This document shows, one piece after another, positions 1-64,000 of a DNA stretch of 64,000 bases. A model generated the notes under the pieces. That model ran no database searches. It had not been told where the DNA came from and saw nothing but the letters and a program-made list of their open reading frames with translations. Location: the NCBI GenBank assembly GCA_903921205.1, contig CAIXPF010000034.1, forward strand, positions 1 to 64,000, given 5' to 3'. A program made the translations under genes and the position numbers. Positions within the stretch are counted from its first letter, which is position 1. Each line of letters opens with the position of its first letter. The stretch is from an uncultured Acidimicrobiia bacterium (GTDB lineage Bacteria; Actinomycetota; Acidimicrobiia; Acidimicrobiales; CAIXPF01).

Positions 1-116
1 AGCGGTGCCGTGAAGTGCTGCATCTGCCCGGGCAGGTCGCAGAAACGCAGGTCGACGAACTCGACTCCCTGCTCCACGGCGTACGCGATGACCTCCGCCG
101 GTGTCCGTTTCTCCAC
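1..116 (-). CDS. glnA: Glutamine synthetase type I, N-terminal fragment (runs off window)
   Basis: Only the first 38 or so codons are inside the window. They read VEKRTPAEVIAYAVEQG followed by VEFVDLRFCDLPGQMQHFT, which is the conserved N-terminal beta-grasp domain of type I glutamine synthetase, the enzyme making glutamine from glutamate, ammonia and ATP. The GTG at 116 is chosen because an AGGAAGAGG Shine-Dalgarno lies about 8 nt upstream. The ORF track missed it because it is cut by the window edge. It is divergent from a second glutamine synthetase at 300, so both share the intervening control region. Whether it carries the adenylylation tyrosine cannot be seen. Confidence 0.9.
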   Translation of the reverse strand, partial: MEKRTPAEVIAYAVEQGVEFVDLRFCDLPGQMQHFTAP

Positions 117-228
117 GGTGTCGCCTCTTCCTGTTTGTGAGGGAACTGGTCGCAGGGCGCCGCTCCGAGGAGCCGCGATGCGTGGCGACCGACGCTGGCC
201 GACAGCCGTTTCCCACCCGGTGCCCGAA

Positions 229-246
229 TGTGAATTGAGTGTGAAT
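229..246. promoter_or_regulatory. Candidate GlnR/PhoP-type direct-repeat box
   Basis: TGTGAAT occurs twice with exactly 11 bp periodicity (TGTGAAT-tgag-TGTGAAT) in the region between the two divergent glutamine synthetases. Read as GTGAA-n6-GTGAA, each half matches the actinobacterial GlnR half-site GTNAC at four of five positions. The reverse strand (TTCAC-n6-TTCAC) also resembles PhoP direct-repeat units. A GlnR-like gene lies 1.4 kb away. Binding is inference. Confidence 0.4.
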
Positions 247-299
247 GCCTCGGCGGGCCCGCTGAATTCCGCGCCCGATGGTGCAGCATGATGGCGATG

Positions 300-1628
300 A
301 TGCGCCAACAACAGTACGTGCTGCGCACGGTCGAGGAACGGGCGGTCCGGCTGATCCGGCTGTGGTTCACCGACGTCAACGGACAGCTGAAGTCCTTCGC
401 CATCACCCCGGCGGAGCTCGAGACGGCCTTCGCCGAGGGCATGCACTTCGACGGCTCGTCCATCAACGGGTTCTCGCGGGTGCAGGAGTCCGACGTGCTG
501 GCCCGGCCCGATGCCTCCACCTTCGAGCTGCTGCCCTTCGGCCCCGAGGCCGAGCACTCGGCCCGCATGTTCTGCGACATCGAGACCGTGGAGGGCACCC
601 CCTTCGCCGGCGATCCCCGCTACGTGCTCAAGCGCAACCTCGCCCGGGCCCGGCAGCTCGGCTTCACCTTCATGGTCGCCCCCGAGATGGAGTTCTTCTA
701 TTTCGCCGAGGGCGATCCGACCAAGCCGCTCAAGCCGCTCGACTCCGGGTCGTACTTCGACCTGACCCTGGCCGACGTGGCCTCCGACCTGCGGCGACGC
801 ACCATCGGGATGCTCGAGGCCATGAGCATCCCCGTCGAGTACAGCTTCCACGAGGACTCCCCCTCCCAGCACGAGATCGACCTGCGTTACACCGACGCGT
901 TGGAGATGGCCGACACGGTCATGACCTTCCGCCTGCTGGTGCGCGAGATCGCCCTCGAGCGCGGGGTGTACGCCACGTTCATGCCCAAACCCCTCGCCGG
1001 GGTCCAGGGCTCGGGCATGCACACCCACATGAGCCTGTTCCAGGGCGACACCAACGTGTTCCACGACGCCGAGACCGGCGGGCTGGCCGAACCTGCCCGG
1101 CAGTTCATCGCCGGGCTGCTCTTCCACGCCCGTGAGATCTGCGCGGTGACCAACCAGCTGGTCAACTCCTACAAGCGGCTCGCCCCCGGGTCGGAGGCCC
1201 CGCCCTACGTCACCTGGGCCCACAACAACCGCTCTGCTCTCATCCGGGTCCCGGTGACCAAGAAGGACAAGCCCAGCTCGACCCGCATCGAATACCGGGC
1301 ACCCGACCCGGCCTGCAACCCGTACCTGGCGTTCTCGGTCATCCTCGCCGCCGGCCTGCGCGGCATCACCGAGGGCTACGAGCTGCCCGAGGAAGCCGTC
1401 GCCAACCTCTTCGAGCTGACCCCCGCCCAGCGGGCCAAGGCCGGGATCGTGCCGCTGCCGGTGAACCTGTCCGAGGCCCTCGACGAGATGGAACGCTCCG
1501 AGCTCGTCCACGATGCGCTCGGCGACCACATCTTCGAATGGTTCCTGCGCAACAAGCGCGCTGAGTTCGCCGAGTACCGTGCCCAGGTCACGCCCTACGA
1601 GCTGTCCCGGTACCTGCCGAGTTGGTGA
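300..1628 (+). CDS. Glutamine synthetase, type I (GlnA2-like, non-adenylylated type)
   Basis: A 442-residue glutamine synthetase making glutamine from glutamate, ammonia and ATP in the cytoplasm. The N-terminal beta-grasp region holds FDGSS near residue 50. The catalytic domain has GSGMHTHMSL near residue 235, and the C-terminus SRYLPSW is typical of the actinobacterial GlnA2 group. At the position of the adenylylated tyrosine of E. coli GlnA (NLYDL) this protein reads NLFEL near residue 368, so adenylylation at that site is not possible. The track starts at 288, but that string contains five closely spaced Met codons; the last (300) gives the family N-terminus MRQQQYVLRT. It is followed by glnR only 3 nt downstream, so they are likely co-transcribed. 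Confidence 0.92.
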   Translation: MRQQQYVLRTVEERAVRLIRLWFTDVNGQLKSFAITPAELETAFAEGMHFDGSSINGFSRVQESDVLARPDASTFELLPFGPEAEHSARMFCDIETVEGTPFAGDPRYVLKRNLARARQLGFTFMVAPEMEFFYFAEGDPTKPLKPLDSGSYFDLTLADVASDLRRRTIGMLEAMSIPVEYSFHEDSPSQHEIDLRYTDALEMADTVMTFRLLVREIALERGVYATFMPKPLAGVQGSGMHTHMSLFQGDTNVFHDAETGGLAEPARQFIAGLLFHAREICAVTNQLVNSYKRLAPGSEAPPYVTWAHNNRSALIRVPVTKKDKPSSTRIEYRAPDPACNPYLAFSVILAAGLRGITEGYELPEEAVANLFELTPAQRAKAGIVPLPVNLSEALDEMERSELVHDALGDHIFEWFLRNKRAEFAEYRAQVTPYELSRYLPSW

Positions 1629-1631
1629 GCC

Positions 1632-2312
1632 ATGGAACCGTTGCTCGTCTACCCCTTCCCGGTCGCCGCTGACCTGTCCCAGGCGCTCGAACGCGCCGGG
1701 TACCGCTACATCGGCGTCACCGACGAGGTCGACGCCGAACGCAAGGAGCCCGACGACGGGTGGGGCGGGGCCATCATCATGGCCGACCGGTCCCCCGAGG
1801 AGGCCTACAAGCTGGCGGTCGCCCTGCGTAAGCGCGACTACCCGCTCGAACCGCTGCTGATGGTGCTGCGCTCGGAGCAGCTGAACACCCTCGAGCTCAA
1901 CCGCGACCTCTTCGACGACTTCGTGGTCTCACCGCTCAACCACCGCGAGCTCGAGGTGCGGCTCAAGCACCAGTACTGGCGGCTGGGACGGGGCACCCGC
2001 CCCGAGCTGGTCGAGTACGGCGACCTGGTGCTCAACCTGGAGACCTACCAGGCGGCCATCGCCCGCCGGCCGCTCGACCTGACCTACATGGAGTACGAGC
2101 TGCTGAAGTTCCTCGCCCAGCACCCGGGCAAGGTCTTCACCCGGGAGGCCCTGCTCAACCGGGTGTGGGGCTACGAGTACTACGGCGGCGCCCGCACCGT
2201 CGACGTGCACGTGCGGCGGCTGCGGGCCAAGCTCGGCGAGGAGTACGCCAACCTGATCCAGACCGTCCGGTCGGTCGGCTACCGCTTCGGCCAGTCCCGT
2301 TGGTCGGGCTGA
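1632..2312 (+). CDS. glnR: GlnR-like orphan OmpR-family response regulator
   Basis: A 226-residue two-domain regulator. Residues 1-115 form a divergent receiver domain (WGGAIIMADRSPEE around the usual phospho-acceptor region). Residues 125-222 form an OmpR/PhoB winged helix. The DNA-binding domain, with RRPLDLTYMEYELLKFLAQH, FTREALLNRVWGYEYYGGAR and TVDVHVRRLRAKLG, closely follows actinobacterial GlnR, the orphan regulator of nitrogen metabolism. No histidine kinase is adjacent, as is usual for GlnR. It begins 3 nt after the stop of a glutamine synthetase gene, which fits a nitrogen-control role. The gene call rests on remembered family sequence, not on a search. Confidence 0.82.
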   Translation: MEPLLVYPFPVAADLSQALERAGYRYIGVTDEVDAERKEPDDGWGGAIIMADRSPEEAYKLAVALRKRDYPLEPLLMVLRSEQLNTLELNRDLFDDFVVSPLNHRELEVRLKHQYWRLGRGTRPELVEYGDLVLNLETYQAAIARRPLDLTYMEYELLKFLAQHPGKVFTREALLNRVWGYEYYGGARTVDVHVRRLRAKLGEEYANLIQTVRSVGYRFGQSRWSG

Positions 2313-2329
2313 GCACCCGGCGCAGGGCT

Positions 2330-2347
2330 CGGGCCGCTCAGGGCCCG
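2330..2347 (+). terminator. Weak GC hairpin after glnR
   Basis: CGGGCC-gctcag-GGCCCG can fold into a 6-bp stem just after glnR and before the converging 52-codon gene. There is no T-run, so terminator function is tentative. Confidence 0.3.
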
Positions 2348-2354
2348 GGCCGGA

Positions 2355-2513
2355 TCAGTTGTTGAGGTCCTTCCACACCGTGTCGGCCCCGCGACGATCG
2401 GCGTCGTCCTTGAGCAGATAGCCGAGCACCCCGGCCACGGCAGCACCGGACATCATGATGGCGACCGGCATCACGACCATGAGCACGACCACGAGCAGCA
2501 CTGCACCCCACAT
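2355..2513 (-). CDS. Small membrane protein, 52 aa, unknown function
   Basis: This short gene is absent from the ORF track. Translation from ATG 2513 gives MWGAVLLVVVLMVVMPVAIM, a strongly hydrophobic N-terminal segment of about 30 residues, then a charged tail YLLKDDADRRGADTVWKDLNN. It is therefore predicted to be a single-span inner-membrane micro-protein with a cytoplasmic or external polar tail. It starts 12 nt after the stop codon of the xanthine-dehydrogenase-like gene on the same strand, with a GGGG stretch as a possible ribosome site, so the two are probably one transcript. I do not recognise the family. Conservation next to the same neighbour in other genomes would confirm it is real. 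Confidence 0.6.
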   Translation of the reverse strand: MWGAVLLVVVLMVVMPVAIMMSGAAVAGVLGYLLKDDADRRGADTVWKDLNN

Positions 2514-2525
2514 AGGCACCCCGTT

Positions 2526-4175
2526 CTAGCGCAACGGCCGCCGTGTCGGCCACGACGGGGCCCGATCGTGCGCCGCCCACACCGCTGCGGCCGTGACCGC
2601 GAACACCGCGTCGGACACCGCGAGCGGTACCGCATCCGGCGCCGCCGGACGGACCGCGCAGTGCACCGGCGGCAGGTCCACCGCCCGCAGGACCCCCAGG
2701 CTGCGCACCGTCAGGTCCTGCACCGTGCCCTCGGCGGAGACGGTCAGGCACTCGGCGCTCACCAACGACGCCGCCAGGTGCACCGCACCGATGCAGTAGG
2801 AGCGCAGCACGATCTCGTCGAGCACCTCGCCGGCGTCGACCTCGACCGAGATTGCGCCGTCCGGGCCGATCGTGCAGGTGGCCGTACCCCCGCCGGGCTG
2901 ACGGACCGGAACCGCCCGCTCCCACAGGGCCGAGCCCAGCACCACCCCTTCGGCCCACCCCGCGGCCCGCAACGCCACCGACGTCGGCGGGCCGGCCACG
3001 TCGACCTCCTCGACCACCAGCTCGGGGGTTCCTGCACCCGGACGCAGGGCACCGGCGGCGTCGGCCGCCTCGACCGCAGCCGCGAACCCGGCCTGCAGCC
3101 GTTCGGCCACGGCCTCGGTGCGGGCGACCCGCACCACCACCCGACGGGCGGCGAGGTCGATCCCCGCTGCGATCGGCGGCCGCTTCGGGCCGTTTGCCAC
3201 GACGTCCTCGCGTGACCACAACACCCGTACCGACCGGCCGGTGCTCGCGGCCAGCTCCCGGGCCGCCTCCGCCACCGGCGAGGCCAGCTTGCCGCCGAAC
3301 GCGCCACCGTTGCCCAACGCCCCGGCCGGCTCTCCCCCGGGAACGCACCACGAGGCGTCGGTCTCCAGGTAGGCGGGATCGACCCAGCTGGTCTGCAGCG
3401 CCACGTCCCAGGAACCCGGCGGTAGCTCGACGGGGTGCGGCGGGGCCACGGTGGTCCGCCGGCCCTGGATCTTGCCTGCAGCCCGGCGGGCGTCGGCCAG
3501 ACTCGCCCCGGTCACCCAGCCGCCCGAGCCCTCGGGCACGGCGACCAGGGCATCAGCGGGTGCGCCGTCATCGGCGAAACCGCCCCGGCCCAGGGCCACC
3601 GCCGGCCCGACCTGCTGGCGCACCCGGCCCTCGAGCTCGGCCCGACGCGCCGCCGCGGCGAGGTCGCGTCCCGCCGGAGACGGCAACGGCACCGGCTGAC
3701 CGTCGCCGGCCGCGCTCCCGGCCGCGCTCCCGGCCGCGCTCCCGGTGGCGAGGGCGAAGGCCTCCACGATCGGTTGCCACCCCGTGCACCGACAGAGATG
3801 GGCGAGCAGCGCCTGAGCGGGGTTCGGGGACGGCTTGTCCGCCTCGGCCACCAGGCGCAGGATGATGCCGGGGCTGCAGAAGCCGCACTGGCTGGCACCC
3901 GTCGCAGCGAACGCCTCGGCCCAGCGGGCTGCGACCTCGGGATCGAGGCCGTCCACAGTGGTCACCCGGCGCCCGGAGAGACGCCGCACCGGCGTCACGC
4001 ACGCCACCCTGGCCACCCCGTCGATCAACACCGTGCAGCAGCCGCACTGGCCCTGGGGCGAGCAGCCGTCCTTCACCGAGCGGATGGCGAGCTGGTCACG
4101 CAGGACCGCGAGCAGGGTGGCGGCCTCGTCCACGACCTCGACCGTCCGGCCGTCCACGTACAGCGTCACAGGCAT
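2526..4175 (-). CDS. Fused, shortened xanthine dehydrogenase-like protein ([2Fe-2S] domains plus mini molybdopterin domain)
   Basis: A 549-residue protein. Residues 1-160 are a complete CoxS/XdhC-type [2Fe-2S] subunit: the plant-ferredoxin cluster (Cys38, 44 and 47 in CSPQGQCGCCTV) and the second helical cluster (CGFCSPG and CRCTGW). An Ala/Gly/Ser linker follows, then about 370 residues that look like a compressed molybdopterin subunit. The latter keeps GGAFGGK, a TGRSVRVLWSRED segment and a C-terminal VDAGEVLDEIV segment. Normal molybdenum subunits run to about 750 residues and end with a catalytic Glu in a GxGE motif; I cannot find that motif here. Catalysis is therefore doubtful and the substrate unknown. 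The start at ATG 4175 is set by a TAGGGT box 8 nt upstream; the longer track ORF is antisense read-through. Confidence 0.75.
   Translation of the reverse strand: MPVTLYVDGRTVEVVDEAATLLAVLRDQLAIRSVKDGCSPQGQCGCCTVLIDGVARVACVTPVRRLSGRRVTTVDGLDPEVAARWAEAFAATGASQCGFCSPGIILRLVAEADKPSPNPAQALLAHLCRCTGWQPIVEAFALATGSAAGSAAGSAAGDGQPVPLPSPAGRDLAAAARRAELEGRVRQQVGPAVALGRGGFADDGAPADALVAVPEGSGGWVTGASLADARRAAGKIQGRRTTVAPPHPVELPPGSWDVALQTSWVDPAYLETDASWCVPGGEPAGALGNGGAFGGKLASPVAEAARELAASTGRSVRVLWSREDVVANGPKRPPIAAGIDLAARRVVVRVARTEAVAERLQAGFAAAVEAADAAGALRPGAGTPELVVEEVDVAGPPTSVALRAAGWAEGVVLGSALWERAVPVRQPGGGTATCTIGPDGAISVEVDAGEVLDEIVLRSYCIGAVHLAASLVSAECLTVSAEGTVQDLTVRSLGVLRAVDLPPVHCAVRPAAPDAVPLAVSDAVFAVTAAAVWAAHDRAPSWPTRRPLR
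3709..3744. repeat. 12-bp tandem repeat x3 in the domain linker
   Basis: GCCGCGCTCCCG occurs three times in tandem. The unit is a multiple of three, so it encodes an in-frame Gly-Ser-Ala-Ala repeat in the linker between the Fe-S and molybdopterin-like parts of the fused oxidoreductase. Confidence 0.9.
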
Positions 4176-4183
4176 CGGCACCG

Positions 4184-4189
4184 ACCCTA
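4184..4189 (-). promoter_or_regulatory. -10 box TAGGGT, leaderless type
   Basis: TAGGGT on the minus strand ends 8 nt before ATG 4175. The expected transcript would start at or within a few bases of the start codon of the xanthine-dehydrogenase-like gene. Confidence 0.6.
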
Positions 4190-4301
4190 ACGGCTGGGCA
4201 CGAGCCGGCGGCACGGCGGCCCTCGGCGGCAGCTGACCGGTACGCTCCAGCAGCGGCGGCGAGCGCCGCCGAGTTCCCGACCGGCGAACCCAGGAGGGCG
4301 C

Positions 4302-5627
4302 ATGTACCCCGACCCGTCGTCCCGTTCGGCCGCCCTGTACGAGCGGGCCCGCCGGGTGCTGCCCGACGGCGTGTCCCGCGGCACCGTGCGGGTCGACCCC
4401 TACCCGGTCTACGTGGCATCGGGCCAGGGCGCCTGGGTGACCGACGTCGACGGGAACCGGTACCTCGACGCCAACAACAACTACACCGCCATCGTCCTGG
4501 GCCACGCCGACCCCGTCGTCACCGAGGCGGTGACCCGTCAACTGGGCCGCGGCTCGGCGTTCTCCCTGGCCACCGAGGCGGAGGTGCGCCTGGCCGAACT
4601 GCTGTGCGAGCGGGCCGGCTTCGACCGCATCCGCTTCTGCAACTCCGGGACCGAGGCGGTCATGACGGCGGTCAAGGCCGCCCGGGCCTTCACCGGGCGA
4701 ACCCGCATCGCCAAGGTGGAGGGCGGTTACCACGGGGCTTACGACCACGTCGAAGTCTCCCTCGACGCCGCCGGGGGGACCTGGGGTGATCCGACCGCCC
4801 CCACCGGCGTGCCCTACGCCGCAGGCACCCCGGCATCGGTGCTGGCCGAGACGGTGGTGCTGCCCTACAACGACGCCGAGGCCACCGCATCGCTGCTGCG
4901 GACCCACGGCCACGACCTCGCCGCAGTGGTGCTCGACACCCTGCCCTCACGGGTGGGCATGCCCGAACCCGACCGGGCGTTCCTCGACACCGTGTTCGGC
5001 GTCGCCCGGGAGGTCGGTGCGCTGGTGATCCTCGACGAGGTGATCACCTTCCGTCTCGGCCCCGGCGGGAACGCCGCACGGCTGGGGCTGCAGCCCGACC
5101 TGACGACGCTGGGCAAGATCATCGGGGGCGGGTTCCCGGTCGGCGCCGTGGCCGGACGGGCCGAGGTGATGGACGTGTTCAGCCCGCTCGACGGGGCCCG
5201 GCCACGCCTGCCTGCCGGCGGCACCTTCTCGGCCAACTCCATCACCATGGTGGCCGGCCTGGCGTGCATGGAACAGCTCGACACCGCAGCCTTCGACCGC
5301 CTGGCCACGATGGGCGAACGGGTCCGCGGAGGCGTGCGGGCCATCTTCGCCGAGACCGGCTTCCCCGGCCAGGTCACCGGGGACGGATCGCTGTTCCGGC
5401 TGCATCCCCACGACCGGCCGGTCCGCAACTACCGCGACGCCCGCCACGACCCGGCCGAGGCGGCGTTCATGGCCCGGCTGCACCGGCAGCTGCTCAACCG
5501 CGGCGTCTACCTCACCACGTACGGCATGGGATGTCTGAGCCTCGCCATGACCGACGTCGATCTCGGCCATCTGCTCGACGCCGTGGCCGACGGGCTCCGG
5601 GCGGAGCTGTCCTCCGCCACCGCCTGA
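4302..5627 (+). CDS. Class III PLP aminotransferase, glutamate-1-semialdehyde aminomutase-like
   Basis: A 441-residue PLP enzyme of the HemL/class III aminotransferase family. Visible signatures are FCNSGTEAVMTAVKAAR for cofactor phosphate binding (near 105-120), ILDEVITFR with the pyridine-N aspartate (near 245), and TLGKIIGGGFPVGAVAG with the Schiff-base lysine (near 270). An AGGAGG site lies 6 nt before the ATG. Length fits glutamate-1-semialdehyde 2,1-aminomutase. However, no tetrapyrrole genes are adjacent and such paralogues are common in actinobacteria, so an amino-acid aminotransferase or mutase of another pathway is equally possible. It is divergent from the xanthine-dehydrogenase-like gene. 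Confidence 0.8.
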   Translation: MYPDPSSRSAALYERARRVLPDGVSRGTVRVDPYPVYVASGQGAWVTDVDGNRYLDANNNYTAIVLGHADPVVTEAVTRQLGRGSAFSLATEAEVRLAELLCERAGFDRIRFCNSGTEAVMTAVKAARAFTGRTRIAKVEGGYHGAYDHVEVSLDAAGGTWGDPTAPTGVPYAAGTPASVLAETVVLPYNDAEATASLLRTHGHDLAAVVLDTLPSRVGMPEPDRAFLDTVFGVAREVGALVILDEVITFRLGPGGNAARLGLQPDLTTLGKIIGGGFPVGAVAGRAEVMDVFSPLDGARPRLPAGGTFSANSITMVAGLACMEQLDTAAFDRLATMGERVRGGVRAIFAETGFPGQVTGDGSLFRLHPHDRPVRNYRDARHDPAEAAFMARLHRQLLNRGVYLTTYGMGCLSLAMTDVDLGHLLDAVADGLRAELSSATA

Positions 5628-5641
5628 GCCGGCAACGACGA

Positions 5642-5673
5642 CGGGCCGGGCACCCCAGCGGGTGCCCGGCCCG
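5642..5673. terminator. Strong bidirectional hairpin between convergent genes
   Basis: CGGGCCGGGCACCC pairs perfectly over 14 bp with GGGTGCCCGGCCCG around a CAGC loop. It sits between the converging aminotransferase and Fe-S carrier genes. There is no T-tract, as is common in high-GC actinobacteria. Confidence 0.75.
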
Positions 5674-5708
5674 TGCGGTCCGGTCGGGTTGCCCGAGGTC
5701 GGGCGGCG

Positions 5709-6029
5709 TCAGCTGAAGGACTGGCCGCAGCCGCAGGTGCGGCTGGCGTTGGGGTTGTTGATCGAGAACCCTGCCTGGTTGAGGCCGTCCTTGTAGTCGA
5801 GGGTGGCACCGGTGAGCAGCTGGGCCGATGCCGGGTCGACCACGACCCGCACCTCGCCGAACAGCTCGGCCATGTCGTCGTCGGCGATGTCGGTGTCGAA
5901 GAACATCTCGTAGCTGAAACCGGAGCACCCACCGGGACGCACCGCGACCCGCAGCGCCAGTTCCGGCACGCCCTCGGCGTCGATGAGTTCCTTGACCTTC
6001 TTCGTTGCGGTGTCCGTGAGCGTGATCAC
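5709..6029 (-). CDS. erpA: A-type iron-sulfur cluster carrier (ErpA/IscA/HesB family)
   Basis: A 106-residue A-type carrier that receives Fe-S clusters from the assembly scaffold and delivers them to apoproteins. The three conserved cysteines are present: one in PGGCSGFSYEM (near residue 35) and two in the C-terminal TCGCGQSF. The GTG start at 6029 follows an AGGAGG site 8 nt upstream. It faces the Mrp-type ATPase gene across a divergent region, and both proteins belong to cluster trafficking, so shared regulation is plausible. Assignment to ErpA rather than IscA or SufA is by actinobacterial precedent, not by a decisive residue. Confidence 0.88.
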   Translation of the reverse strand: MITLTDTATKKVKELIDAEGVPELALRVAVRPGGCSGFSYEMFFDTDIADDDMAELFGEVRVVVDPASAQLLTGATLDYKDGLNQAGFSINNPNASRTCGCGQSFS

Positions 6030-6193
6030 GTGGTGTGCCTCCTGGTTCCCGAGAATGGGCAGCGAACCGTCCGACGACCATCCTAGAGCGCTGGAGATTC
6101 ACACGACACACCGTTCGGCCGGACCGGCGAGCGCGGACTGTCCCGGGCGCCCCCGGCCGATCCCCGGCCGATCCCCAGCCGGCACCCCGCCGG

Positions 6194-6199
6194 TACACT
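6194..6199 (+). promoter_or_regulatory. -10 box TACACT, leaderless type
   Basis: TACACT ends 7 nt before GTG 6207 of the Mrp gene, favouring that GTG over the internal ATG at 6267. Confidence 0.6.
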
Positions 6200-6206
6200 G
6201 CGGACC

Positions 6207-7442
6207 GTGGAAACCGACCAGGTGGAACCCGACCCGAGCGGCCGAGCACCCGGCCCGGCCGACGCCATGCGGCCCACGCCGCGACCCACCCCCGAGGACG
6301 TCTTCGGCCTGCTGCGCGGCGTCATCGACCCCGAGCTCGGGTCCGATGTCGTCGACCTGGGCATGATCCGCTCGGCCGAGGTGGCCGACGACGGCACCGT
6401 CGCGGTCACCGTCGCCCTCACCACCGCCGGATGCCCGCTGCGTGCCCAACTCCAACGCGACATCAAGACCCGGGTCGGGTCGGCGCCCGGCGTGACAGCG
6501 GTGTCGATCACCTGGTCGGAGATGACCGCCGAGGAGCGGGCCACGGCCATGGGCAAGGCCCGCTTCAACGCGCAGCAGCGGGCCCCGGAAACGGCTATCC
6601 CCGCCACCACCCGGGTGATCGGGATCGCCTCGGGCAAGGGCGGGGTCGGCAAGTCGTCGGTGACGGTGAACCTCGCCGTGGCGATGGCCCAGCGGGGCCT
6701 GCGCATCGGGGTGCTCGACGCGGACATCTGGGGGTTCTCGGTGCCGCGCATGCTGGGGGTCGACGGCCGCCTCGCCGCAGTGCCCGGCGCCAAGAAGATG
6801 CTCCCGTCCACCCGGACCGTGCCCGGCCGTGGCGGGCCCGAGGGCCACCTCGAGGTGGTCTCGATGGGACTGCTCACCGACGACGAGACCGATGCGCTCA
6901 TGTGGCGCGGCCTGATGCTGAACCGGGCGGTGCAGCACTTCCTGGAGGACGTCAGCTGGGGCGCCCTCGACTACCTGCTCATCGACCTGCCGCCCGGCAC
7001 CGGTGACGTGCAGATGGGTCTGGCCCGGATGCTGCCGCGCACCGAGCTGATCGTGGTGACCACCCCGGCGCTCGCCGCCCAGAAGGTTGCCGCCCGAGCC
7101 GCGACCATGGCCCGCAAGAGCTACCTGCGCGTCGCCGGGGTCATCGAGAACATGAGCGCCTTCGTGACCCCCGACGGGACCAGCCATGCCGTGTTCGGCC
7201 GGGGCGGGGGCCAGGCGCTGGCCACCGACATCGGCGTCCCGCTGCTCGCCACGCTGCCCATCGACGCCGCAGTCGCCGACGGTGGCGACACCGGCCGCCC
7301 CGTCGCCCTCGGCGACGGCCCGGTGGCCGACGCCTTCGCCCGCCTGGCCGAGATCGTGGTGACCGAGGCCGTTCCACCGGTCGACGTCGCCGGCTGTTCG
7401 GCCCGCCTGCTCGATGCCATCGAGGCTGCGCTCCCCCGCTGA
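6207..7442 (+). CDS. mrp: Mrp/NBP35-family Fe-S cluster carrier P-loop ATPase
   Basis: A 411-residue soluble ATPase. Residues about 30-110 form the MIP18/DUF59 domain (DVFGLLRGVIDPELGSDVVDLG). Next comes the P-loop domain with the deviant Walker A SGKGGVGKSS near residue 148, the switch LDADIWGFSVPRMLG and the LIDLPPGTGDVQMGL segment. Family members bind an Fe-S cluster between subunits and pass it to target enzymes. The GTG at 6207 is chosen because of the TACACT box 7 nt upstream. The neighbouring A-type carrier supports an Fe-S role. The C-terminal part lacks a clear CxxC motif, so the cluster-binding mode is uncertain. Confidence 0.88.
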   Translation: METDQVEPDPSGRAPGPADAMRPTPRPTPEDVFGLLRGVIDPELGSDVVDLGMIRSAEVADDGTVAVTVALTTAGCPLRAQLQRDIKTRVGSAPGVTAVSITWSEMTAEERATAMGKARFNAQQRAPETAIPATTRVIGIASGKGGVGKSSVTVNLAVAMAQRGLRIGVLDADIWGFSVPRMLGVDGRLAAVPGAKKMLPSTRTVPGRGGPEGHLEVVSMGLLTDDETDALMWRGLMLNRAVQHFLEDVSWGALDYLLIDLPPGTGDVQMGLARMLPRTELIVVTTPALAAQKVAARAATMARKSYLRVAGVIENMSAFVTPDGTSHAVFGRGGGQALATDIGVPLLATLPIDAAVADGGDTGRPVALGDGPVADAFARLAEIVVTEAVPPVDVAGCSARLLDAIEAALPR

Positions 7443-7507
7443 GCAGCCGGCTGCGGAACGACCGCTCGGCGGCTTGCGTCGGACCCGGCTGCGGGTGAGC
7501 GCCGGGT

Positions 7508-8110
7508 TCAGCGCCCGAGGGCCGACGGACCGTTGTCGGGGCGACCGTCGGGGCGACGGTAGGTGGCTTCCTCGACGTCGATGATGCGCTCGCCGTCCGC
7601 CGGGCGCGACGGCCCGCCGCGGCCCGGATCGGGCACCGTGGCGTCGTACACGAAGACCGTGGTCCGGCCGTCAGACGAGCCGTACCCGGAGGATCCGAAC
7701 CCGCCGACCCCGCCGAACCCGCCGAGCGTGCCGTCGCGCATCGCCCGCTGTGCCTTGCGGGCGAAGGACCGAGCCAACACCGAACGAACGGCGAAGCGGA
7801 CGGGCGGCAGCAGCAGGCACAGACCCAGGAAGTCCGTGACGAACCCGGGGGTGAGCAGCAGCGCCCCGGCGAAGAGCACCAGGAACCCGTCGACCAACGA
7901 GGCGCCCGGAACCTGCCCGGCACCGATCTCGCGCTCGATGCGCCGGTACAACCCGATGCCTTCGCGTTTGCACAGCCAGGCACCGGCCGCCGAGACGATC
8001 ATGACCAACGCGATGGTCGGCAGGACGCCGATGAGGTGCGCGACCTGCACCATCACGTAGAGCTCGATCACCGGGACGAGGATGAACAACAGGGCGAGCA
8101 GCCCGACCAT
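7508..8110 (-). CDS. FxsA family membrane protein
   Basis: A 200-residue protein with N-terminal membrane helices (LALLFILVPVIELYVMVQV, then LPTIALVMIVSAAGAWL) and a third near residues 80-100 (FLVLFAGALLLTPGFVTDFL). This is the FxsA architecture, including the conserved GALLLTPGFVTD region. E. coli FxsA relieves phage T7 exclusion when overproduced; its normal role is unknown. After residue 130 there is a Gly/Ser-rich cytoplasmic tail of about 70 residues, longer than in the short family members. The start is fixed by a TAGGCT box 6 nt upstream. It is divergent from selA with back-to-back promoters. Confidence 0.82.
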   Translation of the reverse strand: MVGLLALLFILVPVIELYVMVQVAHLIGVLPTIALVMIVSAAGAWLCKREGIGLYRRIEREIGAGQVPGASLVDGFLVLFAGALLLTPGFVTDFLGLCLLLPPVRFAVRSVLARSFARKAQRAMRDGTLGGFGGVGGFGSSGYGSSDGRTTVFVYDATVPDPGRGGPSRPADGERIIDVEEATYRRPDGRPDNGPSALGR

Positions 8111-8116
8111 GGGCCG

Positions 8117-8122
8117 AGCCTA
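8117..8122 (-). promoter_or_regulatory. -10 box TAGGCT, leaderless type
   Basis: Minus-strand TAGGCT ends 6 nt before ATG 8110 of the fxsA-like gene. It lies 27 bp from the divergent selA box. Confidence 0.6.
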
Positions 8123-8148
8123 CCGACCGCACCACGGGTGAGCGCCGC

Positions 8149-8154
8149 TAGCCT
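8149..8154 (+). promoter_or_regulatory. -10 box TAGCCT, leaderless type
   Basis: TAGCCT ends 8 nt before GTG 8163 of selA. Confidence 0.6.
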
Positions 8155-8162
8155 GCGGCGCC

Positions 8163-9476
8163 GTGGCCCATCCCCCTTCGGTCGACCGAATCGCTCGCGG
8201 CCTGCGTCGCAGCGGCCTGCCCGACCCGCTCCTGGTCGACGCGGCGCGCGCCGCCATCGCAGAGGCGGTCGAGCGTGACGGGCACGACGGGGTCGACCCC
8301 GACGCCGTGGCCGCCCGAGCGGCCGAGCTTGCCGCCGAGCAGTCCCTTCGCCTGTTGCAGCCGGTCATCAACGCCACCGGGGTGCTGCTGCACACCAACC
8401 TGGGTCGCGCCCCCGTGGCGTTCCACCACGACGCCCGCTACAGCAACGTCGAGTTCCGCCTCGACCGCGGCACCCGGGGCAGCCGTTCCGACCATGCCGG
8501 CACCCTGCTGGCCCGGGCCTGTGGCGCGGAAGCGGCCCTGGTCGTCAACAACAACGCCGCAGCGGTGCTGCTGACCCTGGCCGCGCTCGGGGGGCCGGGC
8601 CGGGCTGCGGTGGCGTCGCGGGGCGAGCTGGTCGAGATCGGAGGCGGCTTCCGCATCCCCGACGTGATGGCCGCGTCCGGCACCGAGCTGATCGAGGTCG
8701 GCACCACCAACCGGACCCGGCGGGCCGACTTCGAGCGGGCGGTGGCCGCCGCCGGCGAACGCATCGCCCTGCTGCTGAAGGTCCACCAGTCCAACTACCG
8801 CATCGTCGGCTTCACCGAGACCGTCGAGGTGTCGGACCTGACCGGGCTGGGCAAGCCGGTGGTGGCCGACACCGGGTCCGGCCTGCTCGACGCCGCCTGT
8901 CCGTGGCTGACCGACGGGCCCCCGGCGTGGTTGGCCGACGAGCCGGCGGCCCGTCAGACCCTTGCCGAGGGTGCCGACCTGGTGCTGTTCTCCGGCGACA
9001 AGCTGCTCGGTGGGCCGCAGGCGGGCATCATCGCCGGCCGGGCCGACCTCATCGCCACCATCGGACGCCACCCGCTGTACCGCGCGGTACGGTGCGGCGG
9101 GCTGGTGCTGCGGGCGCTGCAGGACCTGGCCCTCGCCTACCTCGACCGGCGCGGCGGGGACATCCCGTTCTGGCGTATGGCCACCCGGAGCGTGGAAGAA
9201 CTGGCCGACCGGGCGGCGGCGGTCGCCGCGGCCGTCGGTGCCGCCCGGCCCGAGGCCATGCAGGCCGTTCCCGGTGGCGGCACCCTGCCCGGCGTCACGT
9301 TCCCCTCCTACGGGGTGGCCCTCGACGGCGATCACCGGGCCGCCCTGCGACAGCTGCAACCGCCGGTCATCGCCCGGGTGGAGGACGACCGCACGCTGTG
9401 CGACCTGCGCACCGTCGACCCCGCCGACGACGCACGGCTCGCCACCGCGCTCGCCGCCTTGGGCACCACCCCGTGA
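8163..9476 (+). CDS. selA: L-seryl-tRNA(Sec) selenium transferase
   Basis: A 437-residue PLP enzyme that converts seryl-tRNA(Sec) to selenocysteyl-tRNA(Sec) with selenophosphate. Family features are the N-terminal helical region, INATGVLLHTNLGRAP (near 75), the VVNNNAAAVLLTL segment and the PLP-lysine motif FSGDKLLGGPQAG near residue 280. The protein is slightly shorter than E. coli SelA (463). GTG 8163 lies 8 nt after a TAGCCT box. Its stop codon overlaps the GTG of a transporter gene, and selB follows. Neither selD nor tRNA(Sec) is in the window. Confidence 0.93.
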   Translation: MAHPPSVDRIARGLRRSGLPDPLLVDAARAAIAEAVERDGHDGVDPDAVAARAAELAAEQSLRLLQPVINATGVLLHTNLGRAPVAFHHDARYSNVEFRLDRGTRGSRSDHAGTLLARACGAEAALVVNNNAAAVLLTLAALGGPGRAAVASRGELVEIGGGFRIPDVMAASGTELIEVGTTNRTRRADFERAVAAAGERIALLLKVHQSNYRIVGFTETVEVSDLTGLGKPVVADTGSGLLDAACPWLTDGPPAWLADEPAARQTLAEGADLVLFSGDKLLGGPQAGIIAGRADLIATIGRHPLYRAVRCGGLVLRALQDLALAYLDRRGGDIPFWRMATRSVEELADRAAAVAAAVGAARPEAMQAVPGGGTLPGVTFPSYGVALDGDHRAALRQLQPPVIARVEDDRTLCDLRTVDPADDARLATALAALGTTP

Positions 9477-10729
9477 CCGGCGACGAGGAGCACACCGACG
9501 AGACCGGCCCGACCCCGATCGGCCCCACCCCGACCGACCCCAGCGGGATCGGACCTGCTGCGGCGGTCGCCCTGCTCGCGGTGGGCCGCGGCATCCCGAA
9601 CGCCGCCATGCGCTGGATCCCGCTGTTCCTGCCGATCATCGCCCGCTCGATGGACACCTCACTGGGCCGTTGTGCCGCGGCCATGGGTGTCGGCGAGCTG
9701 TTCGGGATGAGCGCGTTGGTCACCGGCAGGCTGGTCCACCGACAGGGCAGCCGTCGCTGGTTCGCCGTCGGGCTCGCCGCCACCGCAGCGGGCAACGCGC
9801 TCGGTGCCACGGCCCCGGCGCTCGCGGCCTTCGCCGTCGGGTACGCCCTGCTCATCGTCGGGCAGTCCTGCTGCAACGTGAGCGGCCAGGCCTGGATCGG
9901 GCGCAACACCCCGCCGGATCTCCGTGGGCGCTACCTCGGGGCCTTCGAGACCTCGTGGGCCCTGGCCCTGCTGATCGGCACCCCGCTGGCCGCCGCGGCC
10001 GTAGCCCTCACCTGGCGGGGGCCGTTCCTGCTGTGGACCGTCGCTGCGGCGCTGGTCGTCCTGCCGATCCTGCGCTGGCTGCCCGAGCGGCCCCCCGAGG
10101 CCGGCTCCCCGTGGGACGGGTCGGCGCAGCGACCGGTTGCGGTGGGCCTGCCCCGTTCGGCCTGGCTGACCGTGTCCGTGTCGACCCTGCTCATGATCGC
10201 CTCGGTCAGCATCGCCGTGTCCTCCGGTGCGTGGCTGGAGTCGCGCTTCGGCTTCGGTGCTGCGTCGCTCGGTGTCGTCGCCTTCGTGCTCGGCTCCTCC
10301 GAGCTGGTGGCCAGCCTGACCATCGCTCGCGTCGCGGACCGGTGGGGGGCGACGCGATCGTTGCGCACCGGCGTGGCGGTCATGCTCGGCGGGGCCGCGA
10401 CCATGGCGCTCTCGGGTCGGGTCGCCGTCGCCGCCGTGGCGGGCCTGGCGTTGTTCATCGGTGGCTTCGAGTTCTCCTACATCGCCACGGTGGCCATCGC
10501 CATCCGTCACCGGCCGGCGGTCGTGGCCCGGCTGGTGGGGACCCTCTCGGCCGGCACCACCCTGGCCCGCGCGGTCTTCGCCGCGGTGACCGGCTGGCTC
10601 TACGCCACCACGGGCATCGCCGGTCCCCTCACCATGGCTACGGCGGCGGGTGGCGCCGTGCTCCTGGTCCTGCCCCTACTGGCCCGGCGAGAGCCGACCC
10701 TGGCCGATCACGCAGACCACCCGGCCTGA
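9473..10729 (+). CDS. MFS transporter encoded between selA and selB
   Basis: A 418-residue protein with about 12 predicted membrane helices and an N-terminal Pro/Thr/Asp-rich tail of about 25 residues. The family signature after helix 2 appears as GRLVHRQGSRRW, and there is a half-way repeat (ARVADRWGATRS). GTG 9473 overlaps the selA stop as GTGA, so translation is probably coupled. The position between two selenocysteine genes makes a link to selenium metabolism attractive. However, the helices show no substrate-specific motif I can recognise, and a general drug or sugar efflux role is equally possible. The track's longer frames here are other-frame read-through of selA. Confidence 0.82.
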   Translation: MTGDEEHTDETGPTPIGPTPTDPSGIGPAAAVALLAVGRGIPNAAMRWIPLFLPIIARSMDTSLGRCAAAMGVGELFGMSALVTGRLVHRQGSRRWFAVGLAATAAGNALGATAPALAAFAVGYALLIVGQSCCNVSGQAWIGRNTPPDLRGRYLGAFETSWALALLIGTPLAAAAVALTWRGPFLLWTVAAALVVLPILRWLPERPPEAGSPWDGSAQRPVAVGLPRSAWLTVSVSTLLMIASVSIAVSSGAWLESRFGFGAASLGVVAFVLGSSELVASLTIARVADRWGATRSLRTGVAVMLGGAATMALSGRVAVAAVAGLALFIGGFEFSYIATVAIAIRHRPAVVARLVGTLSAGTTLARAVFAAVTGWLYATTGIAGPLTMATAAGGAVLLVLPLLARREPTLADHADHPA

Positions 10730-10778
10730 CCACCCCGGCCTGACCACCCCGGCCTGACCACCCCGGCCTGACCACCCC
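10723..10778. repeat. 14-bp tandem repeat x4
   Basis: GGCCTGACCACCCC is repeated four times without change. The first copy contains the TGA stop of the MFS gene, and the array ends 61 bp before selB. Confidence 0.95.
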
Positions 10779-10839
10779 GGCTGCGGCCGGGGGAACCCGC
10801 ACGACGGAAGCGACGCCGTTCGGGAAGAATCGGGGACGC

Positions 10840-12555
10840 ATGCATGTGATCGCCACCGCCGGCCACGTCGACCATGGCAAGTCGACCCTCGTTCGGGCCC
10901 TCACCGGGGTCGACCCGGACCGCTGGGAGGAGGAGAAGCAGCGCGGGATGACCATCGACCTCGGCTTCGGGGCCACCACCCAGCCGTCGGGCCGTGAGCT
11001 GGCCTTCGTCGACGTCCCCGGCCACGTGCGGTTCATCAAGAACATGCTGGCCGGCGTGGGGGCGGTCGACGCCTGCCTGTTCGTGGTGGCCGCCACCGAG
11101 GGCTGGAAACCGCAGTCCGAGGAGCACCTGCGCATCCTCGAGCTGCTCGGCCTGTCCCACGGGATCGTCGCGCTGACCAAGGTCGGCTTGTGCGACGCGG
11201 ACCTCGTCGAGCTGGCTCGCCTCGACCTCGCCGAGCACCTCGAGGGCACCTTCCTCGAGAACGCCGAGGTCGTCGAGGTCGACGTACCGACCGGAGTCGG
11301 CGTGCAGGCCCTGCGTGAGGCCCTCGACCGGCTGGCCGCCACCACGCCACGGGCCGCCGACGAAGGCCGTCCCCGGCTGTGGGTGGACCGGGCCTTCGCG
11401 GCGAAGGGCTCCGGCACCGTCGTCACCGGCACCCTCACCGGCGGCGAGCTGCGCGTCGACGACGAGCTGCAGCTGTTCCCCGGCGATGCCACCGTGCGGG
11501 TACGGGCCCTGCAGAGCCACCACCGGACCCGGCCCATGGCACAGCCCGGCTCCCGCGTGGCGGTCAACCTCGTCGGCGTGGCCCACACCGAGGTCGAGCG
11601 CGGCGACGTCCTGGTGCGCGCCGCACAGTGGCACCGCACCCGCATGGCGGACGCCTCCCTCACCGTGCTCGCCGGCCTCGACCACGAGGTGTCACGGCGC
11701 GGCGCCTACGTGGCCTACCTCGGCTCCGGCGAGGTGCCGGTCAAGGTCCGCGTGCTCGGTGACCGGGCCCTCGCCCCGGGTGAGGAGGGCCTGATCCGGC
11801 TCCATCTGCCGCAGCTGCTGCCGATGCGTCCGGGCGACCGGTTCGTGCTGCGCGAGTCCGGTCGCAAGGAAACCGTCGGCGGCGGGCAGATCCTCGACGT
11901 GGCCCCGGTCCTGCCCGCCTCCAAGGCCCGGCCCGACCGTTCCGTCGACCGGGTCGTCCGCGAGCGCGGCTACGTCGAGGCGGCAGAACTCGAGCGGCTG
12001 ACCGGACAGCGACGCGAGCCCAACCTGGGACCGTGGGTGATGGACCCCGACCGTCTGGCTGCGCTGCGCACGGAGGTCGAGCAGCTCGTGGCGGCCGCCG
12101 GACCGCTCGGCCTCGACGTCGTCTCGCTCGACGAACGCCAGCGCGCTGCGTTGGCCACGATCGACGGCATCCGGATCGAAGCCGGGCGGGTGACCGCGGC
12201 AGAGGCGGTCGACCCACTGGCCGACCATCCCTACGTCGCGGCGCTCGACGCCGCCCCGTTCGCACCGCCGCCGCCCGACGGGGTCGACCGGGCCGAGCTG
12301 CGCGAGCTGGTACGCCGGGGGCTGGTGGTGTCCCACGAGGGCGTCTACTTCTCGGCCGGCGCCCTCGATGCTGCGGCGCTCGAGGTGGCGGGCCTGCTGC
12401 GTGCCAAGCCCGACGGGGTCACCGTGGCAGAGGTGCGCGACGCCCTGGGTTGCTCACGGAAGCACACCCTGCCGCTGCTGTCCCTGCTCGACGGGAAGGG
12501 GATCACCCGTCGACGCGGCGACGTGCGGATCGGTGGACCACGCCTGCCGGAGTAG
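10840..12555 (+). CDS. selB: Selenocysteine-specific elongation factor
   Basis: A 571-residue GTPase that brings selenocysteyl-tRNA to UGA codons marked by a SECIS element. GTPase motifs are AGHVDHGKST at the N-terminus, DVPGHVRFIKNML (G3) and TKVGL in the NKxD position. Domains II and III follow (to about residue 345), then the winged-helix repeats used for SECIS RNA binding, the last containing ALGCSRKHTLPLLSLLDGKG. The length is close to E. coli SelB (614), with a slightly reduced C-terminal array. It is 110 bp downstream of the MFS gene, in the selA operon direction. A weak AAGAAT sequence lies 9 nt upstream of the ATG. Confidence 0.93.
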   Translation: MHVIATAGHVDHGKSTLVRALTGVDPDRWEEEKQRGMTIDLGFGATTQPSGRELAFVDVPGHVRFIKNMLAGVGAVDACLFVVAATEGWKPQSEEHLRILELLGLSHGIVALTKVGLCDADLVELARLDLAEHLEGTFLENAEVVEVDVPTGVGVQALREALDRLAATTPRAADEGRPRLWVDRAFAAKGSGTVVTGTLTGGELRVDDELQLFPGDATVRVRALQSHHRTRPMAQPGSRVAVNLVGVAHTEVERGDVLVRAAQWHRTRMADASLTVLAGLDHEVSRRGAYVAYLGSGEVPVKVRVLGDRALAPGEEGLIRLHLPQLLPMRPGDRFVLRESGRKETVGGGQILDVAPVLPASKARPDRSVDRVVRERGYVEAAELERLTGQRREPNLGPWVMDPDRLAALRTEVEQLVAAAGPLGLDVVSLDERQRAALATIDGIRIEAGRVTAAEAVDPLADHPYVAALDAAPFAPPPPDGVDRAELRELVRRGLVVSHEGVYFSAGALDAAALEVAGLLRAKPDGVTVAEVRDALGCSRKHTLPLLSLLDGKGITRRRGDVRIGGPRLPE

Positions 12556-12558
12556 GTC

Positions 12559-12581
12559 GGGCCACCGCGCCGCGGTGGCCC
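12559..12581 (+). terminator. Hairpin after selB
   Basis: GGGCCACCGC-gcc-GCGGTGGCCC forms a perfect 10-bp stem with a 3-nt loop, 3 nt after the selB stop codon. Confidence 0.7.
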
Positions 12582-12665
12582 GTGTGGTTGCGGGCGCGTC
12601 GGCGCGACGCTGCACGGTGTGCTCCAAGCTGCCGGCACCGTTCCCGGTACCGCCTCGGGCAGGTG

Positions 12666-12935
12666 TCAGCTGGCCTCGCGCTGCAGGAGGACCTGCTTGC
12701 GCTCGTTCTCGTTCAACCCACCCCAGATGCCGTGCGGTTCACGGATCGTCAGGGCGTAGTCGAGGCAGTCGCGACGCACGGCGCAGCTGCGGCAGATGCT
12801 CTTGGCGAGCGTCTCCCGTTCGATCTTCTCGTGCTTGCGCTCGAAGCGTTGCGGCGGGAAGAACACCACTGCGTTCTGCGGACCCCGACAGGCAGCTTTG
12901 ATCTGCCAGTCCTCTTCATACCGTTGTGCACTCAC
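12666..12935 (-). CDS. WhiB-family [4Fe-4S] transcription factor
   Basis: An 89-residue WhiB protein. The four cluster cysteines are Cys16, Cys48, Cys51 and Cys57 (CRSC then RRDC), followed by the turn GIWGGLNENER used for sigma-factor and DNA contact. GTG 12935 is preferred over the longer track start because an AAGGGGG site precedes it; upstream codons show no family similarity. WhiB proteins are redox- or NO-responsive partners of the principal sigma factor. Its promoter can be seen at 13000-13029. In mycobacteria whiB4 neighbours the ArsA-ATPase pair, as this gene does (with nfeD between), but which WhiB class this is cannot be decided here. Confidence 0.92.
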   Translation of the reverse strand: MSAQRYEEDWQIKAACRGPQNAVVFFPPQRFERKHEKIERETLAKSICRSCAVRRDCLDYALTIREPHGIWGGLNENERKQVLLQREAS

Positions 12936-12999
12936 GCGTTCCCCCTTGCCGAGCGTGAATCCCCGGGTTCCGGCGCTCCCCCTGCCGGTCCCCACGGGC

Positions 13000-13029
13000 A
13001 ACATACCCGCACCTCACGAAACGTCACAA
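13000..13029 (-). promoter_or_regulatory. Sigma70-type promoter of whiB
   Basis: On the minus strand TTGTGA (-35) and TATGTT (-10) are separated by 18 bp and lie 65-95 bp upstream of the whiB GTG. Unlike most promoters in this window, it predicts a leader of about 58 nt. Confidence 0.55.
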
Positions 13030-13042
13030 GGCAACGTTTGTG
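13015..13042. promoter_or_regulatory. Inverted repeat over the whiB -35 region
   Basis: CAC(g)AAACGT and ACGTTTGTG form a 9-bp inverted repeat with one bulged base and a 9-nt centre. The centre covers the -35 box, as an operator would. Confidence 0.45.
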
Positions 13043-13049
13043 AGCATCT

Positions 13050-13065
13050 GCTTGCCGAAGCAAGC
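13050..13065 (-). terminator. Small hairpin after nfeD
   Basis: GCTTGC-cgaa-GCAAGC, 6-bp stem and tetraloop, lies 5 bp beyond the nfeD stop codon and upstream of the whiB promoter. It could end nfeD transcription. Confidence 0.4.
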
Positions 13066-13070
13066 GAACG

Positions 13071-14345
13071 CTAGTCCGTGACCGGCGACACTTCCAGCAC
13101 GTACCCACGAGTGGCGACGACCGTGACCCGGTCGCCCACCTGGAGTGGTTCACCGACCGCATGAGCCGGCCATTGAGCCGAGCGGACCGCCACGGCGCCC
13201 GAGGGGGCCAGCTCGGCGGTGACGGTACCCTCCTCCCCGACGAGCCACTCGCGACCGAGGTCGATGGCCGAGAATCGTGTGCGCACCATCGCCGGCATGC
13301 CCCGCAGGTACACCAGCAGCAGTAGCACCACGGCCGACACCACCGTCACCCACGACAGGCCGACGCCGTCGTAGAGCGTGAAGGTGGCGACCAGGAACAG
13401 CGCGATGGCGGCCACCGTCGCCCGCCGGGGGATGCCGGTCTGCACGTCGAGCGAGAACAGCAGGAAGCTGACCAGCAGCAGGGCCACCGCCCACCAACGC
13501 ACCGGCAGCACCGCCAGGCCGTAACAGCCGAGGACCACGAACACCGCACCGACCACCCCGGCGATACCGATCCCGGCGGTGAACAGCTCGAACACGATGA
13601 GGCCCACCCCGATCACGAACAGCAGGTAGGCCACCGACGGACTGGCCACGGTGTGCATCAGCTCGTCGTGCAGCGGCAACTGCACGAACCGGACCGTCGT
13701 CGCCGGCTCGCGACGCGTCTCACCGTCGACCTCGATCGACTTGGTCGCCACCCCCTCGAGGTTGATGATGAAGTCGCCCAGCGTGGCGGCGGGCACGAGC
13801 CCGGCCGACTCGGCGTCGTCGAAGCGGATGAACGCGTCGCGGGCCCGGTTGGCCGCGGCTCCGAAGAGGACCCCGACCTCGTCACGGGGCAGCAGCTGCT
13901 CGCCGGCCTTGCCCACCTGCGCCCCCGATGCGACACCGCCGGGCTGTGACAGCGCCACCAGCTGCGCCGACGCACCCTGCGCCTGTGCGCTCGAGGGGCC
14001 GACCCAGACCGCCACCGGCACCGCCGAGCTGCGGATCATCCGGGCCAACTCCACGAAGTCCTCGGCCGGCACCACCGACCCGCTGCTGTTGAGACGCAGC
14101 ACCAGTGCCACCAGACCCCGCTCGTTGGCGGCCACGATCCGAGACTCCACGAAGTCCACCAGGATCGGGTCGAACAGGCCGCTGACCTCGACCACCTCGA
14201 CCACCTGGGTGGTACCCGGCGGCTGGTCGAGCGGGGCCGAAGCAGGATCGGCCGCTCCTGCAGCGGAGATCGAGCCGACCAGGCTCAACACCAGCGCGGC
14301 CAGGACAGCCAGCAGGCCCAGGATCGAGAGTCGGTGTCGTCGCAC
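13071..14345 (-). CDS. NfeD family membrane protein with ClpP-like serine protease domain
   Basis: A 424-residue protein. An N-terminal signal anchor (LSILGLLAVLAALVLSLVGS) is followed by a ClpP-class serine-protease domain. In its usual A-S-A-G catalytic area this protein reads QAQGASAQLVAL. Next come a membrane bundle of four or five helices near 230-340 and a C-terminal OB-fold NfeD domain (VGEEGTVTAELAPSGAVAVRS). Family members process or scaffold stomatin/SPFH proteins at the membrane; no stomatin gene is adjacent. GTG 14345 lies 6 nt after AACACT, a weaker version of the leaderless box. The catalytic Ser looks retained, but the second Ala-Gly of the motif is altered. Confidence 0.82.
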   Translation of the reverse strand: MRRHRLSILGLLAVLAALVLSLVGSISAAGAADPASAPLDQPPGTTQVVEVVEVSGLFDPILVDFVESRIVAANERGLVALVLRLNSSGSVVPAEDFVELARMIRSSAVPVAVWVGPSSAQAQGASAQLVALSQPGGVASGAQVGKAGEQLLPRDEVGVLFGAAANRARDAFIRFDDAESAGLVPAATLGDFIINLEGVATKSIEVDGETRREPATTVRFVQLPLHDELMHTVASPSVAYLLFVIGVGLIVFELFTAGIGIAGVVGAVFVVLGCYGLAVLPVRWWAVALLLVSFLLFSLDVQTGIPRRATVAAIALFLVATFTLYDGVGLSWVTVVSAVVLLLLVYLRGMPAMVRTRFSAIDLGREWLVGEEGTVTAELAPSGAVAVRSAQWPAHAVGEPLQVGDRVTVVATRGYVLEVSPVTD

Positions 14346-14506
14346 GCTGCCAGTGTTTCAGCCCGGTGGTGCTCGGCCAAGCCGGGGAGCACCACCGCTG
14401 GTTCTGCGGCCTAAGGTCGACGGCGGCGCAGCGGCGGCGCCACCGGCGCCTGCTGCCGGGCCCCTGCCCATCTGCGTCCGACCGACGCCCGACCCGTTCG
14501 GTACCC

Positions 14507-15472
14507 ATGGACCCATCGGCATTCTTCACCGGCACCGCGGTACACCTCGTCGCCGGCAAGGGCGGGGTGGGCCGGACCACCCTCACCGCTGCGCTGGGGA
14601 TCGCGGCCGCCCGGGTCGGCCTCGAGGTGCTACTGGTCGAGATCGAGGGTCGGGGCGGGCTCGCCGCCGGCTTCGGCCATCGGGCGCTCGGTTACGAGGA
14701 GACCGTGCTGGCCGAACGCATCCGGGGCCGCTCGCTGCGGGCCGAGGACTGTCTCGTGGAGTACCTGGGTGGGCACGGCCTGGGCCTGCTCACCCGTCCG
14801 ATGGTCGACAGCGGGCTGGTGGAGGTCATCACCCGCGGCACGCCGGGCATCAAGGACATCCTGCTGTTGGGCAAGATCCGCCAACTCGAACAGGCGCGCT
14901 GCGCCGACGTGATCCTGGTCGACACCCCTGCCTCGGGCCATGCCCTGAGCTTCCTGCGTTCGCCACAGGGCCTGCTCGACGCCATCGACAACGGCCCCGT
15001 CAACGACCAGGCCGTCGCCGCGCTGCACCTTCTGCAGGACGCCGCCCGTTGCCAGGTCCTGCTGGTCACCACGCCGGAGGAGACCCCGGTCAGCGAGACC
15101 ATCGAGACCGCGTACCGGCTCGAGGACGAGATCGGCCTGCATCTCGGGCCGGTGCTGGTCAACGGCGTGCTGGCCCGGACCCCGCACCGCGACACCGACA
15201 CCGGGCACTCGAACCCGGACGACCCCGATCCCGACGACCCGGACGCAGAGGGCCGGTGGGTCCGCGAGCTGGGCATCGACCGCGATCTGGCGCACGCGGT
15301 CCAGCAGGCGGCCGTGTTCGGCCGACGCCGCCGCGACGCCCAGCGCAGACAGGTGCTACGCCTCACCGAACAACTACCGCTGCCCCGTCTCGAGGTGGCC
15401 CATCGCCCCGACGGCATCGACGACCTCGGCGCGCTCGCCGAGGAACTGCTCGGCGGGCTGCGGGCATGGTGA
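14507..15472 (+). CDS. ArsA/Get3-type ATPase, subunit 1 (P-loop Lys replaced by Arg)
   Basis: A 321-residue ATPase resembling the mycobacterial Rv3679 group of ArsA-like proteins. It has the signature-lysine P-loop region AGKGGVGRTTL near residue 16: the first (signature) Lys is present but the final Walker A Lys is Arg. The switch region LVDTPASGHALSFL lies near 140, and a Pro/Asp-rich insert near 235-245. The next gene encodes the partner and overlaps by 7 nt, so they likely form a heteromeric ATPase. The mycobacterial pair has been linked to cell-envelope homeostasis rather than arsenite. The ATG at 14507 has no convincing Shine-Dalgarno. Confidence 0.85.
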   Translation: MDPSAFFTGTAVHLVAGKGGVGRTTLTAALGIAAARVGLEVLLVEIEGRGGLAAGFGHRALGYEETVLAERIRGRSLRAEDCLVEYLGGHGLGLLTRPMVDSGLVEVITRGTPGIKDILLLGKIRQLEQARCADVILVDTPASGHALSFLRSPQGLLDAIDNGPVNDQAVAALHLLQDAARCQVLLVTTPEETPVSETIETAYRLEDEIGLHLGPVLVNGVLARTPHRDTDTGHSNPDDPDPDDPDAEGRWVRELGIDRDLAHAVQQAAVFGRRRRDAQRRQVLRLTEQLPLPRLEVAHRPDGIDDLGALAEELLGGLRAW

Positions 15473-16668
15473 ACGAACGCTCGGGGCGCGCCGCCCTCGC
15501 CGAGCTCGTGACGAGCCGCTCGGTGCTGGTGTGCGTGGGATCCGGTGGGGTCGGCAAGACGTCGATGGCGGCCGCACTGGCCCTTGAGGCGGCCCGGCGC
15601 GGCCGCCGCACCATCGTGGTCACCATCGACCCGGCTCGGCGTCTCGCCGACGCCCTCGGACTGGAGCGGCTCGGCGGCGAACCGCTGCCGATCACGGAGC
15701 TGATCGCGGCGTCGTCCGGGCTGCGATCCGGCTCGTCACCCACCGGCAGCCTGCACGCCCTGATGCTCGACGCCAAGGCAACCTTCGACGACCTGGTGAC
15801 CCGCCACGCCACCGACCGGGCCCAGGCCGAGCGCATCCTTGCCAACCGCTTCTACCACAGCATCTCCACCACGCTGTCCGGCACCCAGGAGTACATGGCC
15901 GCCGAGAAGCTCGGTGAGCTGCACACCTCCGGAAGGTTCGATCTGATCGTGGTGGACACCCCACCGACCCGGCAGGCGCTGGACTTCCTCGACGCACCCG
16001 GGCAGCTCGCCCGGTTCCTCGACCACCCGGCCTACCGGCTGATGACCGGGTCCGGCAGTGCCGTCAGCCGCGTCGCCGGGGCGGCCGGAAAGCGCCTGCT
16101 GCGTGCCGCCGCCCGGCTGGTGGGCTCGGTCGCGCTCGACGACGCCGTCGAGTTCTTCCGGGCCTTCGAGGGCCTCGAAGCGGGCTTCCTGACGCGGGCC
16201 CTCGCCGTCCGGGATCTGCTGGTGTCGGCGCAGACCGGCTTCGTGGTGGTGACCTCCGCCCGGCCCGAACCGATCGCCGAGGCCGGATACTTCCTCGACC
16301 GGCTCGCCGCCCAGGACATCCCCGTGGATGCCATCGTCGCCAACCGGATGACCCCCCGTTTCACCCGGCTGACCGCTGCCGAACTCAGGCGCATCGCAGC
16401 CGCACAGGACGCCGGCGGCGATCAGGTCCTGCGCACCGGACTCGCAGAGCTGATCGAGCTGACCGCCGCAGCCGAGGCGGAGGAGCGTGCGCTGGCCCCG
16501 CTGCACACGGGCCGCGCCATCCCGTTCCAGCAGGGCCCGTTCCAGCAGGGCCCGTTCCAGCAGGTCCCGTTCCAGCAGGTCCCGTTCCAGCAGGTCCCGT
16601 TGCTCGACCACGACGTCCACGACCTCGGCGGGCTCGAACAGCTCCGGCAGTCGGCCTTCGACGACTGA
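15466..16668 (+). CDS. ArsA/Get3-type ATPase, subunit 2 (signature Lys replaced by Ser)
   Basis: A 400-residue partner of the preceding ATPase, resembling Rv3680. Its P-loop is GSGGVGKTSM near residue 26: the Walker A Lys is present but the signature Lys is Ser, the reverse of subunit 1. Other conserved parts are TIDPARRLADALGL, SGTQEYMAAEKLGELH and LIVVDTPPTRQALDFLDAP. Near residues 353-377 there are five repeats of Pro-Phe-Gln-Gln-Gly/Val, encoded by perfect 15-bp units. The ATG at 15466 overlaps the upstream gene by 7 nt. The very long track ORF beginning at 13651 is antisense to nfeD before this point. Confidence 0.87.
   Translation: MVNERSGRAALAELVTSRSVLVCVGSGGVGKTSMAAALALEAARRGRRTIVVTIDPARRLADALGLERLGGEPLPITELIAASSGLRSGSSPTGSLHALMLDAKATFDDLVTRHATDRAQAERILANRFYHSISTTLSGTQEYMAAEKLGELHTSGRFDLIVVDTPPTRQALDFLDAPGQLARFLDHPAYRLMTGSGSAVSRVAGAAGKRLLRAAARLVGSVALDDAVEFFRAFEGLEAGFLTRALAVRDLLVSAQTGFVVVTSARPEPIAEAGYFLDRLAAQDIPVDAIVANRMTPRFTRLTAAELRRIAAAQDAGGDQVLRTGLAELIELTAAAEAEERALAPLHTGRAIPFQQGPFQQGPFQQVPFQQVPFQQVPLLDHDVHDLGGLEQLRQSAFDD
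16521..16595. repeat. 15-bp tandem repeat x5, in frame
   Basis: CCCGTTCCAGCAGG(G/T) occurs five times in tandem inside the second ArsA-type gene and encodes PFQQ(G/V) repeats. Only the last base differs between copies (two G, three T), indicating recent expansion. Confidence 0.95.
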
Positions 16669-16738
16669 ACCGGCACCGCACCCGCCCGGTCGAGCGACCC
16701 GGCGAGACGCAGCGAGCCCCGGCGAGACGCGACGAGGC

Positions 16739-17083
16739 TCAGCGCGACGGTGGACCGAGGGCGTCGAGCGCGTCCTCGACGCTGTCTGCGACGGCCACGA
16801 TGCGATCGAGACCGGTCGTGTGCAGCAGGCGGCTGATGCCGGCCCCACCACAGACGACGGCGACCTCGCCGTCGTGCTCTCTGGCCCGACGGATGCTCCC
16901 GATGAGCCCGCCGAGTCCGGCCGAGTCCATGAACGGGACCTCGGAGAGGTCGATGACCAGCCGGGCGTGACCGCTGTAGGGAGCGAGTTCCTCCCGGAAC
17001 TGCGCCACGGTGGCCGCGTCGAGCTCACCGACCGGGCGGCACACCGTGTGGGTAGCCGCCTGCTCCATCCGCACCTCGAGCAC
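16739..17083 (-). CDS. STAS-domain anti-sigma factor antagonist
   Basis: A 114-residue single STAS domain, the SpoIIAA/RsbV type that frees a sigma factor by binding its anti-sigma kinase. The phosphorylatable serine is Ser54 in FMDSAGLGGL, preceded by the strand RLVIDLSEV. GTG 17083 is preferred because a GGAAGGG site lies about 8 nt upstream; the track start adds 60 residues with no family similarity. No anti-sigma kinase or sigma factor is encoded nearby, so the partner is elsewhere. It is divergent from a stand-alone receiver gene, and the two may belong to one signalling chain, which is inference. Confidence 0.88.
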   Translation of the reverse strand: MLEVRMEQAATHTVCRPVGELDAATVAQFREELAPYSGHARLVIDLSEVPFMDSAGLGGLIGSIRRAREHDGEVAVVCGGAGISRLLHTTGLDRIVAVADSVEDALDALGPPSR

Positions 17084-17253
17084 GGGCACTCCCTTCCGAG
17101 CTCCACCGGCCTGCCGGCACGAGGGCCGACCCGGTGCGCGCCAGCCTAGGGAGCTGCGTCCGGCCAGGTTGCCCGGACCGGGGCCGAGCGCCCCTTCCGC
17201 CACGGCACCGTCGCGGGCCGGACGCTGCCGTGGCTGTCGACGGGTCGAGCCGC

Positions 17254-17259
17254 TAGCCT
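17254..17259 (+). promoter_or_regulatory. -10 box TAGCCT, near-leaderless
   Basis: TAGCCT ends 9 nt before ATG 17269 of the receiver gene, predicting a leader of about 2-3 nt. Confidence 0.55.
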
Positions 17260-17268
17260 GCATCGTCG

Positions 17269-17673
17269 ATGGACTGCGTACTGATCGCCACCGACGCCGA
17301 CTGGCTGTTCGACGAGGTCGACGCCGCCCTCGCCGACGACAACCGGGCGGTGTACCGGGTCCGGGCCGGCCGCATGGTGTTGCCGGCCGTTCAGGAGCTG
17401 AACCCCGACCTCGTCATCCTCGACCTGCAGATCGGCAACCTGGGCGGCGTCGCCACCTCCCTGGCACTGCGCCAGGAGCAGGACATGGGCCGCCTTCCCG
17501 AGCAGCGCATCATCATGCTGCTCGACCGACAGGCCGACGTGTTCATGGCGCAGATGGCCCGGGCCGATGGCTGGCTGGTGAAACCGGTCAACAGCGTCCG
17601 GCTTCGACGGGCCGCAAACGCCGTTCTCGCCGGGGAAGGACACTTCGAAGGGATGCTCGAAGCCACGAGCTGA
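17269..17673 (+). CDS. Stand-alone response-regulator receiver domain
   Basis: A 134-residue CheY-like protein. The phospho-acceptor is Asp52 in DLVILDLQIGNLGG, and the conserved lysine is Lys105 in GWLVKPVNSVRLRRA. The acidic pair near the N-terminus is reduced to a single region TDADW. No output domain is attached, so it acts by protein contact. Its stop codon lies only 20 nt before tRNA-Pro and overlaps the tRNA promoter region. The divergent STAS gene suggests a signalling link. No kinase is adjacent. Confidence 0.85.
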   Translation: MDCVLIATDADWLFDEVDAALADDNRAVYRVRAGRMVLPAVQELNPDLVILDLQIGNLGGVATSLALRQEQDMGRLPEQRIIMLLDRQADVFMAQMARADGWLVKPVNSVRLRRAANAVLAGEGHFEGMLEATS

Positions 17674-17679
17674 TAGAGT
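17674..17679 (+). promoter_or_regulatory. -10 box TAGAGT of tRNA-Pro
   Basis: TAGAGT immediately follows the receiver-gene stop codon and ends 14 nt before the mature tRNA 5' end. Confidence 0.5.
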
Positions 17680-17693
17680 CTCCCTCCGCATTA

Positions 17694-17767
17694 CGGGTGG
17701 TGGCGCAGTTTGGCAGCGCGCTGCGTTCGGGACGCAGAGGCCGGGAGTTCAAATCTCCCCCACCCGA
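17694..17767 (+). tRNA. tRNA-Pro (anticodon CGG)
   Basis: A 74-nt cloverleaf. The acceptor stem CGGGTGG pairs with CCACCCG. The D arm is GCGC-agtttggca-GCGC, the anticodon arm CTGCG-TTCGGGA-CGCAG gives anticodon CGG, and the T arm is GGGAG-TTCAAAT-CTCCC. The discriminator base is A and CCA is not encoded. A textbook terminator follows directly. Confidence 0.95.
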
Positions 17768-17773
17768 CCCCAA

Positions 17774-17810
17774 GGAGCCCAGGCCGTCGGCCTGGGCTCC
17801 GGCTTTTTTT
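17774..17810 (+). terminator. Rho-independent terminator of tRNA-Pro
   Basis: GGAGCCCAGGCC-gtc-GGCCTGGGCTCC, a perfect 12-bp stem, is followed by GGC and seven T residues. It is the only hairpin with a clear T-run that I see in the window. Confidence 0.95.
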
Positions 17811-17827
17811 GCCCGGCCACCAGGGGC

Positions 17828-17833
17828 TAAGCT
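17828..17833 (+). promoter_or_regulatory. -10 box TAAGCT, leaderless type
   Basis: TAAGCT ends 7 nt before ATG 17841 and sets the start of the DUF3499 gene. Confidence 0.6.
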
Positions 17834-17840
17834 GAATTAC

Positions 17841-18362
17841 ATGGGTGGAGTTTGCGAGCGGCCTGGCTGCTCCCGCAGTGCCGCGGCCGCCGTCGCGGCG
17901 GATCCTCGTCGGCAGATCGTGTGGATCGGCGATCTCGAGACCAGCATCGAGTCGGTGAACGTGCTGTGCGCACCACACGCCGACAACCTTGCCGCACCGG
18001 TCGGCTGGGAACGACGCGATCTCCGTGACGCCCCTCGGCTCTTCGCCGTGCCGTCACCGTCCACGCAGGCCGCGCCGGCCAAGCCGCGTCGGCGCAGCGC
18101 CCGCAAGGGCAGCCCGACCATGCACGATGCCCCGGCCATGCCGCAACGTCTCGATGTGGGCCTGCCCCTCGATCCGCCCGCAGCCGACCCGGTGGCCGCC
18201 CCGGCCGCCAGCAGCCGACCGGCGCCGGGCCTCAACCCGGCGCTGCAGGAACTGCACCGGGCGAACAGCCAGCTGTCCGCCGCCACCTCTGCCCTGCTGA
18301 GCGCCGGTGGTGAAACCCCGATGCTGGCCAGGGCCTTCCGCACCAGCCGCGCCGTCGGCTGA
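17841..18362 (+). CDS. DUF3499 family protein
   Basis: A 173-residue actinobacterial protein. Residues 1-65 match the DUF3499 pattern: an N-terminal CxxxxC pair (CERPGC), then a strand-rich segment ending in the Cys/His pair LCAPHADNLAAPVGW. The Cys and His residues suggest a small metal-binding fold. The remaining 110 residues are a low-complexity Ala/Pro/Arg-rich tail with a final helical segment. Function is unknown. The start is set by the TAAGCT box; the track ORF from 17010 runs through the tRNA and is not real upstream of 17841. A MazG-like gene follows 8 nt later. Confidence 0.75.
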   Translation: MGGVCERPGCSRSAAAAVAADPRRQIVWIGDLETSIESVNVLCAPHADNLAAPVGWERRDLRDAPRLFAVPSPSTQAAPAKPRRRSARKGSPTMHDAPAMPQRLDVGLPLDPPAADPVAAPAASSRPAPGLNPALQELHRANSQLSAATSALLSAGGETPMLARAFRTSRAVG

Positions 18363-18370
18363 CGCAGGCC

Positions 18371-18664
18371 ATGGCGACGGAACCCGGTCGCCCGACGAAC
18401 GGGTCCGCCATGGACCTCGACGAGGTGCAGGCGCTCATGGAGCGGCTCTACGGCGAGCAGGACCGGGCACGGGGCATCCCCGCCACCGTGGCCTGGCTGT
18501 GCGAGGAGCTCGGCGAGCTGGCCCAGGCGGTGCGCAAGGGCACCCCCGCGCAGCAGCTGCACGAGCTCGGCGACGTCCTGGCCTGGACCGCGTCACTGGC
18601 CAACCAGCTCGGCCTGTCACTCGACGACGCCATGGATCGCTACCGCTCCGATCCCACCCCCTGA
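18371..18664 (+). CDS. MazG-like nucleotide pyrophosphohydrolase
   Basis: A 97-residue all-alpha NTP pyrophosphatase domain. The Mg-binding acidic residues appear as CEELGELAQAV near residue 48 and HELGDVLAWTASL near residue 72. These small enzymes hydrolyse (d)NTPs to monophosphates and pyrophosphate as house-cleaning. It starts 8 nt after the DUF3499 gene and is probably in its operon. ATG 18371 is used; an in-frame Met at about codon 14 (MDLDEVQALM) could be the real start. Confidence 0.8.
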   Translation: MATEPGRPTNGSAMDLDEVQALMERLYGEQDRARGIPATVAWLCEELGELAQAVRKGTPAQQLHELGDVLAWTASLANQLGLSLDDAMDRYRSDPTP

Positions 18665-18742
18665 CCCCGACGGGGCCGCCGGCCCCGGTGCGGGGCGATC
18701 GACCCATGCGGGCCGGTTGCGCACCCGGTCGATGCGCACCCG

Positions 18743-21047
<2,305 letters not shown>

Positions 21048-21049
21048 TC

Positions 21050-21055
21050 AGGCTA
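21050..21055 (-). promoter_or_regulatory. -10 box TAGCCT, leaderless type
   Basis: Minus-strand TAGCCT ends 8 nt before ATG 21041 of asd, giving it expression independent of ask. Confidence 0.6.
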
Positions 21056-21182
21056 CCGAGGAAGCGACCCTCGCCTGAACTCGATTACCGGCGTCGGCCA
21101 CGACCGGTGGTCCCGGCAGGCACCGGGCGCGCCGCGGCGACCGTTCGGGCGGCGTCGGCGCCGGCCCGAACCCCGGGAGCGA

Positions 21183-21659
21183 TCAGCCGCCGAGCCCGAA
21201 AGCCGTGTGCAGCGCCGTCACCGCGGTCTCGGCATGCTCGCGGCGGATGATGCAGCTCGTGCGGATCGGCGAGGTGGAGATCATCTCGATGTTGATGCCC
21301 GCCCCGGCCAGGGTCTCGAACATCCGGGCCGCCACCCCGGGATCGGTCTTCATGCCCGAACCGACGATGGACACCTTGGCCATCTCGGCGTCGCCTGACA
21401 CGTCACGGGCACCCACCTCACCGAGGGCCTCGCGGGCGATGCCCAGCGACAGCTCGAAGTGCTCGGTCGGCACGGTGAAGGAGATGTCGGCGATGCCGTC
21501 GACCGACATGTTCTGCACGATCATGTCGACGTTCACCCCGTCATCGGCGAGGCGCCGGAACAGCGTGGCAGCCACCCCGGGACGGTCGGCGAGGCCAGAC
21601 ACGGTGATCTTGCCGTCGCTGGTGTCGCTGGTGACAGCGATGACGCTCGCTTGTTCCAT
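21183..21659 (-). other. Possible internal translation start: aspartokinase beta subunit
   Basis: Inside ask an in-frame ATG at 21659 (MEQASVIAVTSD) follows AAGGAGG with an 11-12 nt spacing. The position equals the start of the separate regulatory beta subunit of Corynebacterium glutamicum LysC. It would give a 158-residue protein made only of the ACT domains. Confidence 0.55.
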
Positions 21660-22397
21660 GGTGTCGTCTTCCTCCTTGACCCAGGTGCCGGTCTCCCACG
21701 TGAAGGCCGAGCGGATGTGCAGGGGCACGTTGTAGCTCCGGGCGAATTCGACGGAGCGCATGGCCGGCTTGGGACAGCCCGTGGCCGTCATCTCCAGCAA
21801 CTCGTCGAAGCTCACCGTGGCCATCTTGCGGGCGTCGGGAACCAGGCGGGGGTCCGCCGAGAACACCCCGGACACGTCGGTGTACAGCTCGCACACGTCG
21901 GCCCCGAGCGCGTACGCCAACGCCACCGCTGTGGTGTCCGAACCGCCACGACCCAGGAAGGTCACGTCGTTGGCGGTCGAGACGCCCTGGGCGCCGGCCA
22001 CCACCGGCACCATGCCGGCGTCGAGCGCGCCACGGATACGGTCGGTCCGCAGCTCGAGGATCTTGGCGTTCTGGTGGTTGGTGTCGGTGACGAAGCCGGC
22101 CTGGCTACCCGTGAAGCTGGCGGCTTCGATGCCCTGGTCGTGCAGGGCCATGGCCACCAGCGCAATGGCCTTGCGTTCGCCGCCGGTGATCAGCATGTCC
22201 ATCTCGCGGCCATGGCGGTGACGGGCCACGTCGTCGGCGAGGCGGAGCAACTCGTCGGTCTCCTTGCCCATGGCCGACACCACCAGCACGACCTGATTGC
22301 CGCGCCGGACCGTGCGCGCCACGTGATCAGCGACCTGGCGGATCCGCTCGGCATCGCCGACCGACGTGCCGCCGAACTTCTGGACGACCAACGACAT
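21183..22397 (-). CDS. ask: Aspartokinase (alpha subunit)
   Basis: A 404-residue enzyme phosphorylating aspartate, the committed step to lysine, threonine and methionine. The kinase domain starts VVQKFGGTSVGDAERIRQVA and contains FLGRGGSDTTAVALA near 155. Two ACT-domain regions for feedback control follow, with KITVSGLADRPGVAAT and SIVGSGMKTDPGVAARMF. ATG 22397 is chosen over the track start at 22511 because GGAAGG precedes it and homology begins there. The ACT half is preceded by an internal start (see 21183-21659), as in the overlapping alpha/beta aspartokinases of Corynebacterium. asd follows downstream. Confidence 0.95.
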   Translation of the reverse strand: MSLVVQKFGGTSVGDAERIRQVADHVARTVRRGNQVVLVVSAMGKETDELLRLADDVARHRHGREMDMLITGGERKAIALVAMALHDQGIEAASFTGSQAGFVTDTNHQNAKILELRTDRIRGALDAGMVPVVAGAQGVSTANDVTFLGRGGSDTTAVALAYALGADVCELYTDVSGVFSADPRLVPDARKMATVSFDELLEMTATGCPKPAMRSVEFARSYNVPLHIRSAFTWETGTWVKEEDDTMEQASVIAVTSDTSDGKITVSGLADRPGVAATLFRRLADDGVNVDMIVQNMSVDGIADISFTVPTEHFELSLGIAREALGEVGARDVSGDAEMAKVSIVGSGMKTDPGVAARMFETLAGAGINIEMISTSPIRTSCIIRREHAETAVTALHTAFGLGG

Positions 22398-22533
22398 CGC
22401 ACAATCCTTCCGGGGGACGACCCGGCACCGCCTCACCGGCACCGCGCAGCGCAGGCAGGATACCCGGCCACCGACGCCACCCCGTACCCGGGCCGGTCGG
22501 AGGACCTGCAACGGCGCAGCACGGGCGGATTGC

Positions 22534-22539
22534 TAGCGT
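22534..22539 (+). promoter_or_regulatory. -10 box TAGCGT, short-leader type
   Basis: TAGCGT ends 10 nt before ATG 22550. The track start GTG 22538 lies inside this box and so cannot be the initiator. Confidence 0.55.
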
Positions 22540-22549
22540 GACGGCCCGT

Positions 22550-23401
22550 ATGGGAACCGCCAAGCGCGATCGGCAGCGCGCCAACCGCCAATCGAAGCTC
22601 CAGGCTGCGCAGCAGGCCGAGGAGAAGGCCAAGACCCGCAAGCGGGTGCTCAAGGTCGGTGGCCTGGTGGCCGCTGCGCTGTTGGCGGCCTTCCTCTACG
22701 CCACCTTCGCCCGTGACGACTCGAGCAGCAGCGACACGGCCCAGAACACCACCTCCACCTCGGTGGCCGACGAGACCACCGCCTCGACGGTGGCGCTGAG
22801 CGCCCCCGCCCCGGGCAAGACCATCACCGGGACGACGCCGTGCCCGGCGGCCAACGGGTCCGCCGAACGGACCACGACCTTCGCCTCGGCCCCGCCGATG
22901 TGCATCGACGCCACCAAGACCTACAAGGCCGTGGTGTCGACCAACAAGGGCGACTTCACCATCGTCCTGGACCCCAAGACCGCTCCGCTGACGGTGAACA
23001 ACTTCGTGGTGCTCTCCCGCTACCACTACTACGACGGCGTCCCGTTCCACCGGATCGTGAACGACTTCGTGGCCCAGGCGGGCGACGCCAACCCCAAGAA
23101 CGGCCGGCTCGGCACCGGCGGCCCCGGCTACACCTTCGCCGACGAACTGCCGGCGTCGCCGAGCGCCTACGTGCCCGGCGTGGTGGCCATGGCCAACTCC
23201 GGCCCCAACACCAACGGCAGCCAGTTCTTCATCTTCGTCGGGCCGAGCAACCCCTTCACCGCCAACCCGAACTACACGATCTTCGGCAAGGTCGACCCGG
23301 GCATGGACACCACGGTGCCGGCCATCATGGCCGCAGGGACCGACGACGCCGGGGTCACCGAGGCCGTCACCATCAACTCGGTGACCATCACCGAGTCCTG
23401 A
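22550..23401 (+). CDS. Membrane-anchored cyclophilin-type peptidyl-prolyl isomerase
   Basis: A 283-residue protein. A basic, helical N-terminus (AKRDRQRANRQSKLQAAQQA) precedes one membrane helix near residues 35-50 (VLKVGGLVAAALLAAFLYA). A Ser/Thr-rich stalk follows, then a cyclophilin domain from about residue 120. Active-site landmarks include VPFHRIVNDFVAQAGD and GPNTNGSQFFIFVG. The anchor and stalk place the isomerase on the outer face of the membrane, where it would assist folding of exported proteins. ATG 22550 is chosen because the upstream GTG overlaps the -10 box. A hairpin separates it from the convergent S51 gene. Confidence 0.88.
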   Translation: MGTAKRDRQRANRQSKLQAAQQAEEKAKTRKRVLKVGGLVAAALLAAFLYATFARDDSSSSDTAQNTTSTSVADETTASTVALSAPAPGKTITGTTPCPAANGSAERTTTFASAPPMCIDATKTYKAVVSTNKGDFTIVLDPKTAPLTVNNFVVLSRYHYYDGVPFHRIVNDFVAQAGDANPKNGRLGTGGPGYTFADELPASPSAYVPGVVAMANSGPNTNGSQFFIFVGPSNPFTANPNYTIFGKVDPGMDTTVPAIMAAGTDDAGVTEAVTINSVTITES

Positions 23402-23409
23402 TCGGACCC

Positions 23410-23433
23410 GGGCCGCACGCCGGCGTCCGGCCC
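23410..23433. terminator. GC hairpin between convergent genes
   Basis: GGGCCG...CGGCCC encloses ACGCCGGCGT, which is itself palindromic, between the cyclophilin and S51 genes. No T-run. Confidence 0.4.
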
Positions 23434-23435
23434 GC

Positions 23436-24104
23436 TCAGGCGTTGAGCGCGTCGAGGCCCACCGGCACCCCGTCGCGGAACAGCCGCAGACCGTCCGCCC
23501 CGGCAGGCGCCCAACGCCCGTCGCGGTGACGGATCAGGGCGCTCGCCGCAGGAACCCCCGCCAGGATCAGGCCCTTGGGGGCCATCTGGATGGTGCGCCG
23601 CGACTTCTCGGTGGACCACTGCTCGTACCGGGGGATCAGGCTCAGGCCCCCCACCAGGCCGAGGCCCACGCCGAACCCGCCACCGCGGGGGTCGACCATG
23701 TCGGCACACAGCACCGTCGCGCTCGAACCCGCAGCAGCCACCACCGCGCCAGCGCCATGGGCCTCCACCAACGCTTCCCAGACCGGCGTGGACTTCAGCA
23801 CCGACAACAGGTGCATCGCCGACCCGGAGGCCAGGTACAGGAAACGGGCGCTGCGCACCTGCGCCGCCCGGGTCTCGTCGCAGGCGCCGCGGCGGTCGAG
23901 CACGTCGACGACCTCGACCTGCCCGCCCAAGCGTGCGAAATGCTCGACGGCGCGGCCGCGGGCCAACTCGGGCTGTTCATAGGCTGCAGCGGTCAGCAGC
24001 ACCGTCACCAGCGCACTACCGCTCTCGGCCAGCAACTCGGCGTCGAAGGTGCAGCCCTCGGTCCACTCGCCGGTCCCGACGAGGGCCAACGGACCAGCGC
24101 TCAT
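23436..24104 (-). CDS. Peptidase S51 / cyanophycinase-like protein
   Basis: A 222-residue protein of the dipeptidase E/cyanophycinase superfamily. The N-terminal strand LALVGTGEWTEG and the nucleophile-elbow region VVAAAGSSATVLCADM (near residue 128) place the catalytic Ser in GSSA. The conserved late region GGFGVGLGLV follows. Family members cleave aspartyl dipeptides, cyanophycin or related substrates; no cyanophycin synthetase is in the window, so the substrate is unknown. The ATG overlaps the TGA of the methyltransferase-like gene (ATGA), so the two are co-translated. Confidence 0.8.
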   Translation of the reverse strand: MSAGPLALVGTGEWTEGCTFDAELLAESGSALVTVLLTAAAYEQPELARGRAVEHFARLGGQVEVVDVLDRRGACDETRAAQVRSARFLYLASGSAMHLLSVLKSTPVWEALVEAHGAGAVVAAAGSSATVLCADMVDPRGGGFGVGLGLVGGLSLIPRYEQWSTEKSRRTIQMAPKGLILAGVPAASALIRHRDGRWAPAGADGLRLFRDGVPVGLDALNA

Positions 24105-24673
24105 CGCCCGACCTGCCCGGCGTGCACGGCGGCGTGGGTACCGGCATCGCCTGCACCGTTCGGGGAGACCGGGTAGGCCACGATGCGGCAGAAGGACGAC
24201 CCTGGCCCGAGCGAAGCCGGCAGAAGAGACGTGGGCACGATCGAGGTTGGCATGACGACTCTTTCGATGGTGCCGATGACGAACCCGGCCTCACGAACGA
24301 GGGCGGCGACCGGCAGGTTGACCGTGATGCCGGTGAGGCGCCGCACCAGAGGGGCGACGGCGTCGGTGAACGTCCCCGACCAGCGGGCACGACGATAGGG
24401 CTCGAACAGCAGCAGGCGCCCGTCGGGCCCCATGGCCGCCCGTACCCGGGCCAGAGCAGCGGCCGGCTCGGGGGCGGTGGCAAGGCTCGCGACCCCGATG
24501 ACGTCGAACGTGGCCGGCAGCCCGGACGGCGTCCCGGCGCCGAACTCGTCGAGCTCCACCACCGGATGCGGGGCATCGGCCAGCAAGCGCTGCCGCTGCC
24601 GCTCGAGCTCGGCCCGCAGCGCCACCGGTAGACGGCGGCCACCACCGGCTCGAGGTCGGGACAGGCGCGGCAT
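24101..24673 (-). CDS. Class I SAM-methyltransferase-like protein lacking the glycine-rich motif
   Basis: A 190-residue protein. The central part (TFDVIGVASLATAP, then AAALARVRAAMGPDGRLLLF) resembles motifs IV and V of UbiE-like class I methyltransferases, and the C-terminal part resembles their substrate-binding half. The N-terminal GxGxG SAM motif expected before these segments is missing: the region reads ELDEFGAGTPSGLPATFDV. It may be a degenerate methyltransferase. ATG 24673 is set by a TAGCTT box 7 nt upstream, whereas the track starts 270 bp earlier in antisense sequence. It overlaps the S51 gene by 4 bp. Confidence 0.6.
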   Translation of the reverse strand: MPRLSRPRAGGGRRLPVALRAELERQRQRLLADAPHPVVELDEFGAGTPSGLPATFDVIGVASLATAPEPAAALARVRAAMGPDGRLLLFEPYRRARWSGTFTDAVAPLVRRLTGITVNLPVAALVREAGFVIGTIERVVMPTSIVPTSLLPASLGPGSSFCRIVAYPVSPNGAGDAGTHAAVHAGQVGR

Positions 24674-24680
24674 GACCGGC

Positions 24681-24686
24681 AAGCTA
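24681..24686 (-). promoter_or_regulatory. -10 box TAGCTT, leaderless type
   Basis: Minus-strand TAGCTT ends 7 nt before ATG 24673 and decides the start of the methyltransferase-like gene. Confidence 0.6.
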
Positions 24687-24711
24687 GCGGCCGGGACCGT
24701 CCGGGTCATCT

Positions 24712-24747
24712 GCGTCACCGGCGTCACCGGCGTCACCGGCGTCGCCG
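24712..24747. repeat. 9-bp tandem repeat x4 in a divergent promoter region
   Basis: GCGTCACCG is repeated three times and followed by GCGTCGCCG, between the divergent methyltransferase-like and aat genes. It could be an array of regulator sites or simple slippage. Confidence 0.9.
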
Positions 24748-24802
24748 CCGGCGGTCCGGGACCACTCGGCACGGCGGCGCCGGCGCGTGCACACTGGACC
24801 CG

Positions 24803-25477
24803 ATGCCGATCGAGCCGCCGCCGACGCCCTGGGTGTTCCCGCCCCTCGAGCAGGCCGACGAATCGGGCGTCGTCGGGGTGGGCGCCGACCTCGAACCCGG
24901 CACGTTGCTGCACGCCTACCGCAACGGGATCTTCCCGATGCACGTCCGGCGGAACAAGCTCGGCTGGTGGTCACCGGACCCACGTGGGGTCCTCCTGCAC
25001 GGCGAGCTCACCGTGAGCCGGTCGCTGCGCAAGGCCATGGGCCGCTTCGAGATCCGCATCGACACCGCCTTCCGGGACGTGATGCTCTCCTGCGCCGACC
25101 CACGGCGACCGCATGCCTGGATCAACCGGGACATCGTGCGGGCCTACACCAAGCTGCACACATTGGGCTGGGCGCACTCCGTGGAGACCTGGCGCGACGG
25201 CCGGTTGGTGGGCGGGTTGTACGGGGTGGCCATCGGCGGCCTCTTCGCCGGCGAATCGATGTTCCACCGGGAGACCGATGCCTCCAAGGCGGCCCTCGTC
25301 GCCCTGATCAGCCTGCTCGACGACCATCCCGACACCCTGGTGGACTGCCAGTGGCTCACTCCGCACCTGGCGTCGCTCGGCGCGGTGGCGCTGCCCCGCG
25401 AGCAGTACATCGAGCGGCTCCGACGGGCCCTCGCACGCCCGCTGCCCGACGGGTTGCCGACCCTGCCCGCCACCTGA
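24803..25477 (+). CDS. aat: Leucyl/phenylalanyl-tRNA-protein transferase
   Basis: A 224-residue enzyme adding Leu or Phe from aminoacyl-tRNA to N-terminal Lys or Arg of proteins, marking them for ClpS/ClpAP degradation (bacterial N-degron pathway). Conserved landmarks are GTLLHAYRNGIFPM (near 33-46), WWSPDPRGVL, GLYGVAIGGLFAGESMFH near 145 and DCQWLTPHLASLGA near 185. The length is the usual one. ATG 24803 lies 7 nt after CACACT, a variant of the leaderless box. No clp gene is adjacent. Confidence 0.92.
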   Translation: MPIEPPPTPWVFPPLEQADESGVVGVGADLEPGTLLHAYRNGIFPMHVRRNKLGWWSPDPRGVLLHGELTVSRSLRKAMGRFEIRIDTAFRDVMLSCADPRRPHAWINRDIVRAYTKLHTLGWAHSVETWRDGRLVGGLYGVAIGGLFAGESMFHRETDASKAALVALISLLDDHPDTLVDCQWLTPHLASLGAVALPREQYIERLRRALARPLPDGLPTLPAT

Positions 25478-25562
25478 GAACGGCCCGGCGCACGAGCCGC
25501 CACCGGACCGCCGGACCGGGCCTGGCTCGCCGCCGGGCTGCCGCGGCGTTCACAATGGCGAC

Positions 25563-27524
25563 ATGGCACCGCGCGAACAACCGTGGCTCATGCGTACGTA
25601 CTCCGGGCACTCGACGGCGCGGGCGTCGAACACGCTCTACCGGACCAACCTGGCCAAGGGCCAGACCGGGCTGTCGATCGCCTTCGACCTGCCCACCCAG
25701 ACCGGCTACGACCCCGATGCGCCGCAGGCCAAGGGCGAGGTCGGCAAGGTCGGCGTGCCGGTGTCGCACCTCGGCCATCTGCGCACCCTGCTCGAGTCGA
25801 TCCCGCTCGACCGGATGAACACGTCCATGACCATCAACGCCACCGCCGCGTGGCTGTTGGGGCTCTACGTGGCCAACGCCGCCGAGCAGGGCGTCGAGCC
25901 GGCGCTGCTGCGCGGCACCACCCAGAACGACATCGTCAAGGAGTACCTGTCGCGCGGGACCTACATCTTCCCGCCGGCGCAGTCGCGGCGGCTGATCGTG
26001 GACATGGTCGCCTACTGCCACCATCACATCCCCCACTGGAACCCCATCAACGTCTGCTCGTACCACCTGCAGGAGGCGGGCGCGACGCCGGTTCAGGAAC
26101 TGGCCTTCGCCCTGGCCACGGCCATCGACGTGCTCGACGCGGTCAAGGCCTCCGGCCAGGTCGACGACGACGGGTTCCCGGCGGTGTTCGCCTCCATCTC
26201 GTTCTTCTGCAACGCCGGCATCCGCTTCGTCGAGGAGGTCTGCAAGATGCGGGCCTTCACCGCCATGTGGGACCGCATCGGTCTCGAGCGCTACGGCGTC
26301 ACCGATGCCAAGGCCCGCCGGTTCCGCTACGGGGTGCAGGTCAACTCGCTGGGCCTGACCGAGGCCCAGCCGGAGAACAACGTCCAGCGCATCGTGCTCG
26401 AGATGCTCGGCGTGTCGCTGTCCAAGCGGGCCCGGGCACGGTCCATCCAGCTGCCGGCCTGGAACGAGGCCCTCGGGCTGCCCACCCCGTGGGACCAGCA
26501 GTGGTCGCTGCGGATGCAGCAGGTCCTGGCCTTCGAGAGCGACCTGCTCGAGTACGACGACATCTTCGACGGCTCCACGGTGATCGAGGCCCGCACCGCG
26601 GAGCTCATCGAGGCGGCCCAGGCGGAGCTCGACGAGGTCCTGGCCCTCGGCGGGGCCTTCGCCGCTATCGAGGAGCTCAAGGGCCGGTTGGTGCAGTCCC
26701 ACACCGAACGGGTGCGGCGCATCGAGGGCGGCGAGCAGATGGTGGTCGGGGTCAACGCCTACATCGAGAGCGAGGCATCGGCCCTCGCCGGTGACGGTGA
26801 GGCCCGTATCCAGAAGGTCGACCCGGCTGTCGAGGCCGAATTGGTGGCCGACCTCGCCGCCTGGCGGGCGGACCGCGATGCCGCCGCGGTCGGCGCTGCG
26901 CTCGAGGAACTGCGCCGGGTCGCCGCCTCCGACGAGAACATCATGGCGGCCACCATCGCCTTCGCCGCCGCCGGCGGCACCACCGGCGAATGGGCCGATG
27001 CCCTGCGCGAGGTGTTCGGCGAGTACCGGGCACCGACCGGGGTGGCCGCCGCCGTCGGTCGTCGCCGCACCGAGTCGCTCACCGAGGTGGCCCGCCGGGT
27101 GCAGCAGATCGACGGGGGCCCGCCGCGCCTGCTGGTGGCCAAGCCCGGCCTCGACGGACACTCGAACGGGGCCGAGCAGGTTGCCGTCGCGGCCCGCGAC
27201 GCCGGCATGGAGGTCATCTACCAGGGCATCCGCCTGACCCCGGCCCAGATCGCGGCCACCGCACGCGACGAGGACCCCGACGTCATCGGCCTGTCGATCC
27301 TGTCGGGCTCGCACCTGTCCCTCGTCCCGGAGGTGCTGCGACTGGTCCGCGCCGAGGGCTGCGACGCCCCGTTGATCGTCGGCGGCATCATCCCCGAGGA
27401 GGACCGGCCACAGCTGCTCGCCGCCGGCGTCGCCGCGGTCTACACCCCGAAGGACTTCGAGTTCGGCCGCATCATGGGCGACATCGCCGACCTGGCGGTC
27501 GCGCACCGGGCCGCCGGCGGCTGA
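25563..27524 (+). CDS. ecm: B12-dependent acyl-CoA mutase, ethylmalonyl-CoA mutase type
   Basis: A 653-residue cobalamin mutase. The N-terminal TIM-barrel region reads WLMRTYSGHSTARASN, then the substrate region FDLPTQTGYD and MNTSMTINATAAWLLGLY. The C-terminal B12-binding domain has DGHSNG near residue 534 with LSGSH downstream. The single-chain size and the segments GTTQNDIVKEYLSRGTYIFP and QPENNVQRIV fit ethylmalonyl-CoA mutase (MeaA/Ecm) better than the larger methylmalonyl-CoA mutase. That would isomerise (2R)-ethylmalonyl-CoA to methylsuccinyl-CoA in the ethylmalonyl-CoA pathway. Crotonyl-CoA carboxylase/reductase is not in the window. ATG 25563 follows CACAAT by 6 nt. Confidence 0.85.
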   Translation: MAPREQPWLMRTYSGHSTARASNTLYRTNLAKGQTGLSIAFDLPTQTGYDPDAPQAKGEVGKVGVPVSHLGHLRTLLESIPLDRMNTSMTINATAAWLLGLYVANAAEQGVEPALLRGTTQNDIVKEYLSRGTYIFPPAQSRRLIVDMVAYCHHHIPHWNPINVCSYHLQEAGATPVQELAFALATAIDVLDAVKASGQVDDDGFPAVFASISFFCNAGIRFVEEVCKMRAFTAMWDRIGLERYGVTDAKARRFRYGVQVNSLGLTEAQPENNVQRIVLEMLGVSLSKRARARSIQLPAWNEALGLPTPWDQQWSLRMQQVLAFESDLLEYDDIFDGSTVIEARTAELIEAAQAELDEVLALGGAFAAIEELKGRLVQSHTERVRRIEGGEQMVVGVNAYIESEASALAGDGEARIQKVDPAVEAELVADLAAWRADRDAAAVGAALEELRRVAASDENIMAATIAFAAAGGTTGEWADALREVFGEYRAPTGVAAAVGRRRTESLTEVARRVQQIDGGPPRLLVAKPGLDGHSNGAEQVAVAARDAGMEVIYQGIRLTPAQIAATARDEDPDVIGLSILSGSHLSLVPEVLRLVRAEGCDAPLIVGGIIPEEDRPQLLAAGVAAVYTPKDFEFGRIMGDIADLAVAHRAAGG

Positions 27525-27532
27525 CCGGACCG

Positions 27533-27604
27533 GGACCCGACCCGACCCGACCTGACCTGACCTGACGGTCGGGGACGGGGTCGGGGTCGGGGTCGGGGTC
27601 GGGT
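27533..27604. repeat. Complementary simple repeats, potential long hairpin after ecm
   Basis: GACCC/GACCT pentamers are followed by repeated GGGGTC-type hexamers. The two halves are complementary and can fold back into a long, slippable stem between ecm and the GGDEF gene. It may act as a terminator. Confidence 0.6.
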
Positions 27605-27693
27605 CTCCTCCCGGCAGGGGATTCTGCCCGTCCTGACCGGTCAACCCCGACGGTCACCTTCAGCTCGGCCCCCCGGCGGCCGATGCACGATCC

Positions 27694-28524
27694 GTGCAAG
27701 CACAGGGACTGCAATCGGTACTGGTGGGCGCCCTCGGCGCGGTAACGGGGGTCGCAGCCGTGGCCACCGCCCAACCGCTGTTGGGGCTGGCCGCCGGCGG
27801 ACTGGCCCTCGGGGCCGGCGTGATGGGCCGCAAGGGATCGTCCGCGACCACCGCGGTCGCCACCACCGACCCCGCCCTCGACGCCGTGCGGATCACCGAG
27901 CTCGACGAGGAGCTCACCATGGCCCGGCTGCGCGAACAAGCCATGCAGCAGCGCATCGAGCTGTTGGAGAACGCAGCGCGCGCCGCAGCGTCGAGCGCGG
28001 CGGGCATGGCGCCCGGCCCGCTGAGCCAGACCGGGCCGACCAACACCCGCGCCGGCCAGCACCTGCTGACCGACGCCTTGACCGGGTTGTTCAGCGAGGC
28101 CTACTTCGAGGTCGCTCTCGAGGCCCGCATCGCCGCAGCCCGCCGTCGCCTGCGCCCGGTGGCACTGGTCCTGCTCGACGTCGTCGAGGGCCGGCCCTCG
28201 GAGATCACCAAAGCCGCCAACGCCGACCTCGTCACCTCCGCCCTGCGCCGGACCCTGCGCGAGGCCGACACCGCCTGTCGCCTCGACGACGGCCGCTATG
28301 CGCTCGTGCTCGAGGACACCCCCGAGAACGGCGCCATCTGGACCGTGGAACGGATCCGCAACCACCTCGCCGAGTCCGGCACCGCCCACACCGTATGGGC
28401 CGGCGTGGCCTGCTACCCGGCCCATGCCTTCGACAAGGTCGAGATCCTCAGCCAGGCCGAGGAGGCCTTGCGCCAGGCCCGGTCGTGGGCCCAGGACCGT
28501 ATCGAGATCGCCACCGCCGACTGA
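27694..28524 (+). CDS. Degenerate GGDEF-domain protein
   Basis: A 276-residue protein. A hydrophobic N-terminal region (VLVGALGAVTGVAAVATAQP and LLGLAAGGLALGAGVM) suggests a membrane hairpin or anchor. A coiled-coil region follows near 70-95 (ELDEELTMARLREQAMQQRI), then a GGDEF-fold domain from about residue 125. The family opening LTDALTGLFSEAYF is present, but the catalytic GGDEF loop is replaced by LDDGRYALVLED. Diguanylate cyclase activity is therefore unlikely and a structural or sensory role is more probable. GTG 27694 is the track start; no clear box or Shine-Dalgarno supports it. Confidence 0.7.
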   Translation: MQAQGLQSVLVGALGAVTGVAAVATAQPLLGLAAGGLALGAGVMGRKGSSATTAVATTDPALDAVRITELDEELTMARLREQAMQQRIELLENAARAAASSAAGMAPGPLSQTGPTNTRAGQHLLTDALTGLFSEAYFEVALEARIAAARRRLRPVALVLLDVVEGRPSEITKAANADLVTSALRRTLREADTACRLDDGRYALVLEDTPENGAIWTVERIRNHLAESGTAHTVWAGVACYPAHAFDKVEILSQAEEALRQARSWAQDRIEIATAD

Positions 28525-28530
28525 CCCCGG

Positions 28531-29409
28531 TCAGTCGGGCAGGCCGACCACCGCCTCCTGCGCGGCAGCGGCCACCTGCCGGCCGTCCGGCGTGACGAAG
28601 CGGCCTCGTACCAGGCCGCGGCCACCGGCGGTGCGATCGACCTCCTGGTCGAAGCGCAGCCAACCGTCGGCACGGGCCGGTTCGTGGAACCACATGCTGT
28701 GGTCGAGGCTGACCGAGCTCACCCCGTGGTCGAGCCAGCGGTAGCCGTGGCAGAGGATGGCCAGGTCGGCCAGCGTCTTGTCGGACATCCAGGCGAGCAG
28801 CGCGCCGTGCAGCAGCGGGTCCGCACCCGGCACCGAGCCGCGCAGGCGCATCCACATCCGCAGCTGGCCCGTGACCACGGCGCCGCGCTCCGCCGGTGGT
28901 GCCTGCTCGAAGGTGACCTCGATGGCGGTGGTCTCGCTCGGCCACGGGTGGTCGGGGTTGTCGGTGCCCGCCATCGTCCAACCGATGTAGTCGGTGAGGC
29001 TCGCCGGGTCGACGGCGTCGGTGGCTGCGTCGGGGGTGTCGGCCAGGGCCTGGTAGCTCGCCCCCGGTTGGTCGACGGTGAAGCCGGCCAGCTGCCGGAA
29101 GATCTCCCGTCCCTGCTGGGTGACGACCACCTGGCGATGGTGGTAGTTGCGGCCGTCCCGGATGGCCTCGACCGCGAAGTCCAGCGGCTTGGTGGGGTCA
29201 CCGGGCCGCAGGAAGTAGGCGTGCAGCGAGTGGGGAACCCGCTCCGCCGGGGTGGTCCGGCCTGCTGCGATCAACGCCTGGGCAACCAGCTGGCCGCCGA
29301 AGAGGGCCCGGGTACGACCCTTGGGCGAGCCGCCCCGGAAACCGAGCGGGCCGTCCGGCTGCAGGTCGAGCAGGTCGAGCAACTCCTCGAACTCGGGCGA
29401 CGATTCCAT
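28531..29409 (-). CDS. tesB: Acyl-CoA thioesterase II (TesB family)
   Basis: A 292-residue double-hotdog thioesterase hydrolysing acyl-CoA to free acid and CoA. Hotdog 1 includes ALFGGQLVAQALIAAGRT and HSLHAYFLRPGDP; hotdog 2 includes LLHGALLAWMSDKTLADLAI and VSSVSLDHSMWFHEP. The downstream catalytic triad of the family (Asp, Ser/Thr, Gln) appears as Asp in MSDKTL, Ser in VSLDHS and Gln in RFDQEV. ATG 29409 follows a TACCGT box by 6 nt. The EamA-type gene follows the same strand upstream. Confidence 0.9.
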   Translation of the reverse strand: MESSPEFEELLDLLDLQPDGPLGFRGGSPKGRTRALFGGQLVAQALIAAGRTTPAERVPHSLHAYFLRPGDPTKPLDFAVEAIRDGRNYHHRQVVVTQQGREIFRQLAGFTVDQPGASYQALADTPDAATDAVDPASLTDYIGWTMAGTDNPDHPWPSETTAIEVTFEQAPPAERGAVVTGQLRMWMRLRGSVPGADPLLHGALLAWMSDKTLADLAILCHGYRWLDHGVSSVSLDHSMWFHEPARADGWLRFDQEVDRTAGGRGLVRGRFVTPDGRQVAAAAQEAVVGLPD

Positions 29410-29415
29410 GGGAGC

Positions 29416-29421
29416 ACGGTA
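29416..29421 (-). promoter_or_regulatory. -10 box TACCGT, leaderless type
   Basis: Minus-strand TACCGT ends 6 nt before ATG 29409 of the thioesterase gene. Confidence 0.55.
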
Positions 29422-29482
29422 GGCGGGCCGGGACCGGACGATCCACCACGGGTCCCCGGCGCCGCCACCCGCTGCGACCGAC

Positions 29483-30478
29483 TCACGCCGACGCGGCGCT
29501 GCCCCGCACCGCCAACGCGGCCACCACCGCGGCCACCCCGATCGCTTCCGCCGTTGACGGACGCTGGCCGAGCACCACCGCACCGACCAGGGTGGCGGTC
29601 GCCGGCAGCAGGGTGGACAGCAGCGCGAACCGCGCCGCGGGGACCCGAGCCAGGACCACTTGGTCCAAGGCGTAGGGCACGACGTTGGAGCACAACGCCA
29701 CCGCGGCACAGGCCAGCAGCGCTGCGGCGAACGCCCGGTCGGGGGGACCGTGGCCCACCAGACCGGAAAGCCCGACCGGTGCCACGACCACTGCGGCGAA
29801 CACCGTCGATCGGGCCAGGCCATCGAGACCGGCGGAGGCCCCGGCGGCGCTCACCCGGCGGCCCCACACGATGTACCCGGCCCACATTGCGGCCGAGGCG
29901 AGTGCGAACCCGACCCCGGCGGCGTTGCCCGCCCATTCCACATCGGCCAGCAGCACCACCCCGCACCCGGCCAACGCCACCGCCACCAGGTCGCGCGGCC
30001 GGCGGCTGCCCAAGGCCGCGACGCTGATCGGGCCGCTGAACTCGATGGCCACCGCAGTCCCCAAGGGCAACCGGGCGATCGCCAGGTAGAACGACAGGTT
30101 CATCAGCCCCAGGGCCGCACCGAAGCAGGCCAGGTCGATCCGTTGCCTGCGGGTCGTGGCGCGCCAGCGTGGACGGCGCCACGCCACCAGGGCCAACGCC
30201 GACCACGACAGACGCAGCCAGGCGACCGCCGGGGAACCGAGGCGACCGAACAGCTCCACAGCCAACGCCGCCCCGACGTACTGGGTGACCGCCCCGGCCA
30301 TCACGAGGGCGGGGGCCCAGGTGACCAGCTTCGACCGACCGGCCGTCTCCCCCGTGGCCCCCGTCGACCCGGGCGAACCCGGGTCGGACCCCGGCTCGCT
30401 CAGCCCCGGTCCCGTCGGGGCAGCTGCACCACGGCCTCGCCCGGCATCAGCACGTTGCCGTCGGGGTCCTGCTCCCAC
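29483..30478 (-). CDS. EamA/DMT-superfamily transporter
   Basis: A membrane protein of up to 331 residues with about ten helices in two EamA repeats, resembling RhtA-type amino-acid or metabolite exporters. Recognisable parts are LVAWRRPRWRATTRRQRIDL between helices, LPLGTAVAIEFSGPISVAALGSRR in the first repeat and VVLGQRPSTAEAIGVAAVV at the end. The start is unclear. GTG 30478 overlaps the upstream MaoC gene by 79 bp and adds a disordered tail, while the only other in-frame starts (ATG and GTG in LVMAGAVTQY) would cut the first helix. The substrate is unknown. Confidence 0.75.
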   Translation of the reverse strand: MGAGPRRQRADAGRGRGAAAPTGPGLSEPGSDPGSPGSTGATGETAGRSKLVTWAPALVMAGAVTQYVGAALAVELFGRLGSPAVAWLRLSWSALALVAWRRPRWRATTRRQRIDLACFGAALGLMNLSFYLAIARLPLGTAVAIEFSGPISVAALGSRRPRDLVAVALAGCGVVLLADVEWAGNAAGVGFALASAAMWAGYIVWGRRVSAAGASAGLDGLARSTVFAAVVVAPVGLSGLVGHGPPDRAFAAALLACAAVALCSNVVPYALDQVVLARVPAARFALLSTLLPATATLVGAVVLGQRPSTAEAIGVAAVVAALAVRGSAASA

Positions 30479-30831
30479 ACCTCGAGCGTGACCAGGTCGC
30501 CGTCGATCGCGATGACCCGGCCGTGGAACTCGTAGTCCCGCTCAGGCAGGGCGCTGGCCCGGTTCTGCCATTGCAGGGACCGCATCCGGCCCGCCGGGCC
30601 GGCCCAGTCGGTGACGTACTGGGACAGCCACGCGCCCTGCAGCGGGCCGTGCACGATGATGTCGGGGTGACCCTCGAAACGGGCGTAGTCCACGTCGTAG
30701 TGGATGCGGTGGGGGTTCCAGGTGGCCGCGCTGTAGAGGAACAGCTGCACCCGGCTGGCGTTGCGAACCACCGTCGGCAGGACCGCACCCGGAGCCAGCT
30801 CGTCGGCGTAGGGCTGCACGACAGCGCTCAT
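30400..30831 (-). CDS. MaoC-like hydratase, second subunit
   Basis: A 143-residue hotdog domain with the hydratase-2 pattern: AATWNPHRIHYDVDYAR near residues 36-52 carries the catalytic Asp/His region, and GHPDIIVHGPLQGAWL the following helix. It would hydrate 2-enoyl-CoA or dehydrate (3R)-hydroxyacyl thioesters. Its ATG overlaps the stop of the upstream MaoC-like gene (ATGA), so the two chains probably form a heterodimer as in the HadAB/HadBC enzymes. Acyl-CoA genes on both sides fit a role in fatty-acid or side-chain degradation. Confidence 0.82.
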   Translation of the reverse strand: MSAVVQPYADELAPGAVLPTVVRNASRVQLFLYSAATWNPHRIHYDVDYARFEGHPDIIVHGPLQGAWLSQYVTDWAGPAGRMRSLQWQNRASALPERDYEFHGRVIAIDGDLVTLEVWEQDPDGNVLMPGEAVVQLPRRDRG

Positions 30832-31322
30832 CGGGCGATGCCGATCTGTCGGGTCCGGGCGACGACCTCACCGGCGGCGGTGCGGTAGGTGATCTCGCGG
30901 GTGATGCGCACGAAGGGCCCCTTGCTGCCGTCCTTCTGGTCGATCGCGGCCAGTCGGGCCTCGCCGGTGATGACGTCGCCGGCGTGCACCGGTGCCACGA
31001 AGTCCCACTCCTCGCCGCCGAACATGATCCGGGCGACCTCGAGACGGATCGGCTTGTCCCCGACGAAGAGCCCGTCGATGCCGATGTCACCGAGCGGCCG
31101 GCCCTGCACCAGGGCGTAGGCGACGTAGGTGGGCGGGACCACCATCGTGCGATACCCGGCGGCATGCGCCGCGGTCTCGTCGAAGTAGATCGGGTTGAGG
31201 TCACCGACGGCCTGGGCGTACCGCTGCGAGCCCTCGGCGGTGACGGTGACGGTGACCGGCGGCGCGAGCAGCTCGCCCACCCGGGCCGCGGTCTCGGCCG
31301 GTATCAGAGAGGTTGTCGACAC
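30828..31322 (-). CDS. MaoC-like hydratase, first subunit (FAS1-like dehydratase)
   Basis: A 164-residue hotdog domain of the N-terminal MaoC/FAS1 dehydratase type: VTAEGSQRYAQAVGDLNPIY near 27-45, then the long insertion of this subunit class. It lacks an obvious Asp-x4-His catalytic pair, which in such complexes sits on the other chain. The GTG at 31322 is proposed because a TACGAT box lies 7 nt upstream on the minus strand; the track start (31382) adds 20 residues over that box. It is co-translated with the second subunit. Confidence 0.78.
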   Translation of the reverse strand: MSTTSLIPAETAARVGELLAPPVTVTVTAEGSQRYAQAVGDLNPIYFDETAAHAAGYRTMVVPPTYVAYALVQGRPLGDIGIDGLFVGDKPIRLEVARIMFGGEEWDFVAPVHAGDVITGEARLAAIDQKDGSKGPFVRITREITYRTAAGEVVARTRQIGIAR

Positions 31323-31329
31323 GACGCGC

Positions 31330-31335
31330 ATCGTA
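31330..31335 (-). promoter_or_regulatory. -10 box TACGAT, leaderless type
   Basis: Minus-strand TACGAT ends 7 nt before GTG 31322, moving the first MaoC subunit start 60 nt inside the track ORF. Confidence 0.5.
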
Positions 31336-31417
31336 CCGTCCGGCATCGTGGGACGCCCCGGCCCTCGCCACCACGACCACAACCCGCCGCCGGGATGAGC
31401 GGCGGCGGCGCAGCAAC

Positions 31418-31423
31418 TAGGTT
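31418..31423 (+). promoter_or_regulatory. -10 box TAGGTT, leaderless type
   Basis: TAGGTT ends 6 nt before ATG 31430 of the enoyl-CoA hydratase gene. Confidence 0.6.
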
Positions 31424-31429
31424 GCGGCC

Positions 31430-32275
31430 ATGCAGACGGGGACCTACTGCGGCTTCGAGGTGACCGGACACGATCCGGGCATCCAGCTCATCACCTTCAA
31501 CCGGCCCGAGCGGCTCAACGGCACCAGCTCGGCCATGAAACGCGACCTCATCGAGGTGCTCACCCAGACCCAGATGGACGACTCGGTCCGGGTGGTGGTG
31601 TTCACCGGCACCGGCAAGGGCTTCTGCGCCGGTGACACGATCGGCCCCGAGTACCGCGACGACCTGCCGGTCGCCACGGCCCGGCTCAACCCCGGCCACG
31701 AGCACGCACTGGGCACCTACGACGGGCTGCGCACCGTGTCCCAGGGGCTCAACCAGGCGGTGCGCAACCTCAACAAGATGACCGTCGCCGCCATCAACGG
31801 CTTCGCCATCCAGACCGGGCTCTCCCTGGCGCTGTGTTGCGACTTCCGCATCGCCGCCCGGGGGGCGAAGCTGGGCAGCGGCACCCTGCGTTACGGCCTG
31901 CTGCCCGACGAGGGCGGCCACTACCTGCTGGTGCAGCACCTCGGCCTGGCGCGGGCCATGGACTTCATGTTCCGCAAGCGCATCGTCACCGCCGATGAAG
32001 CCGCCGAGCTGGGGCTGGTCAACGAGGTCGTCGACCCCGACGACCTGCAGCGCTCTGCGATGGACCTTGCGATCGAGCTGGCCAACGGGCCGCAGGTGGC
32101 CATGCGACTGCTGAAGCGGGCCACCTACAACGCCGCGGACATGAGCTGGAACCAGGCCCTCGACGACATCGCCGTGCGCACCCCGATGGCCGATCACCAC
32201 CCCGACGCAGCCGAGGGCGGCGCGGCGTTCCTGCAGAAGCGGGCGCCGCAGTTCAACACCTGGCTGGGGTCATGA
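31430..32275 (+). CDS. Enoyl-CoA hydratase/isomerase (crotonase family)
   Basis: A 281-residue crotonase. The first oxyanion-hole segment is GKGFCAGDTIG near 63-73; the second is INGFAIQTGLSLALCCDFRIA near 123-143. The catalytic region reads LLPDEGGHYLL, keeping an acidic residue where hydratases have the second Glu. The length is slightly above the usual 260. It probably acts in beta-oxidation or side-chain degradation, with the substrate unknown. The leaderless start is set by TAGGTT. Its stop overlaps the ATG of a hotdog thioesterase gene, and it is divergent from the MaoC pair. Confidence 0.88.
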   Translation: MQTGTYCGFEVTGHDPGIQLITFNRPERLNGTSSAMKRDLIEVLTQTQMDDSVRVVVFTGTGKGFCAGDTIGPEYRDDLPVATARLNPGHEHALGTYDGLRTVSQGLNQAVRNLNKMTVAAINGFAIQTGLSLALCCDFRIAARGAKLGSGTLRYGLLPDEGGHYLLVQHLGLARAMDFMFRKRIVTADEAAELGLVNEVVDPDDLQRSAMDLAIELANGPQVAMRLLKRATYNAADMSWNQALDDIAVRTPMADHHPDAAEGGAAFLQKRAPQFNTWLGS

Positions 32276-33066
32276 ACACCAAGCCGGCCAAGGAGTACCC
32301 GCCCTCCGGCCACGTCCTGCGCCGGCTGTACATCTCGTTGATCCCCGACGAGCACGAGACCGGCGTGCTCTACAGCTCGATGCCCCTGCGGCCCGAGCTG
32401 TTCCTCGACGGGCACTTCCGGCTCTCGGCCATCGCCACCATGGTCGACATGGCCGCAGGGGTGATGTCGGTGGGCATCACCCAGCCGGACTGGACCGCGA
32501 CGTTCGACATGGCCACCCACCGCATCGGTGAGGCCGAACCGGGCAGCCTGGCCGAGGGCGTCACCCGGCTGGTTCGGGCGGGCAAGAACATCGTCGTGTC
32601 CGAGACCACGGTTTCCAGTGGCGGCCGGCCCATCGCCTACGTGGAGACCACCTACAGCCGGCTCCCCTGGCGGGAGGGAACCCTGGCGGCGGTGGGCATG
32701 GACCAGCCGCGGCACTTCGGTGAGGGTGAGGAACCGTTCACCGCGCCGCTCGCCGACACCATCGGCTTCCAACGCGCCGAACCGGGCATCGTGGAGTTCG
32801 ACCTCACGCCGCTGATCCGTAACAGCACCGGGTCGATCCAGGGCGGCGTCAGCGCCATGGCGGCGGAAGAGGCGGCACTGCACCTCGCCGGGCCGAGCTC
32901 GTCGCTGGAGTTCCTGCACCTGTACTACCTGGCCGCCGACCGATCCGGCCCCTACCGTTCGACCGCCACGGCACTGCGCGACACCCCGCACGGCACCACC
33001 GGCCGGGTGAAGCTGAGCGGCAGCGAACGGGTCGTGGTCCAGGGCACCTTCGTCGCCACCCGCTGA
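32272..33066 (+). CDS. PaaI-like double-hotdog thioesterase
   Basis: A 264-residue protein with two hotdog repeats. The first carries SAIATMVDMAAGVMSVGIT near residues 43-61 and the second STGSIQGGVSAMAAEEAALH near 183-202. This matches the PaaI/acyl-CoA thioesterase superfamily, although the catalytic acid of repeat 1 is represented by Asp in MVDMA and of repeat 2 by Glu in AAEEA. The ATG overlaps the crotonase stop codon, so both are translated together. It would release a product of the crotonase pathway from CoA; the substrate is unknown. Confidence 0.78.
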   Translation: MNTKPAKEYPPSGHVLRRLYISLIPDEHETGVLYSSMPLRPELFLDGHFRLSAIATMVDMAAGVMSVGITQPDWTATFDMATHRIGEAEPGSLAEGVTRLVRAGKNIVVSETTVSSGGRPIAYVETTYSRLPWREGTLAAVGMDQPRHFGEGEEPFTAPLADTIGFQRAEPGIVEFDLTPLIRNSTGSIQGGVSAMAAEEAALHLAGPSSSLEFLHLYYLAADRSGPYRSTATALRDTPHGTTGRVKLSGSERVVVQGTFVATR

Positions 33067-33080
33067 GCCCGCGAACCGCG

Positions 33081-34214
33081 CTAGTCGCCGAGCTCGGCGA
33101 GGACCTCGTCGGTGTCGGCCCCGAGCGTGCGACCCGACCAGCGCAGCCGGCCCGGCGTGGCCGACAGCTGGGCGATCAGACCCTGTTGGGCCAGCCCGCC
33201 GACTTCGGCGATGGCCCCGCGGGCCCGCAGGTGATCGTCGACGAAGATGTCGGCCATGTCGTAGACGATCGCCGCCGCGGCCTCGGCCTCCTCGAACGCC
33301 GCCACCGCCTCGACCGCCGTGCGCCGGGCCATCCACTGCGCCATCAGCTCATCGAGCTCGTCGGCGTTGGCGGTGCGACCGTCGAAGGTGGCGAAACGCT
33401 CCTCGGCGCCCACCCCGATGAGGTTCATCACCCGGCGAGCCACCGCATCGGCCGTGGTCGACACCGCCACCCAACGCCCGTCGGAGCACTGGTAGCACGA
33501 ACGCGGCACCGTGTAGGGCAGACGTGAACCCATCCGCGGCATGAGGTAGCCCAACGCCCCGTAGGCGGAGACCAGCGGACCCATCATCTGCAGCAACGAC
33601 TCGACCAGGCTCACGTCGACCACCTGGCCCACCCCGGCGTGCAGGGCCACCATGGTGGCGAAGGCGCCGACGACCGCGGTCAGCTCGTCGGTGAGGGCGA
33701 TGGGCGGCAGCAGCGGAGGTCGGCCCGCCTCACCGTTCAGCCCGGCGAACCCGGCCATGGCCTCCGCCACCGTGGCGAAACCCGGCCGGTTGCGGTACGG
33801 GCCGGTCTGACCGAAGCCGGTGACCCGGGTGATGACCAGCTTCGGGTTGTGCTGCCACAGCACGTCAGGGCCCAGGCCCAGCGCCTCGAGCTTGCCCGGC
33901 CGGAAGTTCTCGACCAGCACGTCGGCCGTCTCCACCAACTGCAACAGCCGCCGGCGGCCCTCGTCGTCCTTGAGGTCGAGCACCATCGTCCGCTTGTTGC
34001 GGTTGGCGAACTTCCAGAACAGGGTCTGCCCGTCGGCGGGATCGCGCCAGCCCACGTTACGGCTGGTGTCGCCACCGTCGGGCCGTTCGATCTTGATGAC
34101 GTCGGCACCGAAGTCGGCGAGGTGCCGGGCACAACCCGGTCCGGCGAACACCGTGGCCAGGTCGAGCACCCGGATGTCGGCAAGAGGCGTGGGCTTGTCG
34201 TCGGTCGTAGGCAC
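33081..34214 (-). CDS. Family III CoA-transferase (CaiB/BaiF type)
   Basis: A 377-residue CoA-transferase. Typical parts are ADIRVLDLATVFAGPGCAR at the N-terminus, DFGADVIKIERPDGGDTSR near 42, ADVLVENFRPGKLEALGLG near 100 with the family VENFRPG motif, and RNRPGFATVAEAMAGFAGL near 145. Family III enzymes move CoA between carboxylic acids, for example in carnitine, bile-acid or methyl-branched acid metabolism; the specific acid is not evident. GTG 34214 is set by TACCCT 7 nt upstream. It converges on the hotdog thioesterase gene with only 14 bp between. Confidence 0.88.
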   Translation of the reverse strand: MPTTDDKPTPLADIRVLDLATVFAGPGCARHLADFGADVIKIERPDGGDTSRNVGWRDPADGQTLFWKFANRNKRTMVLDLKDDEGRRRLLQLVETADVLVENFRPGKLEALGLGPDVLWQHNPKLVITRVTGFGQTGPYRNRPGFATVAEAMAGFAGLNGEAGRPPLLPPIALTDELTAVVGAFATMVALHAGVGQVVDVSLVESLLQMMGPLVSAYGALGYLMPRMGSRLPYTVPRSCYQCSDGRWVAVSTTADAVARRVMNLIGVGAEERFATFDGRTANADELDELMAQWMARRTAVEAVAAFEEAEAAAAIVYDMADIFVDDHLRARGAIAEVGGLAQQGLIAQLSATPGRLRWSGRTLGADTDEVLAELGD

Positions 34215-34221
34215 GACCGGC

Positions 34222-34227
34222 AGGGTA
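34222..34227 (-). promoter_or_regulatory. -10 box TACCCT, leaderless type
   Basis: Minus-strand TACCCT ends 7 nt before GTG 34214 of the CoA-transferase gene. Confidence 0.6.
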
Positions 34228-34310
34228 GCGGGACGAACCACGGTGCTCCGCGGCCGGCGGGAGCGAGGGCCAGCGCGGGATCAGGGCCGGGCCAGAGCGT
34301 CGCAGGCCGC

Positions 34311-35951
34311 TCAGCCGAACCCGACGGTGTCGTGGGCCAGCTCGCCGCCGACCACCGTGGCCAGGACCGGCACCTCGCCGATGCCGTCGCGGTCGACGGT
34401 GAGGAGGTCCTCGCCGAGCACGACGAAGTCGGCCAGCATGCCCGGTGCCAGGGTGCCCTTGCGGCCCTCCTCGAACGCGGCGTAGGCCGACCCGGTGGTG
34501 TAGGCGGCCAGGGCGGCGGCGATCGGGATGGCCTCGGCGGGCACGAACGGCTCCCCGCTCGCCGTGCGCTGGTTGACCATGTCGTGCATGCCCAGCAACG
34601 GCGCCCCGTTCACCACCGGCCGGTCCGAGGAACCCGGCAGCGGGATGCCCCGCTCGAGGAAGGACCGCTGCCGGTAGGCCTCGGGCGTGCGGTGCACGCC
34701 CAGGGCGGCCTTCATGCCGTCGCCGATCTCGGAGATGAACCGGCCCTGCGGGACGGGGATGACCCCCAGCGCCTTCACCTGGTCGAGCAACGCGGTGGCG
34801 ATCACCCCGCAGTGCTCGATGCGGTGGCGGGTGTCCGGCCGCGGGTAGTCGCGCTGGCACTCGGCGTAGATGTCGAGCACGGTGGCCACCGCCCGATCGC
34901 CGATGGCATGGGTGCAGACCTGCCAGCCGCTGCGATGCGCGGCCAGGATGCGCCGCCGCAGCAGCTCCGGATCGGTCTGGAAGAACCCGCAGTTGCAGCC
35001 GCCGCCCTCGAACGGCTCGAGCATCGCCGCGGTGCGCCCGATGAGCGACCCGTCGGAGAACACCTTGGTTCCCCCAATGCGCAGCCACTCGTCGCCGAAC
35101 CCGCCGGTCAGGCCGCCGTCGAGGGCGAAACACTCGCCGTCGTCCTCGTGGTGGTCGAGATGGTGCAGCGCCTCCACGGCGACCAGCAGGTTGACCCGCA
35201 CCCCCAGCACGCCGCGGCGTCGCGCCTCCTGCCAGGCCCTCAGCTCGATGGGCGAGTTGGCCAGCAACCCTGCGCCCACCCCGGCCTCGGTGGCCGAGGT
35301 GACCCCCTCGGCGAGGTACTGGCGGCTGGCCCGGCCGATCGCTGCGACCATCCGCTCGACCGACATCGGGTAGGTGAGCCGCCGTACCAGGGCCTGGGCC
35401 TGCTCCAGGATCAACCCGTTCGGCCGGCCGTCCTCGTCGGTGACCACGACCCCGCCGTCGGGCACCGCCTGGCCATCGATGTCCGCCAGCACCAACGAGT
35501 TCACCGTGCACATGTGCCCGGAGTTGTGCTTGAGCCACACCCGGTGCCGCGGCGCCACCGCGTCGAGCTCGGCCGCTGTCGGATGGCGAGCCTCGATCAG
35601 CTTGTTCTGGTCGTACCCGGCGCCGATCACCCACTCCCCCGGTGGGGTGGCCGCCGCCCGTTCGGCGATCGCCCGGCAGATGTCGGCCACCGAGCGCATC
35701 GGCGGCGAGGCGAGATCGACGTCGTCGAGGTTGACCCCGTGGAAGAGCAGGTGGTTGTGCGCGTCGTTGAACCCCGGCACCACGTGCCGCCCGCCGAGAT
35801 CGACGACCCGGCGCGCCTGCACCACGTCGGCCAGCGACCGGTCGCCGAGGGCCACCACCCGTCCGCCCAAGGTGGCCAGCGCCTCGGCCTCGGGCTGCGA
35901 GGGGTCCTGGGTGTGGAACCGACCGTTGAGGTACAGAGCATCGAACCGCAC
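34311..35951 (-). CDS. Amidohydrolase family 3 protein (YtcJ-like)
   Basis: A 546-residue metal-dependent hydrolase. Metal ligands appear in PGFNDAHNHLLFHG near residue 60 and QVCTHAIGDRAVATVL near 335, with RIEHCGVI near 365. The C-terminal region LPGSSDRPVVNGAPLLG carries the late Asp. YtcJ-like proteins hydrolyse exocyclic C-N or amide bonds; the substrate is unknown. GTG 35951 is proposed because CAGGCT, a weak leaderless box, lies 6 nt upstream and the residues before it in the track ORF do not match the family. It is divergent from the LLM oxidoreductase at 36065. Confidence 0.87.
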   Translation of the reverse strand: MRFDALYLNGRFHTQDPSQPEAEALATLGGRVVALGDRSLADVVQARRVVDLGGRHVVPGFNDAHNHLLFHGVNLDDVDLASPPMRSVADICRAIAERAAATPPGEWVIGAGYDQNKLIEARHPTAAELDAVAPRHRVWLKHNSGHMCTVNSLVLADIDGQAVPDGGVVVTDEDGRPNGLILEQAQALVRRLTYPMSVERMVAAIGRASRQYLAEGVTSATEAGVGAGLLANSPIELRAWQEARRRGVLGVRVNLLVAVEALHHLDHHEDDGECFALDGGLTGGFGDEWLRIGGTKVFSDGSLIGRTAAMLEPFEGGGCNCGFFQTDPELLRRRILAAHRSGWQVCTHAIGDRAVATVLDIYAECQRDYPRPDTRHRIEHCGVIATALLDQVKALGVIPVPQGRFISEIGDGMKAALGVHRTPEAYRQRSFLERGIPLPGSSDRPVVNGAPLLGMHDMVNQRTASGEPFVPAEAIPIAAALAAYTTGSAYAAFEEGRKGTLAPGMLADFVVLGEDLLTVDRDGIGEVPVLATVVGGELAHDTVGFG

Positions 35952-36051
35952 GGACCAAGCCTGGCACAGCCCCACCGCCGGTGGGTGCGGCGGAGCCGCC
36001 GGGTCGACCGGGCAGACCTGACCGCCCGGTCGACCCGGCCGACCGGGCAGC

Positions 36052-36057
36052 TAGGGT
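36052..36057 (+). promoter_or_regulatory. -10 box TAGGGT, leaderless type
   Basis: TAGGGT ends 7 nt before ATG 36065 and rules out the upstream track start at 35981. Confidence 0.6.
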
Positions 36058-36064
36058 CGCCGGC

Positions 36065-37048
36065 ATGGTCGCCGCCTCGAACATCGACGTCTCCATCGGG
36101 CTGTCCGCCGATCTGCCCGTCTCCGGGTTCCTGGAGGTCGCCCGCTCGGCCGCCGGCATGGGATACCGACGGGTATGGATCGGGGAGACCTTCAAGCTCG
36201 ACCCGCTGGTGTTCATGACCCGGGTGCACGCCGAGCTGCCCGAACTGCAGGTCGGCATCGGGCCCATGCCGTCGCTGCTGCGCACCGGGCCGCAGCTGGC
36301 CATGGCCGCAGCCACCCTGCGCGGCCTCGGCATGGCCGAGCCCATCGAGATGCTGGTCGGTGCGTCGAGCCCGGCCATGACCGACGGCTGGCACGGTCGT
36401 GGGGTGGCCACCGTGGCCGGCACCGAGGCGTTGTTCCGGGCGGCCCGCCAGGCCGCAGCCGGCGAACGCACCGACGTCGACCACCCCCAGGCCCGCTCGC
36501 ACGGCTTCGTCAACGGCCTCGGCCCCGTCGACCTCCGCCTCGGCCTCGCGGCCCTCGGGCCCCGGATGCTGCACCTTGCCGGGCGGGTCGCGGATCGGGT
36601 GGCGCTCAACCTCTGCGGGGCCGACCAGGTACCCGAGCTGATGGAGCGGGTCGCCGCCGGGGCGGCGGAGGCCGGCCGGCCGTGCCCGCCGGTCACGGTG
36701 TGGGTCCACTGCTGTGTCGATCCCGACGACGACGCCCTGGCGTGGGGTGCCCGCTTCCTCTCCGGCTACGTGCGTGCCCCCGGCTACCGCGACGCCATCG
36801 CCGCCCAGGGATTCCGTTCCGTGGTGGACGCCGCCGACGCCGCCGGCAACGCACGCACGATCCGGGGCCTGATCCCCCACGAGATGCTGACCGCGGTGCT
36901 CGGCTTCGGAACCGCCGAGCAGGTCCGCGCCCGCATCGATGCCTTCGCCGCGACCGGGGCCGAGGTGGCGGTGAACCCCTCGCTGGCCATCGATCCCGGC
37001 GGTCTGCGCACCCTCGGTGCGGTCGCCCGGACGGAGGCCGGTCGATGA
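36065..37048 (+). CDS. LLM-class flavin/F420-dependent oxidoreductase
   Basis: A 327-residue luciferase-like TIM barrel. It opens with IDVSIGLSADLPVSGFLEVA and contains MGYRRVWIGETFKLDPLVFM near residues 35-55 and LGMAEPIEMLVGASSPAM near 100. A late region ALGPRMLHLAGRVADRVALN forms the barrel segment typical of F420-dependent family members. The cofactor (F420 or FMN) cannot be decided from sequence alone. The start is fixed by TAGGGT. Its TGA overlaps the ATG of a biotin-dependent carboxyltransferase gene, so the two are co-translated, although no shared pathway is obvious. Confidence 0.82.
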   Translation: MVAASNIDVSIGLSADLPVSGFLEVARSAAGMGYRRVWIGETFKLDPLVFMTRVHAELPELQVGIGPMPSLLRTGPQLAMAAATLRGLGMAEPIEMLVGASSPAMTDGWHGRGVATVAGTEALFRAARQAAAGERTDVDHPQARSHGFVNGLGPVDLRLGLAALGPRMLHLAGRVADRVALNLCGADQVPELMERVAAGAAEAGRPCPPVTVWVHCCVDPDDDALAWGARFLSGYVRAPGYRDAIAAQGFRSVVDAADAAGNARTIRGLIPHEMLTAVLGFGTAEQVRARIDAFAATGAEVAVNPSLAIDPGGLRTLGAVARTEAGR

Positions 37049-38628
37049 GCGCCGAAGAACTGCTCGCCGAGCTCGACCGGGTCGAGGCCAAACGAGCCCG
37101 CGGCCTCGACAGGTCGCGGCCCGACGCCGTGGCGAAACAACACGCCCGCGGCAAGCTCACCGCCCGCGAGCGGGTGACCGTCCTCGCCGACCCCGGCAGC
37201 TTCGTGGAGTACGGCGCCCTCATCGAACCGGCCCGCGAGACCGCCTTCACCGAGGACCTCGACGCCCCCGGCGACGGGGTGGTCACCGGCGCCGTGGACA
37301 TCGACGGTCGGCCGGCGTCGGTGGTGTCCTTCGACTTCACCATGTACGGCGGCTCCAACGGCAAGAACGGCAGTGAGAAGCACGCCCGGGCCACCCACGA
37401 CGCCCTCGAACACGGCCATCCGTTGGTGCTCCTGCTCGAGGGCGGCGGCCACCGCATCCAGGACGGGCTCGACTCGCGGCACTTCGCCGCCGCCGGCAAC
37501 AACCCGGGGGCGGTGGGCACCTTCGCCGCCATGGCCCGCATGTCGGGCTGGGTCCCGCAGTGCGCGGCCATGCTCGGCGCCGGGTTCGCCGGACCCACCA
37601 ACTTCGCCGGGATGTGCGACTTCGTGGTCATGACCCGCAACGCCACGATGGGCATCGCCGGGCCGGCGCTGGTCAAGGCCGCAACCGGCCAGAGCCTCAC
37701 CAACGACGAGCTCGGGGGCCCCGCCGTCCAGGCGGACACCCACGGCCTCGCCGACCTCGTGGTCGACGACGACGCCGCGGCGATGGACGCGATCCGCAGG
37801 TTCCTGTCCTACCTCCCGTCGAACGCCACCCAGCCCTTGCCGATCGTGCCCTGCGACGACCCCGCCGACCGGGCCGACGACGCCCTGCTGGAGCTCGTGC
37901 CCACCGATCAGCGCAAGGGCTACGACATCCGCAAGGTGATCGACCTGCTCGCCGACCGCGGCTCGACCTTCGAGCTCAAGGCCCGTTTCGCCCGCAACAT
38001 CGTCACCACCCTCGCCCGCCTCGACGGCCGGCCGGTCGGCTTCGTGGCCAACAATCCCGGGCATCTCGCCGGGATGCTCGACAGCAAGGCGTGCGACAAG
38101 GCGTCGCACTTCATCGCCCTGTGCGACGCGTTCGGTCTGCCGCTGGTGTTCCTGATCGACGTGCCCGGCTTCCTCATCGGGCCCGGCGCCGAGCGCACGG
38201 CCCTGGGCCGGCGCAGCGCCAAGCTGATCTTCGAGCTCGGCAACGCCACCGTGCCGCGGGCCGCGGTGGTGCTGCGCAAGGGGTACGGGCTGGGGTACTT
38301 CGCCATGGCCGGCGGCCGCAGCTTCGGAGCCGACCTGTCGGTGGCCTGGCCCGGGGCCGAGATCTGCGCCATGAACGTCGAGGGCGCGGTCGACGTGGCC
38401 TACCGCAACGACTACCTCGCCGCACCCGACCCGCAGGCCCGTCGGGACGAGCTGATCACCGTGTTCAAGAACCAGCGCGACGCGTTGCGCGGCGCCGAGG
38501 CGTTCGGCATCGACGACGTCATCGACCCGCGGCACACCCGCCGGCGGCTGATCAACACGTTCAACCGTTGCGCCCCCCGCAAGCTGACGACGTTCCCGCC
38601 CCGGTTCCGCACCATCAACCCCCTGTGA
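37045..38628 (+). CDS. Acyl-CoA carboxylase, carboxyltransferase (beta) subunit
   Basis: A 527-residue carboxyltransferase with N- and C-terminal crotonase-fold halves. Half 1 contains VVSFDFTMYGGSNGKNGSEK and LLLEGGGHRIQDG; half 2 contains GFVANNPGHLAGMLDSKACDKA and FLIDVPGFLIGPGAERTALG. It transfers CO2 from carboxybiotin to an acyl-CoA such as acetyl-, propionyl- or methylcrotonyl-CoA. The helices differ clearly from the PccB-type protein at 42388, suggesting another acyl-CoA. No biotin carboxylase subunit is in the window. Its 3' end overlaps the convergent ABC permease gene by 14 bp. Confidence 0.86.
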   Translation: MSAEELLAELDRVEAKRARGLDRSRPDAVAKQHARGKLTARERVTVLADPGSFVEYGALIEPARETAFTEDLDAPGDGVVTGAVDIDGRPASVVSFDFTMYGGSNGKNGSEKHARATHDALEHGHPLVLLLEGGGHRIQDGLDSRHFAAAGNNPGAVGTFAAMARMSGWVPQCAAMLGAGFAGPTNFAGMCDFVVMTRNATMGIAGPALVKAATGQSLTNDELGGPAVQADTHGLADLVVDDDAAAMDAIRRFLSYLPSNATQPLPIVPCDDPADRADDALLELVPTDQRKGYDIRKVIDLLADRGSTFELKARFARNIVTTLARLDGRPVGFVANNPGHLAGMLDSKACDKASHFIALCDAFGLPLVFLIDVPGFLIGPGAERTALGRRSAKLIFELGNATVPRAAVVLRKGYGLGYFAMAGGRSFGADLSVAWPGAEICAMNVEGAVDVAYRNDYLAAPDPQARRDELITVFKNQRDALRGAEAFGIDDVIDPRHTRRRLINTFNRCAPRKLTTFPPRFRTINPL

Positions 38629-40225
38629 GGTCACGCCGGCGGAACCCGATCATCCCCGCCGTCGTCGCCACCACCGCCACCATCGTCAACACCACGACCG
38701 GCAAGGTGCGCCACGCCTGCGCGGGCAGGGCCGGGGCATGTTCGAGCGGCGAGAGGTCGCGCACCCAGCGCGGCAGCCGCAGGACCTCGGCGAAGATCCC
38801 GATGACGACCACCACGGCCAGCACCGCCCAGCTCGCCATGGTCAGCCGGGGTGCACAGCCGACCAGCAGCACGGCGATACCGGCCACCACCAGCACCGAG
38901 GGCAGCAGCACCATCCCGGCCAGGGTCAGCCGGCCGACCGCGCCGGCATCCGCGGTGGCCAGGCCGTAGCCGACACCCACCCCGAGGCTCGACACCGCCA
39001 CCAAGCCCGCCACGGTGGCCACGGTGACCAGCACGTGGCTGCCGAGCCACCACCAACGGCTCAACGGCGTGGCCAGCATCGACTCGGCATACCCGGCGGT
39101 CTCCTCGCTGCGGGCCCGCAGGGCGGAGGACACGGCGTAGCCGCACACCAGCATCGCCAGCATCCGCAGCGCCGTGGACAGGAACAGGTCGGTCAGGTTC
39201 GAACCCGGCACCGGGGTGAGGTAGTCGGCCAGTGCCGGGTTGTCCTGCAGCATCTGCTCGACCTCGTCGCCGACCGAGCCGTACACCATGGCGGTGAGGA
39301 ACAACCCGACCGACCACCCCAGCCAGGCCCCGCGCTGCAGCCGGAAGGTCAACCCCAGCGTGGTCCGCGACCAGGGCCCGGCGCGCTCCCGGCCCAGGCG
39401 TTGCGGCAGCATCCCCCGGCCGAGGTCACGACGGTTCGACAGCAGCACCGCAACCAGCGCCAGGCCCACGGCGACCACCAGCAGCCCCACCAGGGTCCAC
39501 CAGCGTTCGCCGGCGTAGGCCCGTACCCCGATACCCCACCCGAACGGCGTCGACCACGACAGCGCGGCGACGCTGATGTCGCCGAGACCCCGGACGATGA
39601 ACGCCAACCCCGCCGCCGCCGAGCCCAGCCCGAGCGTGGCCCGACCGGTACCGGCCACCTGCGCCGCCACCGCGGTGGCCGACGCGTAGACGACCCCGAC
39701 GATGCCCATCGACGCGCACAGGGCCACCGTGCCGGCCACCGCGAACCCGGCGGCGACGGTCGTCAGCGCTGCGCCAACCGCCACCAGCGCATTGGCCGCG
39801 ACCGCCACGGTGAGGACCGCGGCGATCGGGGCATGACGGCCGACGACGGTGGAACGGACCAGGTCGGCCCGTTCGGACTCCTCCTCGGCCCGAGTATGAC
39901 GGTTGACCAGGAAGATGCTCATCAGCCCGCATGCCAGGGCCATCCACAGCGACGTCTCGTTGACCAGCACGGCACCGATGCCGGGATGGTCGAGGCCGTA
40001 CCCGGGGCCGGCGAACACCACCAGTGCCGGGTTGCCCCGGACGGTGGCGCCGTACGCGGCGACGGCCTCCGGCGTGTCGTACAGGGCGTGGACCTCGGCT
40101 GCGGAGACGGCCATGAGCCCCACCAGGCCACCGATCCACAGGGTCAGCCGGACGCGATCGCGTCGCACGATCAGGCGCATCAGCCGCCCGGTTCCCGCCA
40201 GGTTGGCCGACCGGCGGCCGCTCAT
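38615..40225 (-). CDS. ABC-2 type exporter permease
   Basis: A 536-residue membrane protein with about 12 helices, arranged as two six-helix halves. It resembles the permeases annotated as polyketide-antibiotic exporters in actinobacteria. The N-terminus has [20 protein letters not shown] and a periplasmic loop [20 protein letters not shown]; the middle has a similar loop [20 protein letters not shown], which supports internal duplication. Its ATG overlaps the stop of the ATPase gene (ATGA). The last 14 bp overlap the convergent carboxyltransferase gene. The substrate is unknown. Confidence 0.84.
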
Positions 40226-41130
40226 GTGATGACCCCGGCCTCGGCCAGCTCGTGGCCGTACTGGCGCAGGAACAGCTCCTCGAGGGTCGGTGGATGGCTC
40301 TCGAGGGAGCGGACCCCGAGCGCGGCGAGCCGGTTGATCACCTCCCCGAGCGCGGCCTGGTCGACCTCGAAGCTGAGGCGGTTGGCGTCGCGCCGTACAT
40401 GGTGCACGCCGGCCAGCTCGTCGAGTGCATCCCCGTCATGGTCGAGCTCGACCGACATGGTCGTACGGGTCAACACCCGCAGCTCGCTCAGCGACCCGCT
40501 CTGCACCACCCGGCCCTGGCGGATGATCGTGACCCGGTCGCAGACCTTCTCCACCTCGCCCAGGATGTGGCTCGACAACAGGATCGTGCGCCCCTCGTCG
40601 CGGGCGGTGGACACGCAGTCCTGGAAGACCGCCTCCATCAGCGGGTCGAGACCGGCGGTCGGTTCGTCGAGGACGAGCAGCTCGGCGTCCGAGGCCAGAG
40701 CGGCCACCAGGGCCACCTTCTGACGGTTGCCCTTGGAGTAGGTCCGGGCCTTCTTACGGGGGTCGAGATCGAACCGTTCGATCAGCTCGGACCGCCGCCG
40801 GGGGTCGAGGCCACCACGCAGCGACCCGAGCAGGTCGATGATCTCCCCGCCGCTGAGGTTGGGCCACAGGTTGGTGTCGCCGGGCACGTAGGCCAGCCGG
40901 CGGTGCAGGGACACCGCATCGTTCCAGGGGTCGCCACCGAGCACCTCGGCAGTACCGCTGTCGGCCCGGACCAGGCCGAGCAGGACCCGCATGGTCACCG
41001 TCTTGCCCGAGCCGTTCGGTCCGAGGAACCCGTGGACCTCGCCGGTACGCACCTCGAGGTCCAGACCGTCGAGTGCCCGGGTCGGGCCGAAGGTCTTGAC
41101 CAGGGACCGGCAGGAGATCGCGTTCGCCAT
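40222..41130 (-). CDS. ABC exporter ATP-binding protein
   Basis: A 302-residue ABC ATPase partnering the permease downstream. Motifs: Walker A GPNGSGKT near residue 38, signature region [15 protein letters not shown] near 132, Walker [16 protein letters not shown] near 153, and the switch histidine in [14 protein letters not shown]. About 80 residues follow the nucleotide-binding domain, as in antibiotic-exporter ATPases. ATG 41130 lies 7 nt after TAGCGT. With the permease it would export a hydrophobic compound or lipid across the inner membrane. Confidence 0.9.
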
Positions 41131-41137
41131 GGGCCTG

Positions 41138-41143
41138 ACGCTA
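41138..41143 (-). promoter_or_regulatory. -10 box TAGCGT, leaderless type
   Basis: Minus-strand TAGCGT ends 7 nt before ATG 41130 of the exporter ATPase gene. Confidence 0.6.
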
Positions 41144-41280
41144 GGGGTGCACCCCGCCACCGCCCCGCCTGGCGGGACCTTCGGCGACCGATTCCGGCCG
41201 TTGGTCCCTCGTCCGGGTCCAGCGAGGCCGACCGGGGTCGCGCCAGCCCGAGGCCGGCCGGGCGTGACCCGGTCAGCCGG

Positions 41281-42120
41281 TCAGCTGCGCAGGAATACCA
41301 GGGCCAGCTGCCTGCTGGTGGCGAGCAGCCGGCCGTCGGCCGACCACACCTCGCCCTCCTCCTGGTGCAGGCCGTCGACCACCGAGGCCGACCGCAGCAC
41401 CACGAGGCACTCGTCGGTGGGGGAAAGTCCGGGGTCGGGCCGCCGGAAGTAGACCGTCATCTCGATCGTGGTGGTGTGGGTGCGTTCGGCCAGCTCGGGG
41501 TCTGCGATGTTGGCCCGCAGCGACGGCGGCAGGTTGTCACACATCAACGCCAGCACCGCGGCGTCGACGGGCACCGGGGGATCGAGCCGCATCCAGCCCG
41601 CCACCAGGCCCGCCGTCCCACCGGTCGTCCCGGCCGCGGCCCCGTCCACCGGTACGACGGGCACGTCACGGCGCTGCCAGCGCTTGCGGGCGTTGCCGTA
41701 CGTGGCAGCCGGATCGAGCACCGGACAGTCCGCCGGTGGGGGCACGGGCAACATGACGTGGTCGGACAGGTCGAACTCGTCGCCCATCGACGCGGCGAGC
41801 GTCACCTTCGCCTGGCAGATCACCCGATCACCCTGGGTCATGACCGCCGAGGCGAAACACACCCGGCGACCGTCCTTCTCCAGGGCAGTCCCGATGCGCA
41901 CCGGCCCCTGGACCGGGCCGGAGAGGAACTGCACGGTGAGGATGCGCGGCCGGAGCTCCGGACGCCGGGAGCGGACCTGGTCCTCGACGGCGTGCAGCAA
42001 CAGCGCCGCCAGCAACCCGCCGTTGGGCCCGGTGACGATCCACCACCGGTCGGTCAGCGTCGCCTCGTACGCGCCGGGCTCGGCGAGCCGCTGCAGCGCA
42101 GTGTCGTCGCGGAAGTCCAC
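41281..42120 (-). CDS. TesB-like acyl-CoA thioesterase
   Basis: A 279-residue double-hotdog protein. Repeat 1 includes TGPNGGLLAALLLHAVEDQV and ILTVQFLSGPVQGPVRI; repeat 2 includes VPVDAAVLALMCDNLPPSL and TIEMTVYFRRPDPGLSP. This is the actinobacterial thioesterase-family variant of TesB, with a divergent catalytic region. The GTG at 42120 is supported neither by a clear box nor by a Shine-Dalgarno. It lies 54 bp downstream of the AccE-like gene on the same strand and may belong to the carboxylase operon. The substrate is an unidentified acyl-CoA. Confidence 0.78.
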   Translation of the reverse strand: MDFRDDTALQRLAEPGAYEATLTDRWWIVTGPNGGLLAALLLHAVEDQVRSRRPELRPRILTVQFLSGPVQGPVRIGTALEKDGRRVCFASAVMTQGDRVICQAKVTLAASMGDEFDLSDHVMLPVPPPADCPVLDPAATYGNARKRWQRRDVPVVPVDGAAAGTTGGTAGLVAGWMRLDPPVPVDAAVLALMCDNLPPSLRANIADPELAERTHTTTIEMTVYFRRPDPGLSPTDECLVVLRSASVVDGLHQEEGEVWSADGRLLATSRQLALVFLRS

Positions 42121-42174
42121 CGTCGAAAAGGGGGCCGGGTGCTCGGGGCTCGGGCCGTTACCGTACGCCGGCGC

Positions 42175-42372
42175 TCAGTACGAGGCGCCGGGCCGGTCAC
42201 GCCGCAGCGCCACCGGCTTGGACCACCAACGGCCGGAGAAGCGCCAACGCGACACCTCTTCAGCGGCCGCGGAGGCCATCGCCACCGGCTTGGGCCACAG
42301 CCCCTCGTAGGCGGCCAGGATGGCGGCCACCTCCTCGTCGCTGGGCTCGGGCGTGATGTCGTGCAGTTCCAT
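42175..42372 (-). CDS. accE: Acyl-CoA carboxylase epsilon subunit-like
   Basis: A 65-residue protein right after the PccB-type gene. The family pattern is short: an acidic helix (PSDEEVAAILAAYEGL), a variable linker, and a C-terminal SRWRFSGRWWSKP motif seen in AccE-like epsilon subunits, which tune assembly of actinobacterial acyl-CoA carboxylases. A GGAG site precedes the ATG, and the gene starts 15 nt after the pccB stop codon. The gene position is the strongest support. The biotin-carrying alpha subunit is not in the window. Confidence 0.78.
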   Translation of the reverse strand: MELHDITPEPSDEEVAAILAAYEGLWPKPVAMASAAAEEVSRWRFSGRWWSKPVALRRDRPGASY

Positions 42373-42387
42373 CGGGTCGCTCCGGCC

Positions 42388-43938
<1,551 letters not shown>

Positions 43939-43946
43939 GGGGGTGC

Positions 43947-43952
43947 AAGCTA
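43947..43952 (-). promoter_or_regulatory. -10 box TAGCTT, leaderless type
   Basis: Minus-strand TAGCTT ends 8 nt before ATG 43938 of the PccB-type gene. Confidence 0.6.
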
Positions 43953-44069
43953 GTTGGCGGCGGCCGGGGGTCACGAAGTCGCGCGCTGATCATCTCGGCG
44001 TCGGCGACTCGATCGATGCGCCGGCCGAGCCCGGGAGCAGGGCGTTCGTCGGCGGTCGCCCCCGGCACC

Positions 44070-44075
44070 TACCCT
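44070..44075 (+). promoter_or_regulatory. -10 box TACCCT, leaderless type
   Basis: TACCCT ends 7 nt before ATG 44083 of the LOG-family gene. Confidence 0.6.
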
Positions 44076-44082
44076 GCGGGAG

Positions 44083-44673
44083 ATGAGCGGGCTGCGCCGG
44101 GTGTGCGTCTTCTGCGGTTCGAGCACCGGGCACGACCCGCGTCACGCGGCGGCCGCTGCCGCCATGGGCCGGGCGCTGGTCGCCGCCGACCTCGAGCTGG
44201 TCTACGGCGGCGGTGCGGTCGGGCTGATGGGCATCGTGGCCGACGCGGCGATGCAGGCCGGCGGACGGGTCACCGGGGTGATCCCTCGGGGCCTGTTCCG
44301 ACGCGAGGTCCGCCACGAGGCCATCACCGAGCTCCACGAGACCAACTCGATGCACGAGCGCAAGGCCCTGATGTACGAGCTGTCCGACGCCTTCGTGGCC
44401 ATGCCGGGCGGGATCGGCACCATGGAGGAGCTCTTCGAGACCCTCACCTGGGCCCAGATCGGGCTGCACGCCAAACCGGTCGGCGTCCTCGACGTCAACG
44501 GCTTCTACCAGCCGTTGCTGGGCTTCCTGCAGCAGATGGTGGCCGGCGGCTTCGTGAAGCCCCGGCACGTCGACGCGATCGTGGCCGAGCAGGACCCGGT
44601 CCGTCTGCTGGCGGCGCTGGCGGCCGTCGCACCGTCGGAGGACACCCACCGGGTCGACCCGACCCGGATCTGA
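44083..44673 (+). CDS. LOG family protein (nucleotide 5'-monophosphate phosphoribohydrolase)
   Basis: A 196-residue Rossmann-fold protein. The start VCVFCGSSTGHDPRH and the motif MPGGIGTMEELFE near residue 105 (PGGxGTxxE) define the LONELY GUY family, which removes the ribose phosphate from purine or cytokinin nucleotides. The conserved arginine lies in NSMHERKALMYELSD near 90. The bacterial role may be nucleotide salvage or cytokinin-like signalling; the gene position gives no hint. The acyl-CoA ligase gene follows in the same direction 45 bp later, with its own box. Confidence 0.9.
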   Translation: MSGLRRVCVFCGSSTGHDPRHAAAAAAMGRALVAADLELVYGGGAVGLMGIVADAAMQAGGRVTGVIPRGLFRREVRHEAITELHETNSMHERKALMYELSDAFVAMPGGIGTMEELFETLTWAQIGLHAKPVGVLDVNGFYQPLLGFLQQMVAGGFVKPRHVDAIVAEQDPVRLLAALAAVAPSEDTHRVDPTRI

Positions 44674-44718
44674 CCTGGCGGCTCAGCCCGGCCGTTCCAT
44701 CGGTGCCACAATCGCACC

Positions 44719-46278
44719 ATGAAGCTCAACGTCGGTGAGATCCTGACCCGCCGCGCCCGGCGCGACCCCCAGGCCGAGGGCCTCGTCGACTGGGCCAGCG
44801 GGCGCCGCTTCACGTACGCGCAGTTCAACGAGAGGGCCAACCGGGCCGGCAACCTCCTGGCCCGGCTCGGCATCGGCAAGGGCGACCGGGTCGGGGTGCT
44901 GGCCAAGAACGGGCCCGAGTTCATGGAGACGTTCTTCGGCTGCTCCAAGCTCGGCATCGTGGTGGTGCCGCTCAACTGGCGGCTGGTCCCCGACGAGCTC
45001 GAGTTCATCCTGGCCGACTCCGGGGCCGTGGCCCTGGTCTTCGACGACGACTTCGTCGACACCGCCGCCGACCTGCACGCCCGTGGCGACGCGACCCGCC
45101 TGCAGCACTACGTCCAGGTCGGCACCCGTCCGTTGCAGGGCTTCGCCCAGCGCTACGACGACCTGCTCGAGGCGGCCTCGGGTGCCGAGCCGCTGATCGC
45201 CGCCACCGACGACGACCTGCTGCACATCATGTACACCTCGGGCACGACGGGGTTGCCCAAGGGCGCGGTGCACACCCAGTCGTCGGGCTACTGGAGCACG
45301 CTCAACGCCGCCCTCACCTTCGACCTGCGCAACGGCGACCGCTACCAGGTGTGCCTGCCGATGTTCCACATCGGCGCGCTGTTCCCGGCGCAGGCCCTGG
45401 TCCATCTCGGGGCCACCATGGTCATCATGCGCGAGTTCGACCCGGTGGCCTCCTGGGAGCTCATCGAGCGCGAACGCTGCACCGGCACCCTGCTGGTCCC
45501 GGCCATGCTGACGTTCATGCTCGGCGTGTACGAACAGTGCAAGCCCGACCACTCGGCCATGCGCTGGGCCCAGAGCGGCGCCGCCCCGGTGCCGGTCACC
45601 TCGATCCAGGCCTACACCGACCTCGGCATCCCGATCTCGCAGCTCTACGGCCTCACCGAGAGCTATGCGGTGGGTACCTGCTCGACCGCCCAGCAGTCGA
45701 TCGAGCGGCCGGGCACCGCCGGGTTGCCGTACTTCCTGTCCGACTCCCGCATCGTCGACGACGGCATGGGCGACCTGCCGCCCGGCGCGCAGGGCGAGAT
45801 CCTGCTGCGGGGCCCGATGCTGATGCAGGGCTACTGGCAGCGCCCCGACGCCTCGGCCGCAGCGTTGTGGGTCGACCCCGCCGACGGGACCACCTGGCTG
45901 CGCACCGGTGACGCCGGCATGAAGGACGACGACGGCTTCCTGTACGTGCAGGACCGCATCAAGGACATGCTGATCTCCGGCGGCGAGAACATCTACCCGG
46001 CGGAGATCGAGAACGTCATCCTCGGCCATCCCGGCGTCAAGGAGGTGGCGGTCATCGGCATCCCCTCGGACAAGTGGGGCGAGTCCCCCCTCGCCGTGGT
46101 CGTGCGGGCCGACGACGGGCTGTCCGACACCGAGGTGATGGAGTTCTGCACCGGCAAGCTCGGCCGCTTCAAGCTGCCCAAGGCGGTGGTGTTCACCGAC
46201 CAGATCCCCCGCAACCCCTCGGGCAAGGTGCTCAAGCGGGTCCTGCGCGACCAGTTCCCGCTGACCTCGCCGGAATGA
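44719..46278 (+). CDS. AMP-forming acyl-CoA synthetase
   Basis: A 519-residue ANL enzyme activating a carboxylic acid to acyl-AMP and then acyl-CoA. Motifs: P-loop MYTSGTTGLPKGAVHT near 171-186, a Y-L-TES region SQLYGLTESYAVG near 313, and RTGDAGMKDDDGFLYVQDRI near 395. The hinge and catalytic lysine are in NPSGKVLKRVLRD near 498. The length fits FadD/long-chain types; the chain length is unknown. ATG 44719 is 6 nt after CACAAT. Its stop overlaps the start of the polymerase-domain gene. Confidence 0.9.
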   Translation: MKLNVGEILTRRARRDPQAEGLVDWASGRRFTYAQFNERANRAGNLLARLGIGKGDRVGVLAKNGPEFMETFFGCSKLGIVVVPLNWRLVPDELEFILADSGAVALVFDDDFVDTAADLHARGDATRLQHYVQVGTRPLQGFAQRYDDLLEAASGAEPLIAATDDDLLHIMYTSGTTGLPKGAVHTQSSGYWSTLNAALTFDLRNGDRYQVCLPMFHIGALFPAQALVHLGATMVIMREFDPVASWELIERERCTGTLLVPAMLTFMLGVYEQCKPDHSAMRWAQSGAAPVPVTSIQAYTDLGIPISQLYGLTESYAVGTCSTAQQSIERPGTAGLPYFLSDSRIVDDGMGDLPPGAQGEILLRGPMLMQGYWQRPDASAAALWVDPADGTTWLRTGDAGMKDDDGFLYVQDRIKDMLISGGENIYPAEIENVILGHPGVKEVAVIGIPSDKWGESPLAVVVRADDGLSDTEVMEFCTGKLGRFKLPKAVVFTDQIPRNPSGKVLKRVLRDQFPLTSPE

Positions 46279-47315
46279 GCGAACCTGCTACGGGCCGGCC
46301 ACGACCGGCCGAGGCCCTCCTCGTCGAGGTCGCGGGCCGGCAGGTCCGGGTCACCAACCCCGACAAGGTGTTCTTCCCCGCCCGCGGGGAGACCAAGGCC
46401 GATCTGGTGCGGTACTACCTGGCGGTCGGCGAGCCGCTCCTGGCAGCCGTCGGTGGCCGGCCGATACTGCTCGAACGCCACCCCGACGGCGCCGGCGGCA
46501 AGAGCTTCTTCCAGAAGCGGATCCCCGCCGGTGCCCCGCCGTGGCTGCAGACCACCGTGGTCGCCACCCCCAACGGCACCACCTCCAACGCCCTGGTCCT
46601 GGCCGACCTCGCCCATGTGGTGTGGATGGTCAACCTCGGTTGTCTGGGCCTGCACCCCTGGGCCTACCAGGCGTCGGACCCCGACCATGTCGACGAGTTG
46701 CGCATCGACCTCGACCCGCAACCGGGCGTGAGCTTCGACCGGGTCCGCGATGCGGCCCTCGAGACGCGGGACGTGCTCGACGAGCTGGGGATCATGGCCT
46801 TCCCCAAGACCACCGGCAGCCGGGGCCTGCACCTCTACGTCCGGCTGCAGCGCCGTTACGACGCCTATCAGGTGCGCGCCGCCGCGGTGGCGCTGGCCCG
46901 CGAGCTCGAACGACGCCGCCCCGACCTGCTCACCGCAGCCTGGTGGAAGGAGGAGCGGGGAAGCCGGGTCTTCGTCGACTACAACCAGAACGCCCCGCAC
47001 AAGACCGTGTTCGGCCCGTGGGCGGTTCGGGCCCGGGTCGGGGGCCAGGTGTCGACGCCGCTGCGGTGGGACGAGGTCCCCGACATCGCGCCCGACGAGC
47101 TCACCCTGGCGAACGTACCGGACCGTCTGGCCGCCCTCGGCGATCCGTGGGCGCCGATGAACGGAGCACCCCAATCACTGGAGCCGTTGCTCGAGTGGTC
47201 GGCCCGCGACCTCGCTGCGGGCCTGCAGGATGCACCCTGGCCGCCGGTGTACCCCAAGCAGCCGAACGAACCGCCGCGCGTCGCTCCGAGCCGGGCCCGC
47301 AAACCCGAACGGTGA
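46275..47315 (+). CDS. Stand-alone LigD-type polymerase domain (NHEJ primase-polymerase)
   Basis: A 346-residue protein matching the PolDom of bacterial LigD, a primase-like polymerase adding ribonucleotides during end joining. Landmarks are VTNPDKVFFPARGETKADLV near 24-43 and the catalytic aspartates in ELRIDLDPQPGVSF near 140. A histidine segment, PKTTGSRGLHLYVRL, lies near 177, and VFVDYNQNAPHKTVFGPWA near 235. No ligase, nuclease or Ku gene is in the window, so this is a separate polymerase as in some mycobacteria. The start overlaps the acyl-CoA ligase stop as ATGA. The tail is Pro/Lys/Arg-rich. Confidence 0.88.
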   Translation: MSEPATGRPRPAEALLVEVAGRQVRVTNPDKVFFPARGETKADLVRYYLAVGEPLLAAVGGRPILLERHPDGAGGKSFFQKRIPAGAPPWLQTTVVATPNGTTSNALVLADLAHVVWMVNLGCLGLHPWAYQASDPDHVDELRIDLDPQPGVSFDRVRDAALETRDVLDELGIMAFPKTTGSRGLHLYVRLQRRYDAYQVRAAAVALARELERRRPDLLTAAWWKEERGSRVFVDYNQNAPHKTVFGPWAVRARVGGQVSTPLRWDEVPDIAPDELTLANVPDRLAALGDPWAPMNGAPQSLEPLLEWSARDLAAGLQDAPWPPVYPKQPNEPPRVAPSRARKPER

Positions 47316-47344
47316 GCGCCGGCCGCGTCGGCTGACCGTCCGGC

Positions 47345-48061
47345 TCAGGCCCGGGCCGGGGCCGACAGGCGCCGCGTGCCCTGCACCGCAGGTTTGGTCG
47401 GGTCGGTGGCGAAGCGCACCGGGGCCAGGTCGGTGTCGGCCTTGAAGCTGAACCCGACGATGGCCCGGTCGAGCCGGATACCGCCCCGCATGCCCAGCGC
47501 CTGGGGATCGGGCAGCTGCAACGACGGGGTCCCCCGGTCCGCGGCATGGATGGCGTATTCCGGATCGACCTGGATCAGGGCCGTCTCTCCCCCGGGCAAC
47601 TGCACCAGGTGCAGGTTGTCGAAGGGCATCAGGTCTGCCCCACCGATGGTCTCGGGATGGGTGAGGGTTGCCACCACCACCTCCCGGCCGTCGATCGCGG
47701 ACCGCTCCTGCATCCACATCTGCGGGATGGCGCGCACGAACTCGTCCCAGGAGTTCTTGGTGGTGTCGGGGTTGGCCCGGAACCCGCCCAGCTCGGTCCA
47801 GGTGGCCGACCGGCCGGTCCCGAACTCGAGGCGACCGCCCGAGAGCAGGTCGAGCACCGCAGCCCGTTCGGCGATCTTGACCGGGTGGTTGAACTCGGGC
47901 ACGCAGATGACGATGCCGTGACCGACCCGGATCTGCTTGGTCTGCATGGCGCAAGCCGTGAGGAAGAGCTCCGGTGCCGAGCTGTGGGAGTACTCCTCGA
48001 GGAAGTGGTGCTCGACCGCCCAGACCGAGTGGAACCCGACCTCGTCGGCGGCTGGTGGCCG
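47345..48061 (-). pseudogene. Broken LLM-class oxidoreductase gene with foreign 3' part
   Basis: Reading from about 48061, the frame carries FHSVWAVEHHFLEEYSHSS, then IRVGHGIVICVPEFNHPVKI and RLEFGTGRSATWTELGGF, which match the second to sixth segments of luciferase-like oxidoreductases (compare the intact gene at 54845). The first 25-30 residues of the fold are missing, and no start codon precedes the match; the track's ATG 47947 lies inside the fold. After PQMWMQE the remaining 115 residues no longer resemble the family. A TAGTTT box sits directly against the truncated end, as if a 5' deletion had joined promoter and mid-gene. It is probably non-functional. Confidence 0.65.
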
Positions 48062-48074
48062 AAAACTAGCCCAG

Positions 48075-49130
48075 TCAGACGGTGCCGGTGACGAGCAGCA
48101 CCACCAGCAGGGCGGCCACCCCGATGCGGTACCACCCGAAGATCGCCAGGCCCCGCGACTGCAGCCAGCTGACCATCCAGCGCACGGCCACCACCGCCGA
48201 CACCAACGCCGCCACCAGGCCCACCAACGGCCGGCCCAGCCCGTAGGCGTCGAGCATGGTCGAGCCGTTCTTGAGGGTCTCGTAGGACGTCGCCGCCCCG
48301 ACGGTGAGCAGGCCCAACAGGAAGCTCAGCTCGACCGCTGCGCCCACCTGCAGGCCCAGCAGCAGGCCGGCGAGGATGGTGACCAGGCTGCGGCTGGCCC
48401 CCGGCCACAGAGCGAAGACCTGGGCGCAGCCCACGATCAGGGCCATGCGCACGGTCAGCTCCTCGAGGCGGCGACCGTGGAACTGGGCGGCCCGGCGCCG
48501 TTGTTCGAACAGCAGGATCACCACACCGCCCACCGCCCACGCCGCGGCGATGGCCCAGGGCGAGAACAGCCGGTCCTTGATCGGCCCCTCGAGCACCAGC
48601 CCGATGACCGCTGCCGGCACGAACGCCACCACGAGGTTGACCGCCAGACGCCGACCGTCCTGATCCTGGGCGAACACGCCGCGCAGGACCGACATCGCCC
48701 GGGGCCGGTACAGGATCAGCACGGCGATGATCGCACCGGCCTGGATGGCGATGGCGTAGCTGTCGAAAGCGTCGGTCCCGTCGAGGCCGAGCAGCCGGCC
48801 GGTGACGAGCAGGTGTCCGGTCGAACTGACCGGCAGGAACTCGGTCACCCCCTCGACCACGCCGAGCACGACGGCATCGAGATAGCTCAGCTCGGAACGG
48901 GCGTCGGCGGCCGAGGCCGGGCTGTCGGTCGTCCTCGTCGTCGCCACGGTCGTGACCGTGGCTGTGGCCAAGGACGACGGCGGGGTTGACGACGGCGGGG
49001 TTGCCGACGCCGCCCAGGCCGGCACAAAGGACCCCAGGGCCAGCGCCACCGCAACGACGAGCAGCAGCACGCTGCGCAGGCCGCACCGCCGGCTGGCAGA
49101 GCGGGCACGGTGGGCGAGGGCGAAGATCAC
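48075..49130 (-). CDS. uppP: Undecaprenyl-diphosphatase
   Basis: A 351-residue integral membrane phosphatase recycling undecaprenyl pyrophosphate to the lipid carrier of peptidoglycan synthesis; it also confers bacitracin tolerance. Active-site motifs are VEGVTEFLPVSSTGHLL near residue 94 and LWPGASRSLVTILAGL near 242. Before the core there is an N-terminal helix with a signal-like sequence (LLLVVAVALALGSFVPAWAA) and a Ser/Thr/Pro-rich stretch of about 45 residues, which most UppP proteins lack. GTG 49130 lies 8 nt after TAGGCT. The broken LLM gene follows 14 bp downstream. Confidence 0.92.
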   Translation of the reverse strand: MIFALAHRARSASRRCGLRSVLLLVVAVALALGSFVPAWAASATPPSSTPPSSLATATVTTVATTRTTDSPASAADARSELSYLDAVVLGVVEGVTEFLPVSSTGHLLVTGRLLGLDGTDAFDSYAIAIQAGAIIAVLILYRPRAMSVLRGVFAQDQDGRRLAVNLVVAFVPAAVIGLVLEGPIKDRLFSPWAIAAAWAVGGVVILLFEQRRRAAQFHGRRLEELTVRMALIVGCAQVFALWPGASRSLVTILAGLLLGLQVGAAVELSFLLGLLTVGAATSYETLKNGSTMLDAYGLGRPLVGLVAALVSAVVAVRWMVSWLQSRGLAIFGWYRIGVAALLVVLLVTGTV

Positions 49131-49138
49131 GGCAGCGC

Positions 49139-49144
49139 AGCCTA
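49139..49144 (-). promoter_or_regulatory. -10 box TAGGCT, leaderless type
   Basis: Minus-strand TAGGCT ends 8 nt before GTG 49130 of uppP. Confidence 0.6.
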
Positions 49145-49178
49145 AGAGGTGGCAGGCTCAGGCACGCAGGAGGCCACC

Positions 49179-50612
49179 ATGACGATCGGCACAGCACGAA
49201 CCGGCGCTCCGGCGTCGTGGCCGATCGTGGTCGCCGCGGCGGCGGTGCTGGTGATCAACCTCGACACGATGGTGAACATCGCCCTGCCGGCGCTGACCCG
49301 CGACTTCTCCGTCGAGGTGTCCGAGATCGGCTGGTTGGTCATCTGCTACGTGCTGACCTACGCCTGCCTGCTGGTCACCACCGGACGACTGGCCGACGCC
49401 TACGGCCACGAACGCGTCGTTCGCCTGGGCCTCGCCCTCAGCGTCGTCGGGCTCACCGGTTGCGGGGTTGCCCCCACCTGGGCCTGGTTCCTTGCCGGCC
49501 GGGTGCTGCAGGGGGCAGGGGCCGCGCTGGTGCTCGGCGCTGCACCGGCGCTGGTCACGCTCAGTGTGCCCGCTGATCGCCGGGCACGCGCCCTGGGCCA
49601 GTTCCAGTTCGGAGTCGCCCTCGGCTTCGTGGCCGGGCCGCCGGTGGGCGGCCTGCTGCTCATCTGGTGGGACTGGCGGGCGGTGTTCCTGATCCGCGCG
49701 CCGCTGGCAGCAGCGTTGCTGGCACTGGTGGTGCTGCGCCCGACCGGGTTGGACGCCCCGGACCGGACCGATCGTCCGCCACTCGACCTCGCCGGCGCCC
49801 TCAGCCTGGGAGCGGCGGTGGCCGGAGGGCTGCTTGCGCTCAACCGGGGTGGGCAGTCGGGCTGGTCGAGCGTGCCGGTGTTGATCGGTCTGGCGGCGGT
49901 TCCGGTGCTCGGCGGGGTCTGGATCGTGATCGAACGGCGGGCGGTGTCGCCGGCGCTCGACCCTCGCCTGTTCCGTTCCCCGTCCTTCGCCGTTGCCAAC
50001 CTGCTCAGCGCCGCGGCCAACGCCACCATGTTCATGATCTGGCTGCTGGTGCCCTATTACCTGCTGACCACCCGCGCCTACCCCACCGTCGTGGGCGGGC
50101 TGCTGCTGGCGGCCAACCCGTTGGCCATGGCGCTGATCGCCCCGCTGGCCGGGCGCGGCAGTGGCCGGTTCGGAGCCGGACGCGTCGCCACGGTCGGTCT
50201 GGCCGTTCAGAGCGGTGGCCTGGTGGCCCTCTCCCGGCTCGGTGAGGCAACCCCGGCTGCAGTGGTGGCGTTGTCGCTGGGCACCGTTGGGCTGGGCATC
50301 GGGCTGTTCACCGTTCCCAACATGAGCCTGGTGATGGGCAGCATCGCCCGCGAGCAGCAGGGCGTGGCCGGAGCCCTGACGCAGATGGCCCGCACGGTCG
50401 GCGTGGTGAGCGGCGTGGCGCTCGGCAGCTTGGAGCTGACCCGGATCCGCGCCGGCGAAGCGGCACGGACGGGTGTGGCCGCCTCCGATCCAGCGACGTT
50501 CCTGCCGGCGTTCCGGACGGTGTTCCTGGCCGCAGCCATCGTCGCCGCGGCCGCGGCCGTGGTGTCGCTGGCCCGAGCCGGCGACCGGGAACCGAACCGA
50601 CCGGCCACCTGA
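49179..50612 (+). CDS. MFS drug:H+ antiporter, EmrB/QacA (DHA2) type
   Basis: A 477-residue transporter with about 14 helices. It has the DHA2-type opening VLVINLDTMVNIALPAL and the loop 2-3 motif GRLADAYGHERVVRLGLAL near 72. The motif-C-like segment VALGFVAGPPVGGLLL near 155 lies in the antiporter helix. It probably exports hydrophobic drugs or metabolites. ATG 49179 is chosen because AGGAGG ends 5 nt upstream; the track start at 49149 lies before this site. It is divergent from uppP. Short tandem repeats follow it. Confidence 0.87.
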   Translation: MTIGTARTGAPASWPIVVAAAAVLVINLDTMVNIALPALTRDFSVEVSEIGWLVICYVLTYACLLVTTGRLADAYGHERVVRLGLALSVVGLTGCGVAPTWAWFLAGRVLQGAGAALVLGAAPALVTLSVPADRRARALGQFQFGVALGFVAGPPVGGLLLIWWDWRAVFLIRAPLAAALLALVVLRPTGLDAPDRTDRPPLDLAGALSLGAAVAGGLLALNRGGQSGWSSVPVLIGLAAVPVLGGVWIVIERRAVSPALDPRLFRSPSFAVANLLSAAANATMFMIWLLVPYYLLTTRAYPTVVGGLLLAANPLAMALIAPLAGRGSGRFGAGRVATVGLAVQSGGLVALSRLGEATPAAVVALSLGTVGLGIGLFTVPNMSLVMGSIAREQQGVAGALTQMARTVGVVSGVALGSLELTRIRAGEAARTGVAASDPATFLPAFRTVFLAAAIVAAAAAVVSLARAGDREPNRPAT

Positions 50613-50630
50613 CCCGCTCGATCTCGCGAC

Positions 50631-50712
50631 GAATCGACGGCGAATCGACGGCGAATCGACGGCGAATCGGCGCAACGCCGACCCCGGCGAATCGACGGCG
50701 AATCGGCGCAAC
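50631..50712. repeat. 11-bp tandem repeats GAATCGACGGC, two clusters
   Basis: GAATCGACGGC occurs three times in tandem and is followed by GAATCGGCGCAAC. After a 12-bp gap, GAATCGACGGC-GAATCGGCGCAAC occurs again. The array lies between the MFS gene and the promoter of the next LLM gene. Confidence 0.9.
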
Positions 50713-50743
50713 CGTCTTCGCTGCCACGCCGGGGAGCTCCCGC

Positions 50744-50749
50744 TAGGGT
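50744..50749 (+). promoter_or_regulatory. -10 box TAGGGT, leaderless type
   Basis: TAGGGT ends 6 nt before ATG 50756 of the LLM gene. Confidence 0.6.
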
Positions 50750-50755
50750 GCGCGC

Positions 50756-51601
50756 ATGCGCTTCGGGGTGACGTTGACCAACAACTGGGGAGTCGAGGAC
50801 GTGGAGGGCTTGGTGGCGCTCGGCCCCTGGCTCGAGGAGCTGGGATACGACTCGGTCTGGGTCAACCACCACGTGCTCAACATCGGCTACGTGCACGACC
50901 GTCTCGGCGGTCGGCCCTACCACGACGCCCTCACCGTGATGACCTGGGTCGCCGCGCGCACCAGCACCATACGTCTCGGTACGAGCGTGCTCGTCATGCC
51001 CTACCTGCAGCCGATGGCCCTGGCCAAGACCCTCGCCACCCTGGACCAGCTCTCGGGTGGCCGGGTCATCGCCGGCGTCGGGGTGGGCAGCCTCGAAGCC
51101 GAGCACGAGCTGCTCGACCTGGTGCCCTTTGCCGAACGCGGTGCCTACGGCGACGAGTTCATCGCCGTCATGCGTACCCTTTGGGACGACGCCGAGCCGC
51201 GCCATACCGGGAAGTACTTCCGGCTCGAGGGCGCCCTCGCGGCCCCCAAGCCGTTGCAGAGCCCACTGCCGGTCTTCGTCGGTGGCAACGGCCGGCCGGC
51301 GCTGCGCCGGGTGGCCCGCTTCGCCCAGGGCTGGCACCCCCTCGGCATGTCGCCCGAACGGCTGGCCGAGCGTCTGCCGGCGCTGGAGGAGGAGCTCGCC
51401 AAGCAGGGCCGTACCCGGGCGGACTGCGAGCTGTCGCTGCGCTGGGACATCAAGGCCGACATCGACCCGCGGGCCCGGCTCGAGCAGTTCCGCGAGCAGG
51501 GCGTCGAGGAGATCGTGTGGTCACTCGGCACCCCGGATCTCGACCTGTTCCGCCGGACCTTCGAGCGGCTGGCCACCGAGGTCGTCCCCGACTTCCGCTG
51601 A
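50756..51601 (+). CDS. LLM-class F420-dependent oxidoreductase
   Basis: A 281-residue luciferase-like protein. It opens MRFGVTLTNNWGVEDVEGLV and has ELGYDSVWVNHHVLNIGYVH near residues 30-50. TIRLGTSVLVMPYLQPMALA lies near 77 and LSGGRVIAGVGVGSLEAEHE near 103, as in F420-dependent enzymes of the MSMEG type (TIGR03619-like). The length is at the short end for this superfamily. The substrate is unknown. The start is set by TAGGGT 6 nt upstream. It converges on the lipoprotein gene. Confidence 0.85.
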   Translation: MRFGVTLTNNWGVEDVEGLVALGPWLEELGYDSVWVNHHVLNIGYVHDRLGGRPYHDALTVMTWVAARTSTIRLGTSVLVMPYLQPMALAKTLATLDQLSGGRVIAGVGVGSLEAEHELLDLVPFAERGAYGDEFIAVMRTLWDDAEPRHTGKYFRLEGALAAPKPLQSPLPVFVGGNGRPALRRVARFAQGWHPLGMSPERLAERLPALEEELAKQGRTRADCELSLRWDIKADIDPRARLEQFREQGVEEIVWSLGTPDLDLFRRTFERLATEVVPDFR

Positions 51602-51640
51602 GAACCCGGCCCGGTTCAGCCCGGCAGCGTTCGCCCCGGC

Positions 51641-52615
51641 TCAGCCGGCGAGGTCCACCGCACCGCAGTCGACGATGCGGCCCGACTCGGCCGGCGCGTC
51701 CGGCTCGGTGCGCGTCACCCCGTTGCCGAGCACCACCAGCTGGTTCCCATCACGGGTGTAGGTGCGCCGCGTCACGTCGTAGCCCGAGGCGGGGTTCGGC
51801 GCCGACTGCACCTCGACCAGGGTGGACCCGTCCCCAGCGTTCTCGCAGCGCAGGCCTTCCTGATGGCCGACCGACGCACCGACCAGGAAGCTCGCCTGAC
51901 GGCCGGCACGATCGACCATGGGCAACAGGTCGCATCCGTCGACCCGGTACAGCCCGACCGTACGGGCCGAGGCACCCGAGCCGGTGAGGACGAAGAGCAC
52001 CGGGCGGGCCGTCTCACCGCCCGGCTCGCTGCCCGCGCCGAGTACCACGGCCCCGAGCACCCGGACCTCGCCCGGAGCAGGGTCCTCGGCGACGGCGGTG
52101 TCCGATCCCCCACCGGCGGCGAAGCTCACCCGCAGATGCCAATCGCCCGCCCCCGGCCGCGTCCCGACCGCGTAGCTCGTCACGGTGTCCGCCGCACCGT
52201 CGCCGTCGAGATCGGCGCTGAGCGTCCGCACCCGCGCCGCCCCGGCCGGCAGGGCACCGAGCACAGCGCAGCGTGCCAGCGATGCCGCCCCGGTCTCGGT
52301 CGCCGGGGGCCGCGAGACCGTCGTCGAGGTCACCGGTACCGACGCCGTGGTGACGGACGCCGAGTTCCCCGGCCCTCCGGCACCGGCACCGGCGTTCGCT
52401 GACGCGCCGGAACCGGCCGGACCGGACCCGGGCCGCGTCCCCGACGGCGTTGCCACCGTCCCCGGCGACGCATCTGCGGGCCGGCTCGTACCGGCCGGCG
52501 ATGCCAGCTCCACCGCGTCGTCCGCGCTACGGCACCCGCTGGTCGCGCCGACCACGGCGGTCAGGGCGAGCAGCAGCACCAAGAGCGGTTTCCGACAACG
52601 GCCGGCTTCGAGCAA
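51641..52615 (-). CDS. Predicted lipoprotein, unknown function
   Basis: A 324-residue secreted protein. The N-terminus has a basic part, a hydrophobic core (PLLVLLLALTAVVGA) and a lipobox ending TSGC near residue 28, so it should be lipidated and held at the outer face of the membrane. A long Ser/Pro/Gly/Thr-rich linker (about 35-110) follows. It then has a globular domain with VRTLSADLDGDGAADTVTSY, which resembles the calcium-binding FG-GAP/integrin-alpha type repeat. The start is TTG 52615, supported by AGGAGG six nt upstream. I do not recognise a specific family. Confidence 0.75.
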   Translation of the reverse strand: MLEAGRCRKPLLVLLLALTAVVGATSGCRSADDAVELASPAGTSRPADASPGTVATPSGTRPGSGPAGSGASANAGAGAGGPGNSASVTTASVPVTSTTVSRPPATETGAASLARCAVLGALPAGAARVRTLSADLDGDGAADTVTSYAVGTRPGAGDWHLRVSFAAGGGSDTAVAEDPAPGEVRVLGAVVLGAGSEPGGETARPVLFVLTGSGASARTVGLYRVDGCDLLPMVDRAGRQASFLVGASVGHQEGLRCENAGDGSTLVEVQSAPNPASGYDVTRRTYTRDGNQLVVLGNGVTRTEPDAPAESGRIVDCGAVDLAG

Positions 52616-52731
52616 CGGATCCCTCCTGCGCGATCGCTCTCAGGATACGGGGGCCCGGCCCGATCGGGACCGGACCCCGCACACGATCCCGGTCGGGGCG
52701 TCGCCGCATGCTCCAGAGCTCCGGTCAGACC

Positions 52732-53583
52732 TCAGCGGTCCTCGGGCCGGTACAGGCGGATCGGGTGTGGCTCGGTGAGCCACTTCGCCTGCTTGCGCCA
52801 CGGCTTGCCCGCCCGGAACCCGCCGTCGACCACCAGGGCGTGCCCGGTGATCCACTCGCTGTCGTCGGAGGCGAGGAACAGGGCGGCCTTGGCGATGTCG
52901 AGCGCCTCACCCATCCGGTGCATCGGCTGGGCGTCGACGCTGGCCGCCCGGGCCTTCTCGAGGGTCTTCTCGGCCGCTTCGCGACCTGCCGTGCCGAGCG
53001 GCTTGCCGGCATAGAGGGGGGTGGCGATGAAGCCGGGACAGATGCAGTTGACCCGTACGTTCTGCTCGGCGAGTTCGTTGGCCACGGTGGTGGTGAGCTG
53101 GATGACCGCGGCCTTCGCCACGTTGTAGAGGTGTGCACCGACCCCGCCACCGAGCCCGGCGATGGAGGCCGTCGAGATGATCGAGCCCGACTCCTGGGCC
53201 TTGAGCACCGGGGCGGCGTACTTCATGCCGTAGAACACGCCCTTGAGCAGCACGTCGAAGGTGATGTCCCAGTCCTCGCTGGAGATGGACTGGATCGGGC
53301 CCATGGCGCCGCCGAACCCGGCGTTGTTGAACACCACGTCGAGGCGGCCGAACTGGTTGGTGGCCTCGTCGATGAGCGCAGCGACCTGCTCCTCCTTGGT
53401 CACGTTGCAGGGCAGGAAGGCGCAGCGGTCACCGAGACGGCCGGCGGTCTCCTCGCCGACCTCGGCCTGCATGTCGCCGATGACCACCGAGGCACCCTCG
53501 GCGATGAACAGTTCTGCGGTGGCGGCGCCGATGCCGCTCGCGCCACCGGTGATGACCGCGACCTTGCCGTCGAGCCGTCCCAT
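52732..53583 (-). CDS. Short-chain dehydrogenase/reductase
   Basis: A 283-residue classical SDR using NAD(P)H. The cofactor motif is VITGGASGIGAATAE near residue 10, the NNAG segment VVFNNAGFGG lies near 85, the catalytic Ser is in STASIAG near 140, and Tyr/Lys are in YNVAKAA near 157. The C-terminal GHALVVDGGFRAG is also typical. An extra tail of about 20 residues follows the usual end. The substrate is unknown. ATG 53583 follows a GGGGGAG site; the longer track ORF comes from antisense sequence. It is divergent from the oxygenase gene. Confidence 0.9.
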   Translation of the reverse strand: MGRLDGKVAVITGGASGIGAATAELFIAEGASVVIGDMQAEVGEETAGRLGDRCAFLPCNVTKEEQVAALIDEATNQFGRLDVVFNNAGFGGAMGPIQSISSEDWDITFDVLLKGVFYGMKYAAPVLKAQESGSIISTASIAGLGGGVGAHLYNVAKAAVIQLTTTVANELAEQNVRVNCICPGFIATPLYAGKPLGTAGREAAEKTLEKARAASVDAQPMHRMGEALDIAKAALFLASDDSEWITGHALVVDGGFRAGKPWRKQAKWLTEPHPIRLYRPEDR

Positions 53584-53688
53584 GGTTGTGTCTCCCCCGT
53601 TGCGGTGCCGGGCACTCCCTGTCCCGGCGGCGTGAGGGCCACCGTACCCGTCCGGCCACGGCGGCCGCCCCGCTGCCCGGACCGCCGG

Positions 53689-53694
53689 TAGCGT
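53689..53694 (+). promoter_or_regulatory. -10 box TAGCGT, leaderless type
   Basis: TAGCGT ends 7 nt before GTG 53702. The track start 53693 lies within the box, so 53702 is preferred. Confidence 0.6.
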
Positions 53695-53701
53695 GTCCGC
53701 C

Positions 53702-54784
53702 GTGCGCGACGCCACCCCGACCGATGCGGCCACCGGCTTCACCGCGATCCCCGTGGTCGACCTCCGCCGTTGGGACCAGGGTGCGGCGGAACGGGCCCGC
53801 CTCGCCGACGAGGTCCGCCGGATCTGCCACGAGGTCGGCTTCTTCACGCTCGTGGGCCACGGCGTCGACGACGCCTTCCTCGACCGGTACGTCACGATGT
53901 TGCAGGCCTTCTTCGCCCTCGACGTGGCCGACAAGGCCCGAATCGACAAGGTCGCCTCACCGCACTTCCGCGGCTGGGAACGGGTCGGTTCGGAGCTCAC
54001 CGGCGGCCGGACCGACTACCGGGAACAGCTCGACGTGTCGAGCGAGCACCCGGCCTACCCCCGCGACGTCGAGCCGGAGTACCTGCGCCTCGACGGGCCC
54101 AACCAATGGCTGCCCGAGTCGGTGCTGCCCGGCTTCCGGGCCACCGTGACGGAGTTCTTCGCCCGCATGGACGTGCTGGCGCACCGGATCATGGCGGTCG
54201 TGGCCACCGGGCTGGGCCTGCCCGAGCGGTACTTCGCCGAGATGTTCGGGGAACGGCCGCACTCGCTGGCCAAGCTGATCAGCTACCCACCGACCCCGCC
54301 CGGCGAGGCCGGGGTCAACCCCCACCACGACGCCGGGTTCCTCACGATCCTGCTGCAGCACGGGGTGGGCGGGCTGCAGGCGCTCTCCCCCGACGGCGCC
54401 TGGGTGGACATCGAGCCTCGTCCGGGCGCCTTCGTGATCAACACCGGCGAGATGCTGCAGGAACTGTCCGGCAACTACGTCGTCGCCGCCACCCACCGGG
54501 TCATCACCGCCGAGGCCCGGTTCTCCTCGGCCTACTTCCACGGTCCGGACCTGCGGACCCCGCTCGACCCGCTGCCCCTCGACCCCCGTTTCGCCGACGC
54601 GGTCGCCGCCTCGGCCCGCCACGCCGGGGCAGGCTTCATGGCCCGCCGCAGCGAGCTCACCGACGGGATCGACGGTATCGCCAGCCGCGAGGGCGCCGGC
54701 GTCTACGGCCGCCAGCTGTGGAACTACTACAGCCGGAGTTACCCGGCGAACATGGCCCGCCACTACGGCGCGGGCGGGGCCTGA
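53702..54784 (+). CDS. Isopenicillin N synthase-like 2-oxoglutarate/Fe(II) oxygenase
   Basis: A 360-residue non-heme iron oxygenase. The N-terminal DIOX region has TAIPVVDLRRWDQGAAER and CHEVGFFTLVGHGVDDAF. The catalytic fold carries the iron ligands His and Asp in NPHHDAGFLTIL near 202 and His in VAATHRVI near 262, followed by Arg-x-Ser (RFSSAYF) for the 2-oxoglutarate carboxylate. The substrate is unknown; relatives oxidise amino acids, antibiotics and plant hormones. The start is set by the leaderless box. A hairpin ends it before the convergent LLM gene. Confidence 0.9.
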   Translation: MRDATPTDAATGFTAIPVVDLRRWDQGAAERARLADEVRRICHEVGFFTLVGHGVDDAFLDRYVTMLQAFFALDVADKARIDKVASPHFRGWERVGSELTGGRTDYREQLDVSSEHPAYPRDVEPEYLRLDGPNQWLPESVLPGFRATVTEFFARMDVLAHRIMAVVATGLGLPERYFAEMFGERPHSLAKLISYPPTPPGEAGVNPHHDAGFLTILLQHGVGGLQALSPDGAWVDIEPRPGAFVINTGEMLQELSGNYVVAATHRVITAEARFSSAYFHGPDLRTPLDPLPLDPRFADAVAASARHAGAGFMARRSELTDGIDGIASREGAGVYGRQLWNYYSRSYPANMARHYGAGGA

Positions 54785-54799
54785 CGCCACAGCCGGCGG

Positions 54800-54831
54800 G
54801 CGGGACCCGGCCGAACGCCGGCCGGTCCCGC
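54800..54831. terminator. Hairpin between convergent genes
   Basis: GCGGGACC-c-GGCC pairs with GGCC-GGTCCCGC across a GAACGCC loop, with one bulged C. It lies between the oxygenase and LLM genes. Confidence 0.6.
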
Positions 54832-54844
54832 CGACCGACCGGAC

Positions 54845-56050
54845 CTACCGGCGGATGGTCGCCTTCTCGACCGACGCTCCGACCACCGGGATCTCGTCAT
54901 CGGCCAACGGCTGCATCCAGTTCTTGCGGGCCAGCGCAGCCTCCAGGTAGGGCGCCAGCTCGGCGGCCTTGCGGGCCTCGTGCGCCTCCCGGGCGGGCTC
55001 GAAGTGCGGCAGCACCTCGGTGCCGAACAGCTCGAGCGAGTTGCAGATGTCCTCGTGGCGGTTCAACCCGCCCTGCTGCAGGAAGATCACCTGGTCGACC
55101 CCGACCTCCTCGTAGGCCCGCACCAGCTCACCGAACTGCGCCGGCGTCCCGATGCCGGCGGCCGGCTTGGACAGGCCACGGGTCGAGGACTGGGCCAGGT
55201 AGTCCTCCCACAGGGTGGTGCGGCCCGGCACGTTGGGCTTCTCCACCAGGGCCCGCATGGCGTAGTTGAAGAACCGGAACCCGTCGATGCCCTTCTGCAC
55301 CGCCCGCTCGGGGTCGTGGTCGAGCGAGAACGGCGCCACCATCGCGATGTTGGCGTTGACCGCATGGCCCAGCGGCACGCACTCCTCGGAGCGGATGATC
55401 GAGTAGTAGGCGTCGGCCCAGCGCCTGGCCTCGTCGGGATCGACGAAGCTGAACGCCAGCGCCCCCAGGCCGTTGCGGGCCGCCGTCTCGATGGTGGCCC
55501 GGTTGGTGCAGGCCATCCACATCGGCGGGTGCGGCTTCTGCACCGGCTTGGGCAGCACGTTGCGGCACGGCATCGAGAAGTACTGGCCCTCGTAGCCGGG
55601 GTAGGGGTCCATCGCCATCATGTTGGCGATCTGCTCGGCGGCCTCGAGGGCCATCGCCCGCTTCTCCTTGCCGCTGATGTTGAAGCCCCGCAGCTCCATG
55701 CGGGTGGCGCTCTCGCCGATGCCGAGCTCGGCCCGGCCCTGCGACACGAGGTCCAACATGCCGACCGCCTCGGCGGTACGGGCCGGGTGGTTGTAGAGCG
55801 GGATCACCTGGCGGATGCCGAACCCGACCCGGATGCGTTCGGTCTTGGCCGCCAAGGCCGACAGGAACACCTCCGACGCCGAGCAGTGGGAGTACTCGTC
55901 GAGGAAGTGGTGCTCCACCGCCCAGGCATGGTGGATACCGAGCTTGTCGGCCAGCACCACCTGCTCGATGGCCTCCTGGACCAGGCGCAGCTCGGCCTGC
56001 TCGTCCCACGGCTTGGGCAACTGCAACTCGTAGAACACCCCGAAACGCAT
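54845..56050 (-). CDS. LLM-class flavin-dependent oxidoreductase
   Basis: A 401-residue luciferase-like monooxygenase. It starts MRFGVFYELQLPKPWDEQ and has GIHHAWAVEHHFLDEYSHCS near residue 40, IRVGFGIRQVIPLYNHPART near 73 and RAELGIGESATRMELRGF near 105. Late segments include NVLPKPVQKPHPPMWMACTN near 165. This is the alkanal monooxygenase alpha-chain type of the LLM family. The ATG at 56050 is preceded by a GGGGGG stretch and matches the family start; the track ORF begins 54 bp earlier. It is the intact counterpart of the broken gene at 47345. Confidence 0.87.
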   Translation of the reverse strand: MRFGVFYELQLPKPWDEQAELRLVQEAIEQVVLADKLGIHHAWAVEHHFLDEYSHCSASEVFLSALAAKTERIRVGFGIRQVIPLYNHPARTAEAVGMLDLVSQGRAELGIGESATRMELRGFNISGKEKRAMALEAAEQIANMMAMDPYPGYEGQYFSMPCRNVLPKPVQKPHPPMWMACTNRATIETAARNGLGALAFSFVDPDEARRWADAYYSIIRSEECVPLGHAVNANIAMVAPFSLDHDPERAVQKGIDGFRFFNYAMRALVEKPNVPGRTTLWEDYLAQSSTRGLSKPAAGIGTPAQFGELVRAYEEVGVDQVIFLQQGGLNRHEDICNSLELFGTEVLPHFEPAREAHEARKAAELAPYLEAALARKNWMQPLADDEIPVVGASVEKATIRR

Positions 56051-56146
56051 CGTTCGAACCCCCCAGATCCAGATGCAGCGATGATGCTCGTCATCGTCGG
56101 TCACCGCCCCGCCCGGAAGCGAATCGGGCGAGGTGATGGCCGCCCC

Positions 56147-58129
56147 TCAGCGGGTGCGGGCGAACTCCTCGAACGCACTCAGCGACTCGGGGTTGGCCAG
56201 CGAACCCTTGCTCGCCACCTTGTCGGCCTCGGCGCCCTGCAGGATGCGCTTGACCGGCAGCTCCAGCTTCTTGCCCGACAGGGTGCGGGGCACCGCTGCC
56301 ACCGCGACCATACGGTCTGGTACGTGGCGGGGTGAGAGGTCGGCGCGCAGGGCGGCGGCGACCTTGCCCCGCAGGGCGTCGTCGAGCTCGACACCCGGTT
56401 GCAGCACCACGAACAGCAGCAGCTCACCGGCGGTGCCCCCGGCGTCCTCGAGGTGGACCACCAGGCTGTCCGCCACCTCGGGCAGGCCCTCCACCACCGA
56501 ATAGAACTCGGAGGTGCCCAGCCGGACGCCGCCCCGGTTCAGCGTGGCGTCGGAGCGGCCGGAGATCACGCAGGAACCGTGCTCGGTGAAGGTCAGCCAG
56601 TCGCCGTGCCGCCACACGCCGGGGAAGTCCTCGAAGTAGGCGGCGCGGTACTTGGCGCCGTCGGGATCGTTCCAGAAGCCCACCGGCATCGACGGCATCG
56701 GCTCGGTCACCACCAACTCGCCGGTCTCGCCCTGCGGGACCGCGGTGGCGTCGGGCCCGAAGGCCTCCAGCTTGCAGCCCAGGTACGGCCGGGACATCTC
56801 GCCCGACCACACCGGGGTGAGGGTGGTCATTCCCACGAACGCCGAGGCGATGTCGGTGCCGCCGGACACCGAGTTGAGGAACAGCCGCTCACCGAGCTGC
56901 TCGTAGAGGTAGTCGAACGCCTCCGGCGGCAACGGCGCCCCGGTGGAGGCGACGTTGCGGATGGCCGACAGGTCGCCGGCATCGGCCAGGTCCAGGCCCT
57001 GCTTGCGGCAGGACACGTAGTACGGCGCCGAGCCTCCGAAGAACGTGAGCTTCTCCTCGGCGGCCATCGTCCACAGGCCCAGGGCGTCGGGGAAGAGCGG
57101 GTTGCCGTCGAGGCAGACCAGCGTGGCGCCGAACAGCAAGGTCGACAGCACGTAGTTCCACATCATCCAGCCCGTGGTGGAGAACCAGAACAGGCGGTCG
57201 TGGGGCTTCACGTCGTTGAACAGGCCGAGCAGCTTGTGGTGCTCGAGGGTGACCCCGCCGTGGCCGTGCACGATGGCCTTGGGCAGCCCGGTGGTGCCCG
57301 AGGAGTACAGCACGTAGAGCGGGTGGGTGAACGGCATCGGGTCGAACAGGGCGGCGCCGTCAGCAGGCTCGGCGGCGAGCAACTCGTCCCAGGTCATGGC
57401 GTCGGGCACCCGGGTGGGGTCGGGGTCGAGGTAGGGCAGCACCACCGTGGTCTGCACCGTGGGCAGCGCGGCACGGATGGCGGCGACCTCGGCCACCCGG
57501 TCCATCACCCGGTCCCCGAAGCGGTAGCCGTCGACCACCAGCAGCACCTTGGGCTCGATCTGGCCGAAGCGGTCCACCACCGAGCGGGTGCCGAACTCGG
57601 GCGCACAGGTCGACCACACCGCGCCCATCGACGTGGCGGCCAGGAAGGCCACGATGGTCTCGGGCACGTGCGGCAGGTAGGCGGCCACCCGGTCGCCGGC
57701 GACCACGCCGAGCTGCTGCAGGCCGGCGCGACAGCGGGCCACCGCGGCGGCGAGCTCGCCGTAGGTCATCTCGGTGCGGGGCCGGGTCTGGGACCGGCCG
57801 ACCAGGGCGACCCGGTCGCGGTTGGCCGGGTCGGTGGCCACCCGCAGGATGTGCCCGGCGTAGTTGACGGTGGCGCCCTCGAACCACCGGGCACCCGGCA
57901 TCACCGGGTCGGCCAACACCTGCGCGTAGGGCGTGGCCGACTCGATGTCGAAGTAGTCCCAGATCGACTGCCAGAACCCCCCGAGGTCGGTGACCGACCA
58001 GTTCCACAGGGTGTCGTAGTCGTCGAAGTGGCCGATCTCCTGCTCGCGCAGCCATTCGACGTAATGCCCGAGGTTGGACCCCGCCTTCTCACGGTCGGTC
58101 GGGTCCCACAGCAGATCACCAGCAGCCAT
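56147..58129 (-). CDS. aacS: Acetoacetyl-CoA synthetase
   Basis: A 660-residue ANL ligase activating acetoacetate to acetoacetyl-CoA for energy or polyhydroxybutyrate metabolism. It has the AACS-type N-terminus (DLLWDPTDREKAGSNLGHY), the ATP motif YSSGTTGLPKAIVHGHGG near 272 and the acetoacetate-specific region FFGGSAPYYVSCRKQGLDLA near 360. The hinge region is GRSDATLNRGGVRLG, and the lysine SGKKLELPVKRIL lies near the end. ATG 58129 follows a TAGCTT box by 7 nt, trimming about 53 residues from the track ORF. The length matches AacS (about 650). Confidence 0.9.
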   Translation of the reverse strand: MAAGDLLWDPTDREKAGSNLGHYVEWLREQEIGHFDDYDTLWNWSVTDLGGFWQSIWDYFDIESATPYAQVLADPVMPGARWFEGATVNYAGHILRVATDPANRDRVALVGRSQTRPRTEMTYGELAAAVARCRAGLQQLGVVAGDRVAAYLPHVPETIVAFLAATSMGAVWSTCAPEFGTRSVVDRFGQIEPKVLLVVDGYRFGDRVMDRVAEVAAIRAALPTVQTTVVLPYLDPDPTRVPDAMTWDELLAAEPADGAALFDPMPFTHPLYVLYSSGTTGLPKAIVHGHGGVTLEHHKLLGLFNDVKPHDRLFWFSTTGWMMWNYVLSTLLFGATLVCLDGNPLFPDALGLWTMAAEEKLTFFGGSAPYYVSCRKQGLDLADAGDLSAIRNVASTGAPLPPEAFDYLYEQLGERLFLNSVSGGTDIASAFVGMTTLTPVWSGEMSRPYLGCKLEAFGPDATAVPQGETGELVVTEPMPSMPVGFWNDPDGAKYRAAYFEDFPGVWRHGDWLTFTEHGSCVISGRSDATLNRGGVRLGTSEFYSVVEGLPEVADSLVVHLEDAGGTAGELLLFVVLQPGVELDDALRGKVAAALRADLSPRHVPDRMVAVAAVPRTLSGKKLELPVKRILQGAEADKVASKGSLANPESLSAFEEFARTR

Positions 58130-58136
58130 GGGCGCG

Positions 58137-58142
58137 AAGCTA
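58137..58142 (-). promoter_or_regulatory. -10 box TAGCTT, leaderless type
   Basis: Minus-strand TAGCTT ends 7 nt before ATG 58129 of aacS. Confidence 0.6.
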
Positions 58143-58190
58143 GACCGGCGGGCAGCGCCGGCGGGAGTGGCCGGCCGGACGCCGCCCGGC

Positions 58191-59912
58191 TCAGCCCTGG
58201 CGTTTGCGGATCTTGGCCCAGTCGTCGCGCAGGCCGACCGTGCGGTGGAACAGGCCCGGTCGGTCGGCGTCGGCGCAGTAGTAGCCAAGACGCTCGAACT
58301 GCACCCGCTGCGACGGTGCCGCCTCGGCCAGCGCCGGTTCGAGCTTGGCCCCGGAGATCACCTCGAGGGAGGCCGGGTTGAGGAAGTCCAACGGGTCGCG
58401 ACCCTCGTGGGCGTCAGGGTGTGCCTCGGTGAACAGCCGGTTGTAGTGGCGTACCTCGGCATCGACGGCATGGGCTGCGGACACCCAGTGCAGCGTGGTC
58501 TTGACCTTGCGCCCGTCGGGCGACTGCCCGCCGGCGGTGGCCGGGTCATAGGTGCAGCGCAGCTCGACGATCTCGCCGTCGTCGTTCTTGACCACGTCGG
58601 TGCAGCGGATGAAGTAGGCGTAGCGCAGCCGCACCTCGTTGCCGGGCGACAGCCGGTAGAACTTCGGTGCCGGGACCTCCATGAAGTCGTCGGCCTCGAG
58701 GTACAGCTCACGCGAGAACGGCACCTGCCGGGTCCCGGCGGTGGGGTCCTCGGGGTTGTTGACCGCCTCGAGCCATTCCACCTGGCCCTCGGGGTAGTTC
58801 TCGATGACCACCTTGATGGGCCGCAGCACCGCGGTGCGCCGCAACGAGGTGCGGTTCAACTCGTCACGCACGAACGACTCGAGCAGCTCGATCTCGTGGA
58901 TGGAGTTCACCTTTGCCACACCGATGTGGGCGCAGAACGCCCGCAGCGCCTCGGGCGGATAGCCCAGCCGGCGCAGGCCCCGCAGGGTGGGCATGCGGGG
59001 GTCGTCCCAGCCCTCGACGAGGCCGTGGGTCACCAGGTGCAGCAACTTGCGCTTGGACAGAACGGTGTAGGTGAGCTGCAGACGGGCGAACTCGTACTGG
59101 TGGGGATGGTTGCCCGGCACCGCCAGCGTGTCGAGCTCGCCGAGCTCGCCGAGACGGTCGAGGAACCAGTCGTAGAGCGGACGGTGGGCGTCGAACTCGA
59201 GGGTGCACACCGAATGGGTGGTGCCCTCGATGGCGTCGGACTGGCCGTGGGCCCAGTCATAGGTCGGGTAGATCGGCCAGCGGTCGCCGGTGCGGTGATG
59301 GTGGGCATGGCGGATGCGGTACAGCACCGGGTCGCGCAGCTGCGGGTTGGGGTGCGCCATGTCGATCCGGGCCCGCAGCACCCGGGCGCCGTCGGGGAAC
59401 TCCCCCGCCCGCATCCCGCGGAACAGCGCCAGGTTCTCCTCGACGGTGCGGGTCCGGAACGGGCTGTCGGTGCCCGGCTCGGTGAACCCGCCGCGTTGGG
59501 CGGAGATGGTCTCGGCGTCCTGGTCGTCGACGTAGGCCAGCCCGGCACCGATCAGCCGCTCGGCCCACCGGTAGAGCTGCTCGAAGTAGTCCGAGGCGTA
59601 GCGGGTCTCGCCCGGTTCGAAGCCCAGCCAACGCACGTCGGTCTCGATGCCGGTCACGTAGTCGACGCTCTCGGTCTCGGGGTTGGTGTCGTCCATGCGC
59701 AGCCGGCACAGGCCCCCGAACTCGGCCGCGACCCCGAAGTTCAGGCAGATCGACTTGGCATGACCGATGTGCAGGTACCCGTTGGGCTCCGGTGGGAACC
59801 GGGTCTGCACCCGACCTGCGAAGGTGCCCTCCTGCTGGTCGCGCTGGACCTGCTCGCGAATGAAATCGACGTGGTGGGGGGCACTCGTTGGATCGCCGGC
59901 CGGGTTGCTCAC
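58191..59912 (-). CDS. glnS: Glutaminyl-tRNA synthetase
   Basis: A 573-residue class I synthetase charging tRNA(Gln). The HIGH motif is in [19 protein letters not shown] near residue 41. The ATP-binding region has [15 protein letters not shown], and the KMSKS equivalent is [10 protein letters not shown] near 275. A C-terminal beta-barrel anticodon domain covers about 350-570. GlnRS is sporadic in bacteria; most actinobacteria are known to make Gln-tRNA with GluRS and GatCAB. GTG 59912 (VSNPAGDPT) fits the family start; the track's ATG 59948 would add 12 residues. The gene is separated by 70 bp from the ABC permease gene. Confidence 0.93.
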
Positions 59913-59982
59913 CGTGCAATGCTCGCCGCTGGGCACGCCACAGGACAAGCACCCCTGCGCGGCGGGCCCGCCGGACGCGGCA

Positions 59983-60837
59983 TCACCGGCTGGCGGCGCT
60001 GGTGAAGCGGCGCACGGTGAGGGTGGCGAACACCACGATGATGCCGAGCGCCCACAGCAGCGACTGCCATGCTGCGCCGCCGGGATCCTGGCCGTTGTAG
60101 AGCGCCCGGGCGGCGTCGGTGACCAGGGTGAAGGGGTTGTGCTCGGCCAGCGTACGCACCCACGGTGCCATCTGGGTCGGGTCGACGAAGGCCGACGAGA
60201 CGAAGGTGAGCGGGAACATCCAGATGAACCCGGCCGAGTTCGCCGCCTCGACGGAACGGACGGACAACCCGATGAGGGCCTGGATCCAACTGAACGCGTA
60301 GCTGAACACCAGCAGCAGCCCGGTGGCGGCCAGCCCGCGGAGCAGACCGCCCTCGAAGCGGAACCCGATGATGAACGCCACCACCAGCATCACGCTGAAG
60401 GTGATGAGGTTGCGCAAGGCGTCGCTGACGGTGCGGCCGATGAGCACCGCCGACTGCGAGATGGGCAGCGACCGCAGCCGGTCGATGAAGCCCTTCTGCA
60501 GGTCCTCGGCGAGGCCGACGCCGGTGAACGCCGAGCCGAACACCACGGTCTGGGCGAAGATCCCCGGCATCAGGTACTGCGTGTAGGACATGCCCGGGAT
60601 CTCGATGGAGCCGCCGAACACGTAGCGGAACAACACCACGAACATGATCGGCTGCAGGGTGGCGAAGATCAGCAGCTCCGGGTTGCGGGGCATGGCCCGC
60701 AGGTGCCGGGTCGCCTCGTTCCACGAGTCGCGCAGGGCCCAGCGCACCCCGCCCGGCACGTCGCCGGCCCAGACCCGGCCCGGCTCGCCGGCGCCGGCGC
60801 CGGTCGTGGTGGTGGTGCTGACAGTCGGGGCACTCAT
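59983..60837 (-). CDS. ABC-2 type exporter permease (DrrB-like)
   Basis: A 284-residue permease with six predicted helices: the first near [21 protein letters not shown], then [20 protein letters not shown], followed by the cytoplasmic coupling segment [17 protein letters not shown]. This is the ABC2_membrane/DrrB architecture of daunorubicin-type exporters. ATG 60837 overlaps the stop of the ATPase gene (ATGA). With it, the permease would export a hydrophobic compound or lipid; the substrate is unknown. The longer track ORF is shadow sequence antisense to other frames of the ATPase gene. Confidence 0.88.
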
Positions 60838-61781
60838 GCGGCGGACTCCGTGCCGTGCCCGGTCAGGTTCAGGAACACGTCGTCGAGGGTAGGACGGTGC
60901 AGCACCAGGTCGTGCACCACCACACCGGCGGCGTCGAGGTCGCGCACCAGGTCGGGGGTGGTCACCCCGGCCCGCACCCCGACCGTGAGCTCGCGTCCTT
61001 CGCGAACCGGGGGAACCGACCCGTGCCGGTGGGCGGCCAGGGCCGCGAGCACCGCCTCGGGATCGCCCTCGCCGTCGAGGGTGATGGTCACCCGGTCGCC
61101 GCCCATACGGGTCTTCAGCTGGTCGGAGGTGCCCTCGGCGATCACCCGGCCGTGGTCGATGACCACCATCCGGTCGGCGAGGCGGTCGGCCTCCTCGAGG
61201 TACTGGGTGGTCAGCAACGTGGTCGTGCCCTCGCTGACAAGGCCTTCGATGAGCTCCCACATGCCCAGGCGGCTGCGGGGATCGAGCCCGGTGGTCGGCT
61301 CGTCGAGGAAGAGCACCTTGGGCCGGGCCACCAGGCTCATGGCGATGTCGAGCCGCCGCCGCATGCCACCCGAGAAGCCCTTGACGGGGCGATCGGCGGC
61401 GTCGGAGAGGTCGAACTCGGCGAGCAGCTCGGCGGCGCGCACCTTGGCCTGACGGCCCGGCAGGCGGAAGAACCGGCCGATCAGCACCAGGTTCTCACGG
61501 GCGGTCAGCCGTTCGTCGACCGCGGCGTACTGGCCGGTCAGGCCGATCCGGGCCCGGACCCGCTGCGGCTCGGCCGCCACGTCGATCCCGTCGATGAACG
61601 CCCGGCCGCCGTCGGGGCGCAGCAGGGTGGTGAGGATGCGCACCGCGGTGGTCTTGCCGGCACCGTTGGGGCCGAGCACCCCCAGCACGGTGCCGCGCTC
61701 GAGGGACAGGTCGAGGCCGCGCAGGGCCTCCGTGTCGCCGAAGCGCTTGATCAGTCCTTCGGCGTGCACCACCGCCGTCAT
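60834..61781 (-). CDS. ABC exporter ATPase (DrrA-like)
   Basis: A 315-residue ATPase. Motifs: Walker A GPNGAGKTTAVRILTTLLRP near 35, signature FSGGMRRRLDIAMSLVARP near 137, Walker B LFLDEPTTGLDPRSRLGMWE near 157. The C-terminal extension of about 80 residues, with VRAGVTTPDLVRDLDAAGVV and LDDVFLNLTGHG, is that of daunorubicin-resistance ATPases. An AGGAGG site precedes ATG 61781. It is co-translated with the DrrB-like permease. Confidence 0.93.
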   Translation of the reverse strand: MTAVVHAEGLIKRFGDTEALRGLDLSLERGTVLGVLGPNGAGKTTAVRILTTLLRPDGGRAFIDGIDVAAEPQRVRARIGLTGQYAAVDERLTARENLVLIGRFFRLPGRQAKVRAAELLAEFDLSDAADRPVKGFSGGMRRRLDIAMSLVARPKVLFLDEPTTGLDPRSRLGMWELIEGLVSEGTTTLLTTQYLEEADRLADRMVVIDHGRVIAEGTSDQLKTRMGGDRVTITLDGEGDPEAVLAALAAHRHGSVPPVREGRELTVGVRAGVTTPDLVRDLDAAGVVVHDLVLHRPTLDDVFLNLTGHGTESAA

Positions 61782-61874
61782 GGCTGTCCTCCTGGTACCG
61801 GGCGTCCGCCGGGCACTGCGGCCAACCTACCGACGGTGCGGATTCCGTCAGCCGGCGGCGTCGAGCTCACGTCG

Positions 61875-61930
61875 CGCCCTGCCGCGCCCTGCCGCGCCGT
61901 GCCCTGCCGTGCCCTGCCGTGCCCTGCCGC
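61875..61930. repeat. 10-bp tandem repeats (GCCCTGCCGT type)
   Basis: GCCCTGCCG(T/C) occurs three times in tandem, with two related degenerate 10-mers before it. The array lies between the DrrA-like gene and the 3' end of an MFS gene. Confidence 0.85.
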
Positions 61931-61932
61931 GG

Positions 61933-63411
61933 TCAGGCCGCTGCGGCAACGGCGCCTGCGTCCATCCCCGATGCGGCGCGACGCTGGCGGGACCGGCTGA
62001 TCGCCGCCACGGTCGAGCAGGTGAGCCCGAGACCGGCGAAGACCGCGCCGAACAGGAACGTGCCGGCGAAACGCCCGGCCGAGGCCGAGTCGCCCAGCAC
62101 CACCAGCATGATCTGGATGCCCGACACGATGCCGACATACAGCATGGTCTGGTTCATCCCGGTGGCCACGCCGATGTCCTTGGGGTCGACCGACCCGGCC
62201 ACCAGCGTGGTGTAGGCAGGCGAGCCGATACCGGCCGAGGCCCCTGAGAGCACCAGACCCAGGACCACCAACACCACCGCCTGGGTCTGCGCGCCGAGCG
62301 CGAAGGACACCATCGACGCGATCATCATCGACGACGCCGCCACCATCGGGATGCCCTCGCCGACCTTGGTGGTGATGATGCCGCCGAGCGGCGAGCACGC
62401 AGCGAACACCCCCGGTCGGGGAGCCATCAGCACCGCCACCAGACCGACGCCGTAGCCGAAGCGGTCACCGAGCAGCAGCGGGGTGAGCACGAAACCGCCC
62501 ATGTAGGCGAACTGGTTCAGCGAGTTGGCCAGCAGCGGCGCGGTGAACGTGGGTCGCCGGAAGTAGTCGAGCCGCAGCAACGGGTAGGGATGGCGCTTCT
62601 CGGTACGGATGAACAGCGTCAGCGCCACCACCGCGCCGAGGGCGAAGGCCGCGACCCACGGGTCGAACAGGCCGGAGCGCACCGCCACGCTGACCGCCAG
62701 CAGGGTGCCCAGGATGGTGCCGGCCAGTGACAGCGACCCGACGATGTCGAGCGGCACCTTGGCCCGCAACTCCGACTCGCGCAGCACCCGGGCGGCCAGC
62801 AGCCAGGCCACCAGCGAGACGACGGCGAAGAACCAGAAGATGCCGCGCCAGCCGACGACGCCCACCATGGGGCCACCCACGACCAGACCGATGGTCGGCG
62901 CCCCGGTGGTGGCGAACTGGAACCAGCCCATGGCCGTGGCGCGGCGCTTGAGACCGTAGGCCGCCATCATCAGTGCCATGCCGTTGGGCTGCACCAGGGC
63001 CCCGCACATCCCGAACATCACCCGGAAGGTGATCAGCGACGCCGCGTTCCACGACAGGGCGCACAGCCCGGTGGTGACGACCGACCCGGCGAGGCCCACC
63101 AGGAACATCTTGCGATGGCCCTTGATGTCGCCCAGCTTGCCCCCGAGCGGGGTGAACACCGCCATGGTCAGCATCAGGCCGGTGACGATCCAGCCCAAGG
63201 TCGTCCGGCTGGTGCCGAGGTCGTTGGCGATGACCGCCAGGGAGACCGTGACGATGGTCATCAGCGAGCCGAAGCCCATCACCGCCAGCATCACGGTGAA
63301 CAGCAGCTTCTTGCGGTAGCCGCTGTCCTCGTCGAACGCCGCCGCGGCTGCGGCGTCAGCTGCGGCCACATCGTCGGCCGCCGCTGCGTCCTGCGCCATC
63401 GGCTTCGTCAC
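61933..63411 (-). CDS. MFS transporter, EmrB/QacA (DHA2) type
   Basis: A 492-residue transporter with about 14 helices after an Asp/Ala-rich cytoplasmic tail of 30 residues. Helix 1 reads LLFTVMLAVMGFGSLMTIVT. The loop 2-3 motif is GGKLGDIKGHRKMFLVGLAG, and the mid region GAPTIGLVVGGPMVGVVGWR resembles motif C of antiporters. GTG 63411 is proposed because GAGGGGG lies about 6 nt upstream; the track's ATG 63417 would sit directly on it. A palindrome 47 bp upstream may be the operator of a repressor. The substrate is unknown. Confidence 0.85.
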   Translation of the reverse strand: MTKPMAQDAAAADDVAAADAAAAAAFDEDSGYRKKLLFTVMLAVMGFGSLMTIVTVSLAVIANDLGTSRTTLGWIVTGLMLTMAVFTPLGGKLGDIKGHRKMFLVGLAGSVVTTGLCALSWNAASLITFRVMFGMCGALVQPNGMALMMAAYGLKRRATAMGWFQFATTGAPTIGLVVGGPMVGVVGWRGIFWFFAVVSLVAWLLAARVLRESELRAKVPLDIVGSLSLAGTILGTLLAVSVAVRSGLFDPWVAAFALGAVVALTLFIRTEKRHPYPLLRLDYFRRPTFTAPLLANSLNQFAYMGGFVLTPLLLGDRFGYGVGLVAVLMAPRPGVFAACSPLGGIITTKVGEGIPMVAASSMMIASMVSFALGAQTQAVVLVVLGLVLSGASAGIGSPAYTTLVAGSVDPKDIGVATGMNQTMLYVGIVSGIQIMLVVLGDSASAGRFAGTFLFGAVFAGLGLTCSTVAAISRSRQRRAASGMDAGAVAAAA

Positions 63412-63457
63412 GGACATCCCCCTCGCTCGACCATGCTGCGACGCCGGTCCCGATACT

Positions 63458-63471
63458 TGACGATGTCGTCA
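63458..63471. promoter_or_regulatory. Palindromic operator upstream of MFS gene
   Basis: TGACGA-TG-TCGTCA is a perfect 6-bp inverted repeat with a 2-bp centre, extended by AC...GT on either side with one mismatch. TetR- or MarR-type repressors of efflux genes often bind such sites. No repressor gene is in the window. Confidence 0.5.
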
Positions 63472-63532
63472 CGTTACGGGGTCGCACGTGGTGATGGCAC
63501 AGGACGGTGACCGACGCCACCCCGCGACGTCG

Positions 63533-64000
63533 TCAGACCCGCTGGGTGGTCCTGGTCCCGAACAGCCCGGACGGCTTGAACAGCAGCACGACGAGGATCA
63601 GCACGAACGCGACGACCAGCGAGAAGTTCGACTTCATCCAGCCGAGACCGGGAAGTTCCTGCCCGTACCCGAGGACGAGACTCTGCACGGCGGCGATCAC
63701 GAACGACCCGATCACGGCGCCGCCGATGCTGTCGAGCCCGCCGAGGGTGGCGGCGGCGAACGCGAAGATGACCAACTTGGCCATGAACGCCGGTTCGAGG
63801 TTCGTCTGCTTGGCGACCAGGGTCGCGCCGAGCGTGCCGAACCCCGCGGCAAGGGCCCAACCGAACTGCAAGGTCGGGCCGACCCGGATGCCGGCGAGGC
63901 GCGCCGACTCGACGCTGGAGGACACCGCACGGAACCGCAGCCCCAGCTTCGTGCGGCTCAGCAGCAGATGCAGTCCTACGACGACCACGGCGCACAGAAC
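63533..64000 (-). CDS. Branched-chain amino-acid ABC permease (LivH type), C-terminal part
   Basis: The last 155 codons are visible and the 5' end lies beyond the window. The sequence has the cytoplasmic loop segment RTKLGLRFRAVSSSVESARL and then LAGIRVGPTLQFGWALAAGF. It continues with helices FAAATLGGLDSIGGAVIGSF and VVAFVLILVVLLFKPSGLFG, the LivH-type ending. In these importers it pairs with LivM, LivG, LivF and a substrate-binding protein, which would lie upstream of the window edge or elsewhere. The substrate could be amino acids, urea or amides. The track's first Met (63988) is not the start. Confidence 0.85.
   Translation of the reverse strand, partial: VLCAVVVVGLHLLLSRTKLGLRFRAVSSSVESARLAGIRVGPTLQFGWALAAGFGTLGATLVAKQTNLEPAFMAKLVIFAFAAATLGGLDSIGGAVIGSFVIAAVQSLVLGYGQELPGLGWMKSNFSLVVAFVLILVVLLFKPSGLFGTRTTQRV

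Follow-up and report, generated by a model that had tools for sequence, protein, structure and literature searches.

A shortened, very probably molybdenum-free relative of xanthine dehydrogenase conserved in the class Acidimicrobiia

Architecture of the locus

The window analyzed here, a 64,000-nucleotide stretch of DNA from an uncultured Acidimicrobiia bacterium (contig CAIXPF010000034.1), encodes a single-chain xanthine-dehydrogenase-like protein, in the following called the mini protein, in which a two-cluster [2Fe-2S] domain is followed by a linker and a shortened remnant of a molybdopterin subunit (Table 1). An earlier note on this DNA had described the [2Fe-2S] subunit as complete, and this is borne out by all eight cluster cysteines (C38, C44, C47 and C59; C97, C100, C128 and C130), arranged in the ligand pattern C-x4/5-C-x2-C...C and CxxC...CxC of the xanthine oxidase family, and by the Fer2_2 match of this domain in Pfam. 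Strong matches in the PDB were to the FeS subunits of xanthine dehydrogenase, aldehyde oxidoreductase and CO dehydrogenase. The Ala/Gly/Ser linker, also described in the note, is real but incidental, as the repeat is gapped in most orthologues and has a pLDDT below 50.

The remnant keeps the GGAFGGK motif and, at residues 446-500, the VDAG...DEIV...SLGVLRA end region of molybdopterin subunits, as had been noted from the sequence. The GxGE motif with the catalytic Glu, sought behind this end region, is absent from the window protein, and its absence is essentially family-wide. Only 55 residues of PF02738 were matched in the window protein, in the region with GGAFGGK, with 24.5 bits at a cut-off of 27; PF20256 (MoCoBD_2) was unmatched, and the complete pair of MoCoBD_1 and MoCoBD_2 is not found in this protein. 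Among 64 family members, PF02738 matched all 64 at E<=0.01 and PF20256 matched 35. A second cofactor-binding domain (FAD, NAD or PLP) was undetectable with Pfam in both the window protein and family members, and no CoxM-type FAD gene was seen beside the mini gene in the window, in agreement with the note.

Table 1. Features of the mini locus in the window
Feature	Position	Strand	Remarks
Mini xanthine-dehydrogenase-like protein	2526..4175	-	549 aa; ATG at 4175, stop at 2526
Two-cluster [2Fe-2S] domain, residues 1-144	3744..4175	-	PF01799 6e-15; cluster motifs in 111/111 family sequences
Linker GSAAGSAAGSAAG, residues 145-157	3705..3743	-	Unconserved; disordered in model
Shortened molybdopterin-subunit remnant, residues 176-549 (373 aa)	2529..3650	-	Purifying selection, dN/dS 0.18
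GGAFGGK, residues 290-296	3288..3308	-	Sole cofactor-site motif kept
LAVSDAV, residues 518-524	2604..2624	-	Stands where full-length relatives have the catalytic GVGE
ErpA/HesB A-type Fe-S insertion protein	5709..6029	-	ErpA (PRK13623) above cut-off, NCBIfam; synteny
Mrp/ApbC-type Fe-S carrier ATPase	6207..7442	+	Conserved neighbour, divergent from ErpA

Gene neighbourhood

Of 80 loci compared within the same order, 74 have ErpA upstream of the mini gene on the same strand (at a distance of up to 150 nt in 35), and in 61 RidA follows the mini gene in the same orientation (up to 250 nt in 45). The neighbourhood also includes Mrp/ApbC, a response regulator and glutamine synthetase. Other orders of the class usually have the order ErpA-mini-RidA as well, but ErpA is frequently separated from mini there by a divergent gene. 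The arrangement is tight in all seven examined loci of the genomes lacking the molybdenum cofactor pathway described below, with ErpA at 15-36 nt and RidA at no more than 95 nt or overlapping. The ErpA-mini-RidA operon is the ancestral context of the mini gene. In the genus of the window genome a class-III aminotransferase has been inserted between ErpA and mini and splits the ancestral pair. RidA is not found beside the mini gene in this genus, and the best RidA homologue of the window genome is located on another contig.

The inserted aminotransferase (4302-5627, plus strand) is hemL-like, scoring below the hemL cut-off (342 vs 527 bits), and has a homologue in only one of the 80 order-level loci, which belongs to the same genus (L035). 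Directly after mini, at the position occupied elsewhere by RidA, lies a short ORF (2338-2525, minus strand; MWGAVLLVVVLMVVMPVAIMMSGAAVAGVLGYLLKDDADRRGADTVWKDLNN) likely encoding a small membrane protein. The divergent gene between ErpA and mini occurs in about 40% of the order-level loci and in 10 of 13 loci of other orders; it has no Pfam match and one example (L051:7059-7934, minus strand) is lipoprotein-like by eye. SelA, the L-seryl-tRNA(Sec) selenium transferase, is encoded at 8163-9476 on the plus strand, and a link of mini to selenium through this nearby gene was considered; however, SelA occurs in just 31 of the 80 order-level neighbourhoods, and its proximity is read as synteny. Two matches to PF00384 that each contain a single in-frame TGA (G000:C169:2991-4265 and G006:C1:1378177-1379448) are possibly selenocysteine-containing formate dehydrogenases, which fits SelA in the genome. 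The Acidimicrobiia-type mini locus and its synteny were also found in four MAG records (L092, L046, L074 and L107) titled Bifidobacterium breve, Thermoanaerobacterales or Acidobacteria; these titles are probably mislabelled.

Conservation and selection

Intact mini orthologues were recovered from 110 loci, each 502-575 aa in length, and all cluster cysteine motifs are present in 111 of 111 sequences and N(G/A)GxFGxK in 108. With these orthologues and 132 of the 549 columns reaching 97% identity or more (the remnant contributing 72), the family is far beyond chance. Compared with its nearest orthologue, the window gene has a dN/dS of 0.19 over its full length, with values of 0.16 for the FeS domain, 0.46 for the linker and 0.18 for the remnant, which indicates that selection on the remnant is about equal to that on the FeS domain and that the remnant is functional rather than decaying. 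Furthermore, many of its polar residues (E, D, K, R, H) are invariant across the family.

These data also bear on another explanation for a protein with about 55-65% of the length of its full-length single-chain relatives, namely a sequencing frameshift, a pseudogene or one half of a split enzyme. The earlier note had itself named a frameshift and a lack of conservation in relatives as findings that would refute a genuine mini protein; instead, the ORFs are intact and their length is conserved. Together with the overall dN/dS value and the missing other half (of eight genomes analyzed in detail below, six have no MoCoBD_2 protein that could supply it and in two the mini protein is the sole match), the intact ORFs refute this explanation, which we regard as extremely improbable.

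Origin and predicted structure

A match to the mini protein at E<=1e-25 was obtained in 230 of 298 genomes of the order of the window genome, about 189 of them below 1e-60, and the remainder was mostly taken as matches to the FeS part only. A search with just the remnant gave strong matches in the class Acidimicrobiia only, and the rest of the phylum yielded two weak matches, both to the last 105-115 or so residues of longer open frames (859-873 aa). The family profile aligned to single-chain proteins of 850-866 aa from the same class in separate blocks, namely the FeS domain (about 190 bits), GGAFGGK (about 30) and the end region (about 35-40). Three full-length Acidimicrobiia relatives score 856, 828 and 790 bits on TIGR03311, the selenium-dependent xanthine dehydrogenase (cut-off about 830).

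TIGR03311 is likewise a single chain of FeS and Mo subunit (about 848 aa) and shares with the mini protein the FeS signature KDGCSPxGQCGxCTVLVDG, NGGAFGGK and GAxHM..SE...DLT/MTLRSxGxLRAxDMP. It is the best NCBIfam match of the mini protein (4e-40) and its neighbouring group in the FeS-domain tree. However, the mini protein is about 300 aa shorter, reaches 137.6 bits at a cut-off of 830.45 and has lost the cofactor motifs and the catalytic Glu. In the FeS-domain tree the mini sequences form a single clade with a support of 100/100 beside the full-length TIGR03311-type proteins, and far from two further FeS proteins encoded in the window genome. The parsimonious reading is that the shortening occurred once and was then inherited vertically, and the mini protein is best read as a molybdenum-free descendant of single-chain molybdenum hydroxylases of the selenium-dependent xanthine dehydrogenase type.

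An AlphaFold model calculated with 64 orthologues has a pLDDT of 91.1 and a pTM of 0.92, and the linker alone is disordered. The best PDB match of the model is the aldehyde oxidoreductase MOP of Desulfovibrio (1sij; also 1dgj), a FeS-FeS-Mo single chain without FAD, with a TMq of 0.62 across large gaps and 16% identity. In contrast to the mini protein, MOP has 907 aa and binds the molybdenum cofactor (Moco). According to the model and this match the remnant is predicted to fold as the compact core of the parent architecture.

Loss of the molybdenum-cofactor site

In the xanthine oxidase family, motifs of the FRG, MGQG, GSRG, GQxxGA and GVGE type contact the molybdopterin. A side-by-side alignment of mini proteins with four full-length relatives (850-866 aa) revealed that the GGQG, MGQG and GSRGT regions are deleted in the mini proteins, that FRGFGxxQ is replaced by (L)RxAGWxE and GQxxGAVH by SYCIGAxH, and that GSDAV or a similar sequence is found instead of GVGE. 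FRG and GSRG are missing in all 111 mini sequences and SDAV is present in 96, whereas GxGE is found in eight of eight full-length relatives. GQG occurs within the last 380 residues of 17 of the 111 mini sequences and G.GE within the last 70 residues of three, in both cases with positions unchecked, so that these occurrences may be due to chance. The cofactor-contact motifs of the relatives are deleted or changed in the mini protein with the exception of GGAFGxK, a finding that goes beyond the earlier note. The mini protein descends from the xanthine oxidase family and yet lacks the defining features of this family, namely the Glu of GxGE and the FRG, MGQG, GSRG and GQxxGA motifs.

It might still be argued that the protein is a minimal active molybdenum hydroxylase, which holds Moco via GGAFGGK and in which the SDAV Asp takes over from the catalytic Glu. 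The near-universal GGAFGxK motif, the weak MoCoBD matches in Pfam and the presence of MoaA, MoaC, MoeA and MoaE in the window genome itself would be compatible with this idea, but every other cofactor-contact motif is lost. We also weighed the SDAV Asp as a stand-in for the Glu; in the most reduced mini lineages, where the alignment is ambiguous by one residue, the GSDAV motif and its Asp are missing. In addition, the gene is kept in genomes in which MoaA, MoeA and MoaE are undetected (see below), and we consider an active molybdenum hydroxylase very unlikely.

Persistence in genomes without the cofactor pathway

MoaA was unmatched in 42 of the 298 genomes of the order. A closer look at 16 genomes included ten with the mini gene and without MoaA, and MoeA was undetected in all ten. 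Two of them (G077 and G272) were set aside, as they lack MoaA, MoaC and MoeA and nevertheless have 8-12 MoCoBD_2 matches and are probably incomplete. The remaining eight genomes (G045, G074, G090, G193, G215, G235, G236 and G263) belong to three families and are 91-98% complete. MoaE and any MoCoBD_2 protein besides the mini protein were undetected in these eight genomes, whereas control genomes were positive in the same searches. A protein of the PF00384 molybdopterin superfamily is present in seven of the eight, and the two examined are NuoG by their domains. MoaC is kept in six of the eight; in two MoaC regions (L193 and L194 on G193:C26 and G074:C1) an upstream ORF is TldD-like by eye. MoaA and MoaE, the two genes sought there, were also undetected in G203, G244 and G282.

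Incompleteness of a draft genome can explain the absence of any one gene, but it hardly accounts for several genomes in which MoaA, MoaE, MoeA and the client enzymes are missing together. As the mini gene persists where MoaA, MoaE, MoeA and other Mo subunits are undetected, the protein very probably works without Moco, and we hold this part of the interpretation, the firmest one, with high confidence. Occurrence only where Moco is made, a trait of the xanthine oxidase family, does not apply to the mini gene.

The earlier note had offered two readings, a reduced enzyme that carries out new chemistry and a protein without catalytic activity that serves in electron transfer or cofactor binding. 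Electron transfer or another redox role is compatible with our data, whereas binding of molybdopterin is unlikely in view of the lost motifs and the undetected MoaA, MoaE and MoeA.

Possible function

We assume, with about even chances of being right, that the mini protein is a Moco-free redox protein with two [2Fe-2S] clusters on a xanthine-oxidase scaffold, which receives its clusters from ErpA and is connected with the imine/enamine chemistry of RidA. Both clusters would have been kept, probably inserted by the once co-transcribed ErpA, and the molybdopterin domains would have been trimmed to a compact core with loss of cofactor holding. Electrons would pass through the two clusters in one-electron redox steps, as suggested by the clusters alone, the remnant would dock a partner or a small ligand, and RidA may hydrolyse an imine or enamine product or by-product of the same pathway. 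The mini protein would in this respect resemble NuoG of complex I, whose Fe-S clusters outlasted the loss of molybdopterin. The invariant polar residues of the remnant speak against this reading, as they could indicate a catalytic pocket instead of a scaffold, and so do the loci without linked RidA and the retention of MoaC in most of the cofactor-lacking genomes.

The close ancestral linkage to ErpA within one operon, the Fe-S carrier Mrp/ApbC as divergent neighbour, and the housekeeping-like conservation, streamlined genomes included, would also suit an Fe-S maturation factor, i.e., a dead enzyme recruited to take clusters from ErpA and to pass them on to clients or stabilise them. YgfZ/IBA57, a dead relative of GcvT, offers a comparison. 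A replacement of YgfZ by the mini protein was rejected, as YgfZ was found in all 32 genomes tested, with or without the mini gene. A ferredoxin-like/xanthine dehydrogenase domain with full cysteine ligation usually stands for permanent clusters, and maturation would leave RidA without a role; overall, we regard this explanation as unlikely.

The pocket suggested by the invariant polar residues might alternatively belong to a Moco-free enzyme, in which a remodelled cavity accepts a different ligand or substrate and catalyzes its own reaction, such as the oxidation or reduction of an amine/imine passed to or from RidA. The fixed length of the remnant, the conserved RidA partner and the strong purifying selection fit such an enzyme, but an FAD, NAD or PLP domain is undetectable and GSDAV is gone from the most reduced lineages, and we judge it rather improbable.

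More broadly, it is conceivable, and we propose this tentatively, that a family near the core of the whole class Acidimicrobiia arose when a molybdenum hydroxylase was rebuilt by losing about half of its molybdopterin domains, yielding a cofactor-free redox enzyme with two [2Fe-2S] clusters, RidA as partner and its own chemistry. NuoG/Nqo3 of complex I is derived from a molybdopterin enzyme, usually lacks Moco and transfers electrons through its Fe-S clusters. It belongs to the PF00384 superfamily with another fold and is part of a membrane complex, and serves as an analogy only. If true, the mini enzyme would be, to our knowledge, the first counterpart in the xanthine oxidase family of the relation of NuoG to the formate dehydrogenase family. 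A published description of the mini family was not found in the open-access literature searched.

Domain matching would file the mini protein with xanthine dehydrogenase, although it is very probably molybdenum-free. If this is true, automatic calls of purine and aldehyde oxidation would be partly wrong in Acidimicrobiia common in soil, freshwater and marine habitats, and the family would be a natural case of a molybdenum enzyme that has shed its metal cofactor and kept the electron-transfer part. The widely conserved position of the mini gene in an operon with ErpA and RidA makes its function directly testable.
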